From NCBI GenBank assembly GCA_000380225.1, contig KB904821.1, forward strand, positions 3,732,413 through 3,796,412: a DNA stretch of 64,000 nucleotides, in the 5' to 3' direction. This document shows, piece by piece, positions 1 through 64,000 of this stretch. The translations under genes were made by a program, and so were the position numbers. This stretch comes from a filamentous cyanobacterium ESFC-1. GTDB lineage: Bacteria > Cyanobacteriota > Cyanobacteriia > Cyanobacteriales > Spirulinaceae. Every line of letters begins with the position of its first letter. The first letter of the stretch is position 1. Below the pieces are notes generated by a model that was not told the origin of the DNA, did not search any database, and saw only the letters and a program-made list of their open reading frames with translations.

Positions 1-276
1 TTTGACCGTCTCGCGATTAAACCAGATCATCAACTGATTACTACAGGGATTTATCGATATATCAGACATCCCGTATATACCAGTTATATTTTGCTGTTTT
101 GTGGCTATTGTATTTTACTCCAAGCTTGGCTGAGTTTAGTTATAAACGCGATTCTTTGTACACTTTGGTTTCGTCACCGCATCCACATCGAAGAACAAAT
201 GCTCATCGCTCATTTCGGTCAAATTTATCTTCATTATTGCCAAAAAACGAAGCGTTTATTCCCTTTTATTTATTAG
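1..276 (+). CDS. Isoprenylcysteine methyltransferase-like membrane protein (3' part)
   Basis: The reading frame is open from the first base of the window to a stop at 276, so only the last 91 residues are present. The motif TTGIYRYIRHPVYTSY is the signature of the ICMT/PEMT-like membrane methyltransferases, in which the R-H-P residues help hold S-adenosylmethionine. A hydrophobic stretch follows, and the end carries the usual E-E-x-x-L...F...Y-x-x-Y pattern. The substrate cannot be told from the fragment; bacterial members methylate small lipophilic or thiol compounds. The internal TTG at 91 is not a plausible start because the motif lies upstream of it. Confidence 0.75.
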   Translation, partial: FDRLAIKPDHQLITTGIYRYIRHPVYTSYILLFCGYCILLQAWLSLVINAILCTLWFRHRIHIEEQMLIAHFGQIYLHYCQKTKRLFPFIY

Positions 277-603
277 AATACATCAATGTTTTGAGCATAA
301 GCATTGCACCGTTACCATATCCATATACTGTAGGGGCGTATTGCATACACCCTTATAAGATTAATCTCGTTACCAGGTTCAACCTGGTAACGAAAAAACA
401 AGACTTTGCCTTGATTAGAACAATTCTATATTATTAAGACAAATATGAATGTAAGTTTACTTCTGAAATGAAATTGCTATAGTCATTAAATAAAAACTAA
501 CTGTAAGCCCCTCTCTCTATTTGGGAGAGGGGTTTGGGGTGAGGGCAAAAGCCAGGTTTCTTATCCAGTACAATATTAAACTGTCCCCTAATTCCTATCA
601 TCC
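277..603. other. Intergenic region with one dispersed repeat
   Basis: No credible gene was found. The right half carries a copy of the dispersed CCCCTCTC...GAGAGGGG element (see 477-546). A short direct repeat, TACCAGG...CCTGGTAACG, at about 371-394 forms a small inverted repeat (GTTACCAGG/CCTGGTAAC) that could be a weak terminator for the methyltransferase. Confidence 0.5.
477..546 (+). repeat. MITE-like dispersed repeat, family A (partial copy)
   Basis: It begins with CTATAGTCATT, the same terminal sequence as the complete copy at 2516-2647. It continues through the core hairpin CCCCTCTC...GAGAGGGGTTTGGGGTGAGGGC (506-546). The right terminal repeat seen at 2647 is not visible here, so this copy looks truncated. 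Confidence 0.7.
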
Positions 604-1377
604 ATGAAATATTGGCACGAAACCCTCGCAGTTACCCAAAGAATCCTTACTGAATTAATCCGTCGTCGTCGCAGTTTAATCTTTTGGGCAATCTTTCCCA
701 TTTCAATTTTACTACTCAACGGTTATATTCTAGCCGAACGTGCTAATCTCGAAATTGCCGACGCAATGAAAACCGCCGCACCCGCAACTTTAGTGGGGGC
801 TGCATTATTTTTTAGTTGTTTGGGAGGGAGCGTTTCTACTGTTGTTTCTGAGCGAGAACAAAAGACACTGAAACGGCTTTTTATTTCGCCATTAAGTGGC
901 TTTTCTTACTTTTTAGGAATCTTTCTCGCTCACAGTTTTATTGGCATTGGTCAGCTTATTTTAGTGTATTTATTGGTAGTCCTTTGGGGATCAGAATTAG
1001 ACGGAAACTTATTCATAGGATTAATTATTATTTTATTAAGCATTATGAGTTATGTAGGAGTTGGCTTTATTTTAGGAACCCAACTCGCTCGTCGTACCGA
1101 AGATGTAAACGCCCTCGTTGCTACTTTTGGTGTCCCTTTATTAATCCTCGGTGGCGCATTTTTACCCACTTCTTTATTCCCGCAAGTGTTGTTAGACATT
1201 GCTCAATTTAACCCTATTTTTCACATGAGCGAAGCCTTAGCAGGAGTTTGGGTCAATCAAGACAGTTTTACCGATATTGACGATCATATCTTATTTTTAG
1301 TTATTTTTGCCTTGGGCGCGATCGCCTGCGGTTGGTTATCTTATCGCCAGATGTTAAACAACGAACGCCGATTGTAA
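604..1377 (+). CDS. ABC-2 type transporter permease
   Basis: A 257-residue integral membrane protein of the ABC-2 permease family (drug, polysaccharide or lipid exporters). It has a basic cytoplasmic N-terminus (LIRRRRSL), about six hydrophobic segments, and the family hallmark in the second half, FGVPLLILGGAFLPTSLFP followed by NPIFHMSEAL. It would form the membrane channel of an exporter and needs an ATPase partner. No ATP-binding gene lies on either side, so the ATPase is either left of the window or elsewhere. The cargo cannot be inferred. The start ATG at 604 fits the family length. Confidence 0.88.
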   Translation: MKYWHETLAVTQRILTELIRRRRSLIFWAIFPISILLLNGYILAERANLEIADAMKTAAPATLVGAALFFSCLGGSVSTVVSEREQKTLKRLFISPLSGFSYFLGIFLAHSFIGIGQLILVYLLVVLWGSELDGNLFIGLIIILLSIMSYVGVGFILGTQLARRTEDVNALVATFGVPLLILGGAFLPTSLFPQVLLDIAQFNPIFHMSEALAGVWVNQDSFTDIDDHILFLVIFALGAIACGWLSYRQMLNNERRL

Positions 1378-1406
1378 TATCAAGTCTGTTTAAATCGTGA
1401 CTATCA

Positions 1407-1471
1407 AGAACCCCGGTTTCTAATTCGCTTACCCGATTAAGTTTTAATATTACCCCAGAAACCGAGGTTCT
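1407..1471. repeat. Inverted pair of family B repeat (AGAACCCCGGTTTCT)
   Basis: AGAACCCCGGTTTCT at 1407-1421 faces its near-inverse AGAAACCGAGGTTCT at 1457-1471. It lies just after the permease and is preceded by the ATATCAA-TC-GTTTAA motif that accompanies other copies. It could fold as a long hairpin acting as a transcription end, but it belongs to a repeat family found many times in the window. Confidence 0.7.
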
Positions 1472-1533
1472 GGAACGGCTTGCCGCCTACATTTGTTATT
1501 ATTAAAGAATAACCTCATTCTCTTATTCAACCT

Positions 1534-1770
1534 ATGACCACAACTCCTGAAAGAGAACCCAATTTAACCGATGTCATTGAGAAGCTAGAAAGCCTCTCAA
1601 GCGAAGTTCATGACCTTTCCACCCGCGTTGACAATATCTCCACTGAAATGAAACGCTTTGACGAACGATTCAGCGATTACCAAAAAGCCACACAATGGGT
1701 TGTACAACTAGCATTTACTTTGATTGCGAGTGCGATAATTACAGTTATTATTACTTCAGTTGTGCGTTGA
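1534..1770 (+). CDS. Small coiled-coil protein with C-terminal membrane anchor
   Basis: A 78-residue protein of unknown function. Residues about 10-50 have a heptad pattern of leucine, valine and isoleucine (VIEKLESLSSEVHDLSTRV), predicting a coiled coil. The last 25 residues form one hydrophobic segment (VVQLAFTLIASAIITVIITS) ending in VVR, so it is probably tail-anchored. Such proteins are common in cyanobacteria but I cannot assign a role. Confidence 0.65.
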   Translation: MTTTPEREPNLTDVIEKLESLSSEVHDLSTRVDNISTEMKRFDERFSDYQKATQWVVQLAFTLIASAIITVIITSVVR

Positions 1771-1777
1771 AATTAAA

Positions 1778-2413
1778 CTAACCACAATCACAACTCGGCG
1801 TACAATCTAAACCACTTGCACAATCACCACAATCAGGAGTACAGTCTAAGTTGAGATTGCTACAATCAGGAGCGCAATCTAAGTTTATGTCGCTACAATC
1901 GGGAGTAATATCGAAACATACATCAGCACATTCAAACGGCAATGTAATAGTATTACAAGTACTTTCATTACAAAACTTATTTTTTTCGGGTTCTTTTTGA
2001 GGGGTTTCTTTTTCAAAATCTTCGCTATCAATTTGCTCAGAATGTAAAATAATTCGGGCATCTTTACAGGCTTGAAACCGTTGTCGGGATAGTTGAATTG
2101 CAGACTGTAAATCTTGTTCGATGAGTAAATTTTTAACGTGTTGCGAGCAAGAATTTTCCCCATGTAAGACACGATGAGCGCAAGCAAAGCCTTTATGAGG
2201 AGAAATGTATTTTTGATAGCAATTGATTAAGAAAACTCCTATTTGTTGGGCTTGCGTTTCTAAATTTTGGATGGTTTGGGAAATGAAACGATAACGAGAT
2301 TTTGCCAGGTTTTCTAAAGCAATAACGAGGGTAGCCAGGATGGTTTTACAGGTAAAGAGAAACCCCCAAAAGATAGTAATACGCCATCTTTGGGGGAGAG
2401 AGAGGGTTTTCAT
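1778..2413 (-). CDS. YidD-like protein with cysteine-rich C-terminal tail
   Basis: About 211 residues. Residues near 60-125 match the YidD (DUF37) family: INCYQKYISPHKGF, conserved cysteines, CSQH, and the pattern in which an aromatic-basic helix precedes a Cys-rich centre. YidD proteins are small membrane-associated helpers of YidC-dependent membrane insertion. Here the domain is embedded in a longer protein with an N-terminal hydrophobic segment (about 10-30). The last 50 residues have an Asp/Cys-rich repeat (DCSDINLDCAPDCSN and related units) with a cysteine every 4-6 residues, which suggests metal binding or disulphides. The ATG at 2413 has AGGTG seven bases upstream; the in-frame GTG at 2422 is less likely. 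Confidence 0.7.
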   Translation of the reverse strand: MKTLSLPQRWRITIFWGFLFTCKTILATLVIALENLAKSRYRFISQTIQNLETQAQQIGVFLINCYQKYISPHKGFACAHRVLHGENSCSQHVKNLLIEQDLQSAIQLSRQRFQACKDARIILHSEQIDSEDFEKETPQKEPEKNKFCNESTCNTITLPFECADVCFDITPDCSDINLDCAPDCSNLNLDCTPDCGDCASGLDCTPSCDCG

Positions 2414-2443
2414 GATATTCACCTATTTAAGAAGTAATATGCT

Positions 2444-2695
2444 AGAACCCCGGTTTCTGTGGCTACATTCTAATATCAAATCCGTTTAATTCGTGGGGAT
2501 TCAGAACCCCAGTTTCTATAGTAATTCCAAATAAAAACCAGCAGCCCCTCTCCCGTGGGAGAGGGGTTTGGGGTGAGGGCGGTTCAGGGAGAATACGATA
2601 CCTTTATTGGGAGATGACTGTACGGAAACTAATTGTAATGACTATAGCTTGAAATTTTAACTTAACTGTGTAAGCGGATAAGAAACCGGGGTTCT
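2444..2695. repeat. Family B repeats flanking a family A MITE
   Basis: AGAACCCCGGTTTCT occurs at 2444-2458 and a variant at 2503-2517, and the inverse AGAAACCGGGGTTCT at 2681-2695. The family A element 2516-2647 lies between the second and third copies, so one repeat appears nested in another. The motif ATATCAAATCCGTTTAAT between the copies recurs at other family B sites. Confidence 0.7.
2516..2647 (+). mobile_element. MITE-like element, family A, with terminal inverted repeats
   Basis: A 132-base non-coding element. The left end CTATAGTAATTCC and the inverse of the right end, CTATAGTCATTAC, match at 11 of 13 positions. The core is the CCCCTCTCCCGTGGGAGAGGGG hairpin plus TTTGGGGTGAGGGC, shared with seven other places in the window. 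There is no reading frame, so any movement would need a transposase supplied elsewhere. Confidence 0.7.
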
Positions 2696-2706
2696 TAAAA
2701 TTAGGA

Positions 2707-5700
2707 CTACAACCAGCCTTTTTTAGCTTTGGCGATTTTGGGAGGATGGACGGGTTCAACATCGTAGAATGTACCTAACCCTTCGTATTCGATGAGATAA
2801 TCGCATTCGTAGACGGTGCGAGATCGCCCTGCCGGACGCGGTACGTTAATTTGATTTAGAATAGTAACACCCGATTCGTCTACCAAAAAGCGATCGCCCA
2901 GTTTTTTCGCCTGCTCGTTGTTGCTCAGTTCTAGGGCTATATCCTTGAGGATGCTGAGATAAGTGCTGTTATCCGTCCTTTTCATCCCTTGACGAGTCGC
3001 TTTGAGCTTAATCTCTTGTTTGGGGCTGTGGAGAAAGCCTCCGGCGTTGTAGGTGTAATCTTGCTGCACCTCCCCTGCCAGCAAGTATAAACCATTCATA
3101 ATCGCTTTTTTGCGAGTCCCTTCAATGCGGTCAAATTGGTGAGTGGTTTCGCATCGATGCAGAAATTCCGATAACACGACCTTAGCATGGTCTTCCGTCT
3201 GGCGGCGCAAATCGTCGGGCAATTCCGTCGCGGTTGCGTCCACCTGCATCAAAACATCAATAAATGGTTGATTCCAAGCATTAATTTGTTGCGAGATTTC
3301 TTTCTTTTTCAATCCCCAGAAATAGGAAATAAGATGACTCACAATAATAACCTGGAAAGGATACAACGCAATACTATCAGCCGGATAGGTAAAGACAAAA
3401 TCCGGCGCATAGTCAGGGATAGACTGTAACCGTTCCTTATCGCTTTCGTGGGCGATAAAGAAGGAAGTCGCCACGCGGGGGCCGATTTCGCTGGCGGATT
3501 TAATCGCCCTGGCATTGAAAAACGGCCAAGACGGCGGCGGCACATTATGACCCAAAATCGACCCCAGGGTATGACGAGTCCGGCGCTTCATGTGGGCATA
3601 TTTGCCGTGTTGGAATTGGAAGAAATGCCACCCCGCGAACATCTCCTGAATCATCTCGGCGGCTTTGTGGGCTTGTTCTTCGGGTACGCCGTCAAGATAG
3701 CCCGTATATACAAAGTCAAAGTTACCGCCGACGAGTTCCCCGGCCATATTTTCAATCTCAGCAATCAGGGTTTTGTCGCTGACGATTTGGGCGACGACTG
3801 CCGGGAGTTGCGCCAGTTCGCCGTATATGTGCGAAGCGTACTCGCTGGAAATATCGCCGCGCACTTCGCCAATATAAGTATGTAACGCCAGTTGCCATTG
3901 CAGAGATGCCATCGCTGCAAAGGTAGACCCGACGCATTCTTCTTCGGGGAGGTTGGTGATTCCTGCCCCGGCTGCGGGTTGAATCGCCGCATCAAGGCCG
4001 CGGCCAATGTTACCGAGGGCGCTGGCTTCGATGTTGGTGACTACATAAATCCAGGGGGTTTTCTCGGCGATAAAGTCTTGGAGATGAAGGGGTAAATCCA
4101 GCCGTTGGGTATCCGGTTCGAGGAATTGGTCAATTTCGTCGAGACGGGCTTGGGCAACAATCACCTCAGCCAGTTTGGAGTCGCGACGCTGGATTTCGGC
4201 TTCGACACGGGCGACAACCGAAGGCAGGCTGGCGAGTTCGTGGGTCAGTTTGATGGTGTCGGAAGTTCCCCCGGAGTTGGAGTTGGCGATAAAGAGGGTG
4301 TTTGCGCCCACCGAAGGCGGTAAGGTATCCGAACCCGTGAAGCCGTCCAGGTTCATCACAGGCAGGGTATTTAACCCTAGTTTACGGGCTAAGTTCCCCG
4401 CGATCGCGTTAATCAAGAAAGACGTTCCCGCCGCCCCAGTGATAATCTGAGTTAAATTCTTAATGCGTTCTCGCCGTAGGGTTTCATCCTCAGTCCCCAT
4501 CATCAAGCCAATGCCCTTTGCCCCGGTTCGCAGAGTTACCGTACCATCCGGGCGCGTTTCAAACAGTTTCTCGGTATTCTTGCGTAACGCCAAGGGCTGA
4601 ATAACAATAATTTCCTCGCCGTATTTGTTGTAAGGACAAGGAATCGGCGTATCATTCTTATCCCGATAGCGAATCTGAAACACCTTGAGAGGCGCAAGGC
4701 GTTCGTAACGGACGTAATGACTGGGATGGTGGGTTTTCTCTTGATGTTCGATGGGAATTAACGGGATAACTTCACCCCGATAAATATTAAACAACCGGGC
4801 TTGCCCATCGGCGTTGACTTCGACTAATTCCCCCGGCAGTACATCGTAAATTGGCGCAACCCCTTCGGTAATATAGGCTTTGGCCTTTAAATCTGTGAGA
4901 AAATCCACTTCTTGGGCAACTTTCCGGGCGAGGTCGAACTTTCCTTCAGCTAAGGCTGCCGGGTCGAGGAGAATCACCTGTTCTTTGAGGGCGTTTTCTT
5001 CAGAAGCGGATAAAAAGGCAGCTTTGTTATAGTTGCGTAAATCGTAGGATTTGGGGATATAGAAAATAATTTCGCCCCCTTCTTCGCCGCCCCGTTCGGT
5101 TCCACCTCGTACCATGGTATAAGTTCCACCCCCAATCGCCCCCGGTTGCGGTTTCCCCAGGGGAGTATAGGACTGAAAGGTAAACTTGTTTTTAGGGTTG
5201 GAATATTCGAGGATACGGGCTACCAAAGCCGCCGCAATCGTAACTTTCTGGGCGTTGGCGTGAGTCATAATTTCTGCTAGATGCAGCAATTCTTGAATCT
5301 TCTCGCTGGCTGTAGAGTTCTCGTCATCCCGGAGAAAGCCCTGTTGCGTGAAGGTTTTAACTTCTTGTCCTGACTGAGAAAAGGTGATGGTATCCCCTTT
5401 AGTTTGGGCGGTTAGGGTTTGATGGGCGTATTCTTTGCCCAAGTCATAACCCCCCACCTGACCGCTACTGTCAATCACGGCAGTATTTTGGATTAAATAA
5501 TCCGGGTCGATGTAAGCGAGGCGATACAATGCCCCCGGTAGAGAATCCGCTTGTAGATGTTCGTAGAGAAAGCGTTTTAAGGCGGGTTCAACGCAGGAAT
5601 CGGAGTTCGAGGTGAAGTGAAAGCCCTCGTAAGTCAGAAAGCGTTTGTAGCGAGACGCATCGTTAATATCGCCGTTGTGGGTATCCCAGAATAAACTGGT

Positions 5701-6282
5701 TTTGCCATTGTGGGCGCGATCGCTCACTGCTAAAATGCCTTCAGGCGTGAAGTGATAAATGCGGATTTTCTCTCTGGTCAACACCTCGCAGTGGGGATGG
5801 GCGTTGCTTTGGGAATACATATCCCCTTGAGACGCTTGGCGAACATGGGTTTCCCAGTTGGTGAGAAACTCGTTATTGGTCAGTCCGGTTTGCGCCACCA
5901 AACTATCCCAGGTTTTGAGTAAATCGCCGCCATCGCGGGACAACTTCATCTGCATCTGGACTTCATCGTAAATCTTCTGACTAATTTTCTGAACTTCCCC
6001 CGCTTCAAAACCATTACTCGCTTCTTTTTGCTGGCTGAGGAGGTCAAAAATCCCGTCGATGGGAATTGTCCCAATCGCCATCCCTGCCGCATCGTAGCCC
6101 GCCTTTGTGCTTTTCTTCGAGCAATCTTCGGCCAAAGCGGTTGCATAGTGACGGCGATCGCGTAAAATAACTTGCAGTTCTGCCGGGTCTCTTAGCACCA
6201 ATTTCCCGTTGGGTGGGTTTTTGCTAAAAAAGAGATGTTCGATTTTAACCGGACTCAGAAACACATTAAAATTGCGGCACAT
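2707..6282 (-). CDS. Large GlmS-like class II glutamine amidotransferase / SIS-domain protein
   Basis: I start it at the ATG at 6282 because the protein then begins Met-Cys-Arg-Asn, giving the Cys nucleophile of class II amidotransferases; AAGGAAG lies just upstream. The length is 1191 residues against about 610 for GlmS. The glutaminase part keeps W-E-T-H (about 143), NAHPH (160-164), HNGD (202-205) and SNSDS (about 227), equivalent to the RWATHG, NAHPH, HNG and SETDTE blocks of GlmS. A first SIS sugar-phosphate domain has GAAGTSF (about 613) and NSNSGGTSDT (about 666); a second degenerate SIS-like region lies near 900-1000. Large insertions separate the motifs, and the C-terminal KSVTVE tail of true GlmS is absent. 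It may transfer ammonia to a sugar phosphate, but the substrate is unknown. It runs toward the left as a single gene. Confidence 0.8.
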   Translation of the reverse strand: MCRNFNVFLSPVKIEHLFFSKNPPNGKLVLRDPAELQVILRDRRHYATALAEDCSKKSTKAGYDAAGMAIGTIPIDGIFDLLSQQKEASNGFEAGEVQKISQKIYDEVQMQMKLSRDGGDLLKTWDSLVAQTGLTNNEFLTNWETHVRQASQGDMYSQSNAHPHCEVLTREKIRIYHFTPEGILAVSDRAHNGKTSLFWDTHNGDINDASRYKRFLTYEGFHFTSNSDSCVEPALKRFLYEHLQADSLPGALYRLAYIDPDYLIQNTAVIDSSGQVGGYDLGKEYAHQTLTAQTKGDTITFSQSGQEVKTFTQQGFLRDDENSTASEKIQELLHLAEIMTHANAQKVTIAAALVARILEYSNPKNKFTFQSYTPLGKPQPGAIGGGTYTMVRGGTERGGEEGGEIIFYIPKSYDLRNYNKAAFLSASEENALKEQVILLDPAALAEGKFDLARKVAQEVDFLTDLKAKAYITEGVAPIYDVLPGELVEVNADGQARLFNIYRGEVIPLIPIEHQEKTHHPSHYVRYERLAPLKVFQIRYRDKNDTPIPCPYNKYGEEIIVIQPLALRKNTEKLFETRPDGTVTLRTGAKGIGLMMGTEDETLRRERIKNLTQIITGAAGTSFLINAIAGNLARKLGLNTLPVMNLDGFTGSDTLPPSVGANTLFIANSNSGGTSDTIKLTHELASLPSVVARVEAEIQRRDSKLAEVIVAQARLDEIDQFLEPDTQRLDLPLHLQDFIAEKTPWIYVVTNIEASALGNIGRGLDAAIQPAAGAGITNLPEEECVGSTFAAMASLQWQLALHTYIGEVRGDISSEYASHIYGELAQLPAVVAQIVSDKTLIAEIENMAGELVGGNFDFVYTGYLDGVPEEQAHKAAEMIQEMFAGWHFFQFQHGKYAHMKRRTRHTLGSILGHNVPPPSWPFFNARAIKSASEIGPRVATSFFIAHESDKERLQSIPDYAPDFVFTYPADSIALYPFQVIIVSHLISYFWGLKKKEISQQINAWNQPFIDVLMQVDATATELPDDLRRQTEDHAKVVLSEFLHRCETTHQFDRIEGTRKKAIMNGLYLLAGEVQQDYTYNAGGFLHSPKQEIKLKATRQGMKRTDNSTYLSILKDIALELSNNEQAKKLGDRFLVDESGVTILNQINVPRPAGRSRTVYECDYLIEYEGLGTFYDVEPVHPPKIAKAKKGWL

Positions 6283-6463
6283 ATTCGCTTCCTTGCTCGC
6301 TGTAGCATAGACTCGGCGGGATGAATCGTCAACAATCGAGGCTATCGTTCTCTGGATTTTTACTACCCTACCGTAACATGATCCCTTCACGCTCTATGCT
6401 TCCAATCCGCAGAATTTCTACTAGGCTTAACTTGTCACCAACAACCAACGACAAACAAAGCCT

Positions 6464-6494
6464 AAAAAAAGAGAGAGTCATAAAATACTCTCTC
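6464..6494 (-). terminator. Rho-independent terminator of psaC
   Basis: On the minus strand, GAGAGAGT, an eight-base loop and ACTCTCTC form a perfect 8-bp stem followed by seven T residues. It lies 82 bases after the psaC stop. Confidence 0.85.
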
Positions 6495-6576
6495 GCGGTT
6501 AATCGATTTTGAATGGGAATATTAAGGCAAAATGCTGAATAATGACAAAAAATGGCGTTTTTTAAGTCAGCACTTC

Positions 6577-7148
<572 letters not shown>

Positions 7149-7237
7149 TTAGATGCTGTGAAGCCGATCGCGCCAAAGTAGGTGATCCTCGAAGGTGAGG
7201 ATAATGCGCTTGTAGTCATAATTCTGGAGAGTCAGGG

Positions 7238-8590
7238 TTAAGTAGTTGCGATCGCCCACGACATACCAAAAATCTCTACCCTGGGGCGTGTATTGACAAC
7301 TCCCCGTCCTGTCATGAGCGGGGATTCTCGCGTCATAGGGAGACTAAGCGCTGGAGTATAGACCCCAGCCCCGATACGGGGCGTATAAAGTCCGCCCACA
7401 GGTGGCGGACACAGCCCCTTATCTTTACCCTCGACGAGCGTTGGTACGGTCTGCCCGACCGCACTTAATCCTCGTTCTTTCACCACTTGAGCCGCCGCTA
7501 CATCTCTATCAGTGGTGTAGCCGCAATTAGAGCATGAGTGAACTCGTTGAGACAGAGACTTTTTGCCGCAGTTAGTTCCACAATGGGGGCAAATCTGACT
7601 CGTCCCATTCGCGTCTATCTTGGCAAAATACACGCCTCTTTTCCAACAAACATGGCTGAGGATATTCAGAAATGAACCCCAAGCCGCATCAAGGCAAGCT
7701 TTCCTTAAAGCTGACCGTCCTAACGCCTTGAGATTTAAATCTTCTGCGAATATCATCCCTACTCCATCACAGAGTTGATGAGCCAGTTTGAAGAAGAAAT
7801 CTTTGCGACAGTTGTGTATTTTTTCGTGCAGTAGCCCAATTTGGCGCTTTACTCTTAACCAACGTCTTGAACCTTTGGTCTTATTTTTCAATCTCCGTTG
7901 CAGCAATCCAAGCTGGCCTTCAGATTCTTTGAAAAACTTGTGTCCTTTGACAAATTGGTTCTCGCTGGTGGCTATGAAACTATTAAGCCCTAAGTCAACC
8001 CCAATGGCATAGCCGTGAGGTATAACGTCAGGAACGTCTACGTCACACTGGATTGAAACCGAGACATAGTAGCCACTGGCTTTTTTAATAACTCGTATTT
8101 GTTTGCAGATGAAGCCATTGGGAATATCCCTGGAGTTGTGAAACTCAACTTTCCCAATTTTGGGAAGGTCAATCGTATTTCCATTAACCGCATCCGGTTT
8201 AACTTGTGGGAATACAAATGACCGCATCTGTTTCTTAAAACGCGGAAACCCAAACCCTCTATCCCACATATTCACGAAGGCTGCTTCTAACTGTTTTAGA
8301 GTTTGTTGCAGAACTTGAGATTGAGGGCGTTTTAGGCTTGGGTTGGTTCGCTTGGCTGCTGTCAGGGATTTACACTGGCTGGCGTAAGTTGGGCGTTTTG
8401 CGTCGCATCGAATGATGTACTCTGACCGAATTGAGCATCGGTCTATTAGACATTTCCGAGAGTTGACCCAATCCTTCCTTTCTCTCAGTGCATAGTTATA
8501 AACCGAACGACAAACTGAAAGCCACTCATCAATGGCTACGGCTTGTAGGGGCGTTAATTTCAGTTTATACTGATACGAAAGGTTAAGCAT
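7238..8590 (-). CDS. tnpB: TnpB-type RNA-guided nuclease of an IS200/IS605-like element
   Basis: A 450-residue TnpB (IS1341/OrfB type), homologous to the ancestors of Cas12. The three RuvC acidic residues are present: GVDLGLNSF (Asp near 198), IFAEDLN (Glu near 282) and TTDRDVAAAQ (Asp near 361). Between the last two is the zinc ribbon CPHCG...CSNCG. The N-terminal helical domain SYQYKLKLTPLQAVAIDEWL is normal. The C-terminus is unusual: about 60 residues run past the usual end through the element's right end, and the last 15 or so come from host DNA because no stop occurs before the junction. No tnpA lies nearby, so the element would move only with a TnpA supplied in trans. A guide RNA would be expected from the 3' end of this gene and the right end. 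Confidence 0.93.
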   Translation of the reverse strand: MLNLSYQYKLKLTPLQAVAIDEWLSVCRSVYNYALRERKDWVNSRKCLIDRCSIRSEYIIRCDAKRPTYASQCKSLTAAKRTNPSLKRPQSQVLQQTLKQLEAAFVNMWDRGFGFPRFKKQMRSFVFPQVKPDAVNGNTIDLPKIGKVEFHNSRDIPNGFICKQIRVIKKASGYYVSVSIQCDVDVPDVIPHGYAIGVDLGLNSFIATSENQFVKGHKFFKESEGQLGLLQRRLKNKTKGSRRWLRVKRQIGLLHEKIHNCRKDFFFKLAHQLCDGVGMIFAEDLNLKALGRSALRKACLDAAWGSFLNILSHVCWKRGVYFAKIDANGTSQICPHCGTNCGKKSLSQRVHSCSNCGYTTDRDVAAAQVVKERGLSAVGQTVPTLVEGKDKGLCPPPVGGLYTPRIGAGVYTPALSLPMTRESPLMTGRGVVNTRPRVEIFGMSWAIATT

Positions 8591-8735
8591 TCTACGAAAC
8601 GCAACTGAGTTTTTTAATCATAACACAATTAAGAAAAAGCCGTCCTATAAGCGTCGAGACCCCGCGCCGCCGAAAGGCGCACCTTGTAGCTCGACAAGAC
8701 AGGCGCACCTTGTAGCTCGGCAAGACAGGACGGGG
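7293..8735 (-). mobile_element. tnpB-only IS200/IS605-family insertion (IS1341 type)
   Basis: The right end on the plus strand begins TTGACAACTCCCCGTCCTGTC and forms a CCCCG...CGGGG hairpin, typical of the family. The left end contains GACAGGACGGGG (8724-8735), the inverse of the twelve bases at 7302-7313. The PH-like gene continues outside both ends, which fixes the limits to within a few bases. There is no target duplication, as expected for this family. Confidence 0.82.
8675..8726. repeat. Tandem 26-bp repeat, two copies
   Basis: The unit begins AGGCGCACCTTGTAGCTCG and occurs at 8675-8700 and 8701-8726 with one mismatch (GACAAGAC against GGCAAGAC). It lies between tnpB and the left end of the element, where family members usually have end hairpins. 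Confidence 0.85.
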
Positions 8736-9014
8736 AACCTTAGACCCAGAATTTTTGGTAATGGCACTCAGGGGGATTTTCATGGGGTTCTCGAAGTGAA
8801 AAGCCCAAAGCATTTCGTACCATTCCCACTCAATCGTTAAGTTGTCGTTGATAATATCTAGTTTCATCGCCTGCCTTGACTTCCGATTCAATTCTTTACT
8901 TTAGCCAGAAAACTCATGCGGAATTGCAGTCACAGCGATTGTAATCGTTATAGTGTAAGTTAGGCGACTCGGGGTGCAGTTTAACCGAATCTTGTAGTTT
9001 GTTCTTTTTCTACT

Positions 9015-9800
9015 ATGAATATTAAATATTGGCGTATTGGGCGCTTAAGCGTCTTGACTGTAGCTGTTTTCGGTTTATTGGGGGCTTGTGGTCAAAATGA
9101 ACCCCAAGCGACTTCACCCCCAGTTACCACAGAAGCGGTTTCTGAATCTGCGACTGAGACTGAAACCTCTCAAGATGCAGAAATTTCAGAAATTCAAGAA
9201 CAACCCGTCTGGGTCAAACCTTTGAACCAGGAAAAAGAGGTTTCCGCAGCCGAAGGAATGGGTTTGCAATACGGCGAAACGATTCGCACAGAAGACGAGG
9301 CTTTGGCTGAAATTGACCTTAAAAACGGGTTAGCTTTTCGCATTGGTGGTGATGCGGTTTTGACTCTAAAACCGGGAAATGAATTGCATTTAAATTCCGG
9401 CAAAATGATTACTTGGGTCGAAGAAGGAAAAGATGTTCCGGTTGAAATTGTTACCCCTGGTGGCATTGCCGGGATTCGCGGTACAACGGTGTATGTAGAG
9501 TATCCGGATAATCCTGAAGATGGGATTTTGTTTTTCTCTTGGGAAGGAACTGTTGCTTTAACTTTACCGAATCAAACCGAAGAAATCATTTTAACTTCTG
9601 GGGATGAAGTTCGCATTAAACCCGGCGAAACCGATGTAGAAGAAATTCGCGATCGCGTGCGTCATTTAAAGCTAGAAGAATGGCAAAAACGCCGCGATGA
9701 AAGTAGCTTACTCAATAACTTTGAAAAACCATTACCAACCCTCGAAAAAATACAAGAAATGGATCAAAAAATGCTCGAAGCAAGCATGAATAAAGAATAA
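9015..9800 (+). CDS. FecR-domain lipoprotein
   Basis: 261 residues. The N-terminus is a lipoprotein signal (hydrophobic TVAVFGLLGAC, lipobox LGAC with Cys at about 25), so it should be membrane-anchored outside the cytoplasm. A Thr/Glu-rich linker follows. The centre, about 70-200, is a FecR domain with GIAGIRGTTVYVEY, the usual signature. The C-terminal 40 residues are charged and helical. It lies 32 bases upstream of a CHASE2 cyclase in the same direction. FecR proteins beside CHASE2 receptors are common in cyanobacteria, and I infer that this one feeds an extracytoplasmic signal to the cyclase. Confidence 0.85.
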   Translation: MNIKYWRIGRLSVLTVAVFGLLGACGQNEPQATSPPVTTEAVSESATETETSQDAEISEIQEQPVWVKPLNQEKEVSAAEGMGLQYGETIRTEDEALAEIDLKNGLAFRIGGDAVLTLKPGNELHLNSGKMITWVEEGKDVPVEIVTPGGIAGIRGTTVYVEYPDNPEDGILFFSWEGTVALTLPNQTEEIILTSGDEVRIKPGETDVEEIRDRVRHLKLEEWQKRRDESSLLNNFEKPLPTLEKIQEMDQKMLEASMNKE

Positions 9801-9832
9801 TTTATTTTATTTACTGAATTAATTTCCAGAAC

Positions 9833-11821
9833 ATGAGCAGTAATAATCAGCAATTCTGGACAAAATTAAATGGCATTGCCATCTTTTTATTCGCCAGCAC
9901 TGCCGCGATCGCGACCAGTTTTGAATTACCCTTTAGCCAGCATCTCGAACAAGAAATGCAAGTCAGTTTCTTTGGGTGGCGCGGACAAGTTGCACCACCT
10001 GAAGAAATTGTCATTGTTGCCATTGACCAAGATTCTCTCCAACAAGGAGAACTAGCTTCTCGCACTCCCGAAAAATTCCCGGAATTACAAACCATTGAGA
10101 ATTTTCCCTGGCAAAGAAAAGCTTACGCTGACGCGATCGCGAAAATTCTCGATGCTGGGGCAAAATCCGTTTCTGTTGATATCTTATTTCCATCGTTAAG
10201 TAGTTACGGAGAAGCCGATGATTTAGCCTTTAAAAAAGTCTTAAATCGCTATGGCGATCGCATTATTTTAGCAACGGCTCACGAAACTTCAAGAACAGCA
10301 CAAGGTTCATACCATCAACTGGTTAAACCTCATCCTAAACTACAAGCTAAACCCCAACAATTAGGACTGATTAACTTTGAACTTGCCCCTGATAAAACCA
10401 TTCTTACCCTGCCCTTAAATTACAGGCAAAAAGTCCTAAAACCTTTAAATTTACCTGCAATTCCATCCTTTACCGAAGCCACTCTGAATGCTGCCCAAGT
10501 CGATTATGATACTCCGACTGGGAACTATATTTATTATTACGGCAACCCCGGCACATTTCCGACGGTTTCCTTTTGGCATATTCTCGATCCGCAAGCTTTG
10601 GAAAGACATCGCAATAGTGGCTTTTTTAAAGACAAAATCGTTTTAATCGGGGCAACTGCCGACTCATTACAAGACTTCAAACATTCCCCCTTTAGTTTAG
10701 CTATGCCTGGGGTAGAAGTTCATGCGAATGCGACCGCGACTTTACTTGAAAATCGCTCGATTGCCCTGGCTTTTCCTAATCCCCTTCATGCCGGGATTTT
10801 TGTATTTATCTTCGTGGCAGGAATCGGGGCAACTTTACAAGTTTTTCTCAAAAAACCGACACGCCAATTTCTGGTTGCGATCGCCCTTGGTGCTGTTTGG
10901 ATTGGCATTAGTTACGCCAGCTTTACCTATGCTTACCTTATCTTACCCGTCGCACTTCCGGCTGGCGCGATCGCCCTGTGCGGTATCTCGAATCTCACCC
11001 TGGGGGCAATTCGCGAACAACTCCAACGTCGCCGCCTCCACAATACCCTAGAACGCTACGTTGCCGCCCCCATCGTCCGCGAAATCCTCAACCGTCGCAG
11101 CGACGACTTCCAGACCCTCCTCAAAGGTCGCAAAGTCAAAGCCGCCATTTTATTCTCTGATATTCGCAGCTTTACTACCTTTTCCCTCAACCACGACCCC
11201 GAAGCCGTGGTTAGCCAACTCAACACCTATCTCGAAGCCATGGTAGAAGCCATCCTCACCGAAGGAGGAACCCTCGATAAATTCATCGGGGATGCAGTTA
11301 TGGCCGAGTTTGGGTCGCCCATTTCCCACGGTGAAAAAGAAGATGCCCTCAAAGCAGTCCGGGCTGCCCTCAAAATGCGCCAAGCCTTGGTACATCTGCA
11401 ACAAATCTGGCGAGTCCAAGGTCAAGAAATCCTCTTTAACGGCATTGGTATTCATTTCGGGGAAGTCATCGCAGGGGATATTGGGTCATCCCGACGGCGA
11501 GAGTTTGCTGTGATTGGCGATACAGTGAATACGGCCAGTCGCATTGAGGGTTTGACGGGAAAGCTTTATGTAGACATCCTCATCAGCGATTCGTTTTATC
11601 AACTCGTCCGCGAGGAAGTGAATGTGGTGGAGATGGGAGAACACCCCCTCAAAGGTCGAGGGGATCAGAAAATCAAGCTATACAGTCTTGTGGGGTTCAA
11701 AAATGATGATAATGCGACTTATTTACAGGTTCGCAATGCGTTACGGCAATATTTGAATTTTAAAGACCGTTCTGTTCCCGATTCGAGTTGGGTTAATCCT
11801 ATATCGAGAAATTTTGAGTGA
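9833..11821 (+). CDS. CHASE2-domain class III adenylate cyclase
   Basis: 662 residues. An N-terminal membrane segment (about 12-28) leads into an extracytoplasmic CHASE2 sensor (about 35-310). Three close membrane segments follow (about 318-385), then a cytoplasmic class III cyclase domain (about 435-620). The metal aspartates are in FSDIRSF (Asp443) and FIGDAVMAEF (Asp487). Lys483 in LDKFIGD is the purine-selecting residue typical of adenylate rather than guanylate cyclases, and GDTVNTASRIEG is the conserved third block. It should make cAMP in response to a periplasmic cue, probably with the FecR lipoprotein encoded just upstream in the same operon. Confidence 0.93.
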   Translation: MSSNNQQFWTKLNGIAIFLFASTAAIATSFELPFSQHLEQEMQVSFFGWRGQVAPPEEIVIVAIDQDSLQQGELASRTPEKFPELQTIENFPWQRKAYADAIAKILDAGAKSVSVDILFPSLSSYGEADDLAFKKVLNRYGDRIILATAHETSRTAQGSYHQLVKPHPKLQAKPQQLGLINFELAPDKTILTLPLNYRQKVLKPLNLPAIPSFTEATLNAAQVDYDTPTGNYIYYYGNPGTFPTVSFWHILDPQALERHRNSGFFKDKIVLIGATADSLQDFKHSPFSLAMPGVEVHANATATLLENRSIALAFPNPLHAGIFVFIFVAGIGATLQVFLKKPTRQFLVAIALGAVWIGISYASFTYAYLILPVALPAGAIALCGISNLTLGAIREQLQRRRLHNTLERYVAAPIVREILNRRSDDFQTLLKGRKVKAAILFSDIRSFTTFSLNHDPEAVVSQLNTYLEAMVEAILTEGGTLDKFIGDAVMAEFGSPISHGEKEDALKAVRAALKMRQALVHLQQIWRVQGQEILFNGIGIHFGEVIAGDIGSSRRREFAVIGDTVNTASRIEGLTGKLYVDILISDSFYQLVREEVNVVEMGEHPLKGRGDQKIKLYSLVGFKNDDNATYLQVRNALRQYLNFKDRSVPDSSWVNPISRNFE

Positions 11822-12125
11822 TTTTGTTATTGGTTGTTGGTGACAAGTTAAGGTTTTGTCCTCATGGTCAAAATCTTTGTAGGGGCGGGGTTTCCCCGTC
11901 CAAATTTACGTTCTAAAGCTGTATTCTGTCCCAAGCTACGAGCAGATATCGCTAACCCGCCCGCAGATTAAAAATCTGGGGTTAACGCAACAAAGTCCCC
12001 CTTCGCGAACTCGATTCCATAACAGTTGTTATGTCCGACATAACGCTTGTTATGTTGGCGAGTAAAGTTCTTCCCCTTCTTCTCCCTTTTGGACGGGGAA
12101 AAGAGCGCCCCTACACGCCGATTGC
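11822..12125. repeat. Intergenic region with two family C palindromes
   Basis: It separates the convergent cyclase and adenosine deaminase genes. GTAGGGGCGGGGTTTCCCCG lies at 11879-11898 and an imperfect inverse copy, TTGGACGGGGAAAAGAGCGC then CCCTACACGCC, at about 12089-12119. AACAGTTGTTATGTCCGACATAACG at about 12019 is a further small inverted repeat. No gene was seen. Confidence 0.55.
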
Positions 12126-13136
12126 CTAAGAAACCCTCGTTTCCCAGCTATCCACTTCTGCAATCCATCGTGATACCTGGGCAGGCGGTGCGATCGCGCC
12201 CTCGAAAGCATTTCGCATCCAACGCGCTAACATAGAGGCGGTAACTTGACGTTCAGTCGCCAAACGTTCGATTTCTTGGGTAACAGTTAAGCCAAAAAAG
12301 GCCGGATCGTCAGAGTTCACCGTAACCGCCACTCCTGCCGCGTCTAAGGCGAGAATCGGGTGATTTTGATAGGAGGAGACATAGTTGAGGCGTTCGTTGG
12401 AGGTGGGACACATCTCGACTAATACCTCGCGATCGCGCAATAATTCTACAACGCTTTTATCTTGAATTGCAGATGTGCCGTGACCAATTTGAGTTACGCC
12501 TAATTTCTCGACGGCGAGACGGATATAATGGGGTTCAGTCATCTCTCCCGCATGAACTTTGAGTTTTTTGCCGCGATCGCGCACAGGTGCAAAAACTTCG
12601 GTAAATAATGAGGCAGGATAGCCCGATTCTGTCCCATGCAAGTCAAAACCAAAGATGAGGGGATGGTCTACAAATTGCTTCACCCAGACTGCGGCTTCGT
12701 CGAGACTTTCGTGACGCATAATCCCTGCAATCAAACGGATAGTCGTTCCTTTCGCTGCGGCTTCGTCAATCCAAATGGCTAACTGCTCAAAAATGAAATC
12801 GACGGGTAAACCAAAACGCTCAAAAGAACAGGCATTGACATTAAGCTCAACATAGCGCAAATTCTGAGCGACAAGGCTATCAATGACCGCTTTGGCCATT
12901 TCGAGATAGCCTTCTGGAGTTTTAACCCAAGGGTGAATATAGTTGCGAAAGCAAGCTAAAAAATCGGGAAAATGAGTAAAGCGAAATTGCGGATCGTAGA
13001 AATGCGGAAATTCGGGTAAAGTGCGATCATGGTGATTTTGAAAAGCTTGGACAATCGCGGGCCAAGGGGCTGCACCTTCGAGGTGAATGTGAAGTTCAGC
13101 TTTGGGAAGGGTTTGCAAGTCGAGGGTTGAGTTCAT
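12126..13136 (-). CDS. add: Adenosine deaminase family protein
   Basis: 336 residues from the ATG at 13136 (a TTG three codons upstream is an alternative). The zinc and catalytic residues of the adenosine/AMP deaminase superfamily are all visible: KAELHIHLEGA (two His, residues about 14-20), KVHAGE (His and the catalytic Glu), QIGHGTSAI and VNSDDPAFF (Asp). It should hydrolyse adenosine, or adenine, to inosine or hypoxanthine plus ammonia in purine salvage. Length is normal. The symbol follows the family; substrate preference between adenosine and adenine cannot be read from the sequence. Confidence 0.88.
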   Translation of the reverse strand: MNSTLDLQTLPKAELHIHLEGAAPWPAIVQAFQNHHDRTLPEFPHFYDPQFRFTHFPDFLACFRNYIHPWVKTPEGYLEMAKAVIDSLVAQNLRYVELNVNACSFERFGLPVDFIFEQLAIWIDEAAAKGTTIRLIAGIMRHESLDEAAVWVKQFVDHPLIFGFDLHGTESGYPASLFTEVFAPVRDRGKKLKVHAGEMTEPHYIRLAVEKLGVTQIGHGTSAIQDKSVVELLRDREVLVEMCPTSNERLNYVSSYQNHPILALDAAGVAVTVNSDDPAFFGLTVTQEIERLATERQVTASMLARWMRNAFEGAIAPPAQVSRWIAEVDSWETRVS

Positions 13137-13183
13137 CCCTGGCAATAATTGAGAGAGTCTGGCTTATTGTAGCAAGACTGGGA

Positions 13184-13381
13184 TTATTGTACTTCAACCC
13201 GACCCCGCATCACCGCCCGTAGGATGCGATTAATGGCTCTAACTTCTTCTTCTTCGAGATTATCAGTCATTGTTGCCGCCATCAAGCCGTAGCGGTCGGT
13301 AATGGTTAATTTTCCCGTTTCTGCGGCAGAAGCTAAGATTTCAGAAACAGCACCGGGAAGCAGTTGTGGATAGTCGAGCAT
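13184..13381 (-). CDS. Small conserved cyanobacterial protein (paralogue of 51298-51498)
   Basis: 65 residues, function unknown. It starts MLDYPQLLPGAVSEILASA and contains TDRYGLMAATM...RAINRILRAVMRGRV. A second protein in this window (51298-51498) matches it along its whole length, with roughly 60 percent of residues identical by eye. No transmembrane segment is present. The charged middle and the conserved DRYGL-AAT suggest a small folded cytoplasmic protein. The gene follows adenosine deaminase by 47 bases but is its upstream neighbour on the same strand, so the two could be co-transcribed. Confidence 0.8.
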   Translation of the reverse strand: MLDYPQLLPGAVSEILASAAETGKLTITDRYGLMAATMTDNLEEEEVRAINRILRAVMRGRVEVQ

Positions 13382-13539
13382 GGCTAGTTACTTTCGATGA
13401 ACCTTGACAACCTTAGTATGGCTTGTCCGTGTTTACCGGGGGGTGAGTTGGTCGGGTTTTCTCGGTGAATTCCGTCGCTACTTACTTGCGATCGCGATTA
13501 TCATGGAGATGCGATCGCGATCGCACCATCGCTCGTAGT

Positions 13540-13555
13540 AAGCCCTTAAGGGCTT
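13540..13555. repeat. Perfect 16-bp palindrome between minus-strand genes
   Basis: AAGCCCTTAAGGGCTT, just after a cluster of HIP1-type GCGATCGC sites (13489-13525). It could act as a hairpin in the region between the 13580-14362 gene and the 65-residue protein gene; no T-run follows. Confidence 0.5.
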
Positions 13556-13579
13556 GCCAACAAGCTGATAATTTGGCAT

Positions 13580-14362
13580 TTACTCTAATTGCTCAACTTC
13601 CCCGGTATCCGTTGTAGGGTTGATTTCTGCATCTTGGGGATTAATTTCTTCTACTTCGGTTGTGTCGGTGGTGGTTTCAGGACTTTCTGTGTCTAATTCA
13701 TCCGTTCCGATTTCGTCGGTTTCTAATTCTTCGGTTTGTATTCCTTCGATTTCATTCCCTGCGGTTTCATTGTCGTTATTTGACCCAATACAATAAGCTT
13801 CGATATCTTCGATAATATCCCCAGAGGCTTCGTTGATTTCAGTTTGTAAAACATCAGCTTCGGGTAAACGTTCTGGTTCGTTTTGCGCGATCGCGTTTTC
13901 AGCAAAAATGCTTAAACTCTCGCTAATATTATCATTATTCGCGATTAAACTTGAGCGAGATTGAATTAAATTGGGGTCTTCAAGTTCTAAGTTTTCTAAA
14001 TCTTGGTTAAACTCATTCAAGCCGGAAATGGTATTATCAACATCCGCTTGAAACTGAACAACCGGAGAGTCATTACTTGAATAGGTCACAGTTTCAGTAT
14101 CGGGTTGTAAATTGCCTTCAATCGCTACTAATAAGGCTTGACATTCGTCACTTCTTGCCGCTTGATTTGTTGGTGTGGAACTACTTTGTTCTTGATTCAT
14201 CTCGTCTTCAGTACACAATGGATCGAGATCGACCAAACGCCCACTGGGACGAACGACATAACAACCGGGATATTCTTGGGCTTCGGCTTTGGGTTGAAAA
14301 GGAAAGATAAAAGCAACACTCGCTGTCACTAATGCGGTGAGAGAAAGGATTTGGTTTTTCAT
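13580..14362 (-). CDS. Secreted acidic protein of unknown function
   Basis: 260 residues with a clear Sec signal peptide (about 1-29, ending PKAEA). A short conserved-looking segment, EYPGCYVVRPSGRLVDLDPLC, follows, with two cysteines. The rest is very acidic and Asn/Glu/Thr-rich, ending in an imperfect repeat of T-E-E-L-E-T-D-E-I units (about 205-255). The low complexity of the tail suggests an exported disordered or ion-binding region. The N-terminal YPGCYVV pattern recurs in small cyanobacterial secreted proteins, but no role is known to me. Confidence 0.75.
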   Translation of the reverse strand: MKNQILSLTALVTASVAFIFPFQPKAEAQEYPGCYVVRPSGRLVDLDPLCTEDEMNQEQSSSTPTNQAARSDECQALLVAIEGNLQPDTETVTYSSNDSPVVQFQADVDNTISGLNEFNQDLENLELEDPNLIQSRSSLIANNDNISESLSIFAENAIAQNEPERLPEADVLQTEINEASGDIIEDIEAYCIGSNNDNETAGNEIEGIQTEELETDEIGTDELDTESPETTTDTTEVEEINPQDAEINPTTDTGEVEQLE

Positions 14363-14776
14363 TTTTTATAAGAAAATTAAAGACAATTTAGAATAAAGCT
14401 TTAATTTCAATACTGACAGAATCGAAAGCGATTAACCTCTATCGAGTGAAATAAATTTCAATCCCGCGCACTCGTCCTTTGTCATTAGTCTTTTGTCATT
14501 GGTATCAACAACCAATAACCAATAACCAATCGTGACAAGTTAAGGCAAAAACCTCAATACCAAGAAAATCTAAAACCCTTGTAGGGGCAAGGTTTCCTTG
14601 CCCAATCTTAACCTTTGGATACAGCAACTTAAGGCAACGATTACAACCCAATTGATAGGATAAACACCGTAGGGATTGGACGGGGAAACCCCGCCCCTAC
14701 GAGTTACTTGAAAATAGGGAAAAACCTTAACTTGTCACAAATGACCAATGACAAAGGACAAAAGACCAACAACAAA
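14363..14776. repeat. Repeat-filled intergenic region
   Basis: It holds heptad-type repeats (AACCAATAACCAATAACC at about 14509-14530 and ATGACCAATGACAAAGGAC at about 14741-14760). Family C palindromes are at 14580-14605 (TAGGGGCAAGGTTTCCTTGC) and 14678-14701 in the opposite orientation. GTGACAAGTTAAGG near 14534 and its inverse CCTTAACTTGTCAC near 14725 bracket the block, so the whole segment 14532-14738 looks like one fold-back repeat unit. No gene was seen. Confidence 0.6.
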
Positions 14777-15589
14777 CTAACGTTCTACCCGTAAGCGACG
14801 AGTTACCGTCATTACGCCATCATTGCGGACAATTACTGCCGATAACCAAATATCTTCTTCAGAATCCGGGGCAGTTCCTTGTTTAAATAAACCCCCGGCT
14901 TGTAACAAATCAAATTCTAATTCATTGCCCTCAAAAAAGCGATCGCCATTCACTTCTTGTTCTAACGCAGTCCCTAGTAACAAATCATTTCCCAGGGGTT
15001 GCGTCACAATGGCATCAAAGTAATAATCTTGACCGGGACGCACCGTTTCTGGCAGATTTACCCGCACTTCTGGGGGATTTTCACCCCAGAATACTCTTGA
15101 TTCTTCGGACAGGATGTCTTGGTCTACAATTTGATTATTCTGCAATACTTGGCGCGATCGCACCGTTGCTTCTAACGTCGCTTGCTGGTTCTCGCGGATT
15201 TGCGTCCCGGTGATGTAGGTAATGGTTTCGGCTACCACGCGATCGCCCTGTTGTTCCCAAGATTGCAATTCGGTACGATAGTTTACATTGTCGTAGTTGT
15301 CCCAAAATCGTTGCAGGGCTTCGGCCAGGCGATCGCGCCCCATATCGTCAGAATTACGGTAGTTTGGGCTATAGTAGCTCAAAATTCCATCTAAATTCCC
15401 ATTATTTGCTGCTTGCTCGATAGAACTCAAAGTTGCATTCAATTCCGGCGGCGCAGTTTCCGGTGTAGCCGCCTGTACCGTTGCCGCTACACCCACAGTA
15501 CAACTCAAACTCAGCCAAAAAGCAATCGTGAAGCGACGAGATGATGTGAGCAAATTACGCATTAGTGATAGTTTGGATAATTGAATCAT
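14777..15589 (-). CDS. Exported protein with NTF2-like (SnoaL) domain
   Basis: 270 residues. The N-terminus is a signal peptide (hydrophobic FWLSLSCTVGVAATVQAATP), more convincing if translation starts at the second Met (15562). Residues about 50-145 show the NTF2-like pattern: an N-terminal helix with IEQAANNGNLDGILSYYSPN, then GRDRLAEALQRFWDNY and alternating strands. The remaining half is beta-rich (WGENPPEVRVNLPETVRPG). Ligand and role are unknown. It is divergent from murG. Confidence 0.7.
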   Translation of the reverse strand: MIQLSKLSLMRNLLTSSRRFTIAFWLSLSCTVGVAATVQAATPETAPPELNATLSSIEQAANNGNLDGILSYYSPNYRNSDDMGRDRLAEALQRFWDNYDNVNYRTELQSWEQQGDRVVAETITYITGTQIRENQQATLEATVRSRQVLQNNQIVDQDILSEESRVFWGENPPEVRVNLPETVRPGQDYYFDAIVTQPLGNDLLLGTALEQEVNGDRFFEGNELEFDLLQAGGLFKQGTAPDSEEDIWLSAVIVRNDGVMTVTRRLRVER

Positions 15590-15702
15590 GAGGGATAATC
15601 AAGACGCGATCGCGATCTGTCTTCAATCCCCTTATTCTGACACAGGATTTTCAGGAGTAAACCTTTCCTCTAAATCCCCCAAACATCAAGGCTTGAGAAG
15701 TA

Positions 15703-16755
15703 ATGCGTATTTTGATTGCTGCAAGTGGAACCGGTGGCCATCTTTTTCCAGCCCTCGCGGTAGCCCAACACCTGCAAAATTGCCAAATTGAATGGTTAGG
15801 GGTTCCCAACCGTCTCGAACAAACCCTCGTCCCCAAAGACTATCCCCTCCACACCGTTGATTTAGAGGGCTTTCAAACCCGCTTAAACTTAGGAACCCTC
15901 AAAATTTTGCAACGCTTTGGGGGGTCAATTGTACAAACGCGACGACTCCTCAAAACCCGCAATATTAACGCCATCTTCACCACTGGGGGTTATATCGCAG
16001 CCCCCGCAATTCTCGCGGCCCGTCTGCAAAATATCCCGGTAATTCTCCACGACTCCAACGCCCTCCCCGGTAAAGTCACCCGGCTTTTTGGTCCCTGGTG
16101 TACCAAAGTGGCGATTGGCTTCGAGAGTACCGCCCAATACTTCCCTAAAAACCGCACAATTTGGACAGGAACCCCCACGCGAGACAGCTTCCTAACCCCG
16201 CAACATCTCGACCTCCCCATCCCCCCAGAAGCCCCCTTAATCGTCGTTATGGGGGGTTCCCAAGGGGCGGTTGCGATTAACCAATTCGTGCGTCAAGGGG
16301 CGAAATTGTGGTTTGAAGCCGGGGCTTATGTGGTACATTTAACGGGCGATCGCGACCCGGATGTCAACCAACTGCAACATCCCCAATACATCACTATGCC
16401 GTTTTACGATAATATGGCGGCATTGTTACAACGGGCTACCCTCGCCATTAGTCGCGCTGGTGCGAGTGCGATTACCGAACTCACCGTCACCCAAACTCCC
16501 GCCATTCTCATCCCCTATCCCTACGCCGCCGAAGACCATCAAGCCTATAATGCTAACGAGTTTGTAGGAGTGGGGGCAGGAGTCATGTACCGCCAAAAAG
16601 AACTTACCCCCGAAGCATTACAAAATACGGTTTTAGACTGGCTTAATTCCCCGGAAACCTTACAAGAAATGGCAACAAAAGCCAAGGAGTTAGCTGTTTT
16701 TGATAGTGCCGAACAGTTGGCTTTTTTACTACGAACTGTCGGTAATAATGTATAA
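15703..16755 (+). CDS. murG: MurG, lipid II N-acetylglucosamine transferase
   Basis: 350 residues, the normal MurG length. The N-terminal glycine loop is present (ASGTGGHLFPALAVA), along with the second loop GGSQGAVAINQF (about 180) and the UDP-GlcNAc-binding region RAGASAITELTVT...PYPYAAEDHQAYNA (about 245-285). It transfers GlcNAc from UDP-GlcNAc to lipid I on the cytoplasmic face of the inner membrane, the last cytoplasmic step of peptidoglycan precursor synthesis. No other mur gene is adjacent. Confidence 0.97.
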   Translation: MRILIAASGTGGHLFPALAVAQHLQNCQIEWLGVPNRLEQTLVPKDYPLHTVDLEGFQTRLNLGTLKILQRFGGSIVQTRRLLKTRNINAIFTTGGYIAAPAILAARLQNIPVILHDSNALPGKVTRLFGPWCTKVAIGFESTAQYFPKNRTIWTGTPTRDSFLTPQHLDLPIPPEAPLIVVMGGSQGAVAINQFVRQGAKLWFEAGAYVVHLTGDRDPDVNQLQHPQYITMPFYDNMAALLQRATLAISRAGASAITELTVTQTPAILIPYPYAAEDHQAYNANEFVGVGAGVMYRQKELTPEALQNTVLDWLNSPETLQEMATKAKELAVFDSAEQLAFLLRTVGNNV

Positions 16756-16957
16756 TTTACAATTTACAATTTACAATTAATAATTTACAATTTACAATTA
16801 ATAATTTACAATTTACAACGAATAATTTATTAATTGCCAATTAGTAGCTTAAGCATCGCTTACCATCTCTAAATTTAAACTTATTCTTAACGTCTCAAAT
16901 CAGAATCTTGTTACTACACAAATGACCAATGACCAAGAACAAAAGACAAATAACCAA
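16756..16957. repeat. ATTTACA heptad repeat and GACCAAT repeats
   Basis: From about 16752 to 16820, ATTTACA is repeated with interspersed TTAATA units (three near-identical blocks of about 23 bases). From 16919 to 16958 there are GACCAATGACCAAGAACAAA-type heptads. It lies between the convergent murG and MuiA-type genes. Confidence 0.75.
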
Positions 16958-18568
16958 TTAAATATCCAAACCCGTTACGCTTTTTTCAGGAGGATGTTCC
17001 ACTACAAACTGGTAATGAATATTCTGCTTCTCTTGAGAATTTAAACTCAAATTCCACGCAAGTTTACCTAATTTATCTGGCTCGATTTTCGGTTGAGTCT
17101 GCATTAATTTAACTTTCAGCTTTTCATCGCGACTCACCGGGATTTGCTCTTTGACAATCAGATTAACAGCCGTATCTTTAAGATTCGTCACCGTGACTTT
17201 ATAGGCAAAAATAATGCGTCGTTGTCCCCCAATGAGTTTTTTATCCACCTGACGCTCAATTAAATCCCGTTCGATTTGGATTCCCTCATCAATGCCTAAA
17301 TCGATGGTTAATTCTTGTCCCGGTGCAATATTGGGAATCGAAGTTTTCCCGACAAATTCCTCGTCTCGGAAAATATTAGCTTGTCCGGGGAGTAATGTTA
17401 CTCCGGTTTGGGGGTTTATCATTTGGGCTTGTAGATAAGCAAAACTAACTAACTTCGGGATAGCAATAAAGTCGAAATTGGCTGGATATTCGTCGCGAAA
17501 TAGAGTAACTTTATGGGGGTTATTATCGCTCGGAATATCCCCTCCTCCATCAACTTGAAATGTGACAATACTGCCTGCTTTCTCGACATTAGCTGTGACA
17601 ATTTCAGCAGCTTGGGGTGGGGCATTTCCGTATGTAATTTCATCTAAAAGTTCCTCTAAATCACCGAATTCATCTTCTAGAGACTCGGTGGTAATTGTTC
17701 TAGCCCTCCGTGCAAAAGAGCGTAATCTGGGTGCAGGGGGTGGTTTTGGGAAGTCTATAAACCACGGATTAAGCTTTGGAGGGAGAGACCCTAAACCGGG
17801 CTTTGCGGTAGAAAGGGTTAGGGAAACACCTAACCAATCTTCTCCAGTATTTTGTTTGATTTCTGCTAAGTAATCTAGAGCGATAGTCTTATTTTGACTA
17901 TTCACTTGTAAGTCATACAAAGGAAGCCAACTGGCATTATTTGTGACATAAGATGCTTCGAGAATAAACTCTCCTGCTTCTCTGGCTTCGAGGGAAATGA
18001 AGATGCTGTAACTTTTGTTTTGACTAGGCTTTCGGATTTGCTTGAGGCGTTTTTCGAGAGCGATTGTTTGCTTATTGAGTTCTTGTCTTTCTTGCTGAAG
18101 TCGGGTTATTTCTGTAGCATAATTAAGTTGGCGATCGCCCATAAATTGTAGTAAACTCTCTGTAGCGCTCAAATCAGTTTCTTGTTGGGCTAAACTGCGG
18201 GCAAAGTGATAAACTGATTTGTCTTTTAAGGAATTGATAAAACCTTGTTGCAGGGTTATACTACCGATTTGGTTTTGGAGGTGTTGTTTTTGTTGCGTTA
18301 AGTTTTCAATCTCCGCAACAATATCAGCAACTCGTTCCTCGACGGGTTCAGTTTGATAAACGGTTTCAGTCCGAACTCCTAACAAGCGAACGGGAGTATT
18401 ACCTACTCCTTTAACTCGTATGGAATCCGATTGCAATGTTAGGGGAAGATCGGCAATAATGAGTTCAGTTTCCGATCCAGTTAGTTGTATTTTACCACGA
18501 TGTTTGACGAGGGCGCGATCGCGATAAACGGTAACGGCATTGATTTGGGTATCTAGATTGACTTGCAT
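16958..18568 (-). CDS. MuiA-family protein (DUF4139/DUF4140)
   Basis: 536 residues. The N-terminal DUF4140 part (about 1-110) starts INAVTVYRDRALVKHRG. A coiled coil (about 80-180) leads to the DUF4139 beta-rich part (about 195-530), with SLEAREAGEFILEASYVTNNASWLPLYDL and GEDWLGVSLTLSTAKPG, hallmarks of the mucoidy inhibitor A family. There is no signal peptide. A Pro/Arg/Asp-rich linker lies at about 270-320. The family is widespread, but its molecular function is unclear; the name comes from an old mucoidy phenotype. Confidence 0.85.
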   Translation of the reverse strand: MQVNLDTQINAVTVYRDRALVKHRGKIQLTGSETELIIADLPLTLQSDSIRVKGVGNTPVRLLGVRTETVYQTEPVEERVADIVAEIENLTQQKQHLQNQIGSITLQQGFINSLKDKSVYHFARSLAQQETDLSATESLLQFMGDRQLNYATEITRLQQERQELNKQTIALEKRLKQIRKPSQNKSYSIFISLEAREAGEFILEASYVTNNASWLPLYDLQVNSQNKTIALDYLAEIKQNTGEDWLGVSLTLSTAKPGLGSLPPKLNPWFIDFPKPPPAPRLRSFARRARTITTESLEDEFGDLEELLDEITYGNAPPQAAEIVTANVEKAGSIVTFQVDGGGDIPSDNNPHKVTLFRDEYPANFDFIAIPKLVSFAYLQAQMINPQTGVTLLPGQANIFRDEEFVGKTSIPNIAPGQELTIDLGIDEGIQIERDLIERQVDKKLIGGQRRIIFAYKVTVTNLKDTAVNLIVKEQIPVSRDEKLKVKLMQTQPKIEPDKLGKLAWNLSLNSQEKQNIHYQFVVEHPPEKSVTGLDI

Positions 18569-18930
18569 AATAGTATATAAGGGAAACGTTGGTGCGAGGA
18601 TTAAATGTTTTTTGTTATTAGCTATTAGTGATTGGGGTCAAGTCATATCCAGTCATCCGTAGGGGCTGGGTTTCCCTGCCCAATTTAACATTAATACCTT
18701 GTCGTTGGTTGTTGGTTATTAGTGATTGGAGTCAAGTTATGTCCAGTTATCCGCAGGGGCTGGGTTTCCCTGCCCAATTTAGCATTAATATCTTGTCGAT
18801 TGTTGTTCAATAACGGTATCAAATCGTAATCCCAAACAGTTGAGATTAGATGATAAAACCTCACCCCTACACAACCTTAAATCTTGTTAAAGTTCGGCGG
18901 TTGAGCTTACTTTTCACCAGTAACCAATAA
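18569..18930. repeat. Direct 81-bp duplication with family C palindromes
   Basis: Two copies of an 81-base unit, 18624-18704 and 18718-18798, each start ATTAGTGATTGG and end CTTGTCG. Each contains a GGGGCTGGGTTTCCCTGCCC palindrome. The copies differ at a handful of positions, so this is not a very recent duplication. The flanks carry GTTGGTTATT-type heptads. No gene was seen. Confidence 0.8.
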
Positions 18931-19938
18931 CTAATAACTAATAACCTGGATAAGGGCTAAAGCCCTGACTACCAACAAACAACCCACAACCAACCACAAC
19001 AAAATACAAACACGGGTTAAATTCAACGCCTGAAAGATAATTTCCGGTGTAATCGGCTGTTTCGCTTCTCCGAGTAACGGTTTTTCCTTGATAACCCCGT
19101 TATAACTGTTCTTCCCGCCCATCTGCACCCCCAAAGCTGCTGCATAAGCGCATTCACTCCAGCCGGAATTGGGGCTAGAATCTTGAATCGCATCCCGACG
19201 ACAGAGGGAAATGACGTAACCGGGCTTTCCTGAAAGTAAAGCAATGGTGAGGACAGTCAAGCGACAGGGAAGCCAGGTCAATCTGTCCTCAAATTGGGCG
19301 CTAAACCACCCTAAATCTGCGTAAGGTTCTCGACGGTAGCCAATCATGGAATCGAGGGTACTGGCGGCTTTATAGGCAAAACAGAGAGGGATTGCACCTA
19401 CCCCTGGTATGCAGCTTCCGAGGATAGCGTAGAATAAAGGGGCGGTTACCCCGTCGGTAGTATTTTCGGCGATGGTTTCGAGGACAGCCCGCAGAATTTC
19501 GGCTTCAGAAAGGCTGTCGGTGTCTCGACCTACATATAAGCTCAGTTTAGCTCTAGCGGTGTCGAGGTCGCCATTTTGAAGCGGTTGGAGGACATCTAAG
19601 GCTGCGTGACGGAGACTGCGGGCTGCAAAACAACTGGCTAGGGCGATCGCGCTTGCTACAATTCCCACCAGAGGATGTAGTAACATCGCTAGTTGTACCA
19701 TACCCCAACTCGCGATCGCGCTACCCCCCATCAACCCCACACCAAGGATAATTCCTGCAATCCGTCGCGGCCATTTTTCCTTGAAGCGGGGAAGGACAAA
19801 ATTGCTGTAGCGAGAAATAATCCCACCCATGATTTGAACCGGATGGGGCCAAGTCCAAGGATCGCCGATAATATAATCAAGTCCTGCTGCCCCTATTAAG
19901 ATAATGATGGGCGCAAATTCTTCTACTGGCAAAATCAA
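18931..19938 (-). CDS. cobD: Adenosylcobinamide-phosphate synthase CobD/CbiB
   Basis: 335 residues, integral membrane. The N-terminus has GLDYIIGDPWTWPHPVQIMG, the CbiB signature, and AENTTDGVTAPLFY and ASTLDSMIGYRREPY further on are also diagnostic. It joins aminopropanol (phosphate) to the corrin ring late in cobalamin synthesis. The best start is TTG at 19938, with GAGGGAAA a few bases upstream. No cobalamin riboswitch was recognised in the short upstream region and no other cob gene is adjacent. Confidence 0.95.
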   Translation of the reverse strand: MILPVEEFAPIIILIGAAGLDYIIGDPWTWPHPVQIMGGIISRYSNFVLPRFKEKWPRRIAGIILGVGLMGGSAIASWGMVQLAMLLHPLVGIVASAIALASCFAARSLRHAALDVLQPLQNGDLDTARAKLSLYVGRDTDSLSEAEILRAVLETIAENTTDGVTAPLFYAILGSCIPGVGAIPLCFAYKAASTLDSMIGYRREPYADLGWFSAQFEDRLTWLPCRLTVLTIALLSGKPGYVISLCRRDAIQDSSPNSGWSECAYAAALGVQMGGKNSYNGVIKEKPLLGEAKQPITPEIIFQALNLTRVCILLWLVVGCLLVVRALALIQVISY

Positions 19939-20023
19939 ATTTCCCTCGCAACCAAGAAACCTAGATAATAAGCTATCGTAGTTAATCGCTTAGGATAATC
20001 AATTTAGGGGAATAACAGTTTTG

Positions 20024-20593
20024 ATGTTGAATTTTGTTCGCTTGTGGCGTTGGTGCATTGCGGGGCTACTCGCGATCGCGGTTATGATTGGAAGTTGGAA
20101 CATGGGGACAACTCCCGCTTGGGCAAGTCTCGAAGATGACCGCTATGATGGCAATATCTTTGTGTTGTATGCGGGGAATGGTTCTTTGGTTCCCACGCGC
20201 AATACTTTGGCAGAATCCCTGCGACAACATCGTCCCGTCGTCTTGGTGTTTTATGTAGACGATAGCCGCGATTGTAAAGAGTATGCCTTGGTGGTATCCC
20301 GTTTGCAAGAAACTTACGACCGGGCTGCTAGTTTTATTCCGATAGATATTGATTCTTTGGCATTAGACCAAGAATATGGCTTGAATGAACCCGGCCATTA
20401 TTATCGCGGATATGTGCCGCAGGTGGTGGTTTTTGACCAAGAAGGAGAAGTCCGACTTGATGCAGTTGGTCAAGTGACTTATGAAAAAGTAGACGCTGTT
20501 TTGCGCGAAGTTTTTGACTTGCTTCCGCGTTCGGAATCAGCCGAATTACAACGACGTTCCTTCAATGAGTTTAATGCCGAATTGAGCGAATAA
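20024..20593 (+). CDS. Thylakoid thioredoxin-like protein (PSI accumulation factor family)
   Basis: 189 residues from the ATG at 20024 (a TTG one codon earlier is unlikely). A signal/anchor segment (about 10-35, ending TPAWA) precedes a thioredoxin fold. VVLVFYVDDSRDCKEYALVV sits where WCGPC would be, with one Cys and no CxxC, so it is not a normal disulphide reductase. GYVPQVVVFDQEGEV is the cis-Pro region. The family includes Slr1796 of Synechocystis, a lumenal protein implicated in photosystem I accumulation. It is divergent from cobD. Confidence 0.8.
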   Translation: MLNFVRLWRWCIAGLLAIAVMIGSWNMGTTPAWASLEDDRYDGNIFVLYAGNGSLVPTRNTLAESLRQHRPVVLVFYVDDSRDCKEYALVVSRLQETYDRAASFIPIDIDSLALDQEYGLNEPGHYYRGYVPQVVVFDQEGEVRLDAVGQVTYEKVDAVLREVFDLLPRSESAELQRRSFNEFNAELSE

Positions 20594-20703
20594 ATCGATC
20601 GCAGCAGCGCAATTTTGTTGTATTGGCTACACTAGAGAAGTTTCCGGTTAACCTAAAATACCGATCGACTCAAAAATTATCGATCCTCTAGTAATATTTT
20701 CTC

Positions 20704-20937
20704 ATGGCAAAACGTTCCTCTCTTTCGTTCGATTCTTCCCAAATTATGACGCGGGCTGACGAGTTGATGAATGCCGCATCTAACCGTTATCGCATTACCG
20801 TCCAAGTCGCGAATCGAGCGAAACGCCGTCGTTATGAAGATTTCGAGGTCAATGACGACCCTTTAATGAAACCCGTAATTCGAGCAGTGATTGAAATGTC
20901 GGACGAAATTACCCAACCGGAAATTATCGGCGATTAA
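20704..20937 (+). CDS. rpoZ: RNA polymerase omega subunit
   Basis: 77 residues, the size of cyanobacterial omega (Ycf61). The conserved block is [20 protein letters not shown], followed by the basic [13 protein letters not shown]. It assists assembly of the beta' subunit. It lies 110 bases after the thioredoxin-like gene on the same strand. Confidence 0.95.
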
Positions 20938-21257
20938 AAACATTTCTCAAGGGTTAATTCTGGGGGAAATTCAAAGTTTTTAATCGTATCAAAGTCTTAC
21001 TTTTTTAGATCGAATCCGTAAAAATAACCCCGGTTTAAGAACTCTAGTTTCTGGCTTAACTCACTAATTTTAGACCGTTAGCCCTTAAGAAACCAGGGTT
21101 CTAAAGCTTTAATATTTAAACGGATTTGATCGAACTTGCCAAAATTTTGCATAATTCCTCCAGTTTTTAAAATAAAAAGTCTGTGTCGGGGTTGAGGAAC
21201 TTTTATAATAAAAAGTGAATCAATTTGTCTTAGTTTTAGAGTTCAGTTTTTATCCCA
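20938..21257. repeat. Intergenic region with family B repeats
   Basis: CCCCGGTTTAAGAACTCTAGTTTCT (about 21028-21052) faces AGAAACCAGGGTTCT (21088-21102), a degenerate inverted pair of family B. It is followed by TTTAAACGGATTTGAT, the companion motif in inverse orientation. No gene was seen. Confidence 0.65.
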
Positions 21258-21848
21258 ATGCCTTTGTCTCAAAAACGCCTTACCCAACTCATTATCGGTG
21301 CTTGTCTGAGTTGTCTAATTGTCTTAATCTGTGGCAGTTTATTTGCACCGACGACTGCCCAGTTTCCATCCCAGTTTATTGATGCAGAACAAGTTGCACC
21401 CCGCATCTACGAACAGTTACCGGATTTCCCCAAAGCAAACAATTACGTTAACCAAGAAACCGGAGAATCTGAACCCGAAAATACGCTTATTTCTCGGTTG
21501 ATGCGCTATCACATTTTTGTCAAAAGTCGCCCGATCGCCTATCGTTTAGATTGGAAACTTACCCTAGCCGATTACTTGGGAATTTTAGACCCCATTCAAA
21601 TCAATAACTATCCCGGTGCAACCGATTTAACCGAAAATCCGGCTCGTCAAGATATCGAATTAGTCCGCAGTTTAACCCGCGAACAGCGTAACAAATTGGT
21701 CAACGCGATCGCGAGCCGCTTTAATAATACCACCCCCGCTTCTACAACCCCCTCAGCCGCCGAAAATGATCGCCCAGGAGTCTCAAACCCTCGGCAAATG
21801 CCAAATCTACCCCCCGACCAAGGAGGGGCAGATTTACTGCAATTCTAA
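21258..21848 (+). CDS. Conserved exported protein of unknown function
   Basis: 196 residues. An N-terminal hydrophobic segment (about 10-32) is followed by a polar domain with VAPRIYEQLPDFPKANNYV, LISRLMRYHIFVKSRPIAYR and LDWKLTLADYLG. The C-terminal 45 residues are Pro/Thr/Asn-rich and probably disordered. Similar proteins occur across cyanobacteria as far as I recall, without assigned function. It overlaps no other gene and converges with a small minus-strand gene. Confidence 0.7.
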   Translation: MPLSQKRLTQLIIGACLSCLIVLICGSLFAPTTAQFPSQFIDAEQVAPRIYEQLPDFPKANNYVNQETGESEPENTLISRLMRYHIFVKSRPIAYRLDWKLTLADYLGILDPIQINNYPGATDLTENPARQDIELVRSLTREQRNKLVNAIASRFNNTTPASTTPSAAENDRPGVSNPRQMPNLPPDQGGADLLQF

Positions 21849-21854
21849 GGGGGT

Positions 21855-22058
21855 TTAGCGAGACTTGGGAATAACCGGACAACTACGTTCAGGGTCAGGT
21901 TGAGCTAAATCCAGACCAGCAGTAGAACTAGGGTAAACTGAAGCAGGAAGTTCGCTGGCTACAGCACGCTCGAACAAAAGTTGTTGAACGGAAGACACCC
22001 CCAAAACAACAACAAAAGATGTCAGCACTAGAAGACTAAAATCCAGTTTTTTTCGCAT
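21855..22058 (-). CDS. Small exported protein, unknown
   Basis: 67 residues with a likely signal sequence or single anchor (LDFSLLVLTSFVVVLGVSSVQ). The short polar tail has one cysteine in PERSCPVIP. It ends 6 bases from the stop of the convergent gene. Codon and amino-acid make-up look coding, but there is no recognised family. Confidence 0.5.
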   Translation of the reverse strand: MRKKLDFSLLVLTSFVVVLGVSSVQQLLFERAVASELPASVYPSSTAGLDLAQPDPERSCPVIPKSR

Positions 22059-22306
22059 AGTGGGGTGGTGCTTAAAAAATTGAGAGAAGTTACAAGATTT
22101 GTCGGGTTGACCGAGGGATTTGTTCCCACGCTTTATCCCCTGTCATGAGTATAAGTTACGAATAACATCAACCACGACAGCAAGATGCCTCGACGAGCTT
22201 CGCTTTCATTGTATCGTTGAACATTCGGGTTCGTGGGGCTTGATGGTTTGGTCATCAACTCACCGTGAAGTCAAACTCCAAAGGACAAATGACCAAAGAC
22301 AAAAGA

Positions 22307-22933
22307 CTAAATATTTTTAAGCCATTCCTTGAGACTGTCGATTAAACTGGTTCCTCCGTACACCGCAGCCAGAATAACCGAAGCCATCAATCCCAAGACT
22401 AACACGCAAAAAATCAGCCCACCCAAGCTAATTACCCCGTCATCTTCAGATAAGCCCACCCCGGTAATAAAAATGCCCATTGCGGGGAGGGTATTCGTCC
22501 CTGGGATGGGAATCATCATCGAAACCGACATACAAGCGATCGCGACACCCAAAGCCACACGACCGGGTAAACTGGTACACAGATAAGCATATCTAGGCTT
22601 CGTGACGGCTTCGATACGCTTTAGCCAAGGAATCCCAGATTTGACAATGCCTTGGGCTGTTTGCAGTTTGATGCTTTGATTCATCATACGGACGGGAAGC
22701 CAAGGCCGCTTGCGACCTGAAATGAGTTGTACGGCCAAGAGAAATAAGACAATCGCGAAGGGAATCGAATAACCGGGGGCCGGAATCGGTAAAGCTGAGG
22801 GTAATGCCAAAACGACGAACAAAAAGCCAAAAATACGCTCTCCTGCAATTGAGAGAATATCCGCTAGTTTAACCTTGGCTTGGCGGTCTTCTTGGAAGAA
22901 ATAGCGGTCGAGTTCGACGGAAAGTTTAGCCAT
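22307..22933 (-). CDS. ExoD-family membrane protein
   Basis: 208 residues. The N-terminal half has GERIFGFLFVVLALPSALPIPAPGYS, the ExoD signature, and the protein has about four hydrophobic segments. A second PIPGTNTLPAMGIF repeat lies near residue 145. ExoD was named for a role in exopolysaccharide production in rhizobia; the biochemical activity is unknown. Confidence 0.88.
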   Translation of the reverse strand: MAKLSVELDRYFFQEDRQAKVKLADILSIAGERIFGFLFVVLALPSALPIPAPGYSIPFAIVLFLLAVQLISGRKRPWLPVRMMNQSIKLQTAQGIVKSGIPWLKRIEAVTKPRYAYLCTSLPGRVALGVAIACMSVSMMIPIPGTNTLPAMGIFITGVGLSEDDGVISLGGLIFCVLVLGLMASVILAAVYGGTSLIDSLKEWLKNI

Positions 22934-23275
22934 GTATCAACAATAACAGCTTAGAGATAGGGATAGGGCGATCTTAGTTTATCCTTTTCCCTTTATATCA
23001 CCTCAATCGGGAAATGGGCGATCGCCCTGTCTGTCTTGTACTTTCAAAGCCTAAGAAATACTAGCATTAGGAAGAAATTAAGGGCAAGGGCGAGTAATTA
23101 CTATTTGTCAACCGCTAAAACAAGGTGAATTTAATCGGGAGTACCCTCTGAGAAGGTACTCTTTTTTGTTGCAGATCGGCAATTCGTGAATTTCTGCCCT
23201 GTGGGAGATAAACTCAACAGGATTTTTTCTTATGCTGTTAAGTAGTATGAAGTGTTGATTTTATATCTTATTTCG
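22934..23275. other. Intergenic region with an orphan terminator; possible small RNA
   Basis: No protein gene is visible. The terminator at 23139-23167 has no plus-strand gene before it (the nearest ends at 21848), so a small transcript beginning somewhere in 22940-23100 is possible. No conserved cyanobacterial RNA family was recognised. Confidence 0.35.
23139..23167 (+). terminator. Orphan rho-independent terminator
   Basis: GAGTACC, a nine-base loop and GGTACTC form a perfect 7-bp stem followed by TTTTTT on the plus strand. It lies 109 bases before the small gene at 23276, so it could also be an attenuator in that gene's leader. Confidence 0.7.
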
Positions 23276-23530
23276 ATGAGCGATCTTTCTGAAAAACTGC
23301 CCAAATATAAATATAACGATAAACCCCAAGTCGGCAATGAAAACCAAGCCAAGCTGACTGAGCGCCAAGCTTTTGCCGCTACCCAAGAAGCTTTTAAAGA
23401 CTTAGAAGCTCAAGGAGCATCTGACTTTGCGATCTTTAATGGTTTGGCCGATCTTTTTCATCAACGCAATCAATCAAAAGTTTCAGAGTTATTGGCAGAA
23501 GCTGCCTATGAGTGTTACCAGCAATCATAG
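23276..23530 (+). CDS. Small soluble protein, unknown
   Basis: 84 residues from the ATG at 23276 (MSDLSEKLPKYKYN); the longer frame from 23252 adds hydrophobic residues without support. It is polar with a helical middle, RQAFAATQEAFKDLEAQG, and ends in CYQQS. Not recognised. Confidence 0.55.
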   Translation: MSDLSEKLPKYKYNDKPQVGNENQAKLTERQAFAATQEAFKDLEAQGASDFAIFNGLADLFHQRNQSKVSELLAEAAYECYQQS

Positions 23531-23959
23531 AAATTATCTGGCTTTCTCTGAGGATGGTGGGTGCAATAGTCATGAAATAATATGACATTTGTATGCTCAT
23601 AAAATTGACTGTAGTATTGACCCCAACTCTCTCAAAATTGATGATGCGCCAAAAAGCGAGGATTTATCTGGGTTTTACCCGCATCTTTTATAATTATGAG
23701 GCGTAATTTTAAACAGAAAGACTATTTTATTGAAAAAAAATGATGATTAATCATCTTAAGTTTAGCGATTGTTCCGAGGGGATAATTGTTAGAATTTAAG
23801 CCAATTTCAAAATAAGCTGCTGTGCATTTAAACCGCCGATTTCACTTACTGAACCCTTTGGTGGGCTTGAATCGAGACAGAAATTTAAATGATTGACAGC
23901 TTACAACGTTGATTCATCATCAACACCTATTAAAGCTGAATTTATCGAGGAATTTACCT
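23531..23959. other. AT-rich intergenic region, nothing recognised
   Basis: About 430 bases with no reading frame, repeat or hairpin that I can support, apart from a run of A residues near 23737. It must contain the promoter of the cupin gene at 23960. Confidence 0.5.
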
Positions 23960-24307
23960 ATGGCTAACACAACTATCAAAAAAGTAAGCGCAACTCATTC
24001 TCCTCATGGTGAAATGGGTCAAAAATATCTGGCTTCTGGTACAAAAGCAGCAATGCGATTGTGGCAAAACGAGCAACCCAGCGAACCCAAACCAGAAGTT
24101 AGCCGCGATTATGAAACCATCGGCTATGTGATTAAAGGACGAGCCGAGTTGCTGCTAGAAAATCAAAAAGTAATCTTAGAACCCGGTGATTCTTGGGTGG
24201 TTCCTGCCGATGCCAAACACACCTATAATATTCTAGAATCCTTTACTGCTGTAGAAGCAACCAGCCCTCCGGCTCACATCGAAAATCGCGATCGCGACCC
24301 CCGTTAA
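23960..24307 (+). CDS. Cupin-domain protein
   Basis: 115 residues. The ATG at 23960 has GAGG nine bases upstream; the longer frame to 23909 has none. The cupin barrel shows as DYETIGYVIKGRAELLLEN then VILEPGDSWVVPADAKHTY. The first motif lacks the usual His-x-His, leaving the His of the second motif, so metal binding may be altered. A small stand-alone cupin of unknown ligand. A second small cupin is at 45595. Confidence 0.85.
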   Translation: MANTTIKKVSATHSPHGEMGQKYLASGTKAAMRLWQNEQPSEPKPEVSRDYETIGYVIKGRAELLLENQKVILEPGDSWVVPADAKHTYNILESFTAVEATSPPAHIENRDRDPR

Positions 24308-24399
24308 TCCCTTTCTCAACCCAGGCTGTAGCCGTAACTTTACGATAGTTGCGGCTCAATCGTCTTTATTATTTAAAAATCCTAATTTAACTCAAAATT

Positions 24400-24864
24400 A
24401 TGACACAATTCACCGAAACTTTAAAAGAACAAACCGTCGCGGTTTATGAAAGCCCAGAAGCCGCCGAAGCCGCGATCGCGCAACTGCAAAAACAACTCGC
24501 ACCCAAGCGTATTTTCCGCGTATTTGAAGAAGGAAAAATAGGGAATGCTGTTGCCAGTTCGCAAATCGGTAAAAGTGCTAAAGGTGCCGCGATCGCCGGG
24601 GGAATTCTGGGCAGTTTGAGCAGCTTTTTAGCGAGTTTTATCGCCGTGAGCTTTATCGAGAGTTTGGCCGCCGGAACAGCCGATGCTCGCTTGTATATGC
24701 TAACCTGGACCCTAGCAGGCGGCTTATTAGGAGCAGGCGGCTTTGGCGTGATGGGAGCAGCAGCACGAGCCAACCCACCCAACCCCGAAGCAGGTCGTCA
24801 TTTGCTCAAAGTGCAAGGAACAGAAGCCGAAATTGCCAAAGCCGCAGAAATTCTCGCAGATTAA
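24400..24864 (+). CDS. Membrane protein with glycine-zipper segments
   Basis: 154 residues. An N-terminal ferredoxin-like region (VAVYESPEAAEAAIAQLQK) resembles the domain found in general-stress and DUF1269-type proteins. Two hydrophobic Gly/Ala-rich segments follow (AAIAGGILGSLSSFLASF and LAGGLLGAGGFGVMG), then a C-terminal HLLKVQGTEAEIAKAAEIL. It is probably a stress-related membrane protein, but I cannot name it. Confidence 0.65.
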   Translation: MTQFTETLKEQTVAVYESPEAAEAAIAQLQKQLAPKRIFRVFEEGKIGNAVASSQIGKSAKGAAIAGGILGSLSSFLASFIAVSFIESLAAGTADARLYMLTWTLAGGLLGAGGFGVMGAAARANPPNPEAGRHLLKVQGTEAEIAKAAEILAD

Positions 24865-25099
24865 CCTAAAGGGTTCTCTCGCCCTACAATAGAATTATTA
24901 ACTTGACAAGTTGTGATGTTGCAAATGTAAATAAGAACTCAAGTCAATTCTTCAAAAAGCAACCATGGCGCAGCACTCACCATCTCTAACTTAACTGTTG
25001 AGAAATAAGCTTCATGGGTGAAGCCGAGAACTTGCACCTAATCCGTCCTTTAAAAAACCGCCGTCTTGCCCTCAAGACTGGAAAAAGAGAGAACTCCCA

Positions 25100-28000
25100 A
25101 TGTTAGCATCGGCCACCCTATTACAAAATCTGCTTGACAGCGATCGCTACCTCATCGTGGCGATCGATTGCGATTTTAATCTCATACTAAACAACGCCCA
25201 AGCCCAACGAGAACAAGAACTTTTAATGGGTGAATCCCTTGCCCTAGGAGATAATCTCGCACAAAGTTTAGCAAATCTTCCCAACGGCTCAGACCTTTTG
25301 ACCTTGTGGCAAAAAGCTCTAACCGGAGAAAGCTTCGACCGCGCGGTTGAATGTTCCACTTCCTCACAAACCAACCGCTATTATGAAATAAGGTTTATGC
25401 CCTTGTGGGAAGCTGAGACCCTCGTTGGAGCCGCCGCGATCGCCCAAGAAATTACCGCACGCATTCAAACCGAGCGACAACTATACGTTTCCCGACAACT
25501 CCTCGAAACAACCCAAGAAATGGTAGGAGTGGGCTATTGGCAATTCGACATTGACCCCGAGCAGATCCATTGGTCGCCGCAAACCTACGAAATCTTCGGC
25601 TATGACCCCGATCAACCCCCCCCCAGTTACGCCGAACTGATCGAGCGTATTCAACCCGAAGACCGGGAAAGATTTGTGCAAGTCGTCGAAACCGCGATCG
25701 CAGCCCAATCAGAATATAACCTCGATCTCCGCATTATCGGAGCCGACGGCAAGACCAAATATATTAACTCGCGGGGTAAAACCATTACCAACGACCAAGG
25801 AGAAACCGTGCAGTTGGTCGGGTCAATTATGGATATCAGCGATCGCGTCTTGCGAGAAAACCAACTCACCCAAGCCGTTAACAACGCTACCCAGCGACTC
25901 GGACAAGAAATCCAAGAAAAAGATGTTGCTCAAAGTATCCTAGCCGACCACAACTCGATTTTGCGAAAAGTGGCTCGCGATCGCCCCTTACCTGAAATTC
26001 TAGATACCATTGCCCTGACCCTCGAAACCTATATCCCCAATAGTATCTGTACGATCATGCTCCTCAACGAGCGTAAAACGGCTTTGATGTGTGCTGCGGC
26101 TCCGAGCCTACCCACCGAATTGATCGACCAAATCTCAGAATTTTCCATCGGCCCAAAAGCGGCAAGTTGTGGCACTGCGGCTTATCGCCAAAAACCCGTA
26201 ATCGTCTCCGATATTCAAACCGATCCCCTCTGGGAAGATTATCGCGATTTAGCCCGAACTTATCAACTCGCGGCTTGTTGGACGGTTCCCCTTTTTAGCA
26301 GCCAACGCGAACTGTTAGGAACATTTTCGGTTTTTCACCGCACCCCCCGGCAACCCAGACTTTCAGAATGGCAACAGCTTAATCAGTTTATCTCTTTGAC
26401 CAGTATTGCCATCGAAAATCGCCAAAACCAGCTTTCCCTGCGAGAGCGAGAAGCCCGTTTTCGCCAAGCTTTAATGGATGCACCGTTTCCGATTTTACTT
26501 CATGCCGAAGATGGCGAAATTCTGTTAATTAATAAAGTTGTGTCTACCCTCACCGGTTACAACCTTGACGAGATTCCCACGATTGAGGCTTGGACTGCGA
26601 AAGTTTACGGCGATCGCCAAAACCAAGTTCGTTCTCAGATTGACGATCTTTATTCTCGAACTCAACGGGTGGATGAAGGGGAATTTACCCTACGAAGCCG
26701 CGATAATCGCCTTTTAACTTGGTGTTTTAGCTCTGCGCCCCTAGAAGTGTTGCCCGATGGTCGGCGCACCGTGATTTCCATGGCCAACGACATCACCAAG
26801 CGCAAACGGCTAGAAACGACCCTGCGTCAACGGGAAGCTCGCTTACAACGCTTGTTTCAATCAGAAATGATTTGTATTGGCGAATGGGAGGCTTCGGGTA
26901 CAATCGTCGATGCCAATGATGCCTTGTTGCGCTTGCTGGGCTACAGTCGCGCTGAACTCGAAGCCGGGGGGATTGATTGGCGCGAAATTACCCCGACTCA
27001 ATACGCCGATCGCGATCGCCTTTCTTTAGAGCAGATCGCCCAGTTTGGTGTCAATCAACCCTACGAAAAAGCATATCGCGATCGCCAAGGTAACTTAATT
27101 CCCGTGTGGGTTGGGGCTTGTTCAATTGAGGGGTCTGAGGGAGGCTTTTTCTTTGCTCTGGACATCAGCGATCGCAAAGCTCTCGAACATTCTTTACAAC
27201 AATCTGTTCGTCGTTTAGAAAATCTCCGCAGTCTGGATTTAGCGATTTTAAGCTTGCAGTCCATCGACACCATTGCCACGGAAGCTTGTCAACGCCTAGA
27301 GGATTTATTTGAGCAAGTCCAAGTGAATATGGCGATCTTATCCCTAGATGCTCAAAAAGCTCGTTGGCTGAGAACCCCAAACTTAGAGGATTACGACTCC
27401 CGTAACTACTCATCCTTGCGATCGCTAATGTCTCAAGTCTCCCAAGATAACTCGTCTTATCTAGAGGGCGATCGCGAACAATACCCCGATATTTTCCCCC
27501 CCCAATCGGATTGTCAGGCCTTTATCGCGCTTCCTGTTTGTGCGAACCAAGGCTGTTTCGGACTGTTGTTGCTGTGGTCTGACCCCATCGCTCAAATTCC
27601 CACAGAAACCATTGAAATTGCCCAGGAAGTCGCCAACCAAATCGCGATCGCCTGTCAACAAGAAGAACTCAACGAAGAACTCAGACACTACACCAAAGAA
27701 CTCGAACAACGAGTCGCAGACCGTACTGCCCAACTCCAAGAAATTAACCAAGAACTTGAAGCTTTTACCTACTCGGTCTCCCATGACCTCAGAGCGCCCC
27801 TACGAGCCATCCAAGGCTTTTCTACCGCCCTGTATGAAGATTATGAAGAAAACATTGACGAACTCGGTCGCAGCTATCTCCTGCGCTTAAATGAAGCCGC
27901 TCAAAATCTCGATGGTTTAATTCAAGATCTGCTGAAATACAGTCGTTTGAGTCGTACCGAAATCCAATTCAAAAATCTCGATCTCGAACACGCACTCAGC

Positions 28001-28432
28001 AATGTCCTCGACAATTTAGACTCAGAAATTCAACAAAAGAATGCTCAGATCGTCCTCGAACGTCCTTTGGGTTGGGTTTATAGTAACTCCACCATTCTGA
28101 CCCAAATTTTAATGAATCTGGTTCACAATGCCCTAAAATTTACAGCCCCAGACACCCCACCCCGCATCCGAATTTGGAGTGAATTGGTCGCTGAAAATAC
28201 CCGCAGATTGTGGGTTGAAGACAACGGTATTGGCATCAAACCCGAACACCAAAAACGCATTTTTACCCTGTTTGAGCGCTTGCATGGTGCGGAAACCTAC
28301 ACGGGAACAGGTATCGGTCTAGCCGTTGTTACTAAAGGCATAGAACGCCTACAGGGACGAGTGGGAGTAGAGTCTGAATTGGGGGTGGGGAGTCGCTTTT
28401 GGTTAGACTTTCCCAAAGAGGAAAAAAATTAA
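25100..28432 (+). CDS. PAS/GAF multi-sensor histidine kinase
   Basis: 1110 residues, soluble. In order: a PAS-like domain (about 10-125), PAS (about 135-255, with YWQFDIDPEQIHWSPQTYEI), GAF (about 295-445), PAS (about 455-575), PAS (about 585-700), GAF (about 715-850), a coiled coil, HisKA with YSVSHDLRAPLRAIQGF (phosphoacceptor His895), then HATPase_c with NLVHNALKFT, DNGIGI and TGTGIGLAVV. The kinase part is of the cyanobacterial phytochrome (Cph1) type. The GAF domains lack an obvious bilin-binding cysteine context, so the signal is unknown. The Rcp1-like regulator 97 bases downstream is the likely partner. Confidence 0.92.
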   Translation: MLASATLLQNLLDSDRYLIVAIDCDFNLILNNAQAQREQELLMGESLALGDNLAQSLANLPNGSDLLTLWQKALTGESFDRAVECSTSSQTNRYYEIRFMPLWEAETLVGAAAIAQEITARIQTERQLYVSRQLLETTQEMVGVGYWQFDIDPEQIHWSPQTYEIFGYDPDQPPPSYAELIERIQPEDRERFVQVVETAIAAQSEYNLDLRIIGADGKTKYINSRGKTITNDQGETVQLVGSIMDISDRVLRENQLTQAVNNATQRLGQEIQEKDVAQSILADHNSILRKVARDRPLPEILDTIALTLETYIPNSICTIMLLNERKTALMCAAAPSLPTELIDQISEFSIGPKAASCGTAAYRQKPVIVSDIQTDPLWEDYRDLARTYQLAACWTVPLFSSQRELLGTFSVFHRTPRQPRLSEWQQLNQFISLTSIAIENRQNQLSLREREARFRQALMDAPFPILLHAEDGEILLINKVVSTLTGYNLDEIPTIEAWTAKVYGDRQNQVRSQIDDLYSRTQRVDEGEFTLRSRDNRLLTWCFSSAPLEVLPDGRRTVISMANDITKRKRLETTLRQREARLQRLFQSEMICIGEWEASGTIVDANDALLRLLGYSRAELEAGGIDWREITPTQYADRDRLSLEQIAQFGVNQPYEKAYRDRQGNLIPVWVGACSIEGSEGGFFFALDISDRKALEHSLQQSVRRLENLRSLDLAILSLQSIDTIATEACQRLEDLFEQVQVNMAILSLDAQKARWLRTPNLEDYDSRNYSSLRSLMSQVSQDNSSYLEGDREQYPDIFPPQSDCQAFIALPVCANQGCFGLLLLWSDPIAQIPTETIEIAQEVANQIAIACQQEELNEELRHYTKELEQRVADRTAQLQEINQELEAFTYSVSHDLRAPLRAIQGFSTALYEDYEENIDELGRSYLLRLNEAAQNLDGLIQDLLKYSRLSRTEIQFKNLDLEHALSNVLDNLDSEIQQKNAQIVLERPLGWVYSNSTILTQILMNLVHNALKFTAPDTPPRIRIWSELVAENTRRLWVEDNGIGIKPEHQKRIFTLFERLHGAETYTGTGIGLAVVTKGIERLQGRVGVESELGVGSRFWLDFPKEEKN

Positions 28433-28529
28433 GGCAAAATTGCTAAAATTGAGTTGGTCATATTCTTTCCTACCCAATTGTGACGGTATTGTTTGACTTT
28501 ATGATTCTAGTCCCATTTCTGACAAAACC

Positions 28530-28991
28530 ATGAACGCCCAAAACTCAAGTCATCTTCTCCTGATCGAAGATGACGAAAATGATATTTTGTTGATGCAACG
28601 GGCTTTTCGCAAAGCCAAACTGAACATAAATGTAGACATCACCCGAGATGGGGATGCTGCCGTTGAATATCTCGAGCGCCGTCTCTCCCAAAACTCCCCT
28701 TCTGCTACGGCTTTTGAGAGTCTACCTTGGCTGATCTTATTAGACTTAAAATTACCCCGTCGTTCTGGACTAGAAGTTTTAGCCTGGATTCGCCAAAATC
28801 CTCAACTCAAAGTTATTCCTATTGTAGTGTTAACCGCTTCGAGTGATAATACAGATATCATCAGAGCCTATGAGCTTCATGCTAATTCTTATGTGATTAA
28901 GCCGATTAATTTCGGAGATTTAGTGCAGATGGTAGACTTGATTAGAAGCTATTGGCTCGAAGTTAATACTCCCCCGATTTTACAGTTTTAA
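28530..28991 (+). CDS. Rcp1-like single-domain response regulator
   Basis: 153 residues, one receiver domain. LLIEDDENDILLMQRAF carries the acidic pair, LLDLKLPRRSG has the phospho-accepting Asp72, VVLTAS is the switch Thr, and YVIKPIN has the Lys. The long insertion after AVEYLERRL and the C-terminal helix are typical of Rcp1, the partner of cyanobacterial phytochrome kinases. There is no output domain. It lies directly after the multi-sensor kinase, almost certainly its partner. Confidence 0.95.
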   Translation: MNAQNSSHLLLIEDDENDILLMQRAFRKAKLNINVDITRDGDAAVEYLERRLSQNSPSATAFESLPWLILLDLKLPRRSGLEVLAWIRQNPQLKVIPIVVLTASSDNTDIIRAYELHANSYVIKPINFGDLVQMVDLIRSYWLEVNTPPILQF

Positions 28992-28995
28992 ACGG

Positions 28996-30075
28996 CTACC
29001 GCGACTCGCGATAACTCTGAGTAAATAACAATGCACAAACCGAAGTTTGTAAGGGATGAGACCCCGTGGCAATGCCGATTTTTTGCCATTGAGGATTGAG
29101 TAAATAATTGCGATCGCGCCGTTCTAATTTGCCATCACTAATCAATAAATCGCAAATCACCCCTTGGGCATTCGGTTGACCGTAACACAGACTTTCTGCC
29201 CAACGGCCTTGCCAGATTCCGTATTGTTCTAAACGGTCTTGAGGACTGGTGCGATCGCGTCCGATTGCCCCTCTATTCCCCGTTTCTCCTTGATACCGTA
29301 CCAAATCTCGGGCTGCTTGAGTCATCCCCCAAGACAACTCCAACGCCGTCAGGGGTGGAGTATTTTCTAGAACTTGCATTGCTTCAGTCACCGCATCGAT
29401 CCCTTCTTGGGTACAGTAAATATTGCCGTCGGGCTGCTGGATTTGTACCGTATCGAGAAAGCGATCGCGCCATTCTTGTAAAATCGGCAGATAAGATGGC
29501 GGATTTTGACGCAGTTGATTCAATGCCTTAAACACCGCTCGATCTGACGCTGCGGCTTGCTCATTTTCTAACACCGAAAAATCGGCATAATCTTCGGCAA
29601 AAATAACTCGATATTGCCCATCAGTTCCCCCATAAACGCCCCCATATCCCCAAGTCGCCGTGAGTAGATTTTGGCGGGATTGACGGCGGGGATCTCCGGC
29701 ATTAATCAACCATTGGGCGATCGCCTCTTGAGGATTTGCCGCCTCGCTGCTGCTATTTTCCCCCACACGACCCGATAATTTGCCGTAAGGCTGGAGTTGA
29801 CGGCTGAGGGGAACTGCTGCCTCTAACCCGCTTTGAGCGCGTTTGTGAGCCACAATCGTCAAGCCAGGGGCAATTTGTAAAGGCGGTACCGGACGCGCCG
29901 AGCGCAGATACCACAAGATTTCCTGAGTTGCGGCAGTATTGATATCGGGCGATCGCGCCGCCCAAGCTGCTACCATCGAGCTATAAGCAACCGGATCGCC
30001 TCGCAACTGATTGATTTCGGCAATCAACACCGCTTCTTGTTGAGAATCCCGGTAAATCGGACTCGCTGTTACCAT
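28996..30075 (-). CDS. Protein with two CAP (SCP/PR1-like) repeats
   Basis: 359 residues made of two related halves. The first starts LIAEINQLRGDPVAYSSM and ends GENSSSEAANPQEAIAQWL...YRVIFAEDY (about 15-170). The second starts VFKALNQLRQNPPSYLPIL and ends AESLCYG...DLLISDG...NPQWQKIGIATG (about 180-355). Both match the CAP fold (helix with N-x-x-R, internal G-E-N/A-E-S, W/IGIA). The usual metal-site His is kept in the first copy (IVAHKRAQS) but not obvious in the second. I see no signal peptide, which is unusual since most CAP proteins are exported. It is convergent with the response regulator, 4 bases apart. Confidence 0.78.
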   Translation of the reverse strand: MVTASPIYRDSQQEAVLIAEINQLRGDPVAYSSMVAAWAARSPDINTAATQEILWYLRSARPVPPLQIAPGLTIVAHKRAQSGLEAAVPLSRQLQPYGKLSGRVGENSSSEAANPQEAIAQWLINAGDPRRQSRQNLLTATWGYGGVYGGTDGQYRVIFAEDYADFSVLENEQAAASDRAVFKALNQLRQNPPSYLPILQEWRDRFLDTVQIQQPDGNIYCTQEGIDAVTEAMQVLENTPPLTALELSWGMTQAARDLVRYQGETGNRGAIGRDRTSPQDRLEQYGIWQGRWAESLCYGQPNAQGVICDLLISDGKLERRDRNYLLNPQWQKIGIATGSHPLQTSVCALLFTQSYRESR

Positions 30076-30401
30076 TAGTTCCCCTTTTTGTTGATCTTAA
30101 CGTCAATTCGGGACAAGCTGAAGCTGAAAGTCTGATGTAGTAGCCAAATTGAACACCAAACAACGATCGGTTGTCCTCCGAACTTGCCCTAACCTGACAG
30201 TTTAATAACTTACCCCCAGCCCCTTTACGCGAGGGGTCTGTGAATTGGCGTAACGCCACCAGTGGGGGGGTTTGGGGGGGCTAGTCTCCCCAATAAGCCT
30301 ACAATACAGACAAGCTAATTTCAAACCACAAACCCCCATTTCTTCACCCGAACTCATGTGATTTTAACCCAATTAGCTTGACAAACCCCCTGGCTTGAGA
30401 T
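30076..30401. repeat. Family E fold-back repeat, copy 1
   Basis: The segment about 30098-30366 begins TTAACGTCAATTCGGG and ends near CACCCGAACTCATGTG, a weak inverted pair. Its core, GCCCCTTTACGCGAGGGG (30219-30236), GGCGTAACGCCAC and GCTAGTCTCCCC, then AGACAAGCTAATTTCAAA, is repeated at 51787-51927. No reading frame was found. Confidence 0.65.
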
Positions 30402-30902
30402 TTATTGAGCTTGCAACGCTGCTAAATCTGCTTGTGCGGTTTGTAATGCTTGGCGGGTTTGCGCCAATACTTCCCGACAAGTAGAAAGCTGGTGTTGCAA
30501 CTGTTGAATCATTAATTGCGATCGCACCCGTACCAACACTTCTTCAAGTTGAAAAGGTTTCGTAATATAGTCAGCCCCACCCACTTGCAACGCCTTGATT
30601 TTATCTTCCTCTGCATCGGCCGCACTCAAAAAAATAATCGGAATTGCCTGGGTTGTCGGATTCGCTTTCAACTGCTGACACACTTCATAACCATTCAAAC
30701 CCGGCATATTAATATCCAACAAAATCAAATCCGGTGGAAAGGCCTGAATCGCCATCAATGCCGTTTTACCATTGATAGCCTTACGAACTTGGTAATTTTG
30801 CTCGGTCAAAAAGTCCGACAAAAAGCGGATATTTTCTACTAAGTCGTCCACAATCAGAATATCGCAACCCGGTTGTTTTGCCGCGTCGAAGTCTGTCATC
30901 AA
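30402..30902 (-). CDS. Response regulator with coiled-coil tail
   Basis: 166 residues. The receiver domain runs about 12-130: ILIVDDLVENIRFL (acidic pair), LILLDINMPGLNGYEV (phospho-Asp), IIFLSAADAEEDK (switch) and YITKPF (Lys). A short coiled coil, IQQLQHQLSTCREVLAQTRQ, follows with no DNA-binding output. It starts four bases after the stop of the ethylene-receptor-like kinase, so it is translationally linked to it and probably its second acceptor. Confidence 0.93.
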   Translation of the reverse strand: MMTDFDAAKQPGCDILIVDDLVENIRFLSDFLTEQNYQVRKAINGKTALMAIQAFPPDLILLDINMPGLNGYEVCQQLKANPTTQAIPIIFLSAADAEEDKIKALQVGGADYITKPFQLEEVLVRVRSQLMIQQLQHQLSTCREVLAQTRQALQTAQADLAALQAQ

Positions 30903-30906
30903 CTCA

Positions 30907-33471
30907 TCACTCCTGAAGATCGGCTAACTCAATAATTCGATCAAATTCATACCCATTTAACCATTGTTTCAGAGTATCGATCAGCTTTTTATGCTCACTC
31001 GGAATTTCTTGAATTAGATTTAAACACAGGCGATCGTTACACTGTAAAGCGGCAAAGTACAACTTTTGCACCCAATCGTCATTCATCACTTGCAAATCAC
31101 TGGTCTGTAATTGCTGTTGCTGGACTGAATCTTGAGCAGAGCCATTCCCCTGAGTTTCTGGGGTAGCAGAATCAAACTCAACTCCTAAATGTTGGTTCAG
31201 CTTTTCTAAAATTTCGCTACGACGAAAAGGTTTACTGATAAAATCATCGCATCCGGCATCTAAAGATCGTTGTTTTTGTTCGATAAAGGCATTGGCCGTA
31301 ATGGCAACAACAATAGGAACTTCATTTTGCGGAAAATCTTTTGCTTCTGCTTTAATGGATTGAGTGGCTTTATAGCCATCAACTTCTGGCATATACATAT
31401 CCATAAAAATAATGTCCGGTTGCCACTCTCGCCAGATTTGTATGGCTTCGCGACCATTTTCGACTTCTTTAATCGTAAAGTTTAATTCTTCTAAAACTGT
31501 GACCAGTAATAAACGATTCACCGGATGATCTTCAGCAATTAAAACTTTATATTGCTTTTGTCCGGGGGCTAACTGGGTGACGCGCTCGAAATCAGATTCT
31601 AAAGAAGGGGGTGCTGATTCTACGACTTTCGCTTCAATAAAAAACTTAAAACAACTACCGACATTGAGTTGAGATTCTACGGTAATTTCTCCCCCCATTA
31701 ACCGTAAAAACTGTTGAGAAATCAATAAACCTAAACCCGTTCCTTCCTGGGCTTTTTGACCCGTTTTGGTTTGACTAAAAGCTTTGAACAACATATTTAA
31801 TTCGGATTCTGCAATACCGGGCCCTGTGTCCTCGACAGCAAAATGTAAGTTCACCCACTGCGGCTCAAAATCGCCAATATAATTCACCTCAACTCGTAAG
31901 TTGACGTAACCTACCTCCGTAAATTTTAAGGCATTTCCTAATAAATTGAGTAGGACTTGCCGTAGTTTTTTGGCATCTACTTCAATCGAAGTCGGGACAT
32001 TTTCAGCAATTAAGAAGTTGAGGCTCAAGTTTTTAGATTGAGCTTTCAAATTGAGCAAAGATTCTAAACTAAATAACAAATCCCGCAGATTAACGCTCGT
32101 TGGATTGAGAACCACTTGACCTGCTTCAATCTTAGAAACTTCAAGAATATCATTAATTAAGTTGAGTAAATGTTCGCCACTCCGATTAATAATTTCGGTA
32201 TATTGTTGATGTTGCGGGTTGAGAATGGGGTCTCGTTGCATGAGTTGGGCAAAGCCTAGAATTGCATTCAAAGGTGTTCGCAATTCGTGACTCATACTGG
32301 CCAAAAACGTGCTTTTAGCTTGATTGGCTTTTTCGGCAGCATCTTTAGCAATTTTTAATTCTGCGGCTTGATTTTGAGTTTTGGCAAATAATTCTGCTTG
32401 TTGTACCGCAACTCCCAACTGTTTGCTAATTTGAGTAATAATATCAATTTCTGCGGCTTGCCAAGACCGGGGTTGACTATTTTGATAAACGGCTAATAAT
32501 CCCCAGAGGCGATCGCGACAAAAAATCGGCGCGATCGCATAAGCTTTCGCTTGTAGTTTTTGTAAGAAGTTGCGATAACATTCGTCATAATTCATCGCGT
32601 CAATATCATCTACTTGGCAGTAATAATTTTTATCTTGATATCTACCGCCCGTTTTATCTTTTAAATAGCTATCTTCAATCGCTAATTCAGAGGCTTGTAA
32701 TTGTGAAACCGTACAATTCGACTCTCCTGCCACCCCCTGAGATAAATCACTCTGTAGCGCCGGATTTTCATTAATGGTAATCCAACCTTCTGCCACAGAT
32801 TCACAAACGACAACACCACTCCAATCTTGATTGAAACGGTAAATCAATACGCGATCGCATTCTAAAGCTTGGCGTAGTTCTTGAGTTGTGGCGGTAAAAA
32901 TAGAATCTACGTCCAAACTTTGGCGCATTCGTAAAATAATATAATTAATGGCTTTTTCCCGTTCTGCCATTAAACGCATTGCTGCTTCTGTAACGACTCT
33001 TTCTTGAACTTCTATGGCTAAAATTTTATTGCTTTTTTGTAATTGATTGGTTCTTTCTTCGACTCGTTCCTCTAATTCCTGATTAATTTTTTCGAGTTCT
33101 TCTGGACTGCGTAAGGTTAAAAATTGAGGTAACAATTGACTGAGTTTTAAGGCTGTATAACAAGACACTAAAGCCGTAATTGCTTGCTCAATTCCCGACA
33201 GCCAATAGTTAGGATACCATAACGTCCAAATTTCGAGTAAATGGCCAACTCCGCAACAAATAATAAAAGCACTGAATAGCACAAAGACCTTAGAAAACGG
33301 CGTATCTTTGCGCTTTTTGACAAAGTACAGTAACATCGCCGGAATCGAAAAATACGCGATCGCAATCAAAGCATCGCTAACCAAGTGTAGACTCACAAGG
33401 GGGGTTTGCCATAAGTAACAATGGCCGTGGGGAATATAAAGATAAAAATAAGGAAAACTCAAAATCGTCAT
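30907..33471 (-). CDS. Ethylene-receptor-like (ETR1-type) hybrid histidine kinase
   Basis: 854 residues. The N-terminus has three membrane helices matching the ethylene-binding domain of ETR1: SDALIAIAYFSIP and FIICCGVGHL. Asp33, Tyr40, Pro44, Cys73 and His77 keep exactly the spacing of ETR1 Asp25, Tyr32, Pro36, Cys65 and His69, the Cu(I)/ethylene site. A coiled coil (about 120-165), GAF domain (about 175-370), HisKA with FLASMSHELRTPLNAILGF, HATPase (DTGPGIAES, GTGLGLLIS) and a receiver domain (KVLIAEDHPVN, FMDMYMPEVDG, ISKPF; about 650-775) follow, then a 70-residue tail. Synechocystis Etr1 (Slr1212) is the known cyanobacterial relative. The response regulator downstream is its likely partner. 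Confidence 0.93.
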   Translation of the reverse strand: MTILSFPYFYLYIPHGHCYLWQTPLVSLHLVSDALIAIAYFSIPAMLLYFVKKRKDTPFSKVFVLFSAFIICCGVGHLLEIWTLWYPNYWLSGIEQAITALVSCYTALKLSQLLPQFLTLRSPEELEKINQELEERVEERTNQLQKSNKILAIEVQERVVTEAAMRLMAEREKAINYIILRMRQSLDVDSIFTATTQELRQALECDRVLIYRFNQDWSGVVVCESVAEGWITINENPALQSDLSQGVAGESNCTVSQLQASELAIEDSYLKDKTGGRYQDKNYYCQVDDIDAMNYDECYRNFLQKLQAKAYAIAPIFCRDRLWGLLAVYQNSQPRSWQAAEIDIITQISKQLGVAVQQAELFAKTQNQAAELKIAKDAAEKANQAKSTFLASMSHELRTPLNAILGFAQLMQRDPILNPQHQQYTEIINRSGEHLLNLINDILEVSKIEAGQVVLNPTSVNLRDLLFSLESLLNLKAQSKNLSLNFLIAENVPTSIEVDAKKLRQVLLNLLGNALKFTEVGYVNLRVEVNYIGDFEPQWVNLHFAVEDTGPGIAESELNMLFKAFSQTKTGQKAQEGTGLGLLISQQFLRLMGGEITVESQLNVGSCFKFFIEAKVVESAPPSLESDFERVTQLAPGQKQYKVLIAEDHPVNRLLLVTVLEELNFTIKEVENGREAIQIWREWQPDIIFMDMYMPEVDGYKATQSIKAEAKDFPQNEVPIVVAITANAFIEQKQRSLDAGCDDFISKPFRRSEILEKLNQHLGVEFDSATPETQGNGSAQDSVQQQQLQTSDLQVMNDDWVQKLYFAALQCNDRLCLNLIQEIPSEHKKLIDTLKQWLNGYEFDRIIELADLQE

Positions 33472-34259
33472 TAGTGGAAATACTTAAAGAACTGAAAGTT
33501 AAGGCAGTGTATAAATGATCCTCCCGGCTAATCTAGCCATATCTTTTAGGGTGACATAAGACATCAGTCTTTGGCCACCCACCAGAGAAAATTAAAGCCG
33601 TGATTTAAGTAGAGATGGCTACAATTTACGACGCAACATGATATAAATTAGTAAAATAAGCCACAGACCACCCTTTACTATGATTAAGTTTCTTGTCTTT
33701 GGCTCAGAAACGTAAAAGAGCAGTTATTTTCAGTTTTCAAGGTGGGCAAAGTTGACAAGGGGCGATTGTGCGGGCAATGCTTAGATTCTAGAACCCCTGC
33801 GCGATCGCACCCCACTTCAATCTCTCAAGTTGGTCACCCCTCAAAATCTCGTAAACTGACCGAGCTTCGACTTTTCCTGTCATTGATACCATCCTCCTGT
33901 CGAGTAACGGCTAATTCACGAAATTTAGCAACCAAGAGCGCTTTGCCTTCCCCGTCAGTTGAGAAAGATATCCTGAGATTGGATGGGGTTTAGAGCCAGG
34001 CGAAAATTAGTTGATGATTCGCTAGTAGTCCCACTATTATCTATTTTAGATCGTTTTCGGTGACAGTTGTCTGCCATGGTTGCAAAACAGCTAGAAAGGC
34101 TTAATTCTATCGAAAAACTGTAATCGCCTTTGATTGAAATTACGACAGTCTGTCAACGACGAGCATCAAAATTTGTCGTTAACAAAACTGTAACGAACGC
34201 CCCATTTCCCCTTACCAGCGGCCATAATAGAGCGACTTGTTCATTGTCATACGCGAATT
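33472..34259. other. 788-bp intergenic region between divergent genes, nothing assigned
   Basis: This is the longest non-coding stretch outside repeats. It should hold the divergent promoters of the kinase and the RnfD-like gene. A plus frame of 83 codons at 33742-33993 has no start signal, no recognisable domain and Ser/Arg/Pro-rich noise-like composition, so I do not call it. GGGTGACATAAGACATC...GGCCACCC (about 33549-33582) could form a weak hairpin. An unannotated RNA is possible but unsupported. Confidence 0.5.
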
Positions 34260-35117
34260 ATGTTTCAAGATGCTCGCGACTATCAAATTCTTTTCCTTTC
34301 TAGCTTTTTAATCCTGGGAATCAGTACCCGCGATTGGACAATTCACCCCGAATTTTTACTGGTGACTGTTCTAACTTGCTCGATCGCCCAATGGTTTTTT
34401 ACCTCTTTCCTCGCTTTTTGGCCAGTGTGGTGGCGCAGGGAATATCCGGTTAACTTCGCCTTATCTCGCTTTAATTTCTCTTTTTCTAGCTTACGCAGCG
34501 CCTTGATTACCAGTTTGGGGTTATGCTTGCTTTTACGGGCAAATGAAGCCAGCACAATGGCGATCGCGGCCTTCCTTGCCATTGCCAGTAAATTCCTCTT
34601 TCGCTGGAGTCACAAACACTTCTTTAACCCTGCGAACTTCGGCATTATCGCTGCCCTCCTCCTCACTCAAGACGCTTGGGTTTCCCCCGGACAATGGGGA
34701 ACCGATGGGTGGTATCTGCTGCTGTTTCTAGGGGCAGGAGGGATGGTACTCAACAAAGTCGGACGTTGGGACACCTCCGCCGCCTTTCTGGGGGCTTACG
34801 GGGGCTTAGAAGCCTTACGAAATCTCTGGTTAGGGCAGGCTTGGGATGTTTATTGGCATCACCTCACCAGTGGCAGTTTACTGTTATTCGCCCTATTCAT
34901 GCTCACCGACCCGCGCTCCATTCCCAATGCTACCCTCAGTCGCCTGTTATGGGCGCTTGCGATCGCCTCAGTCGCATTTTTCCTCGAACACGCCCTTTAC
35001 CTCAACAACGCCATTTTCTGGGCATTATTCGCCCTCTCTCCCGTTACGATTCTACTCGATCGCGTTTGGTCTGCTTCTCGGTTTGATTGGGCAGGTTTTT
35101 CAGTTAACAGCCTCTAA
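34260..35117 (+). CDS. RnfD/NqrB-like membrane protein
   Basis: 285 residues with about eight or nine hydrophobic segments. NPANFGIIAALLLT (about 120) and MLTDPRSIPNA (about 218) recall RnfD/NqrB subunits (NPA and MITDP motifs), which carry covalently bound FMN in Na+ or H+-pumping electron transfer complexes. The SGAT-type flavin-attachment Thr is not obvious, and no other rnf gene lies nearby, so it is a stand-alone homologue. A DUF2330 gene follows on the same strand, and I infer that the pair acts together. Confidence 0.8.
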   Translation: MFQDARDYQILFLSSFLILGISTRDWTIHPEFLLVTVLTCSIAQWFFTSFLAFWPVWWRREYPVNFALSRFNFSFSSLRSALITSLGLCLLLRANEASTMAIAAFLAIASKFLFRWSHKHFFNPANFGIIAALLLTQDAWVSPGQWGTDGWYLLLFLGAGGMVLNKVGRWDTSAAFLGAYGGLEALRNLWLGQAWDVYWHHLTSGSLLLFALFMLTDPRSIPNATLSRLLWALAIASVAFFLEHALYLNNAIFWALFALSPVTILLDRVWSASRFDWAGFSVNSL

Positions 35118-35174
35118 GGGGCAGTAGGCAGTGGGCAGCTTTGCTGTAGGGGGGAGTGGGAGGAGGGGGAAGAA

Positions 35175-35305
35175 ATTACCAATTACCAACAACCAACAAC
35201 CAACAACCAATAACCAATAACCAACAACCAACAACCAACAACCAACAACCAACGACCAACAACCAACAACAAACAACCAACAACCAACAACCAATAACCA
35301 ACAAC
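35175..35305 (+). repeat. Heptad tandem repeat (ACCAACA / ACCAATA)
   Basis: About eighteen successive 7-base units, mostly ACCAACA with some ACCAATA, run up to within five bases of the ATG at 35310. The repeat therefore occupies the whole 5' leader of the DUF2330 gene, and no Shine-Dalgarno sequence exists there. Confidence 0.92.
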
Positions 35306-35309
35306 AAAA

Positions 35310-36626
35310 ATGAAACGAATATTAATTGTAATTGCGACAATTTGCGCTCTGATTGGCTTTGCGCGTCCGGCTTTGGCGTTTTGCGGGTTTTATGTCGCCA
35401 AAGCGGACTCTAGCTTGTATAATCAAGCCTCTCAGGTCATTATCGCCCGCGATCGCGATCGCACCGTTTTGACCATGGCGAACGATTACCAAGGAGAAGT
35501 GAAAGACTTTGCCCTGGTTGTCCCGGTTCCGGTACTCTTAAGCGAAGACCAAGTTAATGTCGGGGAACCAAAAATCATCGAACGCATTGATGCTTTTAGT
35601 GCGCCCCGCTTGGTGGAATATTTCGATAGTAATCCTTGTGCCATCCCGTCTCCAGTCCCCATGTTAGAATCTCGCGTGGGGGCTTTAGAAGACGGCGCTA
35701 TTATGACCGGACGGGCAGGCAATGCTGCCGATCTCGGTGTCACCATCGAAGACCAGTTTACCGTAGGCGAGTACGACATTCTGCTCCTTTCGGCTGAAGA
35801 ATCTGATGGCTTAGAAACTTGGCTGCGACAAAACGAGTATCAAATCCCCGAAGGGGCAAGTGCGTTATTGCAACCATACATCCGCCAAAACATGAAATTT
35901 TTTGTCGCGAGGGTGAATTTAGAGGAATTTGAAGAAAGCGGTTATCAAAAATTGCGCCCGTTGATGATGGCGTTTGAATCGCCCAAATTCAGGCTGCCGA
36001 TTCGATTAGGGACGATGAACGCCCAAAGCGAACAGGATTTAATTGTTTACCTCCTGTCTCCTGGCGGTCAGGTGGAATTAACCAATTACCGTACTGTGAA
36101 AGTCCCCTCGAATCTGGAGTTACCGGGATTTGTGGAGGAGGAGTTTACTGACTTCTACAAATCTATGTTTGCAACCAGCCACGCCAAAGAACAAAAGAAA
36201 GTCGCGTTTCTTGAATATGCTTGGGATATGGGCTGGTGCGATCCTTGCGTGGCGGATGCTTTGTCGCCAGAGGAGTTGCGACAAGCGGGAGTTTTCTGGG
36301 ATACTACGAGTCGAGGGGGCGGTTCTAATGTGTTTATTACTCGTCTTCATGTACGCTATACACGCGATCGCTTCCCGGAAGATTTACGTTTTCAAAGTAC
36401 CTCAAACCGCGAAAACTTCCAAGGGCGTTATATTATCCGCCATCCCTATAAAGGTGAAATGGACTGTCCCGCAGGCATTGAATACCAACGCAACCTTCAG
36501 CAACGCTTAGAACGAGAAGCCCAAACCCTTGCCCGTCTCACCGATTGGGACATCCAAGAGATTCGCAGTAAAATCGACCTTCCCGACATCGAACCTCGTC
36601 CCTGGTGGCGCAGATTGTGGGATTAA
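35310..36626 (+). CDS. DUF2330 exported protein
   Basis: 438 residues with a signal peptide (about 1-23, ending ALA). The mature protein begins with FCGFYVAKADSSLYNQASQV and NDYQGEVKDFALVVPVPV, the DUF2330 hallmark. Conserved Cys pairs lie later (WCDPCVADALS). The family is extracytoplasmic and of unknown function. Its place after an RnfD-like membrane protein suggests a shared redox or maturation role. The leader is made of heptad repeats, so either translation starts without a Shine-Dalgarno sequence or the transcript is leaderless or coupled. Confidence 0.88.
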   Translation: MKRILIVIATICALIGFARPALAFCGFYVAKADSSLYNQASQVIIARDRDRTVLTMANDYQGEVKDFALVVPVPVLLSEDQVNVGEPKIIERIDAFSAPRLVEYFDSNPCAIPSPVPMLESRVGALEDGAIMTGRAGNAADLGVTIEDQFTVGEYDILLLSAEESDGLETWLRQNEYQIPEGASALLQPYIRQNMKFFVARVNLEEFEESGYQKLRPLMMAFESPKFRLPIRLGTMNAQSEQDLIVYLLSPGGQVELTNYRTVKVPSNLELPGFVEEEFTDFYKSMFATSHAKEQKKVAFLEYAWDMGWCDPCVADALSPEELRQAGVFWDTTSRGGGSNVFITRLHVRYTRDRFPEDLRFQSTSNRENFQGRYIIRHPYKGEMDCPAGIEYQRNLQQRLEREAQTLARLTDWDIQEIRSKIDLPDIEPRPWWRRLWD

Positions 36627-36646
36627 TTGATTCAGCCAATCCATTC

Positions 36647-36711
36647 AGAACCCCGGTTTCTGAAGCCCCAACCTTAATTTATTGGGTAAGCTCATAAGAA
36701 ATTGGGGTTCT
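36647..36711. repeat. Inverted pair of family B repeat
   Basis: AGAACCCCGGTTTCT at 36647-36661 faces AGAAATTGGGGTTCT at 36697-36711, 20 bases after the DUF2330 stop. It may serve as its transcription end. Confidence 0.7.
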
Positions 36712-36750
36712 TGCGAAGCGTGGTTGTTTTTTCGGATTTGATATATTTGA

Positions 36751-36842
36751 GGTTTGCCCTCACCCCAACCCCTCTCCCACGGGAGAGGGACTTACTTTTT
36801 AAGGATGAATATGTTGTCCTGACCAATGTGGCGGTTGCTATA
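36751..36842 (-). mobile_element. MITE-like element, family A2 (partial)
   Basis: It carries the inverse core GCCCTCACCCCAACCCCTCTCCCACGGGAGAGG and the right end GTGGCGGTTGCTATA. This matches the complete elements at 46011-46134 and 62827-62948 over most of its length. The left end is missing or degenerate. Confidence 0.65.
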
Positions 36843-36879
36843 ACTATAAATTGCGTAAACCAATCAGAAACGGGGGTTT

Positions 36880-37224
36880 TTATCTCTCAGTTTGTCCCCT
36901 AAAACGAGCGATTAATTCCTCGCGAGATAGTTGTAGCAACAGTGGTGTAAATTCTTCAGTCGGAAGTTGGGTAACAATCGGCGCAATCGCTTCTAACTCC
37001 GAGTCTATTGTACCGAATCGCATCCTGAGTAAACCGATCGCTACCTCTTGTCGTCCTTGTTCAATTCCTTGTTCAATTCCTTCTTGTAAAGCTTCTTGAT
37101 ACACGCGAGTTTGACGCAAATCACTCATACTAAACATACGTTCTATCTCCTGCCGACTCATCTGCGGTAACTTGTAAACTAAAATGCTTTCAATTAATTC
37201 TAAGAGTTCTGGTTGTTGAGAAGT
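36880..37224 (-). CDS. DUF2887 (Rpn-like) protein, exon 2 after the group II intron
   Basis: The C-terminal 114 residues: TSQQPELLELIESILVYKLP, SRQEIERMFSMSDLRQTRVY and EALQEGIEQGIEQGRQE, the tail of DUF2887 / Rpn-family nuclease-like proteins. There is no real start codon of its own: the open frame to 37278 runs through intron domain V. Joined to exon 1 (39706-40209) after splicing it reads ...VEVE-TSQQPEL... without a frame change, giving 282 residues, a normal family length. Confidence 0.85.
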   Translation of the reverse strand, partial: TSQQPELLELIESILVYKLPQMSRQEIERMFSMSDLRQTRVYQEALQEGIEQGIEQGRQEVAIGLLRMRFGTIDSELEAIAPIVTQLPTEEFTPLLLQLSREELIARFRGQTER

Positions 37225-37267
37225 ATTAGGGGTCGAGAGAGAGGTCACCCTCTCCCCCTCCCATTCA

Positions 37268-37301
37268 GAACCGTACATGATAGTTTCCCATCATACGGCT
37301 C
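37268..37301 (-). ncRNA. Group II intron domain V catalytic hairpin
   Basis: It begins GAGCCGTATGATGGGAAACT and ends ATGTACGGTTC: 34 nt with the AGC-type catalytic triad base (AGCC), GAAA tetraloop and bulge of active introns. It is followed by the domain VI stem (GGGAGGGGGAGAGG paired with CCTCTCTCTCGACCCC). Confidence 0.92.
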
Positions 37302-37310
37302 CTAGTCAAA

Positions 37311-39071
37311 TTAACCCTTGTCATGGGTACAGCCAACCCGGTTCAGACTTCCATCCTGACGGGTTTTAGAGTCGTGACAGTGGCGATGTAAGGCTTGAAG
37401 ATTTTTGTAAGTGTCTTTTCCACCCTTAGATTGAGGTAAAATGTGGTCAACCTCAATCAGGTCATTACTTGTGAAAGTTAATCCACAGTAAGTACATCGT
37501 CCTTTTTGACGTTTGATGAGCTTGGCTACGCGGTTTGGAATCCCGGTATAGCCATTACTCATCCGTTTACTCCAGTATGTCCAATCGCCGTCATAGGGGG
37601 ATTTTTCCCTTTTGACTTTGATATATCTTTTGATGGGGGTTTCTTGATGTGTTATCAATCGTAGCCCATCCTTGGTTTGAAACGTCCAGTTACCATTGAC
37701 TCCAACTCCATAATAGTTTTTGAGTTTGTCGTAGGACGCTTTACCGCATCGTGAGACTGTCCATGCCCTTAAAGCACCCCATATTAAGTTGTCCAGTTTG
37801 GAGAAGGTGGATTTGCTTACTACTTTGGAGTAGTAGTTTGACCACCCTTTTATGACCGGGTTGAGATGCTTAATCAAAGCACTCTGCGGTGCAGTGCGGT
37901 GAGTCTTGATCGCGGTTTTGCACTTGTCATAGTGACATTTGATTGCCTTTTTGGATGGTTTAATATTCAGTTGGTAGGGCTTTTTCCCGCCCGCTTGTCC
38001 GGCGTTGACTCCCTTATGAATACTCACAGGGTAATGCCGGATATTAAAGCCAAGGAAGTCGAAACCCGGTTCTTCCTCTTTCCATTCAGACAAAGTGTTA
38101 CATAACCGTGTCTTTCCAGGTTTGAGGGTTAAACCAACTGGTTTTAACCAATCTATAATCAGGTCTTGGGCTTTTAGTACGACTTCAGGGTTATTAGCTA
38201 ACACTACAAAGTCGTCGGCGTATCGAATGATTTTCGGGCGATATTGTTTTATTTGTTTTCCATCAACCCTAATACTTTTCGGAAAATGGTCAACAACCGA
38301 ATTTATCATTCCATGTAAGGCAATGTTAGCTAGGAGTGGACTAATGACTCCACCTTGGGGAGTTCCTGCTTCCGTTGCCTCAAATACGCCATTGTCCAAT
38401 ACTCCGGCTTTGAGCCATTGTTTAATATTCCGTTTATACACAGAAGGACAATCTAGCTTGGACAGGAGGTAATCATGGTTAATTTGGTCGAAACATTTGG
38501 CAATGTCTGCGTCTAGAACATATTGGGGTTTTCTCAATGCTTTCTTAAAGATGGCATCAATGGCATCGTGGGCTGAACGTCCGGGTCGAAACCCGTAGGA
38601 TTCGGCTTCAAATTGTGCTTCCCAATAGGGTTCTAATCCCAACTTAACCAAGGCTTGCAAGGCTCTGTCGTGCAGGGTTGGGATACCTAGGGGGCGTTTT
38701 TCATCCCGTCCTGGTTTAGGAATCCATACCCGGCGTAAGCTTTTGGCTTTCTGCCGTTGCTTCAGTTTGTCAGTTAGGTGTAACCGTTCTTTGGGGGTTA
38801 GGTTTTTGATTCCGTCTACCCCTGCGGTTTTCTTACCCTGATTGTCCTGACTTACTTTGCGTACTGCTAGGAGTCTTGCGTAGTAGGATTTGTTGAGTAA
38901 ACGTTGAAGTCGTCGAGCTTTCGCTTTCTGTCCCGATTTGACGGCTTGATAGATTGATTTTTGCAACTTGAACACTTTGCGTTGGATTTTACCCCAGGGC
39001 AGTGTGTTCCATGCGTTGTTCGTAGTCTGAGGTTGGGGTTGAAACCCTTTCCCTTCTCTCGCTATCGCCAT
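37311..39071 (-). CDS. ltrA: Group II intron-encoded reverse transcriptase/maturase with HNH endonuclease
   Basis: 586 residues, full length. Reverse transcriptase blocks are in order: RRVWIPKPGRDEKRPLGIP, YGFRPGRSAHDAI, AGTPQGGVISPLLANI and the catalytic IRYADDFVVLA (about residue 285). The maturase X domain is about 370-470. A C-terminal HNH endonuclease (about 520-570) has CTYCG, EVDHILPQSKGGKD and LHRHCH. No frameshift or missing catalytic residue was seen, so the intron may be mobile and self-splicing with protein help. It lies wholly within intron domain IV. Confidence 0.96.
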   Translation of the reverse strand: MAIAREGKGFQPQPQTTNNAWNTLPWGKIQRKVFKLQKSIYQAVKSGQKAKARRLQRLLNKSYYARLLAVRKVSQDNQGKKTAGVDGIKNLTPKERLHLTDKLKQRQKAKSLRRVWIPKPGRDEKRPLGIPTLHDRALQALVKLGLEPYWEAQFEAESYGFRPGRSAHDAIDAIFKKALRKPQYVLDADIAKCFDQINHDYLLSKLDCPSVYKRNIKQWLKAGVLDNGVFEATEAGTPQGGVISPLLANIALHGMINSVVDHFPKSIRVDGKQIKQYRPKIIRYADDFVVLANNPEVVLKAQDLIIDWLKPVGLTLKPGKTRLCNTLSEWKEEEPGFDFLGFNIRHYPVSIHKGVNAGQAGGKKPYQLNIKPSKKAIKCHYDKCKTAIKTHRTAPQSALIKHLNPVIKGWSNYYSKVVSKSTFSKLDNLIWGALRAWTVSRCGKASYDKLKNYYGVGVNGNWTFQTKDGLRLITHQETPIKRYIKVKREKSPYDGDWTYWSKRMSNGYTGIPNRVAKLIKRQKGRCTYCGLTFTSNDLIEVDHILPQSKGGKDTYKNLQALHRHCHDSKTRQDGSLNRVGCTHDKG

Positions 39072-39705
39072 ATCTATTGCTAGTTATCACTCGTATCGTT
39101 TAATCAGACCGGAGTACGTCAGCATATCCTTATCCATTACAGATAGGCGTTTTGCTTCTTACTCCATCTTGCCCCCATAGCCCTTGCGCTTAGACTTATC
39201 ACTGATCAGGTCTTCGACCAAGAGCCTGATAGTAGCTATGGGGTTACTTCGTTCCGTTACAAAGGGTATTCCTGATTTAGGTTCATTCTATCCCCGGTGG
39301 TACTTCTGAGAGTCTGTGTAGGTAGTGTACAAATCCTCCTACCTTTCCCATTGTTCTTTTGAACGCAGCCTATCAACTGACTTTGGCTACTGAATAGTTT
39401 CCGAGGTTCAAGACAGATGTTTAGCCGTAGCTTAACCTTGTCAGATTGTCGGTGGTCACGAATTTTGAGGGTCAGTTCCCTCTCAGTGCCTTCCCAAGCC
39501 CGCTTTAATCCTAGGATTGTCAGTTCTAAAATTAGGGCTGGAGTTAGACGTTGGGCTTCAGGTTTTTATCCCGTTGACTCTGCCCATCCCTTACCTCAAG
39601 GCTTTCGCCTCTTGGGACTTTGTAACAGTTGTCAGGAGGTTTTGTCTCCTGCTAGACTTACGTTTCGGGTATTTCAACCCTAACTTTTGCCTAAACGAAT
39701 CGCAC

Positions 39706-40209
39706 TTCTACTTCTACTCTAACTCGTTCGATGAGGTCTTGAGCTTGTTCAATAGCTTGAGATTTGGGGGCTGTGACTAATCCCACCGTCGCGAGTAGGG
39801 GGGTAGATTGTAGAGTTTCGTCTAACTCGTCTAAATATAAAGGGGTAATGCGTCCCGACTCAAAAAATTCTGAGTAGCGAGTCTTCGGACTGTTATCAAC
39901 CCGGCGATTGGGAAAAATCACAACACCTCGCCAATCGCTGTCTAAGTCGCTGCGGTAAAGATAGAGGAAAATTTCGCTTAAAAGTCGCGCAAAAAAGGTG
40001 TTATCAGGCTGAAACTGTACCTCAACAAAGTAAATCGGTGCATCGGTAACTGTGGGTAAAAAGACTCCATCGAGACGAAAGGATAGTTGTTTGACTTCTA
40101 CGGAGTCGAAGCGATAGTTTTGGGCAAATTGGGGGGAAATTTGGAGTAATTCAAAGAGAGTTTGGGGGAATGTTTGAAAAAGACGATAAAAAATGGTATC
40201 GGTTTTCAT
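39706..40209 (-). CDS. DUF2887 (Rpn-like) protein, exon 1
   Basis: 168 codons from the ATG at 40209 (MKTDTIFYRLFQTFPQ, the usual family start; the frame open to 40251 is upstream extension). The nuclease-like core is RLDGVFLPTVTDAPIYFVEV followed by QFQPD (Asp...Glu-x-Gln of a PD-(D/E)XK fold) and DWRGVVIFPNR. It ends AQDLIERVRVEVE at the intron boundary. Family members are related to RpnA/transposase_31 nucleases and are very common in cyanobacteria; biological role uncertain. It starts 35 bases after the Uma2 gene on the same strand. Confidence 0.88.
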
Positions 40210-40244
40210 AAAATAGTTACTTCTTGTAGATGCACTTTCTTTTC

Positions 40245-40847
40245 CTACCAAATTCGCGCCATTGGCAAGACAAATCCCGGTAATTCTGGATCGCCACTGA
40301 CGCTTTCAGGATTTTCGAGTAAGATGGGTTCTGCGTTAGGACGATAGACTGTCACGGTGCGGTTTTGGCGGTCGATCAGCCAAGCGAGTTTTGCGCCATT
40401 GTCGATATATTCGCGACATTTGGCTTGGAGTTGGGGGAGGCGATCGCTTCTAGAGCGCAACTCTACCACAAAGTCCGGGCAGATCGGCGCAAAAGAGGCT
40501 TTTTGGTCATCGGTTAAACTCTCCCAGCGATCGCGTCTCATCCAGGAGGCATCGGGCGATCGCGTGGCATTATTGGGTAAAGTAAAACCGGCACTCGAAT
40601 CGAAGGTTTCCCCAGTTCCATCGCGATCTGCCCAATTTGCCAGTTGTTGGGCAATTTTCAGGTTACGATTGCCCGTATCAGAAAAGGCGGGGGGCATAAT
40701 GATAACATCTCCAGTCGCAGTGCGTTCAATGCGTAAATCGCGATTGGCTAAAGCAAATTCATAAAATTGGGTTGAAGTCATAGACGCGATCGCGGGAAAA
40801 TGAATAGTTAAGGGGATGCGATCGCCTTGAATTTGAAAGGTTGTCAT
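40245..40847 (-). CDS. Uma2-family (DUF820) PD-(D/E)XK nuclease-like protein
   Basis: 200 residues from the ATG at 40847 (MTTFQIQGDRIPLTIHFP). Typical Uma2 blocks: TSTQFYEFALANRDLRIERT, GEVIIM-type GDVIIMPPAF, RSPDASWMRRDRW (Asp), PDFVVELRSRSDR (Glu-x-R) and YIDNGAKLAWLIDRQN. The family is expanded in cyanobacteria and is related to restriction-type nucleases; function unproven. It is the first gene of a minus-strand pair with the intron-split DUF2887 gene, another nuclease-like family. Confidence 0.92.
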   Translation of the reverse strand: MTTFQIQGDRIPLTIHFPAIASMTSTQFYEFALANRDLRIERTATGDVIIMPPAFSDTGNRNLKIAQQLANWADRDGTGETFDSSAGFTLPNNATRSPDASWMRRDRWESLTDDQKASFAPICPDFVVELRSRSDRLPQLQAKCREYIDNGAKLAWLIDRQNRTVTVYRPNAEPILLENPESVSGDPELPGFVLPMARIW

Positions 40848-40967
40848 AATTTCGTTATGGGGTATGGAAAAATTCGTCTTGTTAAATTTATTTGCAACAA
40901 TGCCCGAATTTTGAGCCAAAATAGTAGCGACACCACAAGCCAACGGCTGAATATCTATTGAAATTCT

Positions 40968-41981
40968 ATGTCTGAAGCAACTCAATCCGCCAATCGCCTT
41001 TTGATTGTGATTGTTAACTACAAATCTGCCCCCTTGACAGTGAACTGTCTGCGAACCTTAGAATCCGAAATCAAAGCCCTTCCGGGGACTCATGTCACCA
41101 TCGTTGAAAATGATTCAGGGGATGACTCCCTCACACAAATTCAAACTGCGATTGACCAAGAAAACTGGCACGATTGGGTCACATTAACCGCTTCAGACCA
41201 CAATGGCGGTTATGCTTATGGCAATAATTTGGGCATTCGTCCGGCATTAGAAGGGGACAATCCACCGCAATACGTCTTACTGCTAAACCCGGACACTCGC
41301 GTTCATCCAGGGGCGCTACAAGCCCTGATTAACTTTATGGACGAACATCCCCAAGCAGGAATTGCCGGAAGCAGTTTTGAGGATGATAATGGCAATCTTT
41401 GGCCTTATGCGTTTCGTTTCCCCACAATTCTGAGTGAAATTAACGAGGGCTTCCGCATTGGTGTGATTACCAAGCTGTTAAACCGTTGGATTGTGCCGCG
41501 TACCATGGAACAAGACAAACCCCAACAAATCGATTGGCTACCGGGGGCAAGTATGATGATTCGACGGGAAGTGTTTGAACAAGTGGGCTTGATGGACGAG
41601 GGCTATTTCCTGTATTACGAGGAAACCGATTTTTGTCTGCAAGCCAAACGCCAAGGGTGGGAATGTTGGTATGTTCCCGCAAGCCATGTCACCCATATCT
41701 GCGGCCAAAGTACCGGAGTCACGAAGATTAACAATCCCAAGAAAAAGCGTTTACCGCAATATTGGTTTGATTCTCGTCGTCGCTATTTTCTCAAAAACTA
41801 TGGTGTATTCTACACCGCGATCGCGGATGCAGTCTGGATTAGCGGCTTTGCCACTTGGCGAATGCGTCGGGTAATTCAAGGCAAACCCGATCGCGACCCT
41901 CCCAAATATTTAAGCGATTTTATCCAAAATAGTGTGTTTTTCCGAGGCGGGAGCGTTCCCACTTCCCAAGCCCCCAGTTAG
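40968..41981 (+). CDS. Family 2 glycosyltransferase (rhamnosyltransferase-like)
   Basis: 337 residues, soluble. GT-A fold: LLIVIVNYKSAPLTVNCLRT, IVENDSGD, NGGYAYGNNLGI, LLLNPDTRVHPGA (the DxD-like NPDT), IDWLPGASMMIRREVFEQVG, DEGYFLYYEETDFCLQAKRQ and a C-terminal basic segment. WbbL/RfbF-like enzymes of this subfamily add rhamnose or related sugars to surface polysaccharides. A terminator follows at 42028, so it is a single-gene unit. Confidence 0.92.
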   Translation: MSEATQSANRLLIVIVNYKSAPLTVNCLRTLESEIKALPGTHVTIVENDSGDDSLTQIQTAIDQENWHDWVTLTASDHNGGYAYGNNLGIRPALEGDNPPQYVLLLNPDTRVHPGALQALINFMDEHPQAGIAGSSFEDDNGNLWPYAFRFPTILSEINEGFRIGVITKLLNRWIVPRTMEQDKPQQIDWLPGASMMIRREVFEQVGLMDEGYFLYYEETDFCLQAKRQGWECWYVPASHVTHICGQSTGVTKINNPKKKRLPQYWFDSRRRYFLKNYGVFYTAIADAVWISGFATWRMRRVIQGKPDRDPPKYLSDFIQNSVFFRGGSVPTSQAPS

Positions 41982-42027
41982 TCTGTTATAATAATTCATA
42001 ACTGATAACTGATACTGTTTACAACCT

Positions 42028-42055
42028 CCCAGGCCTTGGTCTGGGACTTTTTTTT
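42028..42055 (+). terminator. Terminator of the glycosyltransferase gene
   Basis: CCCAG, loop, CTGGG, then AC and eight T residues. ACAACCTCCC just before it and GGGAGGTTG at about 42084-42092 form an alternative, longer inverted pair spanning the terminator, so the region could switch folds ahead of argS. Confidence 0.75.
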
Positions 42056-42116
42056 GGGCAATCTTCCCCCTTGCTACTATGATGGGAGGTTGCGTTTTTA
42101 TCTTATTTTTATCGAC

Positions 42117-43874
42117 ATGATTTCTATTCAAACTCAACTGCGCGCGATCGTCTCAACGGCATTAGGAAAGGCTTTCGGCGCAGAATACAGCGAAATTGAC
42201 CCGATGGTGGTTCCCGCAGGACGACCGGAATTTGGCGATTATCAATGTAATGTCACCTTTTCTCTCGCCAAACCCCTCAAAAATAGCCCCCGCAACTTAT
42301 CCCAGCAACTCCTCGACCATCTCGACGTTAGCGATATCTGCGAACCCCCTGAAGTTGCCAAGCCAGGCTTTATTAATTTCAAAATTAAGCCCAGCTACCT
42401 CGAAACCCAAATCGGGGCGTTACAAAGCGATTCTCGGTTGGGTGTGGAAAAGGTGAAAGACCCCCTCAAGGCGATTGTGGATTTTTCTAGCCCCAATATT
42501 GCCAAGGAAATGCACGTTGGTCATTTACGTTCTACCATTATTGGTGATAGTATTGCCCGGATTTTAGAGTTTCGCGGCCATGACGTTTTACGCCTCAATC
42601 ATGTAGGCGATTGGGGAACGCAATTCGGGATGTTGATTGCCTATTTACGGGAAGCCTATCCCGACGCATTGACCAAAGCAGATGCCCTAGATTTAGGGGA
42701 TTTAGTGGCGTTTTATAAAAAGGCCAAAAAGCGCTTTGATGAGGATGCCGATTTTAAAGAAACAGCCCGTAAAGAAGTGGTAAAACTGCAAGCAGGCGAC
42801 CCGGAAAGTTTGAAAGCTTGGCAATTATTGTGCGACCAATCTCGTCGAGAATTTCAGCAAATTTATAATCGCTTGGATATTAATTTAACCGAACGGGGCG
42901 AGTCTTTTTATAACCCTAAGTTACCCGATGTTGTCGCTGATTTAGAAGCCAAGGGTTTGGTAGTAGAAGATGCCGGGGCAAAATGCGTTTTTCTCGATGG
43001 TTTCACCAACAAAGAAGGCGACCCCCTACCCCTAATTGTGCAGAAGTCGGACGGCGGCTATAACTACGCTACCACGGACTTAGCAGCGATTCGCTATCGG
43101 GTCAAAGAAGATGGGGGCGATCGCATTATATACGTTACAGATGCCGGACAAGCAAACCATTTTGCTCAAGTCTTTCAAGTTGCCCAAAAAGCCGATTATC
43201 TCCCCGAAAATGTCGAAGTCACTCACGTTCCTTTTGGCTTAGTTTTAGGCAAAGATGGCAAGCGCTTAAAAACTCGTTCGGGAGAAACAGTCCGCCTCAA
43301 AGACTTACTTGATGAAGCCGTAAAACGCGCTTATCAAGACCTAGAAACTCGCTTGGTTGCAGAAGATCGTCAAGAAACCGAAGAATTTAAAACTGATGTT
43401 GCTAAAACCATTGGCTTAAGTTCAGTCAAATACGCCGACTTGAGTCAAAACCGCACCAGCAATTACATCTTCGATTACGACAAAATGCTGGAATTAAAAG
43501 GTAACACCGCCCCCTATTTACTCTATGCTTATGCGCGGGTACAAAGCATTAGTCGGAAGGGCGAAATCGACTACGAAAAGTTAGACGCTGACGCGAAAGT
43601 TCTACTCAAAGAAGACCAAGAACTCGTCTTAGCCAAACATATCTTACAACTGAGCGAAATTATCAAGGAAGTGGAAAGCGAATTACTCCCCAATCGCTTG
43701 TGTCAATACCTCTTTGAACTCAGTCAAAAGTTCAATCAATTCTTTGAAAATTGCCCAGTCTTAAAATCCGATGAACCTCTCCGTACCTCCCGTCTCATTC
43801 TCTGTCATTTGACCGCACAAACTTTGAAGTTAGGCTTATCTTTATTAGGTATTGAAGTGTTAGAAAGAATGTAA
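42117..43874 (+). CDS. argS: Arginyl-tRNA synthetase
   Basis: 585 residues from the ATG at 42117 ([20 protein letters not shown]); the frame upstream to 42036 runs through the terminator and is not translated. The N-terminal Add-1 domain precedes the class I catalytic core: [20 protein letters not shown] (HIGH-type HVGH) and [16 protein letters not shown], which replaces KMSKS as usual in ArgRS. Anticodon domain residues [11 protein letters not shown] are near 460. It charges tRNA-Arg. Confidence 0.98.
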
Positions 43875-43879
43875 CTCTA

Positions 43880-43913
43880 AAACCCCGGTTTCTTCAAAAA
43901 ACCGGGTTTTTGT
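43880..43913 (+). terminator. Terminator of argS
   Basis: AAAACCCCGGTTTCTTCAAA then AAACCGGGTTTTT: stem ACCCGGTTT/AAACCGGGT-type with a T-run. The left arm is the family B repeat sequence. Confidence 0.85.
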
Positions 43914-43962
43914 TTTATCATCAAGCTAAGGCGGTGCGTTACACTTCGTTAACGCACCCTAC

Positions 43963-44063
43963 TGGCGTGACTTTATCGTAGGGTGGGTTAGGCGGCTAAA
44001 ACCTATACTATGACTGTAATGTAGCGATCCGCCGTAACCCACCGTTTAAAGTGTGTCACGCCA
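43963..44063. mobile_element. 101-bp fold-back (MITE-like) element
   Basis: Perfect 9-base terminal inverted repeats, TGGCGTGAC (43963-43971) and GTCACGCCA (44055-44063). Inside is a second stem, GGGTGGGTTAGGCGG with CCGCCGTAACCCACC (43981-43995, 44029-44043). There is no reading frame. Its right end meets a truncated minus-strand gene. Confidence 0.75.
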
Positions 44064-44199
44064 CTGCTTTTTTCTTATCCAGTAATATTTGCATCCGTTC
44101 GCCTAATTCGTCTGTAAATTTGAAAAGGGTCAGATGATTAATTTGCTGTATTTGTAGTCCTTTGGGAATAAGAACGGAAGGTTTAATTAGAGGAGTCAT
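44056..44199 (-). pseudogene. Truncated small gene cut by the fold-back element
   Basis: 47 codons: MTPLIKPSVLIPKGLQIQQI, then LTLFKFTDELGERMQILLDK, KKAVA and stop. The front resembles small cyanobacterial proteins of about 75-80 residues in which ERMQ-LLDKKKA is followed by a Thr-Pro-Glu-Glu helix. Here the frame enters the terminal repeat of the element after KKK, and the stop TGA lies inside TGGCGTGAC. I read this as a gene truncated by insertion; a short functional product is not excluded. Confidence 0.6.
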
Positions 44200-44461
44200 A
44201 GCTAGGTAAATATTCTACATTTATATTCTTTCGATCGTAGCATTTGTTATATTTTTTGTCCGAGCAAGGCTGAACATTTTTTCAAATTTCATAAAAAATG
44301 TATCAACATAAATTGATATTAAATCCAAAAAAACAACCCCTGGCGCGAGAACCCCCACTAATTAAACGGATTTGATATGACAATAAAAACTACACAATAT
44401 TCTCCAATTTCACCCATTACCTACTGCCTAAAACTAACCTATTTATTAACACTATTCCGGC

Positions 44462-45556
44462 TTAAACCTTCAAAGCTCGACGAGCCAGTTTTGCATAAGT
44501 TTTGACGGTTTCGTAAGGCATATTGAGGTCGGCGGCGATGTCTTGCAGGGATTCCCCGGTTTCTCGACGGGCTAAAATGGTGGCGCGGGTTTGACAAATT
44601 TTACTTGCTCTTGTACCACCTGTGCGCTTTTGTTGTTGCATTAAAAGGGTGGTTAATTGGTCGATGCGTTGGGCAAGTTGGGTAGTGGCAATTAGGGTTT
44701 CAATTTGGGGGGTTTCCTGTTGCCAACCGAGGCGAGTTTGACCGAGGCCAAAAGGGGTTTTGTGACCTGTGCCGCAGTAGGGGGCTAGGTGAGCAAGGCT
44801 GAAAAAGAGTTGATAAAATTCGGGGTTTTGGGAAGCATTTGCAGCTAAACTAAGTTCAATCGCTCCGAGAAAGCCCGTCACCGAGCCTCGTTTTCCGGCG
44901 GGGACTTTGGCAGTTTCGAGACGGTGACGCAGAATGAGGGTATTTTCGTCAATCCAGTCGAGAAAGTCAGTTTGGTCTATGGGATGATGAGAAAAGGTGT
45001 TCCAGCGTCGCAAATAGCTATGAAAGAGGTTGTTGGGGATGGGGAGGGGGAGGTGATGACCTTTACTGCGGAAACTGGTGGGAGAGAGGAAACTCAGGGC
45101 AATTTTAGAGGTGGGAGGCGTTGCGAGGAGTTGATTGTAGGTGGTGGGGGGGTGCGCGATCGCGATATTATCAATATTAAAAGTTACGCCCCGTAAATTG
45201 AGGGTAGGGGGTAGGTTTTGCAGCCAAGTATTGAGCCATTGGGCTGTGAGTTGCGATAACACGCTGATATACCAGTGATAGGTATGTTTGCTGTAGAGTT
45301 GAATGCGTTTCCCCACTGGGTCAATTTTGCCGTTGAGACGAGAAAGGGTAAAAGGCTTTTCTGATTGGCCATCGTGGAGGTATTGTGATAGTTGGGGGTT
45401 TTGCGATCGCACTTGGTCAAGAAACCAAGCATGAAGTCCCGTGGCATAGTTGGGGTATAGTTGCGTTTCTTTGTCGAGGGAAAGCTCGAAAACCAAACCG
45501 ACTAACTCAGTGGAGTCAGGAAAGCTCAAGGGTGAGGGAGAAGCGGATTTCGTCAT
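44462..45556 (-). CDS. cas6: Cas6 CRISPR endoribonuclease with C-terminal helix-turn-helix
   Basis: 364 residues against about 240-290 for typical Cas6. It has the tandem ferredoxin-like fold. LVFELSLDKETQLYPNYATG leads the first half, VTGFLGAIELSL the second, and the Gly-rich loop YCGTGHKTPFGLGQTRLGW (about 257-275) is diagnostic. The nearby HKT/YSKHTYHW histidines are candidates for catalysis. An extra 80 residues follow: a helical linker, then a helix-turn-helix (about 335-360, LQDIAADLNMPYETVKTYAK). It should cut pre-crRNA eight bases before the repeat end, leaving the ATTGAAAC handle. The array is 3.7 kb away with four unrelated genes between. No other cas gene is in the window. Confidence 0.9.
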   Translation of the reverse strand: MTKSASPSPLSFPDSTELVGLVFELSLDKETQLYPNYATGLHAWFLDQVRSQNPQLSQYLHDGQSEKPFTLSRLNGKIDPVGKRIQLYSKHTYHWYISVLSQLTAQWLNTWLQNLPPTLNLRGVTFNIDNIAIAHPPTTYNQLLATPPTSKIALSFLSPTSFRSKGHHLPLPIPNNLFHSYLRRWNTFSHHPIDQTDFLDWIDENTLILRHRLETAKVPAGKRGSVTGFLGAIELSLAANASQNPEFYQLFFSLAHLAPYCGTGHKTPFGLGQTRLGWQQETPQIETLIATTQLAQRIDQLTTLLMQQQKRTGGTRASKICQTRATILARRETGESLQDIAADLNMPYETVKTYAKLARRALKV

Positions 45557-45594
45557 AGGGCTATTTGGGCATATTTTTTTTGAGGGGAAATTAG

Positions 45595-45918
45595 ATGTCA
45601 GAGGTTAACAATATCTTAGCGTTACCCCCAAGTCTGCCTCAGCAAGAGTTATTTGAGGTATTATTAAGGCGCGATCGCACTCTGATTGAACGCATTATTT
45701 CCACGGGACAATCTACACCCCCCGGAAAATGGCTTGACCAAGAAGCGGCAGAATGGGTGATTTTATTACAAGGACAAGCGGAGTTATCTTTTGAGACAGG
45801 GGTCGCGGTTTCCTTGTCTGCGGGGGATTATTTGTTTATTCCTCCCCATCAAAAGCATCGCGTCGAAGCCACCAGCGTCAATCCTCCCTGTATTTGGTTA
45901 GCGATACATTTAGCGTAA
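45595..45918 (+). CDS. Small cupin-domain protein
   Basis: 107 residues. The cupin core is AAEWVILLQGQAELSFETGV then LSAGDYLFIPPHQKHRVEAT. The motif-1 histidines are absent; His residues remain in PPHQKHRV. It is divergent from cas6, the starts 38 bases apart, so the two share a promoter region. It is a different gene from the cupin at 23960, although the fold and the missing motif-1 histidines are alike. Ligand unknown. Confidence 0.88.
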   Translation: MSEVNNILALPPSLPQQELFEVLLRRDRTLIERIISTGQSTPPGKWLDQEAAEWVILLQGQAELSFETGVAVSLSAGDYLFIPPHQKHRVEATSVNPPCIWLAIHLA

Positions 45919-46277
45919 TTTCTATTAACAACTGTCCGCAAATATGGATTGAGGGCATAAACGATAGATTTAAGAACCCCGGTTTCTTTTTTTTCACTAA
46001 TTGAGTTATGTAGCAACCGCCAAAGCGGTTAAGACACCATATTCATCCTCAGAAAATCAGCCCTTCTCCCGTGGGAGAGGGGTTGGGGTGAGGGCAAACC
46101 ATAAAACGTCCTAACAGCTTTGCTTGCTGCTATAATTCAATCTTAGAAACCGGGGTTCTAGTAACAAAATTCACTCGTAAAATCAAGGCAGAGCCTCATG
46201 ATTTACGTCCCTTGGTAGAACCAAGGAACGAGATTTAAAACAACAAAAGACGAAGGACAAATGACCAACAACAATTA
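45919..46277. repeat. Family B pair enclosing a family A2 MITE
   Basis: AGAACCCCGGTTTCT (45973-45987) and AGAAACCGGGGTTCT (46145-46159) form a perfect inverted pair around the element 46011-46134. GACGAAGGACAAATGACC heptads lie at about 46249-46270. No gene was seen. Confidence 0.8.
46011..46134 (+). mobile_element. MITE-like element, family A2, complete copy
   Basis: Ends TAGCAACCGCC... and ...TTGCTTGCTGCTATA. The core is the CTTCTCCCGTGGGAGAGGGG hairpin with TTGGGGTGAGGGC. It is nearly the inverse of 62827-62948, including GTCCTAAC and AAGACACCATATTCATCCTC. 124 bases, non-coding. Confidence 0.75.
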
Positions 46278-46787
46278 TTACATTTGTGTCTCGTCTAAAT
46301 ACATTTCTAACTCTTTAGTCCGTTGTTCGGTACGATCGGCAATACAAGAGGAATACATCAGAGGCATAATGCTACCCCCATCATAGCGACGTTGGTAAAA
46401 TTCGCAGTCGGAATTGCGGAAGGAAATCCAAGCTTGTTGCGCGGCAATTAAGCGCTGTTGCTGGGTTTCATTGGTAATTGCTGCGCGTAAATCTTGGTAA
46501 ACTTCATTGAGTTTATCATCGGCTTCTTGTGCAGTTAAAGCCGCACAATAATTCATATCCGCTTGGGTTTGGGGGCTGGTACAGTCTACAGAATCAGGGG
46601 CTTGTGCAACGGTGTTTTCAGTCGTAGAAGTAACGGGTTGTTCGGTAACTTCTGGGGGTTGGGTGACCGGATTTTCTGTCACTTCTGCGGTTGTAGTTTC
46701 AGGGGGAGAAGATGTGGCGGATTGAGAACAACTTAATACTAAAATGGTTAACGCGATCGCGCTAGTTCCGGCTACAATTCTATTCAT
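46278..46787 (-). CDS. LprI/DUF1311-family lipoprotein
   Basis: 169 residues. Lipoprotein signal with lipobox VLSC (Cys20), then a Thr/Glu/Pro-rich linker (about 25-65). The LprI-type domain (about 66-165) is VDCTSPQTQADMNYCAALTA, LNEVYQDLRAAI, LIAAQQAWISFRNSDCEF and YSSCIADRTEQRTKEL, with the four conserved cysteines. The family was named for lysozyme inhibition in mycobacteria; here the role is inferred only as extracytoplasmic. It follows the phytyltransferase on the same strand. Confidence 0.88.
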   Translation of the reverse strand: MNRIVAGTSAIALTILVLSCSQSATSSPPETTTAEVTENPVTQPPEVTEQPVTSTTENTVAQAPDSVDCTSPQTQADMNYCAALTAQEADDKLNEVYQDLRAAITNETQQQRLIAAQQAWISFRNSDCEFYQRRYDGGSIMPLMYSSCIADRTEQRTKELEMYLDETQM

Positions 46788-46808
46788 AATTCAATCATCC
46801 TCGAAAAA

Positions 46809-47747
46809 TCAGGCTAATAAACTAATCACCGGAAAAACCAGATATTCCAGAAAAAACAGTTTCCAGATGAATTGATAGAAACTGGCAATTTCTGTTTTAA
46901 CTTCTAAATCGACGTTTTGCGATCGCCACCACAATAACCCCAATAATACCAAATGACTCGCAACCATCAACACCGGATTAACCCCTGGTAATCCTCCCAA
47001 TCCAGCGACAATCATCCCCAGATAGCACAGGGTAATAATGGCTCTAGCAATTTGAAAAATCGTCGATTTGCCCAGTAAAATTGTAAAAGTTGTAATGTTA
47101 TATTGGCGATCGCCGTCAATATCGGGAACATCCTTAAAAATCGCGATCGCAACTGTAAACACAACCACAAAAGCAGTCAACGCCCAAACTGGCGCATTTA
47201 TCCGCATTTCGCCGCCAAACTGAGCGCTAAAGTGCAGAAACAAGCCCAGATTGACAACAACGCCTCGCACCGTGAAAATACACAACGCCGCTAGGAAAGG
47301 AAAGCGTTTCAAGCGAATCGGAGGCAGGGAATAAGCCGTCCCAATCACCAAGCTAACCGCAACCATCAGCAGCAACCAACTCCCCAACCCTCCCGCAATT
47401 CCCAACGCCAAAACTCCGGTAACGCCGACAATCCAGCGACCTTGGGACAAAGTAAACTCTTTCGCAGCCAGGGGTAAATCGGGCTTGTTTACCGTATCGA
47501 TGGCAATATCTTCGAGTTGATTTAGCCCCACAATGTAAACATTACCGCACAAACAAGCGATCCAAGCCCCCAGAAAATGACCGAGACTCACTAAATTAAC
47601 AGGATAACCCGTCGCCGCGATCGCGAGTAAAAACAGCGCCAACACGCTTAAACTCGTCCCGATGATCGTATGGGGTCGCGAGAATTTCCACAAGCTATAC
47701 AGCCAAGAAACAGGCGTTTGAGAGGGAATTGGAGAAGTTTTAGTCAT
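46809..47747 (-). CDS. Homogentisate phytyltransferase (UbiA-type prenyltransferase)
   Basis: 312 residues, eight or nine membrane helices. The two Asp-rich motifs of the UbiA superfamily are NQLEDIAIDTVNKPDLPLAA (about 77-96) and KDVPDIDGDRQYNI (about 205-218). The flanking FSRPHTIIGTSLSV and SLPPIRLKRFPFLAA are typical of homogentisate phytyltransferases (the Synechocystis Slr1736 type). It condenses homogentisate with phytyl diphosphate in tocopherol synthesis at the membrane. Confidence 0.9.
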   Translation of the reverse strand: MTKTSPIPSQTPVSWLYSLWKFSRPHTIIGTSLSVLALFLLAIAATGYPVNLVSLGHFLGAWIACLCGNVYIVGLNQLEDIAIDTVNKPDLPLAAKEFTLSQGRWIVGVTGVLALGIAGGLGSWLLLMVAVSLVIGTAYSLPPIRLKRFPFLAALCIFTVRGVVVNLGLFLHFSAQFGGEMRINAPVWALTAFVVVFTVAIAIFKDVPDIDGDRQYNITTFTILLGKSTIFQIARAIITLCYLGMIVAGLGGLPGVNPVLMVASHLVLLGLLWWRSQNVDLEVKTEIASFYQFIWKLFFLEYLVFPVISLLA

Positions 47748-47831
47748 AGATTCGTGAATTTCGATGTTTCCTAGCTACTAGGGTACTGAGGATTTGTTAT
47801 TTGTTAAGAATTAATTTGGCTGAATTTTTCC

Positions 47832-48995
47832 CTAAAAGAAATCTGGCATATTGGGGCAATTGGCGCTAAATAAAGTATTAGCCAACAGAATCGCGTCGGC
47901 TGTCCCCTCTATCAAGCCCGTAGCAGCCAACTGTTGCGCCGAATATAAACCCGCGTATAATGCCGCCATACCTCTAGAATGGAAGCAGAGGTCAGCGCGA
48001 TCGCTCTTTTCAACCGTTACCCTTTTCTGAGATACCTGTAACACCCATTTTCCTGAATTTTGAGGAATCACATCATCCTGCACTTCAAAATATAATTCCC
48101 CTTCTATCCCGTCAGAATAGCCCCGCAATATCAAAGCTTGGGGGACATTCACCACCCGCAAAAACCAAGTATTACTTTCGCGAATTTGTGCCGTTTGTTC
48201 GGGAAGACACAGCAAACGCGGCTCGATTGTGCCACTATACCAACGACAATAATCCACTTGCGAGCGATGGTCGGAAATTAGCGTCCAGAGGGTTTGTAAA
48301 GCCCCAGGAGTCAAAGCCACCCAATCGCGAATTTGCAGGGTTAATCCTGCCTCAGAACGGTCTTGCTGATAGATAATATAACCAACGGCGCGATCGCCCT
48401 CTCGCACTTCATAAGCATAAAACGGGTCTTCTTCGTGGAGTATTCTCGCCCAAAGAAACAAATGACGGTCGAGATAGCCATCGTAACGGGGGGCAAATTG
48501 CTGGTAAATCTCGTTTAACTTAAAAATATCTGGCTTTTCGAGATGATATACCGAACAGACGCGATCGCGCAACGCCAAATCCGCCAAAGGAATTTGCCAC
48601 AAACACCGCACCCCCGCTTGTTCGTAACCCACAGCCCGATACAAGCGCTGCGTCGCTGGATACAGTGTAGAAAGCGGCACATTTTTGGCGTATAATTCCT
48701 GTAAAGTTCCCTGTAGTAATGCCCTCGCTGCACCTTGACCGCGACATTCCGGCGCAATCCCCACCGCCGCAATTCCCCCTGTGGGAATCCCCTTACCGCC
48801 AAAATATTGCGCCATCTCATAAATCGCCAAACCGCCTAAAATGCCTTGGTTTGAGCGCACCACCCGAAAATTCTCTATCCCAATTCCTTCTTGATAAGCT
48901 GGTACTTTTTCCCGCGCAAAGTTGAAACACTGACAGAGAATATCACCCAAGCGTTGGGAGTCGTTTTCAGATTGTAGGGGTGTCACTTCAAACAT
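47832..48995 (-). CDS. Eis-like GNAT acetyltransferase with SCP2-type C-terminus
   Basis: 387 residues from the ATG at 48995 (MFEVTPLQSENDS); the longer frame to 49106 is unsupported. An N-terminal GNAT domain (about 1-150, with GIAAVGIAPECRGQGAARAL as the acetyl-CoA loop), a second GNAT-like domain, and a C-terminal SCP2-like domain (about 290-380) follow the Eis architecture. Eis enzymes acetylate several amines of one substrate; the substrate here is unknown. Confidence 0.88.
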   Translation of the reverse strand: MFEVTPLQSENDSQRLGDILCQCFNFAREKVPAYQEGIGIENFRVVRSNQGILGGLAIYEMAQYFGGKGIPTGGIAAVGIAPECRGQGAARALLQGTLQELYAKNVPLSTLYPATQRLYRAVGYEQAGVRCLWQIPLADLALRDRVCSVYHLEKPDIFKLNEIYQQFAPRYDGYLDRHLFLWARILHEEDPFYAYEVREGDRAVGYIIYQQDRSEAGLTLQIRDWVALTPGALQTLWTLISDHRSQVDYCRWYSGTIEPRLLCLPEQTAQIRESNTWFLRVVNVPQALILRGYSDGIEGELYFEVQDDVIPQNSGKWVLQVSQKRVTVEKSDRADLCFHSRGMAALYAGLYSAQQLAATGLIEGTADAILLANTLFSANCPNMPDFF

Positions 48996-49229
48996 GGATT
49001 TTGCGCCGATGGGTAGGTGTGGATTTGGGATGATGTTGAATGAGAGGATGTAATACTGATGATATCTAGGTTTGAGGGCGATCGCATTTCCCAACCAGGG
49101 GCGCACCTTATTTCATGCGGGTTTCAGCGATTTTGGGGCTTGACAGCCAGGGCGTTTTCGATCCATAATGGGGCATGGGCGCAACCGAACCTTGAAAACT
49201 ACATACTGTCCAGGTTTCAAAGGCCTACG
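48996..49229 (+). promoter_or_regulatory. CRISPR leader region
   Basis: The non-coding DNA upstream of the first repeat should contain the array promoter and adaptation signals. The orientation is set by the ATTGAAAC ends of the repeats and by the degenerate repeat at the far end. I see no unambiguous promoter, and the region is not strikingly AT-rich. Confidence 0.55.
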
Positions 49230-50205
49230 GTTGCAACTCAAACTAATCCCTATTAGGGATTGAAACTGATGATCTAAGATGTAGAACTTTCTGATTTGGG
49301 CAGTTGCAACTCAAACTAATCCCTATTAGGGATTGAAACCAACCACTTCTTCGCAACTTTAGCCTGGCTCAACGGTTGCAACTCAAACTAATCCCTATTA
49401 GGGATTGAAACTTTGTGTATAATGTAAGCCAGGTAGACAGTGGGTGTTGCAACTCAAACTAATCCCTATTAGGGATTGAAACCCATTTAGCTCCTGTTTT
49501 TGTGATTGAAGATAATAGTTGCAACTCAAACTAATCCCTATTAGGGATTGAAACGATTTTGACAATTAGAACGCATTTTTAACGACCCCCTGTTGCAACT
49601 CAAACTAATCCCTATTAGGGATTGAAACTTAATCGTTTTTGTTCCGGCTCTGGCTGGTATGGTTGCAACTCAAACTAATCCCTATTAGGGATTGAAACCC
49701 CCGTATGGCGGCAGCCCTTACACGATTTTTGTTGCAACTCAAACTAATCCCTATTAGGGATTGAAACTTTCAACAGGTTGTTCAAAAACGGTCGCTGTGT
49801 ATGTTGCAACTCAAACTAATCCCTATTAGGGATTGAAACCTCGTATTAGTAAGGCTTATGACGTACCTACCGAGCGGTTGCAACTCAAACTAATCCCTAT
49901 TAGGGATTGAAACAAACCCCGGAAAGCAGACCATAGCCCACATCTTCTAATGGTTGCAACTCAAACTAATCCCTATTAGGGATTGAAACTCAGTGGTGGG
50001 GGAGTAGAATGGTCGCATTCCGCCGTTGCAACTCAAACTAATCCCTATTAGGGATTGAAACGGGGATTTCGAGCGATTCGGTGGTGATTTCGGCTGATGT
50101 TGCAACTCAAACTAATCCCTATTAGGGATTGAAACCACCTGGGGCGCTGGCTTGAAGGTGGCCAAGCGGTTGCAACTCAAACTAATCCCTATTAGGGATT
50201 GAAAC
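49230..50205 (+). CRISPR. CRISPR array, 14 identical 37-nt repeats and 13 spacers
   Basis: The repeat begins GTTGCAACTCAAAC and ends with the palindrome AATCCCTATTAGGGATT followed by GAAAC; the stem is AATCCCTA/TAGGGATT. Repeat starts: 49230, 49303, 49375, 49446, 49518, 49592, 49662, 49731, 49803, 49877, 49953, 50025, 50099, 50169. Spacers are 32-39 bases and no two are alike. The ATTGAAAC handle is typical of type I-D and type III arrays processed by Cas6. No interference or adaptation genes are adjacent; cas6 lies at 44462-45556. Confidence 0.99.
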
Positions 50206-50238
50206 ACGATTTCCTGTAAAGAAAATTGCCAGCTATTT

Positions 50239-50275
50239 GTCGCAATTCAAACTATAGTCATTCTAATTAAGCTCC
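50239..50275 (+). repeat. Degenerate terminal CRISPR repeat
   Basis: GTCGCAATTCAAACTA matches the start of the repeat with two mismatches, then diverges. It is spaced 33 bases from the last perfect repeat, i.e. one more spacer. This marks the old, leader-distal end of the array. Confidence 0.8.
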
Positions 50276-50282
50276 ATCCGAT

Positions 50283-50304
50283 AAAAAAAGCCCCCGAAGG
50301 GGCT
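50283..50304 (-). terminator. Minus-strand terminator facing the CRISPR array
   Basis: On the minus strand AGCCCC, a four-base loop and GGGGCT are followed by a T-run. It would stop antisense transcripts coming from the right just before they enter the array. No minus-strand gene precedes it within 1.6 kb. Confidence 0.7.
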
Positions 50305-50498
50305 AATGGTCTTGATGTGAGCAGTGTACTGTCAGATTATTAGGAAGGCATTGGGGCAACTATGCAGGGGGAATAAGGCTAATCGTCCCCTCACCCTGTA
50401 AAGTTTTGTAACGATTCAGCGATCGCCTGCGTAAAAAGCCAGAGGTTTTACCGAGAAGATTGTGAAACCGCATTTTCTCAAATTCAAGACAAAATCGG

Positions 50499-50726
50499 AT
50501 GAGCAAACCTCTAATTCGTGACGTTGTACAAAACGCCCTGACCGCAGGCTATTTGACTGTAGAAGCTGAAACCCAACTGCGAAACCTGCTGCAAACCACA
50601 AAATACAGCAGTCCCGATTTGTGGGCGTTTCATCAACTACAAATCGCAGCCATGACCGGAAAAGTAACGCAACAATCGCGAGAAAGCCTCGACCCTTTGA
50701 GTTTAACCGTCTCGCGACCTCTTTAA
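50499..50726 (+). CDS. Small conserved protein, unknown
   Basis: 75 residues, soluble. MSKPLIRDVVQNALTAGYLT, then QLRNLLQTTKYSSPDLWAFH and QLQIAAMTGKV. Helical, with a conserved-looking Q-L-R-x-L...D-x-x-A-F pattern seen in small cyanobacterial proteins. Not assigned. It is followed after 108 bases by the NfeD-like gene on the same strand. Confidence 0.65.
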   Translation: MSKPLIRDVVQNALTAGYLTVEAETQLRNLLQTTKYSSPDLWAFHQLQIAAMTGKVTQQSRESLDPLSLTVSRPL

Positions 50727-50834
50727 TATTCAGCGAAAGCGATCGCAAAAACCCGTCAATCATCAGAAAAACATCCTACTGAAGTGCAAATAACAAGCAA
50801 ACGTCAAGGCTGACGATAAACGGAGGATACCTCG

Positions 50835-51131
50835 ATGTATATTTTTATGGTGTTGTGGCAAGCCCTAGGGAGTTTACGACAAGTAGAACCTCTTTGGGCG
50901 ACTCAACCCCCTCAATATGGCATCAATTTTGAAGATTTTGATAAAGAAGCCATTGTCGAGGAAATCATTAAACCCGGAAAATGCGGTCGCGTGCGCTATC
51001 GCGGTTCTTGGTGGCAAGCCCGTTGTGTCGATGCCGTGACGATCGCGCCAGGAGAGACGGTTCATGTAGTCTGTCGCCACGCCCTAACCTTGATTGTACG
51101 CCCGATTGAGGCGAATTTTGACAGGGAGTAA
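50835..51131 (+). CDS. NfeD-like OB-fold protein
   Basis: 98 residues. The C-terminal half, KPGKCGRVRYRGSWWQARCV then IAPGETVHVVCRHALTLIV, is the NfeD C-terminal OB fold. There is no membrane segment, so it is a short soluble form. In full-length NfeD this domain associates with stomatin-like proteins; the partner here is unknown. Confidence 0.82.
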   Translation: MYIFMVLWQALGSLRQVEPLWATQPPQYGINFEDFDKEAIVEEIIKPGKCGRVRYRGSWWQARCVDAVTIAPGETVHVVCRHALTLIVRPIEANFDRE

Positions 51132-51297
51132 ATGCGATCGCGATCGCGAAAGAGTGCGATCGCCATCATACTTCAATCCTATCCAAGTCCGGAAAAAAGT
51201 TGCGCGGATTCACGGAGGCAGGGGGCAAGCCATCACGGTACAACCTCAAAAAATCAGGGATTATAGAGATATAGAAAACAAATTACCCCAAAAAACC

Positions 51298-51498
51298 ATG
51301 TTAAACCAACTGCAACTCCTTCCCGGCGCAATCTCTGAACTTCTCGCTTCTGTGGCTGATACAGGTAGAGTCACCTTATTAGACCGCTACGGACTCTTAG
51401 CCGCCACCTTAGACGAAAACTTACCCGAAGAAGAACGCCTTGCCGTCAATCGCTTATTACGGGCGATCGCGCGGGGACGAGTTGAAGTCGCGTTTTAA
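51298..51498 (+). CDS. Small conserved cyanobacterial protein (paralogue of 13184-13381)
   Basis: 66 residues from the ATG at 51298. MLNQLQLLPGAISELLASVA, DRYGLLAATL and NRLLRAIARGRVEV mirror the 65-residue protein at 13184-13381. The open frame reaches back to 51094, but the alignment to the paralogue starts at this Met. Unknown function; it sits downstream of the NfeD-like gene. Confidence 0.8.
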   Translation: MLNQLQLLPGAISELLASVADTGRVTLLDRYGLLAATLDENLPEEERLAVNRLLRAIARGRVEVAF

Positions 51499-51924
51499 AA
51501 GGAATCTGCGTGGAAAACCGCCACAAATCACCTGAGCATCCTATTTTTACCATCTGCAACACTTTTTCAAGAGAAACGCATCTTTACTGCCGCTTCAGCC
51601 GTTTCTCAGCGCTTCAAGCCAATCCTCGCTACATTTCCGGCTTGTCCACAGAATTTGACTACTCCTAAAAATCCACAAAGAAGCCCCTCTACCGTGGGAG
51701 AGGGGTTTGGGGTGAGGGCAAAAAAGCCCAATCATAATTTTTGGTAAAAGATGCCCTCACCAGAAAATTAACTAACTCCACGTTTCGCCCCCTTACGCGA
51801 GGGGTTTGGGGGCGGCGTAACGCCCCCAATGGGGGGTTCAGGGGGGCTAGTCCCCCTGAAGAACTAACAATAAAGACCAGCTAATTTCAAAAAACGAACC
51901 CAAATTTGTTATCCCGAACTGACG
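51499..51924. repeat. Intergenic region with family A core and family E copy 2
   Basis: AGCCCCTCTACCGTGGGAGA...GGGTGAGGGC lies at 51682-51719. Family E runs from GCCCCCTTACGCGAGGGG (51787-51804) to TTATCCCGAACTGACGTTAA (about 51908-51927), matching 30219-30366. The element's end supplies the TAA of tsaD. No gene was seen. Confidence 0.7.
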
Positions 51925-52965
51925 TTAATCATACAGCGCGATCGCGTCCGTCACATCCAACCGGGACTGCACCCCCAAACTCAAAGCAGACACTTGATTT
52001 TGACTGAGGCGATCGCAAGCCGCCGCCGCAATCATCGCCGCATTATCCGTACACCAGCGCAAGGGCGGGAAATAAACCCGAATCCCGTGGGGTTGGGCTG
52101 CGGTTTCGAGGCGCGATCGCAAAGCACTATTGGCCGCGACACCACCCCCCACCACAATCCGATCGAGGTTGTTATCCAACGCACAGGCGATCGCCCGCTT
52201 CGTCAACGCCCTTGCCACAGTGTCCTGAAAACTCGCGGCAACATCCGCCACCGGCAAATCGTCCCCTTCTGCCTTAAGCTTTTGTACCAAGCGTAGCACC
52301 GCCGTTTTCAAGCCACTGAAGCTGCAATCATAAGGATGATACCCACCCCCCGGTAAAGAAATGCGACCTTCGGGCAAAGGAAAAGCCTTGGGATTCCCCT
52401 GCTTGGCAATCTTATCAATCGCCGGGCCCCCCGGATACCCCAAATCCAGCAAGCGTGCCACCTTATCAAACGCTTCCCCTGCCGCATCATCGCGGGTACT
52501 GCCGAGAGTTTCATAATCCCCACTGTGTTTGACTCGAATCAAACTGGTATGACCCCCCGACACCAGCAAACAAATAAACGGCGGTTGTAACTGGGGTTCG
52601 CTGAGGTAACTGGCGTAAATATGGCCTTCTAGATGATGCACCCCCAGAAACGGCTTATCGTACAGCAGCGCCAAAGTCTTCGCCGCCGTCACCCCCACCA
52701 ACAGCGCCCCCACCAACCCCGGCGCACAAGTCGCTGCAATTCCGTCGAGGTCGTCCCAAGTCAGTTGGGCTTCCGTTAGGGCTTGGTCGATGCAGTCATT
52801 AATGATTTCTAAGTGATGGCGAGAAGCCACTTCGGGAACCACTCCCCCATAGGGGCGGTGAATTTCAATTTGGGAAGCAACCACACTGCTCAAAACTTTA
52901 CGATTATTTACAATCGCAACGGCAGTTTCATCACAGCTTGTTTCAATGGCTAAAACAACAGTCAT
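51925..52965 (-). CDS. tsaD: tRNA N6-adenosine threonylcarbamoyltransferase TsaD
   Basis: 346 residues. Family signatures: [15 protein letters not shown] (N-terminus), [29 protein letters not shown] (two His of the iron site, about 110-116), [31 protein letters not shown] and [14 protein letters not shown]. It forms threonylcarbamoyl-adenosine at position 37 of ANN-decoding tRNAs with TsaB/E/C. Divergent from psaF. Its stop codon lies in a repeat end. Confidence 0.98.
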
Positions 52966-53120
52966 TTGTCACCTTATTAACGCGAAAAATCATACTTTTA
53001 GTAATTTAATCTTTACTGAAGTCACCAGTCAGAGATAAAATTGCATCGATGTACATTAGATTTACCCGATTTTTTGTACATAAAACTTATTGTTTTGTAA
53101 CAAAAGGAAATTACAATTCT

Positions 53121-53621
53121 ATGCGAAAGCTATTGGCTTTAATCCTGGTCGTTACGCTTTGGTTTAACTTTGCTCCTCCGGCAATGGCCGCTGATGGCGT
53201 AGCGGGACTGACTCCTTGCAGTGAATCTGCGGCTTATCAACAACGGGCGAAAAACTTCCGCAACACCACCGATGACCCTAATTCTGGGCAAAAACGGGCG
53301 GAACGTTACTCAGAAGCCCTTTGCGGCGACGAAGGTCTGCCCCACCTCATCGTCGATGGTCGCTGGTCTCATTTGGGCGATTTCATCATTCCTAGCATTT
53401 TGTTTCTGTACATCGCCGGTTGGATTGGTTGGGTAGGCCGGGCTTACCTCATCGCCATCAGAGATGAAAAAGACACTGAACAAAAAGAAATTGTCATCGA
53501 TGTACCTTTGGCAATCAAGAAAATGCTCGGTGGCTTCGCTTGGCCGTTAGCTGCGATTGGGGAATTAACCTCCGGTCAATTAACGGTTCCCGATAGCGAA
53601 ATTCCAAGTTCCCCTCGTTAG
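53121..53621 (+). CDS. psaF: Photosystem I subunit III PsaF
   Basis: 166 residues from the ATG at 53121 (SD AGGAAA upstream); the frame open to 53049 is not needed. Signal peptide [20 protein letters not shown]...MAA directs the N-terminus to the lumen. Mature features are [36 protein letters not shown] and the membrane helix [20 protein letters not shown]. It binds the photosystem I core and, in other organisms, the lumenal donor. psaJ follows. Confidence 0.98.
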
Positions 53622-53661
53622 TTTTTGCTGTTTGTTGTTTACTCATTGGGAGAATTAAGTT

Positions 53662-53790
53662 ATGGAAGGGTTTCAAAAATTCCTTTCGACCGCACCTGTT
53701 TTGATTATGGCTTTATTAACTGTAACGGCTGGATTGCTGATCGAATTTAATCGTTTTTTCCCGGATTTGCTGTTCCATCCGTTAGGATAA
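53662..53790 (+). CDS. psaJ: Photosystem I subunit IX PsaJ
   Basis: 42 residues: [19 protein letters not shown], then the single membrane helix [20 protein letters not shown] and the end HPLG. The E-x-N-R-F-F-P-D motif is invariant in PsaJ, which binds beside PsaF at the edge of photosystem I. It starts 40 bases after psaF, so the two form an operon. Confidence 0.97.
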
Positions 53791-53840
53791 ACTGAGCTAA
53801 TCTCGGAGATTTGTTTAAAAAAAACTGAATCATCGCTTGC

Positions 53841-53894
53841 AACTCGCGATCGCCCCACGGCTAATTTTTGTCGGCGCGATCGCGAGTTCTTCTT
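53841..53894 (+). terminator. Probable psaFJ terminator built from HIP1 sites
   Basis: AACTCGCGATCGC (53841-53853) and GCGATCGCGAGTT (53876-53888) form a perfect 13-bp stem with a 22-base loop, then CTTCTT. The stem contains two HIP1 octamers. T-richness after the stem is modest. Confidence 0.6.
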
Positions 53895-53954
53895 AACCCA
53901 GTCAAAACCCTGGTTTTCTGCAAAAAACCGGGGCTTAACCTTGTTCCTTGCCTC

Positions 53955-54090
53955 TATAGCAACCGCCAAATCGATCAAGATAACATATCTATTCTTAGAA
54001 AATAAGCCCATCTCCCGTGGGAGAGGGGTTTGGGGTGAGGGCGATCCTTGCGAGTCAAAACGTCCTAACTGTTTTGCTTGCCTCTGTAGC
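53955..54090 (+). mobile_element. MITE-like element, family A2
   Basis: It begins TATAGCAACCGCCAAAT, has the core ATCTCCCGTGGGAGAGGGGT then TTGGGGTGAGGGC, and ends GTCCTAACTGTTTTGCTTGC...TAGC. Same plan and length class as 46011-46134. A second bare core copy follows at 54132-54169. Confidence 0.72.
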
Positions 54091-54267
54091 GCTACAGTAA
54101 AGCCTTGGTACACTTCGTTTCACTCAGAATTAGCCCCTCTCCCGTGGGAGAGGGGTTTGGGGTGAGGGCGGATGACAAGCTGAATATCTTAACTCAAAAA
54201 CATACTGCCATACCAAGGGACTTAAAATAAAGCTCCACCTCGATTCAACAAACCCCCTCAAACTAAA

Positions 54268-54290
54268 ACCCCGGTTGCGTCAACCGGGGT
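54268..54290 (-). terminator. Terminator of ppc
   Basis: ACCCCGGTTG, a 3-base loop and CAACCGGGGT form a perfect 10-bp stem, followed on the minus strand by TTTAGTTT. It lies 20 bases after the ppc stop. Confidence 0.85.
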
Positions 54291-54309
54291 AACACAGGTC
54301 AAATAACCA

Positions 54310-57300
54310 TCAGCCCGTATTTCGCATCCCGGCGGCGATACCATTAATCGTCAGTAACGCCCCCCGCAACAACTCATCCTTGCTGTAACGGAAGTGAATC
54401 GCCCCCGTCGTACCTTGATGGGTATATTGTCGCAGACGCTTCAACAACGAAACCTGTAAAAAGCCCAACGGCACAATATTACCATTGCGTAACTGTACCG
54501 AACGTTGTAAATCCGGGTCGCCATCGAGTAACTTCCCGTGACCGCTAATCGTCAGCACCAAATCCCGCGTCAAATAATACTCCTGGGTAATCCGGTCAAA
54601 CAAATGCTCAAACCGTTCTCGGTCTTCGTGGGTAGACAACTCCTCCACATAATGACGCGCCATGCGTAAATCGACTTTCGCCAAAGTCATCTCCACTTTA
54701 GAAATCGCCATCTTAAAAAACGGCCACTTGAAGTAAAAATACCGCAACAACTTCAAGTTTTCCTCCGGTTCTCGTTCGAGGAAATCTTGCAGCGCCGTTC
54801 CCACCCCATACCAAGACGGTACGAGAAAGCGGCTTTGCGTCCAGCTAAACACCCAAGGAATCGCCCGCAAACTACTCAAGTCTTTTTTGCCTGACTTACG
54901 GCGGGCGGGTCGCGAACTAATTTGCAACTGGCTAATTTCTGGAATCGGAGTCACCGACATAAAGAAATCCAAGAAGTCCGGGTCTTCGTAAATAAACGAC
55001 CGATAAGCCTTCCGAGAAGTCACTGCTAACTCCTCCATAATCTCATTCCAGGGCTTAATATCATCAAAACCACTACCGAGTAAACTGGCTTGAATCGCCG
55101 CCGTCGAAGCCGTTTCGAGATGATACAGCGCCAAATCTGGCAGAGAATACTTAGAAGCCAGCACTTCCCCTTGTTCAGTAATCTTGAGTCGGCCATTAAT
55201 CGTGGCATTGGGCTGGGCCAAAATCGCTTCGTAAGCGGGCCCCCCACCGCGACCCACCGAACCGCCGCGACCGTGGAAAATCCGCAAAGCAATACCATGT
55301 TCTTCGGCCACTTTTTGCAGCGCTTTCTGGGCTTTATGAATTTCCCAATTACTGCTCAAAAAGCCCGAATCTTTATTACTATCCGAATAACCCAACATCA
55401 CTTCTTGTAAGGGTTGGGAATAGGGCAGTGGCGAATGGGGATGGTTGCTTGTAGAAACCTCTTGAACCTCCATGGCCACATAACCCCCCGCCAAGCAAGC
55501 TCGATACAAAGGCAACTCAAACAACTCTCGCATCACCGAGGGGGCGCGTTTGAGGTCGTCTACGGTTTCAAATAACGGCACAACCTCAATCGCGCTGACT
55601 CCGGTTACCGGGTCGAATAAGCCCGCTTCTTGGGCCAGCAGCAGCACTTCTAAAACATCACTCACATGATTGCTCATGCTGATAATGTAGGTTTGGCACA
55701 TTTCTTGACCAAACTCTTGCTGTACTTGCCGCAACATCCGGAAAGTTTCGATGGTTTCTTTGGTTTTTTCGGAAAAGGGCATTTCTGCCGGAATCAGAGG
55801 ACGGCGAGTTCGCAGTTCTTTGACTAACCATTCGGTGCGTTCGGCTTCACTGAGTTGGTTATAAGGTTTCGGTAGAATTTGCAGATAATCAGCAACTTCT
55901 TCGATGGTGTCTGAGTGCCGCAGGGATTCTTGACGAATATCCAACTGAGCTAGATGGAAGCCGTAGATTTCAGCCTGAGCAATCAAGCGGTCGAGATCGC
56001 GGCAGTCTAGCCCGGTTTCAGCGAGGTTCTGTTGAATTAAGCGCAGTTCGGCTAAAAATTCTTCCCCGGATTGATAAATGGTGTTGGGATTAATTTCTTC
56101 GGGCAGTTCTCGCTGACGCTGTTCGGTGTTGGCTAAGAGTCGATTGCGGTCGAGGGTATTTTCGAGGCGCTTTTGAATATAAGCGAGTTTAAGGCGATAG
56201 GGTTCTTGACGATAGCGAATCGCCAGCTTTTCGTAAACTTCTCCCATGTGAGTCCGGTCTTGTTCGAGGGAGTCGAGGAGTTCGGGTAAAACGTTACTCC
56301 AGTGAAGGGATAAGCTGAGTAAACCCGTGAGGTCTTGCACGGATTTAATGTATTTACCGAGGACAATACTACGCTGATAGCAAGCGGTTTCCCAAGTCAC
56401 CGCCGGGGTGACGGAGGGGTTGCCGTCTCGGTCTGACCCAACCCAAGACCCAAATTTACAGAAGTTGTTTTTGGGGGGTCGCAGCCAAGGAAAGGCGCTT
56501 TTGATGCCTTGCTTGAGTCGTTCGGAAAGATGGGGCAGGGCATCAAACAAGACTTCTTGAAAGTAGTGTAGGGTATAGTCTACTTCGTCGAGAACCGAGG
56601 GTTTAAATTGATGAAGTTCGTCGGTGCGCCACCACAAGCGAATTTCGGCGGTGAGTTGGGCGGTGGCGGTTTCGGCTTCCCAAGAAGCATCCCATCCCAT
56701 GTTGTTGTATTTTTCTTCGGCCCGGTCGAGTTCCTGCAAAATCCGGGCGATGCGGCGCTGTTTTTTGCGGATGGTATGGCGGACGATTTCGGTGGGATGG
56801 GCGGTGAAAACCAAGCGGATGTCGAGGTTATCGAGCAAACGTTGGATTGTCTGCGGCGGCATATTTTGCTGGCGCAGGTGGGGAAACAGCCATTGATAGG
56901 TTCCGGCTTTTTGTTTGGAAATGTGGCTGTCTTGCCAGCTTTTTTCGAGTTGACCAATGCCAGGAGGACTGGCGGTGTTGGTCGAGGTGGGGTTTTCTGA
57001 GTGGGTCGAGGCGCGATCGCCGTCATCGTTGGCAGCAACGCGGTTTTTTTGATATCCCCGAGCCCATTGGCGATCGCGTTGTTCGTAATGCTGCTCGACA
57101 ATATTAATCAGTTGGAAGTATAAAGCAAAGGCACGACTGGCCCGAATGGCGGCGTTTAAATCTAAGCCTTCGATCAGTTCTGAAACTGAGGTGTCGGGCA
57201 AATCGGTGGTTTGACCTTCAGGGGAACACATCGAACGCAGTTGTTTTAAGAGGATCACCATGTCCTCGCCACATTCGGAACGTAAAACGGATTCCCACAA

Positions 57301-57435
57301 ATCCTCCACTAATTTGAGACGATGGCGCAACAATAATGTCGAACTTGAAGGAACGGCCAATTCGGGTGCAGATGATTGGAGAAGCGAACTCATAGGGCTT
57401 GTTCTCGCGATAGGAAGACGATCTCGGTCTGACAT
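54310..57435 (-). CDS. ppc: Phosphoenolpyruvate carboxylase
   Basis: 1041 residues, full length. Catalytic blocks: [20 protein letters not shown] (His of the HPTE motif, about 215), [32 protein letters not shown] (about 683), [20 protein letters not shown] (the mobile loop) and the C-terminal MRNTG. It fixes bicarbonate onto phosphoenolpyruvate to make oxaloacetate. A hydrophilic Asn/Thr/Ser insert (about 138-165) is variable between cyanobacteria. Start ATG at 57435; a second Met at residue 15 is possible. Confidence 0.98.
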
Positions 57436-57453
57436 GAATAGGATAGGACTGAA

Positions 57454-57690
57454 TTAAGCACGATTTTCTGCATCAACGGTTTCAGGGAAATTCAGGAGCG
57501 GCAGGCGATCGCCCCGAAAGACTTCTTCACTGGCCCAGCCCAACTCTTGCGTGTTCTGCAATACAGAATCCCATACAACCATCCCCATAAGGGAGGAAGC
57601 CGCTAATAGACTTAACAAAATTTCTGAGGAATTGGCTAATCGATCGGTATTCACGGCTATGTTTTTATGTGTTGATCGTGTTTCGGTCAT
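57454..57690 (-). CDS. Small membrane protein upstream of ppc, unknown
   Basis: 78 residues from the second Met (57690); the frame reaches an ATG at 57729. One hydrophobic segment (ILLSLLAASSLMGMVVW) is followed by ELGWASEEVFRGDRLPLLNF, whose W-x-x-E-E-V-F-R-G-D-R-L-P-L pattern looks conserved. It is 18 bases upstream of ppc on the same strand and may be co-transcribed. Not recognised. Confidence 0.55.
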   Translation of the reverse strand: MTETRSTHKNIAVNTDRLANSSEILLSLLAASSLMGMVVWDSVLQNTQELGWASEEVFRGDRLPLLNFPETVDAENRA

Positions 57691-58105
57691 GTTTTGTAGT
57701 TTACCTGAAGGACGAAATCCTAGTAACATCCTTATTGTGTAGATTTATAGACATTTCGATCGGGGAACTGTGGCGATCGCTACAGACTTAAAACTACTTT
57801 TCGGTACAGACCTAGGTCAAGTCATTCCGGGTTTCAGCACAGACGCATTAATCTTAACATCTACTGATTCCCCTTCTGCGAAGTGGTGGGGAATTTATAC
57901 GGACTGACGGTTTTAGGGTTTGAAGATTCTTTTTAGTGATGATGAAACTCGAACCCGGTGAGACGTTCTATCATCTTCGCTTAACCCCGACAAAGGGATT
58001 TTGTTTGTCAGGACTTGGCCGGGTTTGAGGAACACAGAAAATATTAAGATTAGCCGGCCAATCTTAAGTTATATTTGCTCATTTTCTTTTGAATCAAAAA
58101 CATTT
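57691..58105. other. Intergenic region between divergent genes, nothing assigned
   Basis: About 415 bases that should hold the ppc and STAS-gene promoters. AGATTAGCCGGCCAATCTTA (58050-58069) is an imperfect palindrome about 40 bases before the STAS start and could be an operator. No gene or repeat family was recognised. Confidence 0.45.
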
Positions 58106-58432
58106 ATGAACATTATTCTGCGTCCCCAACGGGATTTAGATATTAAAGGAGCTTCTTTATTACAACAAAAACTATTTAGTTTATTTCCCGCACCGCCACA
58201 ATCCCAGTGGGTTCTTGACTTAGTACAAGTTCAGAATGTCGATCATTTTGGCTTAACTACTTTAGTTACCCTGCGTCAAGCGGCGCAACATTATCAAAGT
58301 TATCTATATTTATTCAACCTTAAACCTTCTGTGCGTTATATGCTGGCCATTAGCGAACTCGAAGACAAATTTGAAATCTTGACCCACTTAGAAGACCTAT
58401 CTTGTGAGGGCTTTCGGATTATTTTATGTTGA
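58106..58432 (+). CDS. STAS-domain protein (anti-sigma antagonist-like)
   Basis: 108 residues from the ATG at 58106. STAS fold: IILRPQRDLDIKGASLLQQK, WVLDLVQVQNVDHFGLTTLV and LFNLKPSVRYMLAISELEDK. The phosphorylatable Ser of SpoIIAA-type proteins (VDSSG) is replaced by His-Phe (VDHFG), so it is unlikely to be regulated by Ser phosphorylation. A stand-alone STAS protein in a cyanobacterium may act in a partner-switching pathway; the partner is not in the window. Confidence 0.8.
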   Translation: MNIILRPQRDLDIKGASLLQQKLFSLFPAPPQSQWVLDLVQVQNVDHFGLTTLVTLRQAAQHYQSYLYLFNLKPSVRYMLAISELEDKFEILTHLEDLSCEGFRIILC

Positions 58433-58467
58433 AAAATCACTGCACTTTTTTGGCGTTTGAGATTGTC

Positions 58468-58504
58468 AAAAAAAGCAAAACACCCATCCGCCAAGATGAG
58501 TGTT
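58468..58504 (-). terminator. Terminator of the ndhCKJ operon
   Basis: On the minus strand AACACTCATC, a 6-base loop and GATGGGTGTT are followed by TTGCTTTTTTT. It lies 32 bases after the ndhJ stop. Confidence 0.88.
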
Positions 58505-58536
58505 AGAAAGAAAATAAAAATCGCGATCGCGAATTT

Positions 58537-59070
58537 TTAATGAGCGTCTTGTAATTCGTAAAAGTCCGGCGAAATATAATCTTTTCGCAACGGCCAACCC
58601 ACCCAATCTTCCGGCATTAACAACCGTTTCAAATTCGGATGACCTTCATACACAATGCCAAACATATCGTAGGTTTCCCGTTCTTGCCAATCGACAGCTT
58701 TCCAAATCCAATACACCGAAGGAAGACGGGGATTGTCGCGGGGTAAAAAGACTTTCACACGCACTTCTTGGGGGCGATCGGCATTATCACTGAGTTTCGT
58801 CAAATGATAAAAACTCACCAATTCTTTCCCCGGGCCGCAGTCATAACCCCCTTGACATTGAAGATAATTAAAGCCGTTGGCATACAACGCCGTCGCAATA
58901 GGAATCAACAACTGGGAATCGATTTTAATCATCTCGGTTCCCAGATGATCCGCCTCTAAGGATTCAACTTCAAAACCATTTTCTTGTAACCAAGATGCCG
59001 CCGGGCCAGCTTCGACAATGGCGGTTTCTTGTTCTTCTGGGGCTACTTCTGGATTTTGTTCCTCTGTCAC
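58537..59070 (-). CDS. ndhJ: NDH-1 subunit J
   Basis: 177 residues; the C-terminal half carries the 30-kDa subunit signature [20 protein letters not shown] then RRLLMPEDW-type [19 protein letters not shown]. It is part of the peripheral arm of the cyanobacterial NDH-1 complex (PQ reductase, cyclic electron flow, CO2 uptake). It starts three bases after ndhK, so the two are coupled. Confidence 0.98.
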
Positions 59071-59073
59071 CCT

Positions 59074-59808
59074 TTAAGCCTCCTCTTTTGTTTCTGCTGT
59101 TTCCAATGCCGGAGAGACAGGCATACCGTAAGCTTCCGCCAACTCTTGCGGTGGGGCTTGACGGGTTGGCGATTGTAAGTATTGACCGTTGTGGACGGGC
59201 GCGATCGCCTTCATATTGTGAGTTGTGCTGTAAAAGCGATGGGTTTGTTCAATCGTCGCCGAGCGTTCTTGAATCGACTCATCAGCCACCTTTTTACGGA
59301 GCTTCACAATCGCATCCATAATCGCTTCAGGCCGTGGCGGACAACCGGGAATATAGACATCCACCGGAATCAGCTTATCCACACCGCGTACTGCCGTAGG
59401 AGAGTCTACACTAAACATCCCGCCGGTAATCGTACAAGCCCCCATCGCAATCACATATTTAGGATCGGGCATTTCTTCGTACAAACGCACTAAGGCCGGA
59501 GCCATTTTCATGGTGATTGTGCCGGCTGTGATGATCAAATCCGCTTGTCTCGGACTCGATCGCGGCACCAAACCAAAACGGTCAAAGTCAAACCGAGAAC
59601 CGATCATCGCCGCAAATTCAATAAAGCAGCAAGCGGTTCCGTACAACATCGGCCACAAGCTGGATAACCGGGCCCAGTTGTACAAATCGTCTACGGTGGT
59701 TAGCACCACATTTTCTGATAAATCTTGAGTCACTCCTGTCCGGCTGACCGGATTCAGGATTTTTTCTCGTTGTTGTTGTTCGAGTTCTGTTACAGAGTTA
59801 GGATTCAT
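59074..59808 (-). CDS. ndhK: NDH-1 subunit K
   Basis: 244 residues from the ATG at 59808, which overlaps the ndhC stop as ATGA; an ATG two codons earlier is possible. Cluster N2 ligands are visible: [12 protein letters not shown] (two Cys), MGACTITGG and [13 protein letters not shown]. The C-terminal 60 residues beyond the core are Pro/Glu-rich, as in other cyanobacteria. It passes electrons to plastoquinone in the peripheral arm. Confidence 0.98.
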
Positions 59809-60167
59809 GACCATTCAAGCGCTCCTTTTCGCCAAGCGTACACCAGAGCAATTACTAAAATTGCGATAAAAATCAAAGCTTCGATAAAAGCCAGTAGACC
59901 TAATTGATTAAAGGCCACAGCCCAGGGATAGAGAAAAACCGTTTCTACATCAAAAATCACAAAAACCAAGGCAAACATATAGTAGCGGATGTTGAATTGA
60001 ATCCAAGCACCGCCAATGGGTTCCATGCCTGATTCGTAGGTGGTACGGCGTTCTGGGCCGCCCGTTCTGGGTCGTAAGAGTTTGGCGGCAGTTAAGGCCA
60101 AGATCGGCACTAAACTAGACACCAATAAAAATCCCAGGAAATATTCGTAACCGCTCAGGGCAAACAC
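59805..60167 (-). CDS. ndhC: NDH-1 subunit C
   Basis: 120 residues with three membrane helices. The family block [20 protein letters not shown] (about 44-63) and [18 protein letters not shown] are invariant. First gene of ndhC-ndhK-ndhJ; its stop overlaps the start of ndhK by one base of ATGA. Confidence 0.98.
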
Positions 60168-60539
60168 TATGCTTTTATTCCCAAAATATCGACTATCTAC
60201 AGTTTCTAATCTTATTACTTCGCGAACGACCTACGCTCGCCGATCTCTAGAAACTAAGTCAGAGATTAGAGCGTCGGCCTTGGGGCTTCGCTAATCTCTC
60301 GTTTGTTAACACTTCTTATTATAGTGGTTTGCCCTTGGTTCTTCGCCCTTTGAGACGAGTCGGGGGCGATCGCGTTGGCGGTTTTCCTTCAGCTTCAGCC
60401 GATCTCGAAGTCCCAAAGCTCCCCATTTCTAGCTTTAGGCTTCCCATAAGAAGATATGTTTCTGAGTATAAAATTAATAAACGTTAAATTTTGTGCGATA
60501 ATTTGTAACAAAGATTTTAAGATTTGCTGCAAAAACGCC
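60168..60539. other. Divergent promoter region ndhC / rubA with an inverted repeat
   Basis: AGAGATTAG (60262-60270) and CTAATCTCT (60291-60299) form a 9-bp stem around GCGTCGGCCTTGGGGCTTCG. An earlier copy of part of it (CCGATCTCTAG) suggests a small repeat. No gene. Both operons must be transcribed outward from here. Confidence 0.55.
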
Positions 60540-60893
60540 ATGACTGAGACTGACCCCGCTCAAGAGCAAACCCTGGCTGAACAAGCACCAGCCCGGTTTG
60601 AGTGCCGCAGTTGCGGTTATGTCTACGAACCGAACAAAGGAGACAGTGCGAGTAACATCGACCCCGGAACCCGTTTCGAGGATTTGCCCGCCGGTTGGCG
60701 CTGTCCTGTGTGTGGAGCGCGGCGACCCCAATTCCGGAGTATCGGTTCTGTGGGCGCACCTTCGGGCTTCCAAGAAAACCTAGATTTTGGCTTGGGAATT
60801 AATCGCCTCACACCAGGGCAGAAAAATATTCTCATTTTCGGTAGTTTAGCCTTGGGCATTTTGTTCTTTTTGAGTTTATACGGCTTGCGATAA
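60540..60893 (+). CDS. rubA: Membrane-anchored rubredoxin RubA
   Basis: 117 residues from the ATG at 60540 (MTETDPAQEQTLAEQ); the frame upstream to 60456 lacks support. Rubredoxin iron ligands are FECRSCGYVYEPNKGD (about 19-34) and GWRCPVCGARRPQF. A C-terminal membrane helix (ILIFGSLALGILFFLSLYG) anchors it. RubA is needed for photosystem II reaction-centre assembly (and is linked to photosystem I in some work). First gene of rubA-ycf48-psbEFLJ. Confidence 0.96.
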   Translation: MTETDPAQEQTLAEQAPARFECRSCGYVYEPNKGDSASNIDPGTRFEDLPAGWRCPVCGARRPQFRSIGSVGAPSGFQENLDFGLGINRLTPGQKNILIFGSLALGILFFLSLYGLR

Positions 60894-60935
60894 TCTTCAG
60901 CAAAATACTGTACGATCTTGCGGTGCTGCCGTTGG

Positions 60936-61955
60936 ATGAATATGAATTTATTTGTGAAAAAACTGAAACAAATCTTAATATTGTTAGTGGTGGCTTGCTT
61001 TTGTGCGAGTTGTAGCTCGGTTCCCGATTTGAGCTACAATCCCTGGCGCACGATCGCCCTGCCCACCGATGCTCGCTTACTGAGCATTGACTTTACCGAC
61101 GACCCCAATCACGGTTGGGTTGTGGGGAGTAAATCGACCTTATTTGAAACCCAAGATGGCGGTAATACTTGGCAGGAGCGCACCCTCGAACTAGGAGAAG
61201 AAAAGCTGAGTTTTACCTCAGTCAGCTTTAATGGCCAAGAAGGTTGGATCGTGGGAGAGCCTTCAATTCTCCTGCACACCGAAGATGGCGGTGGGTCTTG
61301 GTCCCGTATTCCCTTGAGTACGAAGTTGCCCGGATCGCCGCAAGCGATTGTGGCGTTAGGGTCTCATCAGGCCGAAATGACCACCAACGTTGGCGCGATT
61401 TACAAAACCACTGACAACGCCAAAACTTGGTCGGCTTTAGTCGAAGGAGCAGTTGGGGTGGTTCGCAATATTGCCCGTTCTGATAACGGGGAGTATGTGG
61501 CTGTCTCGTCTCGCGGTAACTTTTATTCGACTTGGACACCGGGCGATCGCACCTGGAGACCCCACGAACGCACCAGTTCTCGCCGTCTGCAAAACATGGG
61601 TTTTGGCAAAGATGGTCGTCGCTGGCTAATTGCGCGGGGCGGTCAAATTCAATTTTCTGCCCCTGAAGCCGAAGAAGATTGGGATGACATTTTATATCCC
61701 GAACCCTCGACCAGTTGGGGACTGTTAGATGTGGCTTATCGCACCCCCGCAGAAATTTGGGTATCTGGGGGCAGTGGGAACTTATTAGTGAGTTTTGACG
61801 GCGGTCAAACTTGGGAAAAAGACCGGGATATTGAAGAAGTCCCCTCGAATTTATACGACATTATCTTTACCCAAGATGATCGGGGATTTATTCTCGGCGA
61901 TCGCGGCTATTTACTCAAATATGAACCCGATATGGCCGCCACCCAAGCCGCTTAA
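60936..61955 (+). CDS. ycf48: Photosystem II assembly factor Ycf48
   Basis: 339 residues from the ATG at 60936. Lipoprotein signal with Cys in FCASC (about 24). A seven-bladed propeller built from repeats such as SIDFTDDPNHGWVVGSKSTL, ETQDGGNTWQERTLE and SFDGGQTWEKD. It binds newly made D1 on the lumenal side and delivers it to the reaction centre. The plant homologue is HCF136. Confidence 0.97.
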   Translation: MNMNLFVKKLKQILILLVVACFCASCSSVPDLSYNPWRTIALPTDARLLSIDFTDDPNHGWVVGSKSTLFETQDGGNTWQERTLELGEEKLSFTSVSFNGQEGWIVGEPSILLHTEDGGGSWSRIPLSTKLPGSPQAIVALGSHQAEMTTNVGAIYKTTDNAKTWSALVEGAVGVVRNIARSDNGEYVAVSSRGNFYSTWTPGDRTWRPHERTSSRRLQNMGFGKDGRRWLIARGGQIQFSAPEAEEDWDDILYPEPSTSWGLLDVAYRTPAEIWVSGGSGNLLVSFDGGQTWEKDRDIEEVPSNLYDIIFTQDDRGFILGDRGYLLKYEPDMAATQAA

Positions 61956-61991
61956 AAATCAAGCCAACCTTGTTCAGTAGGCGCTTGATTT
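61956..61991 (+). promoter_or_regulatory. Hairpin between ycf48 and psbE
   Basis: AAATCAAGC (61956-61964) and GCTTGATTT (61983-61991) form a perfect 9-bp stem with an 18-base loop. No T-run longer than three follows. It may be a processing site or partial terminator that sets the higher level of psbEFLJ. Confidence 0.6.
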
Positions 61992-62042
61992 CGTATCATA
62001 TAAACTGGGCTTTTAACATTTAAAAAGAGGAGAGCTTGTTTC

Positions 62043-62291
62043 ATGTCAGGTACCACAGGAGAACGACCCTTTGCTGATATTGTGACCAGTATTCGTTACT
62101 GGGTTATTCACAGCATCACCATTCCCATGCTATTCATCGCAGGCTGGCTTTTTGTCAGCACCGGATTAGCTTACGATGCGTTTGGCACTCCCCGTCCGAA
62201 CGAATACTTTACCCAAGAGCGTGTCGAGTTACCGATTGTTAGCGACCGCTACGAAGGTAAATCTCAAATCGATCAATTTACGACCAAGTAA
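62043..62291 (+). CDS. psbE: Cytochrome b559 alpha subunit PsbE
   Basis: 82 residues. [20 protein letters not shown] has the heme-ligating His23 and the membrane helix; the C-terminus is lumenal ([20 protein letters not shown]). SD GAGGAGAG upstream. It forms the b559 heme with PsbF in photosystem II. Confidence 0.99.
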
Positions 62292-62312
62292 AGTTAAAAA
62301 TAAAGAGGAAAA

Positions 62313-62450
62313 ATGACAAGTAACAATCCAGGCAATCAACCTGTTTCTTATCCAATTTTTACCGTTCGTTGGCTGGCGGTTCATACTTTGGCCGTCCCCA
62401 GTGTTTTCTTTTTAGGCGCGATCGCCGCCATGCAATTTATTCAACGCTAA
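62313..62450 (+). CDS. psbF: Cytochrome b559 beta subunit PsbF
   Basis: 45 residues, [20 protein letters not shown] then [20 protein letters not shown] and QFIQR. The His in LAVHTLAVP is the second heme ligand. SD AGAGGA seven bases upstream; 21 bases after psbE. Confidence 0.99.
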
Positions 62451-62460
62451 GAGGTTCATC

Positions 62461-62580
62461 ATGGATCGTACACCAAACCCCAATAAACAACCCGTCGAAC
62501 TAAATCGCACTTCCTTATACTTAGGGTTGCTGTTGATCTTCGTGTTGGGAATTTTGTTTTCCAGCTTTTTCTTTAATTAA
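62461..62580 (+). CDS. psbL: Photosystem II protein PsbL
   Basis: 39 residues, [20 protein letters not shown] then [19 protein letters not shown]. One membrane helix at the C-terminal end, as in all PsbL. SD AAGAGG; 10 bases after psbF. It is needed for correct oxidation of the acceptor side. Confidence 0.99.
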
Positions 62581-62612
62581 TCAAACAGTCAAAAATTAGG
62601 AGGATTGCTCAA

Positions 62613-62732
62613 ATGTTATCAGAAGGACGTATTCCTTTGTGGGTTGTTGCTGTAATTGCTGGTTTAGGCGTAATTGCCGTTGTTGGCATTTTCTTCTATG
62701 GGGCTTATGCAGGAGTGGGTTCATCACAATAG
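62613..62732 (+). CDS. psbJ: Photosystem II protein PsbJ
   Basis: 39 residues, [20 protein letters not shown] then [19 protein letters not shown]. One membrane helix and the typical GAYAGVGSS end. SD AGGAGG upstream. Last gene of the operon. Confidence 0.99.
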
Positions 62733-62765
62733 AACCCTAAGCCCAACGGAATTCTAAAAAAAGAT

Positions 62766-62803
62766 AATAAACCGCGAGCAACTAAGGCTGGCGGTTTATT
62801 TGT
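62766..62803 (+). terminator. Terminator of the psbEFLJ operon
   Basis: AATAAACCGC, a 15-base loop and GCGGTTTATT form a perfect 10-bp stem, followed by TGTTGG; the T-run is short but the right arm itself ends TTTATTTGTT. Confidence 0.75.
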
Positions 62804-62826
62804 TGGGGGGAAGGAAAAGCGTTATT

Positions 62827-62948
62827 TATAGCAGTAAGCAAAGCGGTTAGGACGTTTTAGGGTTTGCCCTCACCCCAACCCCCACGGGAGAGGGGCTGAT
62901 TTTCTGAGGATGGATATGGTGTCTTAACCGCTATGGCGGTTGCCATAG
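62827..62948 (-). mobile_element. MITE-like element, family A2, complete copy
   Basis: It begins TATAGCAGTAAGCAAAGC and ends CGGTTGCCATAG. The inverse core GCCCTCACCCCAACC...CGGGAGAGGGG lies in the middle, and CCTCAGAAAATCAG and GACACCATATCCATCC-like parts match 46011-46134 in reverse. Confidence 0.75.
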
Positions 62949-62960
62949 CGCAATTCCTCG

Positions 62961-63182
62961 TTAAATTGCCTCGACTTCATCTTCACGAAAATGGGCTTTA
63001 AATTTTTTATCAAACTGAACCAAAACGGGCAAGTTAGCACTAACGGGTCGTCCTTGCCAATTATTTACAACTTCGATGATCTCCCCTTCCATGCCTTTGA
63101 GATCAAAGGGTTTTTTTCGGTTTTGGGGATGATGATAAACCACAACAGATTGAATCACTCGCACGCGATCGCCAACATTCAT
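62961..63182 (-). CDS. ftrV: Ferredoxin-thioredoxin reductase variable chain
   Basis: 73 residues, an SH3-like small subunit: MNVGDRVRVIQSVVVYHHP, KGMEGEIIEVVNNWQGRPV and LPVLVQFDKKFKAHFREDEV. It pairs with the catalytic FtrC subunit (not in the window) that reduces thioredoxin with electrons from ferredoxin in the light. Full length. Confidence 0.96.
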   Translation of the reverse strand: MNVGDRVRVIQSVVVYHHPQNRKKPFDLKGMEGEIIEVVNNWQGRPVSANLPVLVQFDKKFKAHFREDEVEAI

Positions 63183-63288
63183 AAAAATTCGTCTTGTTCT
63201 CTGCTCATAAATTGCGTTTACTTCGCAACCTTATCAGTGTACCGCGATCGCGATCCATCCTTAAAGCCTTAAATTGCCACCTCCCCCT

Positions 63289-64000
63289 TTAATTCTGCAC
63301 ATCTTCAGGAGATTCTGGTACGCTGGGGTTTTCTTCCTCTAGCAAAATTTGGCTGCGTAACAAAAACACCGCGATCGCCGAAAGTACCGCCACCACAAAC
63401 AACCCCAACAGCCAACCCCAACCCCGACCCGAACGAGCGTCCGAAGGGGTTTCCGGGGCGATCGCCACCGCCGGGGAATCAGGTTCATCTGCTGAAAAAG
63501 CGGACGGCTGACCCTTCACCGCCACAGGAACCGATTGTTCTTGTTTGGGTAACTCCTCTAAATTCACCAAAACCGGTTGTTGCGGTGACACACCATACAC
63601 CGCCCCCACCACCGAAATATTATCCTGACCGTTGTCTTCATTGGCTTGGCGCACCAAACGCTCCAGGGCCATCTCCAGAGAAATCTTACCCCGCAACACA
63701 TCGGGAATCGCCCCAGACCAAATGCGCTCTAATACCTGGTTATCGCTCAACCCATCCGAACACAACAACAACACCCCATCTTCTTCGATCGCAAAACGCT
63801 GTACCGTCGGCTGCAACAACTCCGCCGGACGAGTCCCCAAAGCTTGGGCTAAAGCCCCGGCCTCCGGGCGTTTTTGGGCTTCTCGGTACAAACTGCGCCC
63901 CGAACGGGTTTCCCGCCCGGCGATGTCATCATCCACCGTCAACTGCTGACAATAATTTTGCGTAATCCAGTAAGCTCGACTGTCCCCCACATGGGCGATG
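63289..64000 (-). CDS. PP2C-type Ser/Thr phosphatase, 5' part cut off
   Basis: The frame is open to the right edge, so the N-terminus lies outside. Visible PP2C blocks are IAHVGDSRAYW, LLLCSDGLSDNQVLE and EDNGQDNISVVGAVYG (metal-binding Asp residues). After about residue 140 comes a Pro/Glu-rich linker, then a membrane helix (WGWLLGLFVVAVLSAIAVFL) and a short acidic tail, so it is tail-anchored with the catalytic part in the cytoplasm. The GTG at 63990 is not the start. Confidence 0.93.
   Translation of the reverse strand, partial: IAHVGDSRAYWITQNYCQQLTVDDDIAGRETRSGRSLYREAQKRPEAGALAQALGTRPAELLQPTVQRFAIEEDGVLLLCSDGLSDNQVLERIWSGAIPDVLRGKISLEMALERLVRQANEDNGQDNISVVGAVYGVSPQQPVLVNLEELPKQEQSVPVAVKGQPSAFSADEPDSPAVAIAPETPSDARSGRGWGWLLGLFVVAVLSAIAVFLLRSQILLEEENPSVPESPEDVQN

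Follow-up and report, generated by a model that had tools for sequence, protein, structure and literature searches.

A group II intron splits a gene of the DUF2887 family in the filamentous cyanobacterium ESFC-1, in phase 0 and in the sense direction. This raises the question of whether the intron can splice and which products of the gene would depend on it. We analyzed the window, a stretch of 64,000 nucleotides of contig KB904821.1 (GCA_000380225.1); all features given with coordinates are on its minus strand. We consider it rather likely that a spliceable intron here separates the toxin part of an Rpn-like gene from an internal antitoxin cistron.

Ends and structure of the intron

The intron spans positions 37225 to 39705 (2481 nt) and runs from GTGCG to CCCCTAAT. 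Ten intron copies were aligned, representing eight distinct insertion contexts (two pairs have the same flanks), and this start and this end were common to all eight, with differing flanks. Because both are kept across relatives whose flanks differ, the ends can be fixed to the base, in agreement with the positions 39705 and 37225 proposed in the first-pass annotation. Group II introns typically start with GUGYG and end with AY, and the termini GTGCG and TAAT match this rule.

Domains V and VI (37225 to 37303) scored 60.3 bits against Rfam family RF00029 (gathering threshold 40), with a predicted fold of -41.2 kcal/mol (z -4.9). In that fold a GU is unpaired, as is an A located 8 nt from the 3′ end of the intron; this A, at 37233, is the probable branch point in the model. 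The AGC and 2-nt bulge expected of domain V and the bulged A expected of domain VI agree with this. By Rfam comparison domain V resembles those of plastid introns. The domain I to IV part matched no Rfam family at E ≤ 1. The intron open reading frame (ORF; 37311 to 39071) codes for a predicted reverse transcriptase/maturase of 586 residues with an HNH endonuclease, in which profile searches found RVT_N, RVT_1, GIIM and HNH, and TIGR04416 matched at 323 bits (cut-off 300). Domain V and the maturase thus appear intact, as had been proposed. A dN/dS of 0.11 relative to the second intron copy of the same genome indicates that the maturase is under purifying selection. The sequence features together indicate a mobile and apparently structurally complete intron, probably of group IIB type.

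The interrupted gene belongs to a multi-copy family of Rpn nucleases

Exon 1 (39706 to 40209, 168 codons) carries the DUF2887/Rpn nuclease part (PF11103, 214.9 bits, profile positions 1 to 167), and exon 2 (36880 to 37224, 114 codons plus stop) the end of the profile (31.3 bits, positions 172 to 200) and a tail. Joining them gives an open frame of 282 residues with no stop or frameshift, consistent with the phase 0 insertion and the normal-length product that had been claimed. Intron-free homologues are contiguous at the flanks, since gapless alignments over the junction were obtained with two intron-free paralogues from ESFC-1 itself. Of these, L004 is uninterrupted and has the identical GTAGAAGTAGAA at the insertion site. 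The anatomy as described, with its ends, exons and domains, is practically certain.

The gene had been called a DUF2887 nuclease-like gene. The family assignment stands, and it is now refined to a multi-copy family of Rpn nucleases: the joined protein matched TIGR01784 at 110.7 bits and exon 1 alone at 72.4, above the cut-off of 52.1, indicating that the interrupted gene is a member. Five other DUF2887 members with a full or nearly full profile are present in the ESFC-1 genome. In its order the family was matched in 159 of 195 genomes, at up to at least 15 places per genome. In a search of 59 genomes, ESFC-1 among them, 9 had no match. D4 is conserved in 94/94 homologues and D47, E63 and Q65 in 96/96 each, all four in exon 1. 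From their order and the ExQ spacing, we infer that they are the counterparts of RpnA residues D11, D63, E82 and Q84, named in the excerpted text of PMC5350276. Exon 1 alone would therefore hold the residues corresponding to the catalytic ones of PD-(D/E)XK nucleases. A sequence search of the PDB returned only a designed protein (E 0.05), PADLOC gave one weak match, to the tail, and a literature search for DUF2887 by name found no paper. Upstream, a Uma2 gene (40245 to 40985; PF05685, 139 bits) ends 35 nt before exon 1 on the same strand, and the two genes may be co-transcribed.

The interrupted gene deviates at 3 of 51 columns conserved in at least 90% of homologues, compared with 1 for the intron-free paralogue L003 and 2 for L004, likewise intron-free. 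One of its changes replaces Y73, a tyrosine in 96/96 homologues, with phenylalanine, and exon 1 is less like three of four outgroups than L003 is. These differences are a faint sign of relaxed constraint. They would fit a gene in which splicing is poor or absent, so that the nuclease has lost its activity and the exons form a degenerating pseudogene that is open by chance. The occurrence of the family in several copies, and its lack in some relatives, would fit this too. Against such decay stand the 282 codons without stop or frameshift and the intact intron RNA and maturase.

Intron guides pair with the exon flanks

The first-pass annotation had suggested looking for EBS1/IBS1 pairing at the exon end GTAGAA. 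This pairing was found: IBS1 (GTAGAA, 39706 to 39711) forms five of six pairs with EBS1 (TTGTAC, 39327 to 39332, in a predicted hairpin loop), with a G.G at position -3. IBS2 (GAGTAG, 39714 to 39719) forms six of six pairs, one of them G-U, with EBS2 (CTATTC, 39392 to 39397), and a candidate EBS3, the T at 39290, pairs with the first base of exon 2, an A. We reassigned the intron guides among the eight flanks in all 40320 assignments. EBS1/IBS1 made 40/48 pairs over the eight insertion sites, a value reached by a single assignment, the true one. EBS1 placed at other offsets (0 to 3 and 5 to 8) gave no pairing signal. EBS2/IBS2 with free spacing made 43/48 pairs, reached by 1/40320 assignments; fixed spacing was weaker (35/48 pairs, 100/40320 assignments). 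The EBS3 column was chosen as the best one: no other position in the 5′ part pairs in 7/8 introns, and it fails in the remaining one. The guides of these introns thus match their own flanks beyond chance, by their sequences.

The single G.G of this copy could weaken splicing, and it too would fit a disarmed nuclease. According to the excerpted text of PMC3123198, intron RmInt1 keeps 63 to 86% excision after single changes at -7, -6, -2 or -1, which argues against such a loss, but excision falls to 12% when -5 is changed and to 13% when -4 to -2 are changed together; a change of -3 alone is not among the single changes described there. Taken together, we regard a decaying pseudogene as unlikely, and the intron probably splices in vivo.

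A conserved internal start lies in exon 2

The intron ends 87 nt before an internal methionine codon (ATG, 37137 to 37135), Met198 of the joined protein, which is present in 96/96 homologues. It opens a putative RpnS-like cistron of 85 codons (36880 to 37137) that lies wholly in exon 2, and a Shine-Dalgarno box, AGGAG (37147 to 37151), stands 9 nt before it. At codon 193, Lys is written AAG, Gln CAG and Glu GAG. Its Lys, Gln and Glu codons end in G in 52/52 cases in a first set of homologues and in 33/33 of a second, held-out set, with no A-ending codon among the 85; elsewhere 23% and 25% of such codons end in G in the two sets, and 30% (154/515) of those standing before Glu. The constraint on codon 193 is thus synonymous and appears to lock the codons into the box. 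As E194 is itself a conserved residue (95/96 homologues), conservation at 193-194 is partly at the protein level. The Tyr185 codon shows no bias, and there is a tendency towards G at columns 180 and 186. No conserved internal promoter was found before the RpnS-like start in the homologue codon columns.

A 12-bp direct repeat (37054 to 37082; TRF, 2.4 copies, 100% matches) codes for a four-residue repeat, and the EGIEQGIEQGRQ repeats begin at about residue 18-19 of the 85-residue form. DUF4351, under which RpnS goes in some species, scored 17.7 bits on the tail, below the cut-off of 25. Internal initiation probably makes an RpnS-like antitoxin matching the nuclease, and it is very probably used here; by analogy, the 85-residue protein would inhibit the long one. 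The intact box and start also argue against a decaying pseudogene. With its own conserved ribosome-binding site and start in exon 2, the antitoxin-like product should not need splicing. The earlier claim that splicing is necessary for the product therefore holds for the full-length protein and not for this shorter one.

Standalone RpnS-like copies begin at the internal methionine, mostly without a nuclease part, and 12 of 13 keep the box. Three of them (the first hit of L022, L030 and L173) retain 43 to 50 residues of upstream homology and could be full-length genes that have been disrupted. A premature stop occurs in L021, and L181, L185, L186 and L191 look related. These copies bear on the alternative that codons 193-194 are constrained by the protein sequence or by some other signal and not by translation of an internal cistron. 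The conservation of E194 would agree with such a role, as would L191, which has AAAGAG where the box is expected. However, the constraint on codon 193 is synonymous, L154 retains box and ATG despite having lost the frame upstream of them, and in L021, the second hit of L022, L171 and L216 just 5-6 upstream codons are left. We consider that role very improbable, and translation of an internal cistron the better account.

The only sense insertion within a long frame among eight related sites

The ESFC-1 genome has two copies of the intron, both with ORFs. That the second shares the same target gene was rejected, as its 3′ flank enters a histidine phosphatase gene. Among the eight distinct sites of the lineage, only the window copy lies in sense inside a frame extending far both ways. 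The earlier statement that bacterial group II introns are mostly outside such genes agrees with the excerpts of PMC4424553 and PMC4649490. The nearest relative outside the genome, in Lyngbya aestuarii BL J (L045), shares 88% maturase identity and 85% DNA identity over its full length; unlike the window copy, it is inserted where no reading frame of at least 70 codons spans the site. Intron relatives occur in 47 records of a plasmid collection, none with 80% coverage. A tblastn search with the joined protein found no second split DUF2887 gene in 114 loci (108 of L045 to L152, plus L001, L002 and L011 to L014, many with a partial intron or short flanks); only the window's own gene is split, and L123 has an unbroken DUF2887 neighbor on the opposite strand. 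No preference of the intron for rpn genes is visible.

The insertion may then be neutral, with good splicing, production of the full-length protein and no consequence of the position before the internal start. The lack of preference, the single sense site within a long frame among eight and the absence of another split DUF2887 gene all agree with this. The insertion point does lie between the two products, but no result speaks against neutrality, to which we give an even chance.

Possible consequences of splicing

A mobile intron would have entered the rpn-like (DUF2887) gene in sense by RNA-guided retrohoming. Upon splicing, the exons would rejoin in phase 0 to yield a full-length RpnL-like nuclease of 282 residues. 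In the unspliced transcript, the frame of exon 1 would stop four codons into the intron, giving a product of 172 residues with the catalytic residues and without the C-terminal part, while exon 2 would retain the signals for initiating translation of the RpnS-like antitoxin of 85 residues, namely its ribosome-binding site and start codon. As the intron precedes the internal start, only the toxin would depend on splicing, and the antitoxin would not.

The place of the intron between toxin and internal antitoxin raises the question of whether splicing sets the toxin/antitoxin ratio. Because only the full-length nuclease needs splicing, unspliced transcripts would add antitoxin-coding RNA without full-length toxin. 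The intron might in this way safeguard the cell against a toxin that serves in defence, with splicing efficiency setting the ratio, a role that we find quite doubtful. If it were true, temperature, maturase level and phage-induced stress would act via splicing efficiency, and a selfish intron would persist since it is tolerated in a toxin gene.

Comparison with known systems

In E. coli Rpn nucleases, the antitoxin RpnS is made from an internal start and the toxin is RpnL (PMC10327210, in excerpt, as for the E. coli features below). The DUF2887 gene shares with them the nuclease family, the box and methionine inside the gene (mutated in E. coli as RpnA K240, E241 and M244), the four-residue repeats 8-20 residues past the internal methionine, and the extra standalone copies, which in E. 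coli lie downstream of the parent gene. It differs in belonging to a cyanobacterial branch, cyanobacteria being unmentioned in that text, in a spacing from box to start that is by count longer by one codon, and in the intron that separates the nuclease and antitoxin parts. Literature searches that combined group II introns with toxin-antitoxin systems, or Rpn with either cyanobacteria or internal initiation, found no paper on such an arrangement among the matches listed, judged by title and start of abstract.

As in Trichodesmium, where 17 group II introns are documented to splice in vivo, a cyanobacterial intron here lies within a protein gene and makes splicing obligatory for its full product; the Trichodesmium introns lie in other genes, the case studied is a twintron, and the excerpt describes no toxin-antitoxin context (PMC4649490). 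As in Thermosynechococcus elongatus, according to the excerpted PMC2882425, the EBS diverge between families and fit their own targets, mostly with at most one mismatch, and few copies lie within genes; that genome has 8 ORF-containing and 17 ORF-less introns, compared with two here, both with ORFs. Taken alone, the intron is ordinary, and cyanobacterial genes with such introns are already known. The strongly conserved internal box and start would extend the Rpn scheme, in which the toxin gene conceals its own antitoxin, to the widespread cyanobacterial DUF2887 family.

The intron interrupts a gene for an Rpn-family nuclease

The interrupted gene lies on the minus strand, with exon 1 at 40209-39706 and exon 2 at 37224-36880. 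As the first-pass annotation had claimed, joining the exons yielded one protein of 282 residues; exon 1 covers positions 1 to 167 of the DUF2887 profile and exon 2 positions 172 to 200. We found a homologue in 50 of 59 genomes (ESFC-1 included), and most homologues among the matches listed continue across the junction. Five other ESFC-1 genes carry the full or nearly full profile. The flanks are contiguous in intron-free homologues, the paralogues L003 and L004 of the same genome aligning over the junction without gaps. As the intron-free L004 reads GTA GAA GTA GAA at the exact insertion place, the target sequence is very probably older than the intron. The interrupted gene shows three changes among 51 well-conserved columns, compared with one in L003 and two in L004, and its exon 1 resembles three of four outgroups less than L003 does. 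Insertion inside a cyanobacterial protein gene is an already known type of intron site: a review places bacterial introns mostly outside housekeeping genes, some having entered them, particularly in cyanobacteria (PMC4424553), and splicing in vivo is documented for 17 Trichodesmium introns (PMC4649490).

Against TIGR01784 (Rpn family recombination-promoting nuclease; NCBIfam cut-off 52.1), exon 1 by itself reached 72.4 bits and the two exons joined 110.7 bits. RpnA is reported to lose its activities with D11A, D63A, E82A or Q84K, and Q84A still reduced viability (PMC5350276). Four residues of exon 1, D4 (conserved in 94/94 sequences) and D47, E63 and Q65 (each 96/96), follow one another as D11, D63, E82 and Q84 do in RpnA and likewise include an ExQ motif. 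We infer from this order and motif that they are the counterparts of the catalytic residues.

Intron ends, relatives and guide pairing

The group II intron (39705-37225, minus strand, 2481 nt) begins GTGCG and finishes CCCCTAAT. The maturase and domain V had been called intact from the sequence alone, and both assignments held. Domains V-VI (37303-37225, minus strand) matched Rfam RF00029 with 60.3 bits and folded at -41.2 kcal/mol, 4.9 standard deviations under shuffles; the predicted fold shows a 2-nt bulge in domain V and an unpaired A at 37233, 8 nt from the intron 3' end. The intron ORF (39071-37311, minus strand) has RVT_N, RVT_1, GIIM and HNH domains and exceeded the TIGR04416 threshold (323 bits; cut-off 300). 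One other intron copy, 93% identical, is present in the ESFC-1 genome (5.63 Mb, 3 contigs), 29 bases 5' of the earliest start that a histidine phosphatase gene (PF00300) could use. Against this copy, maturase dN/dS was 0.11 at a synonymous divergence of 0.29, and thus selection has maintained the maturase in this intron lineage.

A sequence similar to a palindromic repeat of the window, around CCTCTCCCGTGGGAGAGGGG, was found 5' of the second copy. The palindrome is dispersed in the window at seven sites (2547, 36769, 46063, 51686, 54009, 54136 and 62874), with 13 strand matches versus 0 in shuffles. Also present are a CRISPR array (49230-50205, 14 repeats, matching CRISPR-DR5), tandem AATAACC-like 7-mers at 35174-35305, directly upstream of an ORF at 35310-36626, and a 94-bp unit that occurs twice, head to tail (18623-18807, 90% matches).

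One genome search kept 80 of 108 loci with intron relatives; the closest relative, in Lyngbya aestuarii BL J, has 88% maturase identity. Relatives were also present in further genomes. We aligned 10 complete introns of the most similar type, excluding more distant or partial copies and a second copy in one genome (G049); two pairs with identical flanks left 8 distinct sites. L014 (genome G005, placed in the same family as the host) and L047 (Spirulina sp. CS-785/01) share intron site and flanks, suggesting that the host is related to Spirulina. Because all 8 sites have common ends and unlike flanking DNA, both junctions are fixed, bearing out the base-exact ends assigned earlier. Of the 8, only the window's copy lies in sense within a frame extending far both ways. 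At L002 a downstream frame extends 22 nt over the insertion point, and antisense frames cross the junction at L046 (77 codons) and L125 (113 codons). The L125 relative lies near the start of that 113-codon ORF, which would be broken if it is a gene.

The suggested search for EBS1/IBS1 pairing located EBS1 at 39332-39327. Its pairing with the six bases closing the exon holds at 40 of 48 positions over the 8 sites, a total reached by only one of 40320 assignments, the true one; swapped partners gave 2.6 of 6 pairs, and of nine offsets tried only one gave the signal. EBS2 (39397-39392) reached 43/48 pairs with free spacing (1/40320 assignments) and 35/48 with fixed spacing (100/40320). In 7 of the 8 introns, column 39290 can pair with the base that opens exon 2, and it is taken as the putative EBS3. 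The window's copy has a single EBS1/IBS1 mismatch, G.G at -3. In RmInt1, excision was reported as 63-86% after single changes at -7, -6, -2 and -1, 12% after a change at -5 and 13% when -4 to -2 were all changed (PMC3123198). Given this range, the mismatch may lower the splicing of the window's intron without necessarily abolishing it. EBS that differ from one intron family to the next and match their own sites are described for Thermosynechococcus elongatus (PMC2882425).

A conserved, probable internal start follows the insertion

The C-terminal part of E. coli Rpn proteins is reported to be translated separately (RpnS) from an internal start and to block the full-length protein, which is toxic (PMC10327210). 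Among DUF2887 genes, Met198 (window 37137) was invariant in a first set (61/61; 54 distinct of 70 rows, or 61 with a slightly different filter) and in a second set of 35 new sequences (35/35). The latter came from 40 further loci, of which L197, L204, L206, L207 and L222 yielded no new sequence, and some are from genomes already in the first set.

Lys, Gln or Glu codons at position 193 ended in G in 52/52 and 33/33 genes of the two sets, compared with 23% and 25% at other columns. At 194 such codons ended in G in 47/60 and 30/35, and in each set the two positions ranked highest of all columns (57 and 59). Lys, Gln or Glu codons preceding Glu elsewhere were G-ending in 154 of 515 cases (30%). 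In a codon-usage scan of 218 columns, 194 came first per degree of freedom and 193 by total. The p values of the two-set comparison are overstated because the genes share descent, and other columns of the same genes served as the control for this. AGGAG occurred within 27 bases 5' of Met198 in 38/61 and 28/35 genes, compared with 3.6% and 3.0% of other nine-codon windows, and the remaining genes carry GGAG, GAGG or AGGA. The window's gene has CAG GAG at 193-194, placing AGGAG 9 nt before the ATG. Starting near residue 18, the short form has four-residue repeats that are encoded by a perfect 12-bp DNA repeat. Ahead of the internal start, the E column 180 and the K column 186 lean more mildly toward G-ending codons (51 GAG/36 GAA; 45 AAG/50 AAA), which may mark another signal serving the internal cistron.

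The intron 3' end lies 87 nt upstream of the internal start. Spliced RNA would encode the 282-residue nuclease with the short form inside it. Unspliced RNA would encode the short form together with a 172-residue fragment of the nuclease, in which four codons read from the intron follow the 168 of exon 1. RpnD lacking its last 45 residues is reported to have reduced but not abolished activity (PMC5350276), so this fragment may still do harm. An in-frame ATG at 37278, inside domain V, starts a 132-codon frame into exon 2 (36880-37278), a further possible product of unspliced RNA.

Standalone RpnS-like copies

The paralogue L004 is followed by an ORF of 70 residues that begins at the corresponding Met and is preceded by the box; the matching part of L004 itself has 74 residues, four more. 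Scanning 107 loci gave 103 motif matches, 16 of them with fewer than 120 open codons upstream; without repeats 14 remained, namely exon 2 of the interrupted gene and 13 others. The box is present in 12 of the 13 (L191 has AAAGAG instead). In 10, homology 5' of the Met ends within 23 residues, and in four of those at 5-6 residues, that is, at the box. L154 has lost the upstream frame and kept box and ATG; L021 has an early stop. L022 (first match), L030 and L173 retain 43-50 residues of upstream homology (the comparison ended at 50); these three could be full-length genes that have been disrupted. Independent cases are fewer than 13, as L181, L185, L186 and L191 look related to each other. RpnS-like ORFs without the nuclease part occur at L004, L022, L154, L171, L181, L185, L186, L191 and L216, with varying numbers of the four-residue repeat. 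The standalone copies resemble the additional rpnS copies of E. coli.
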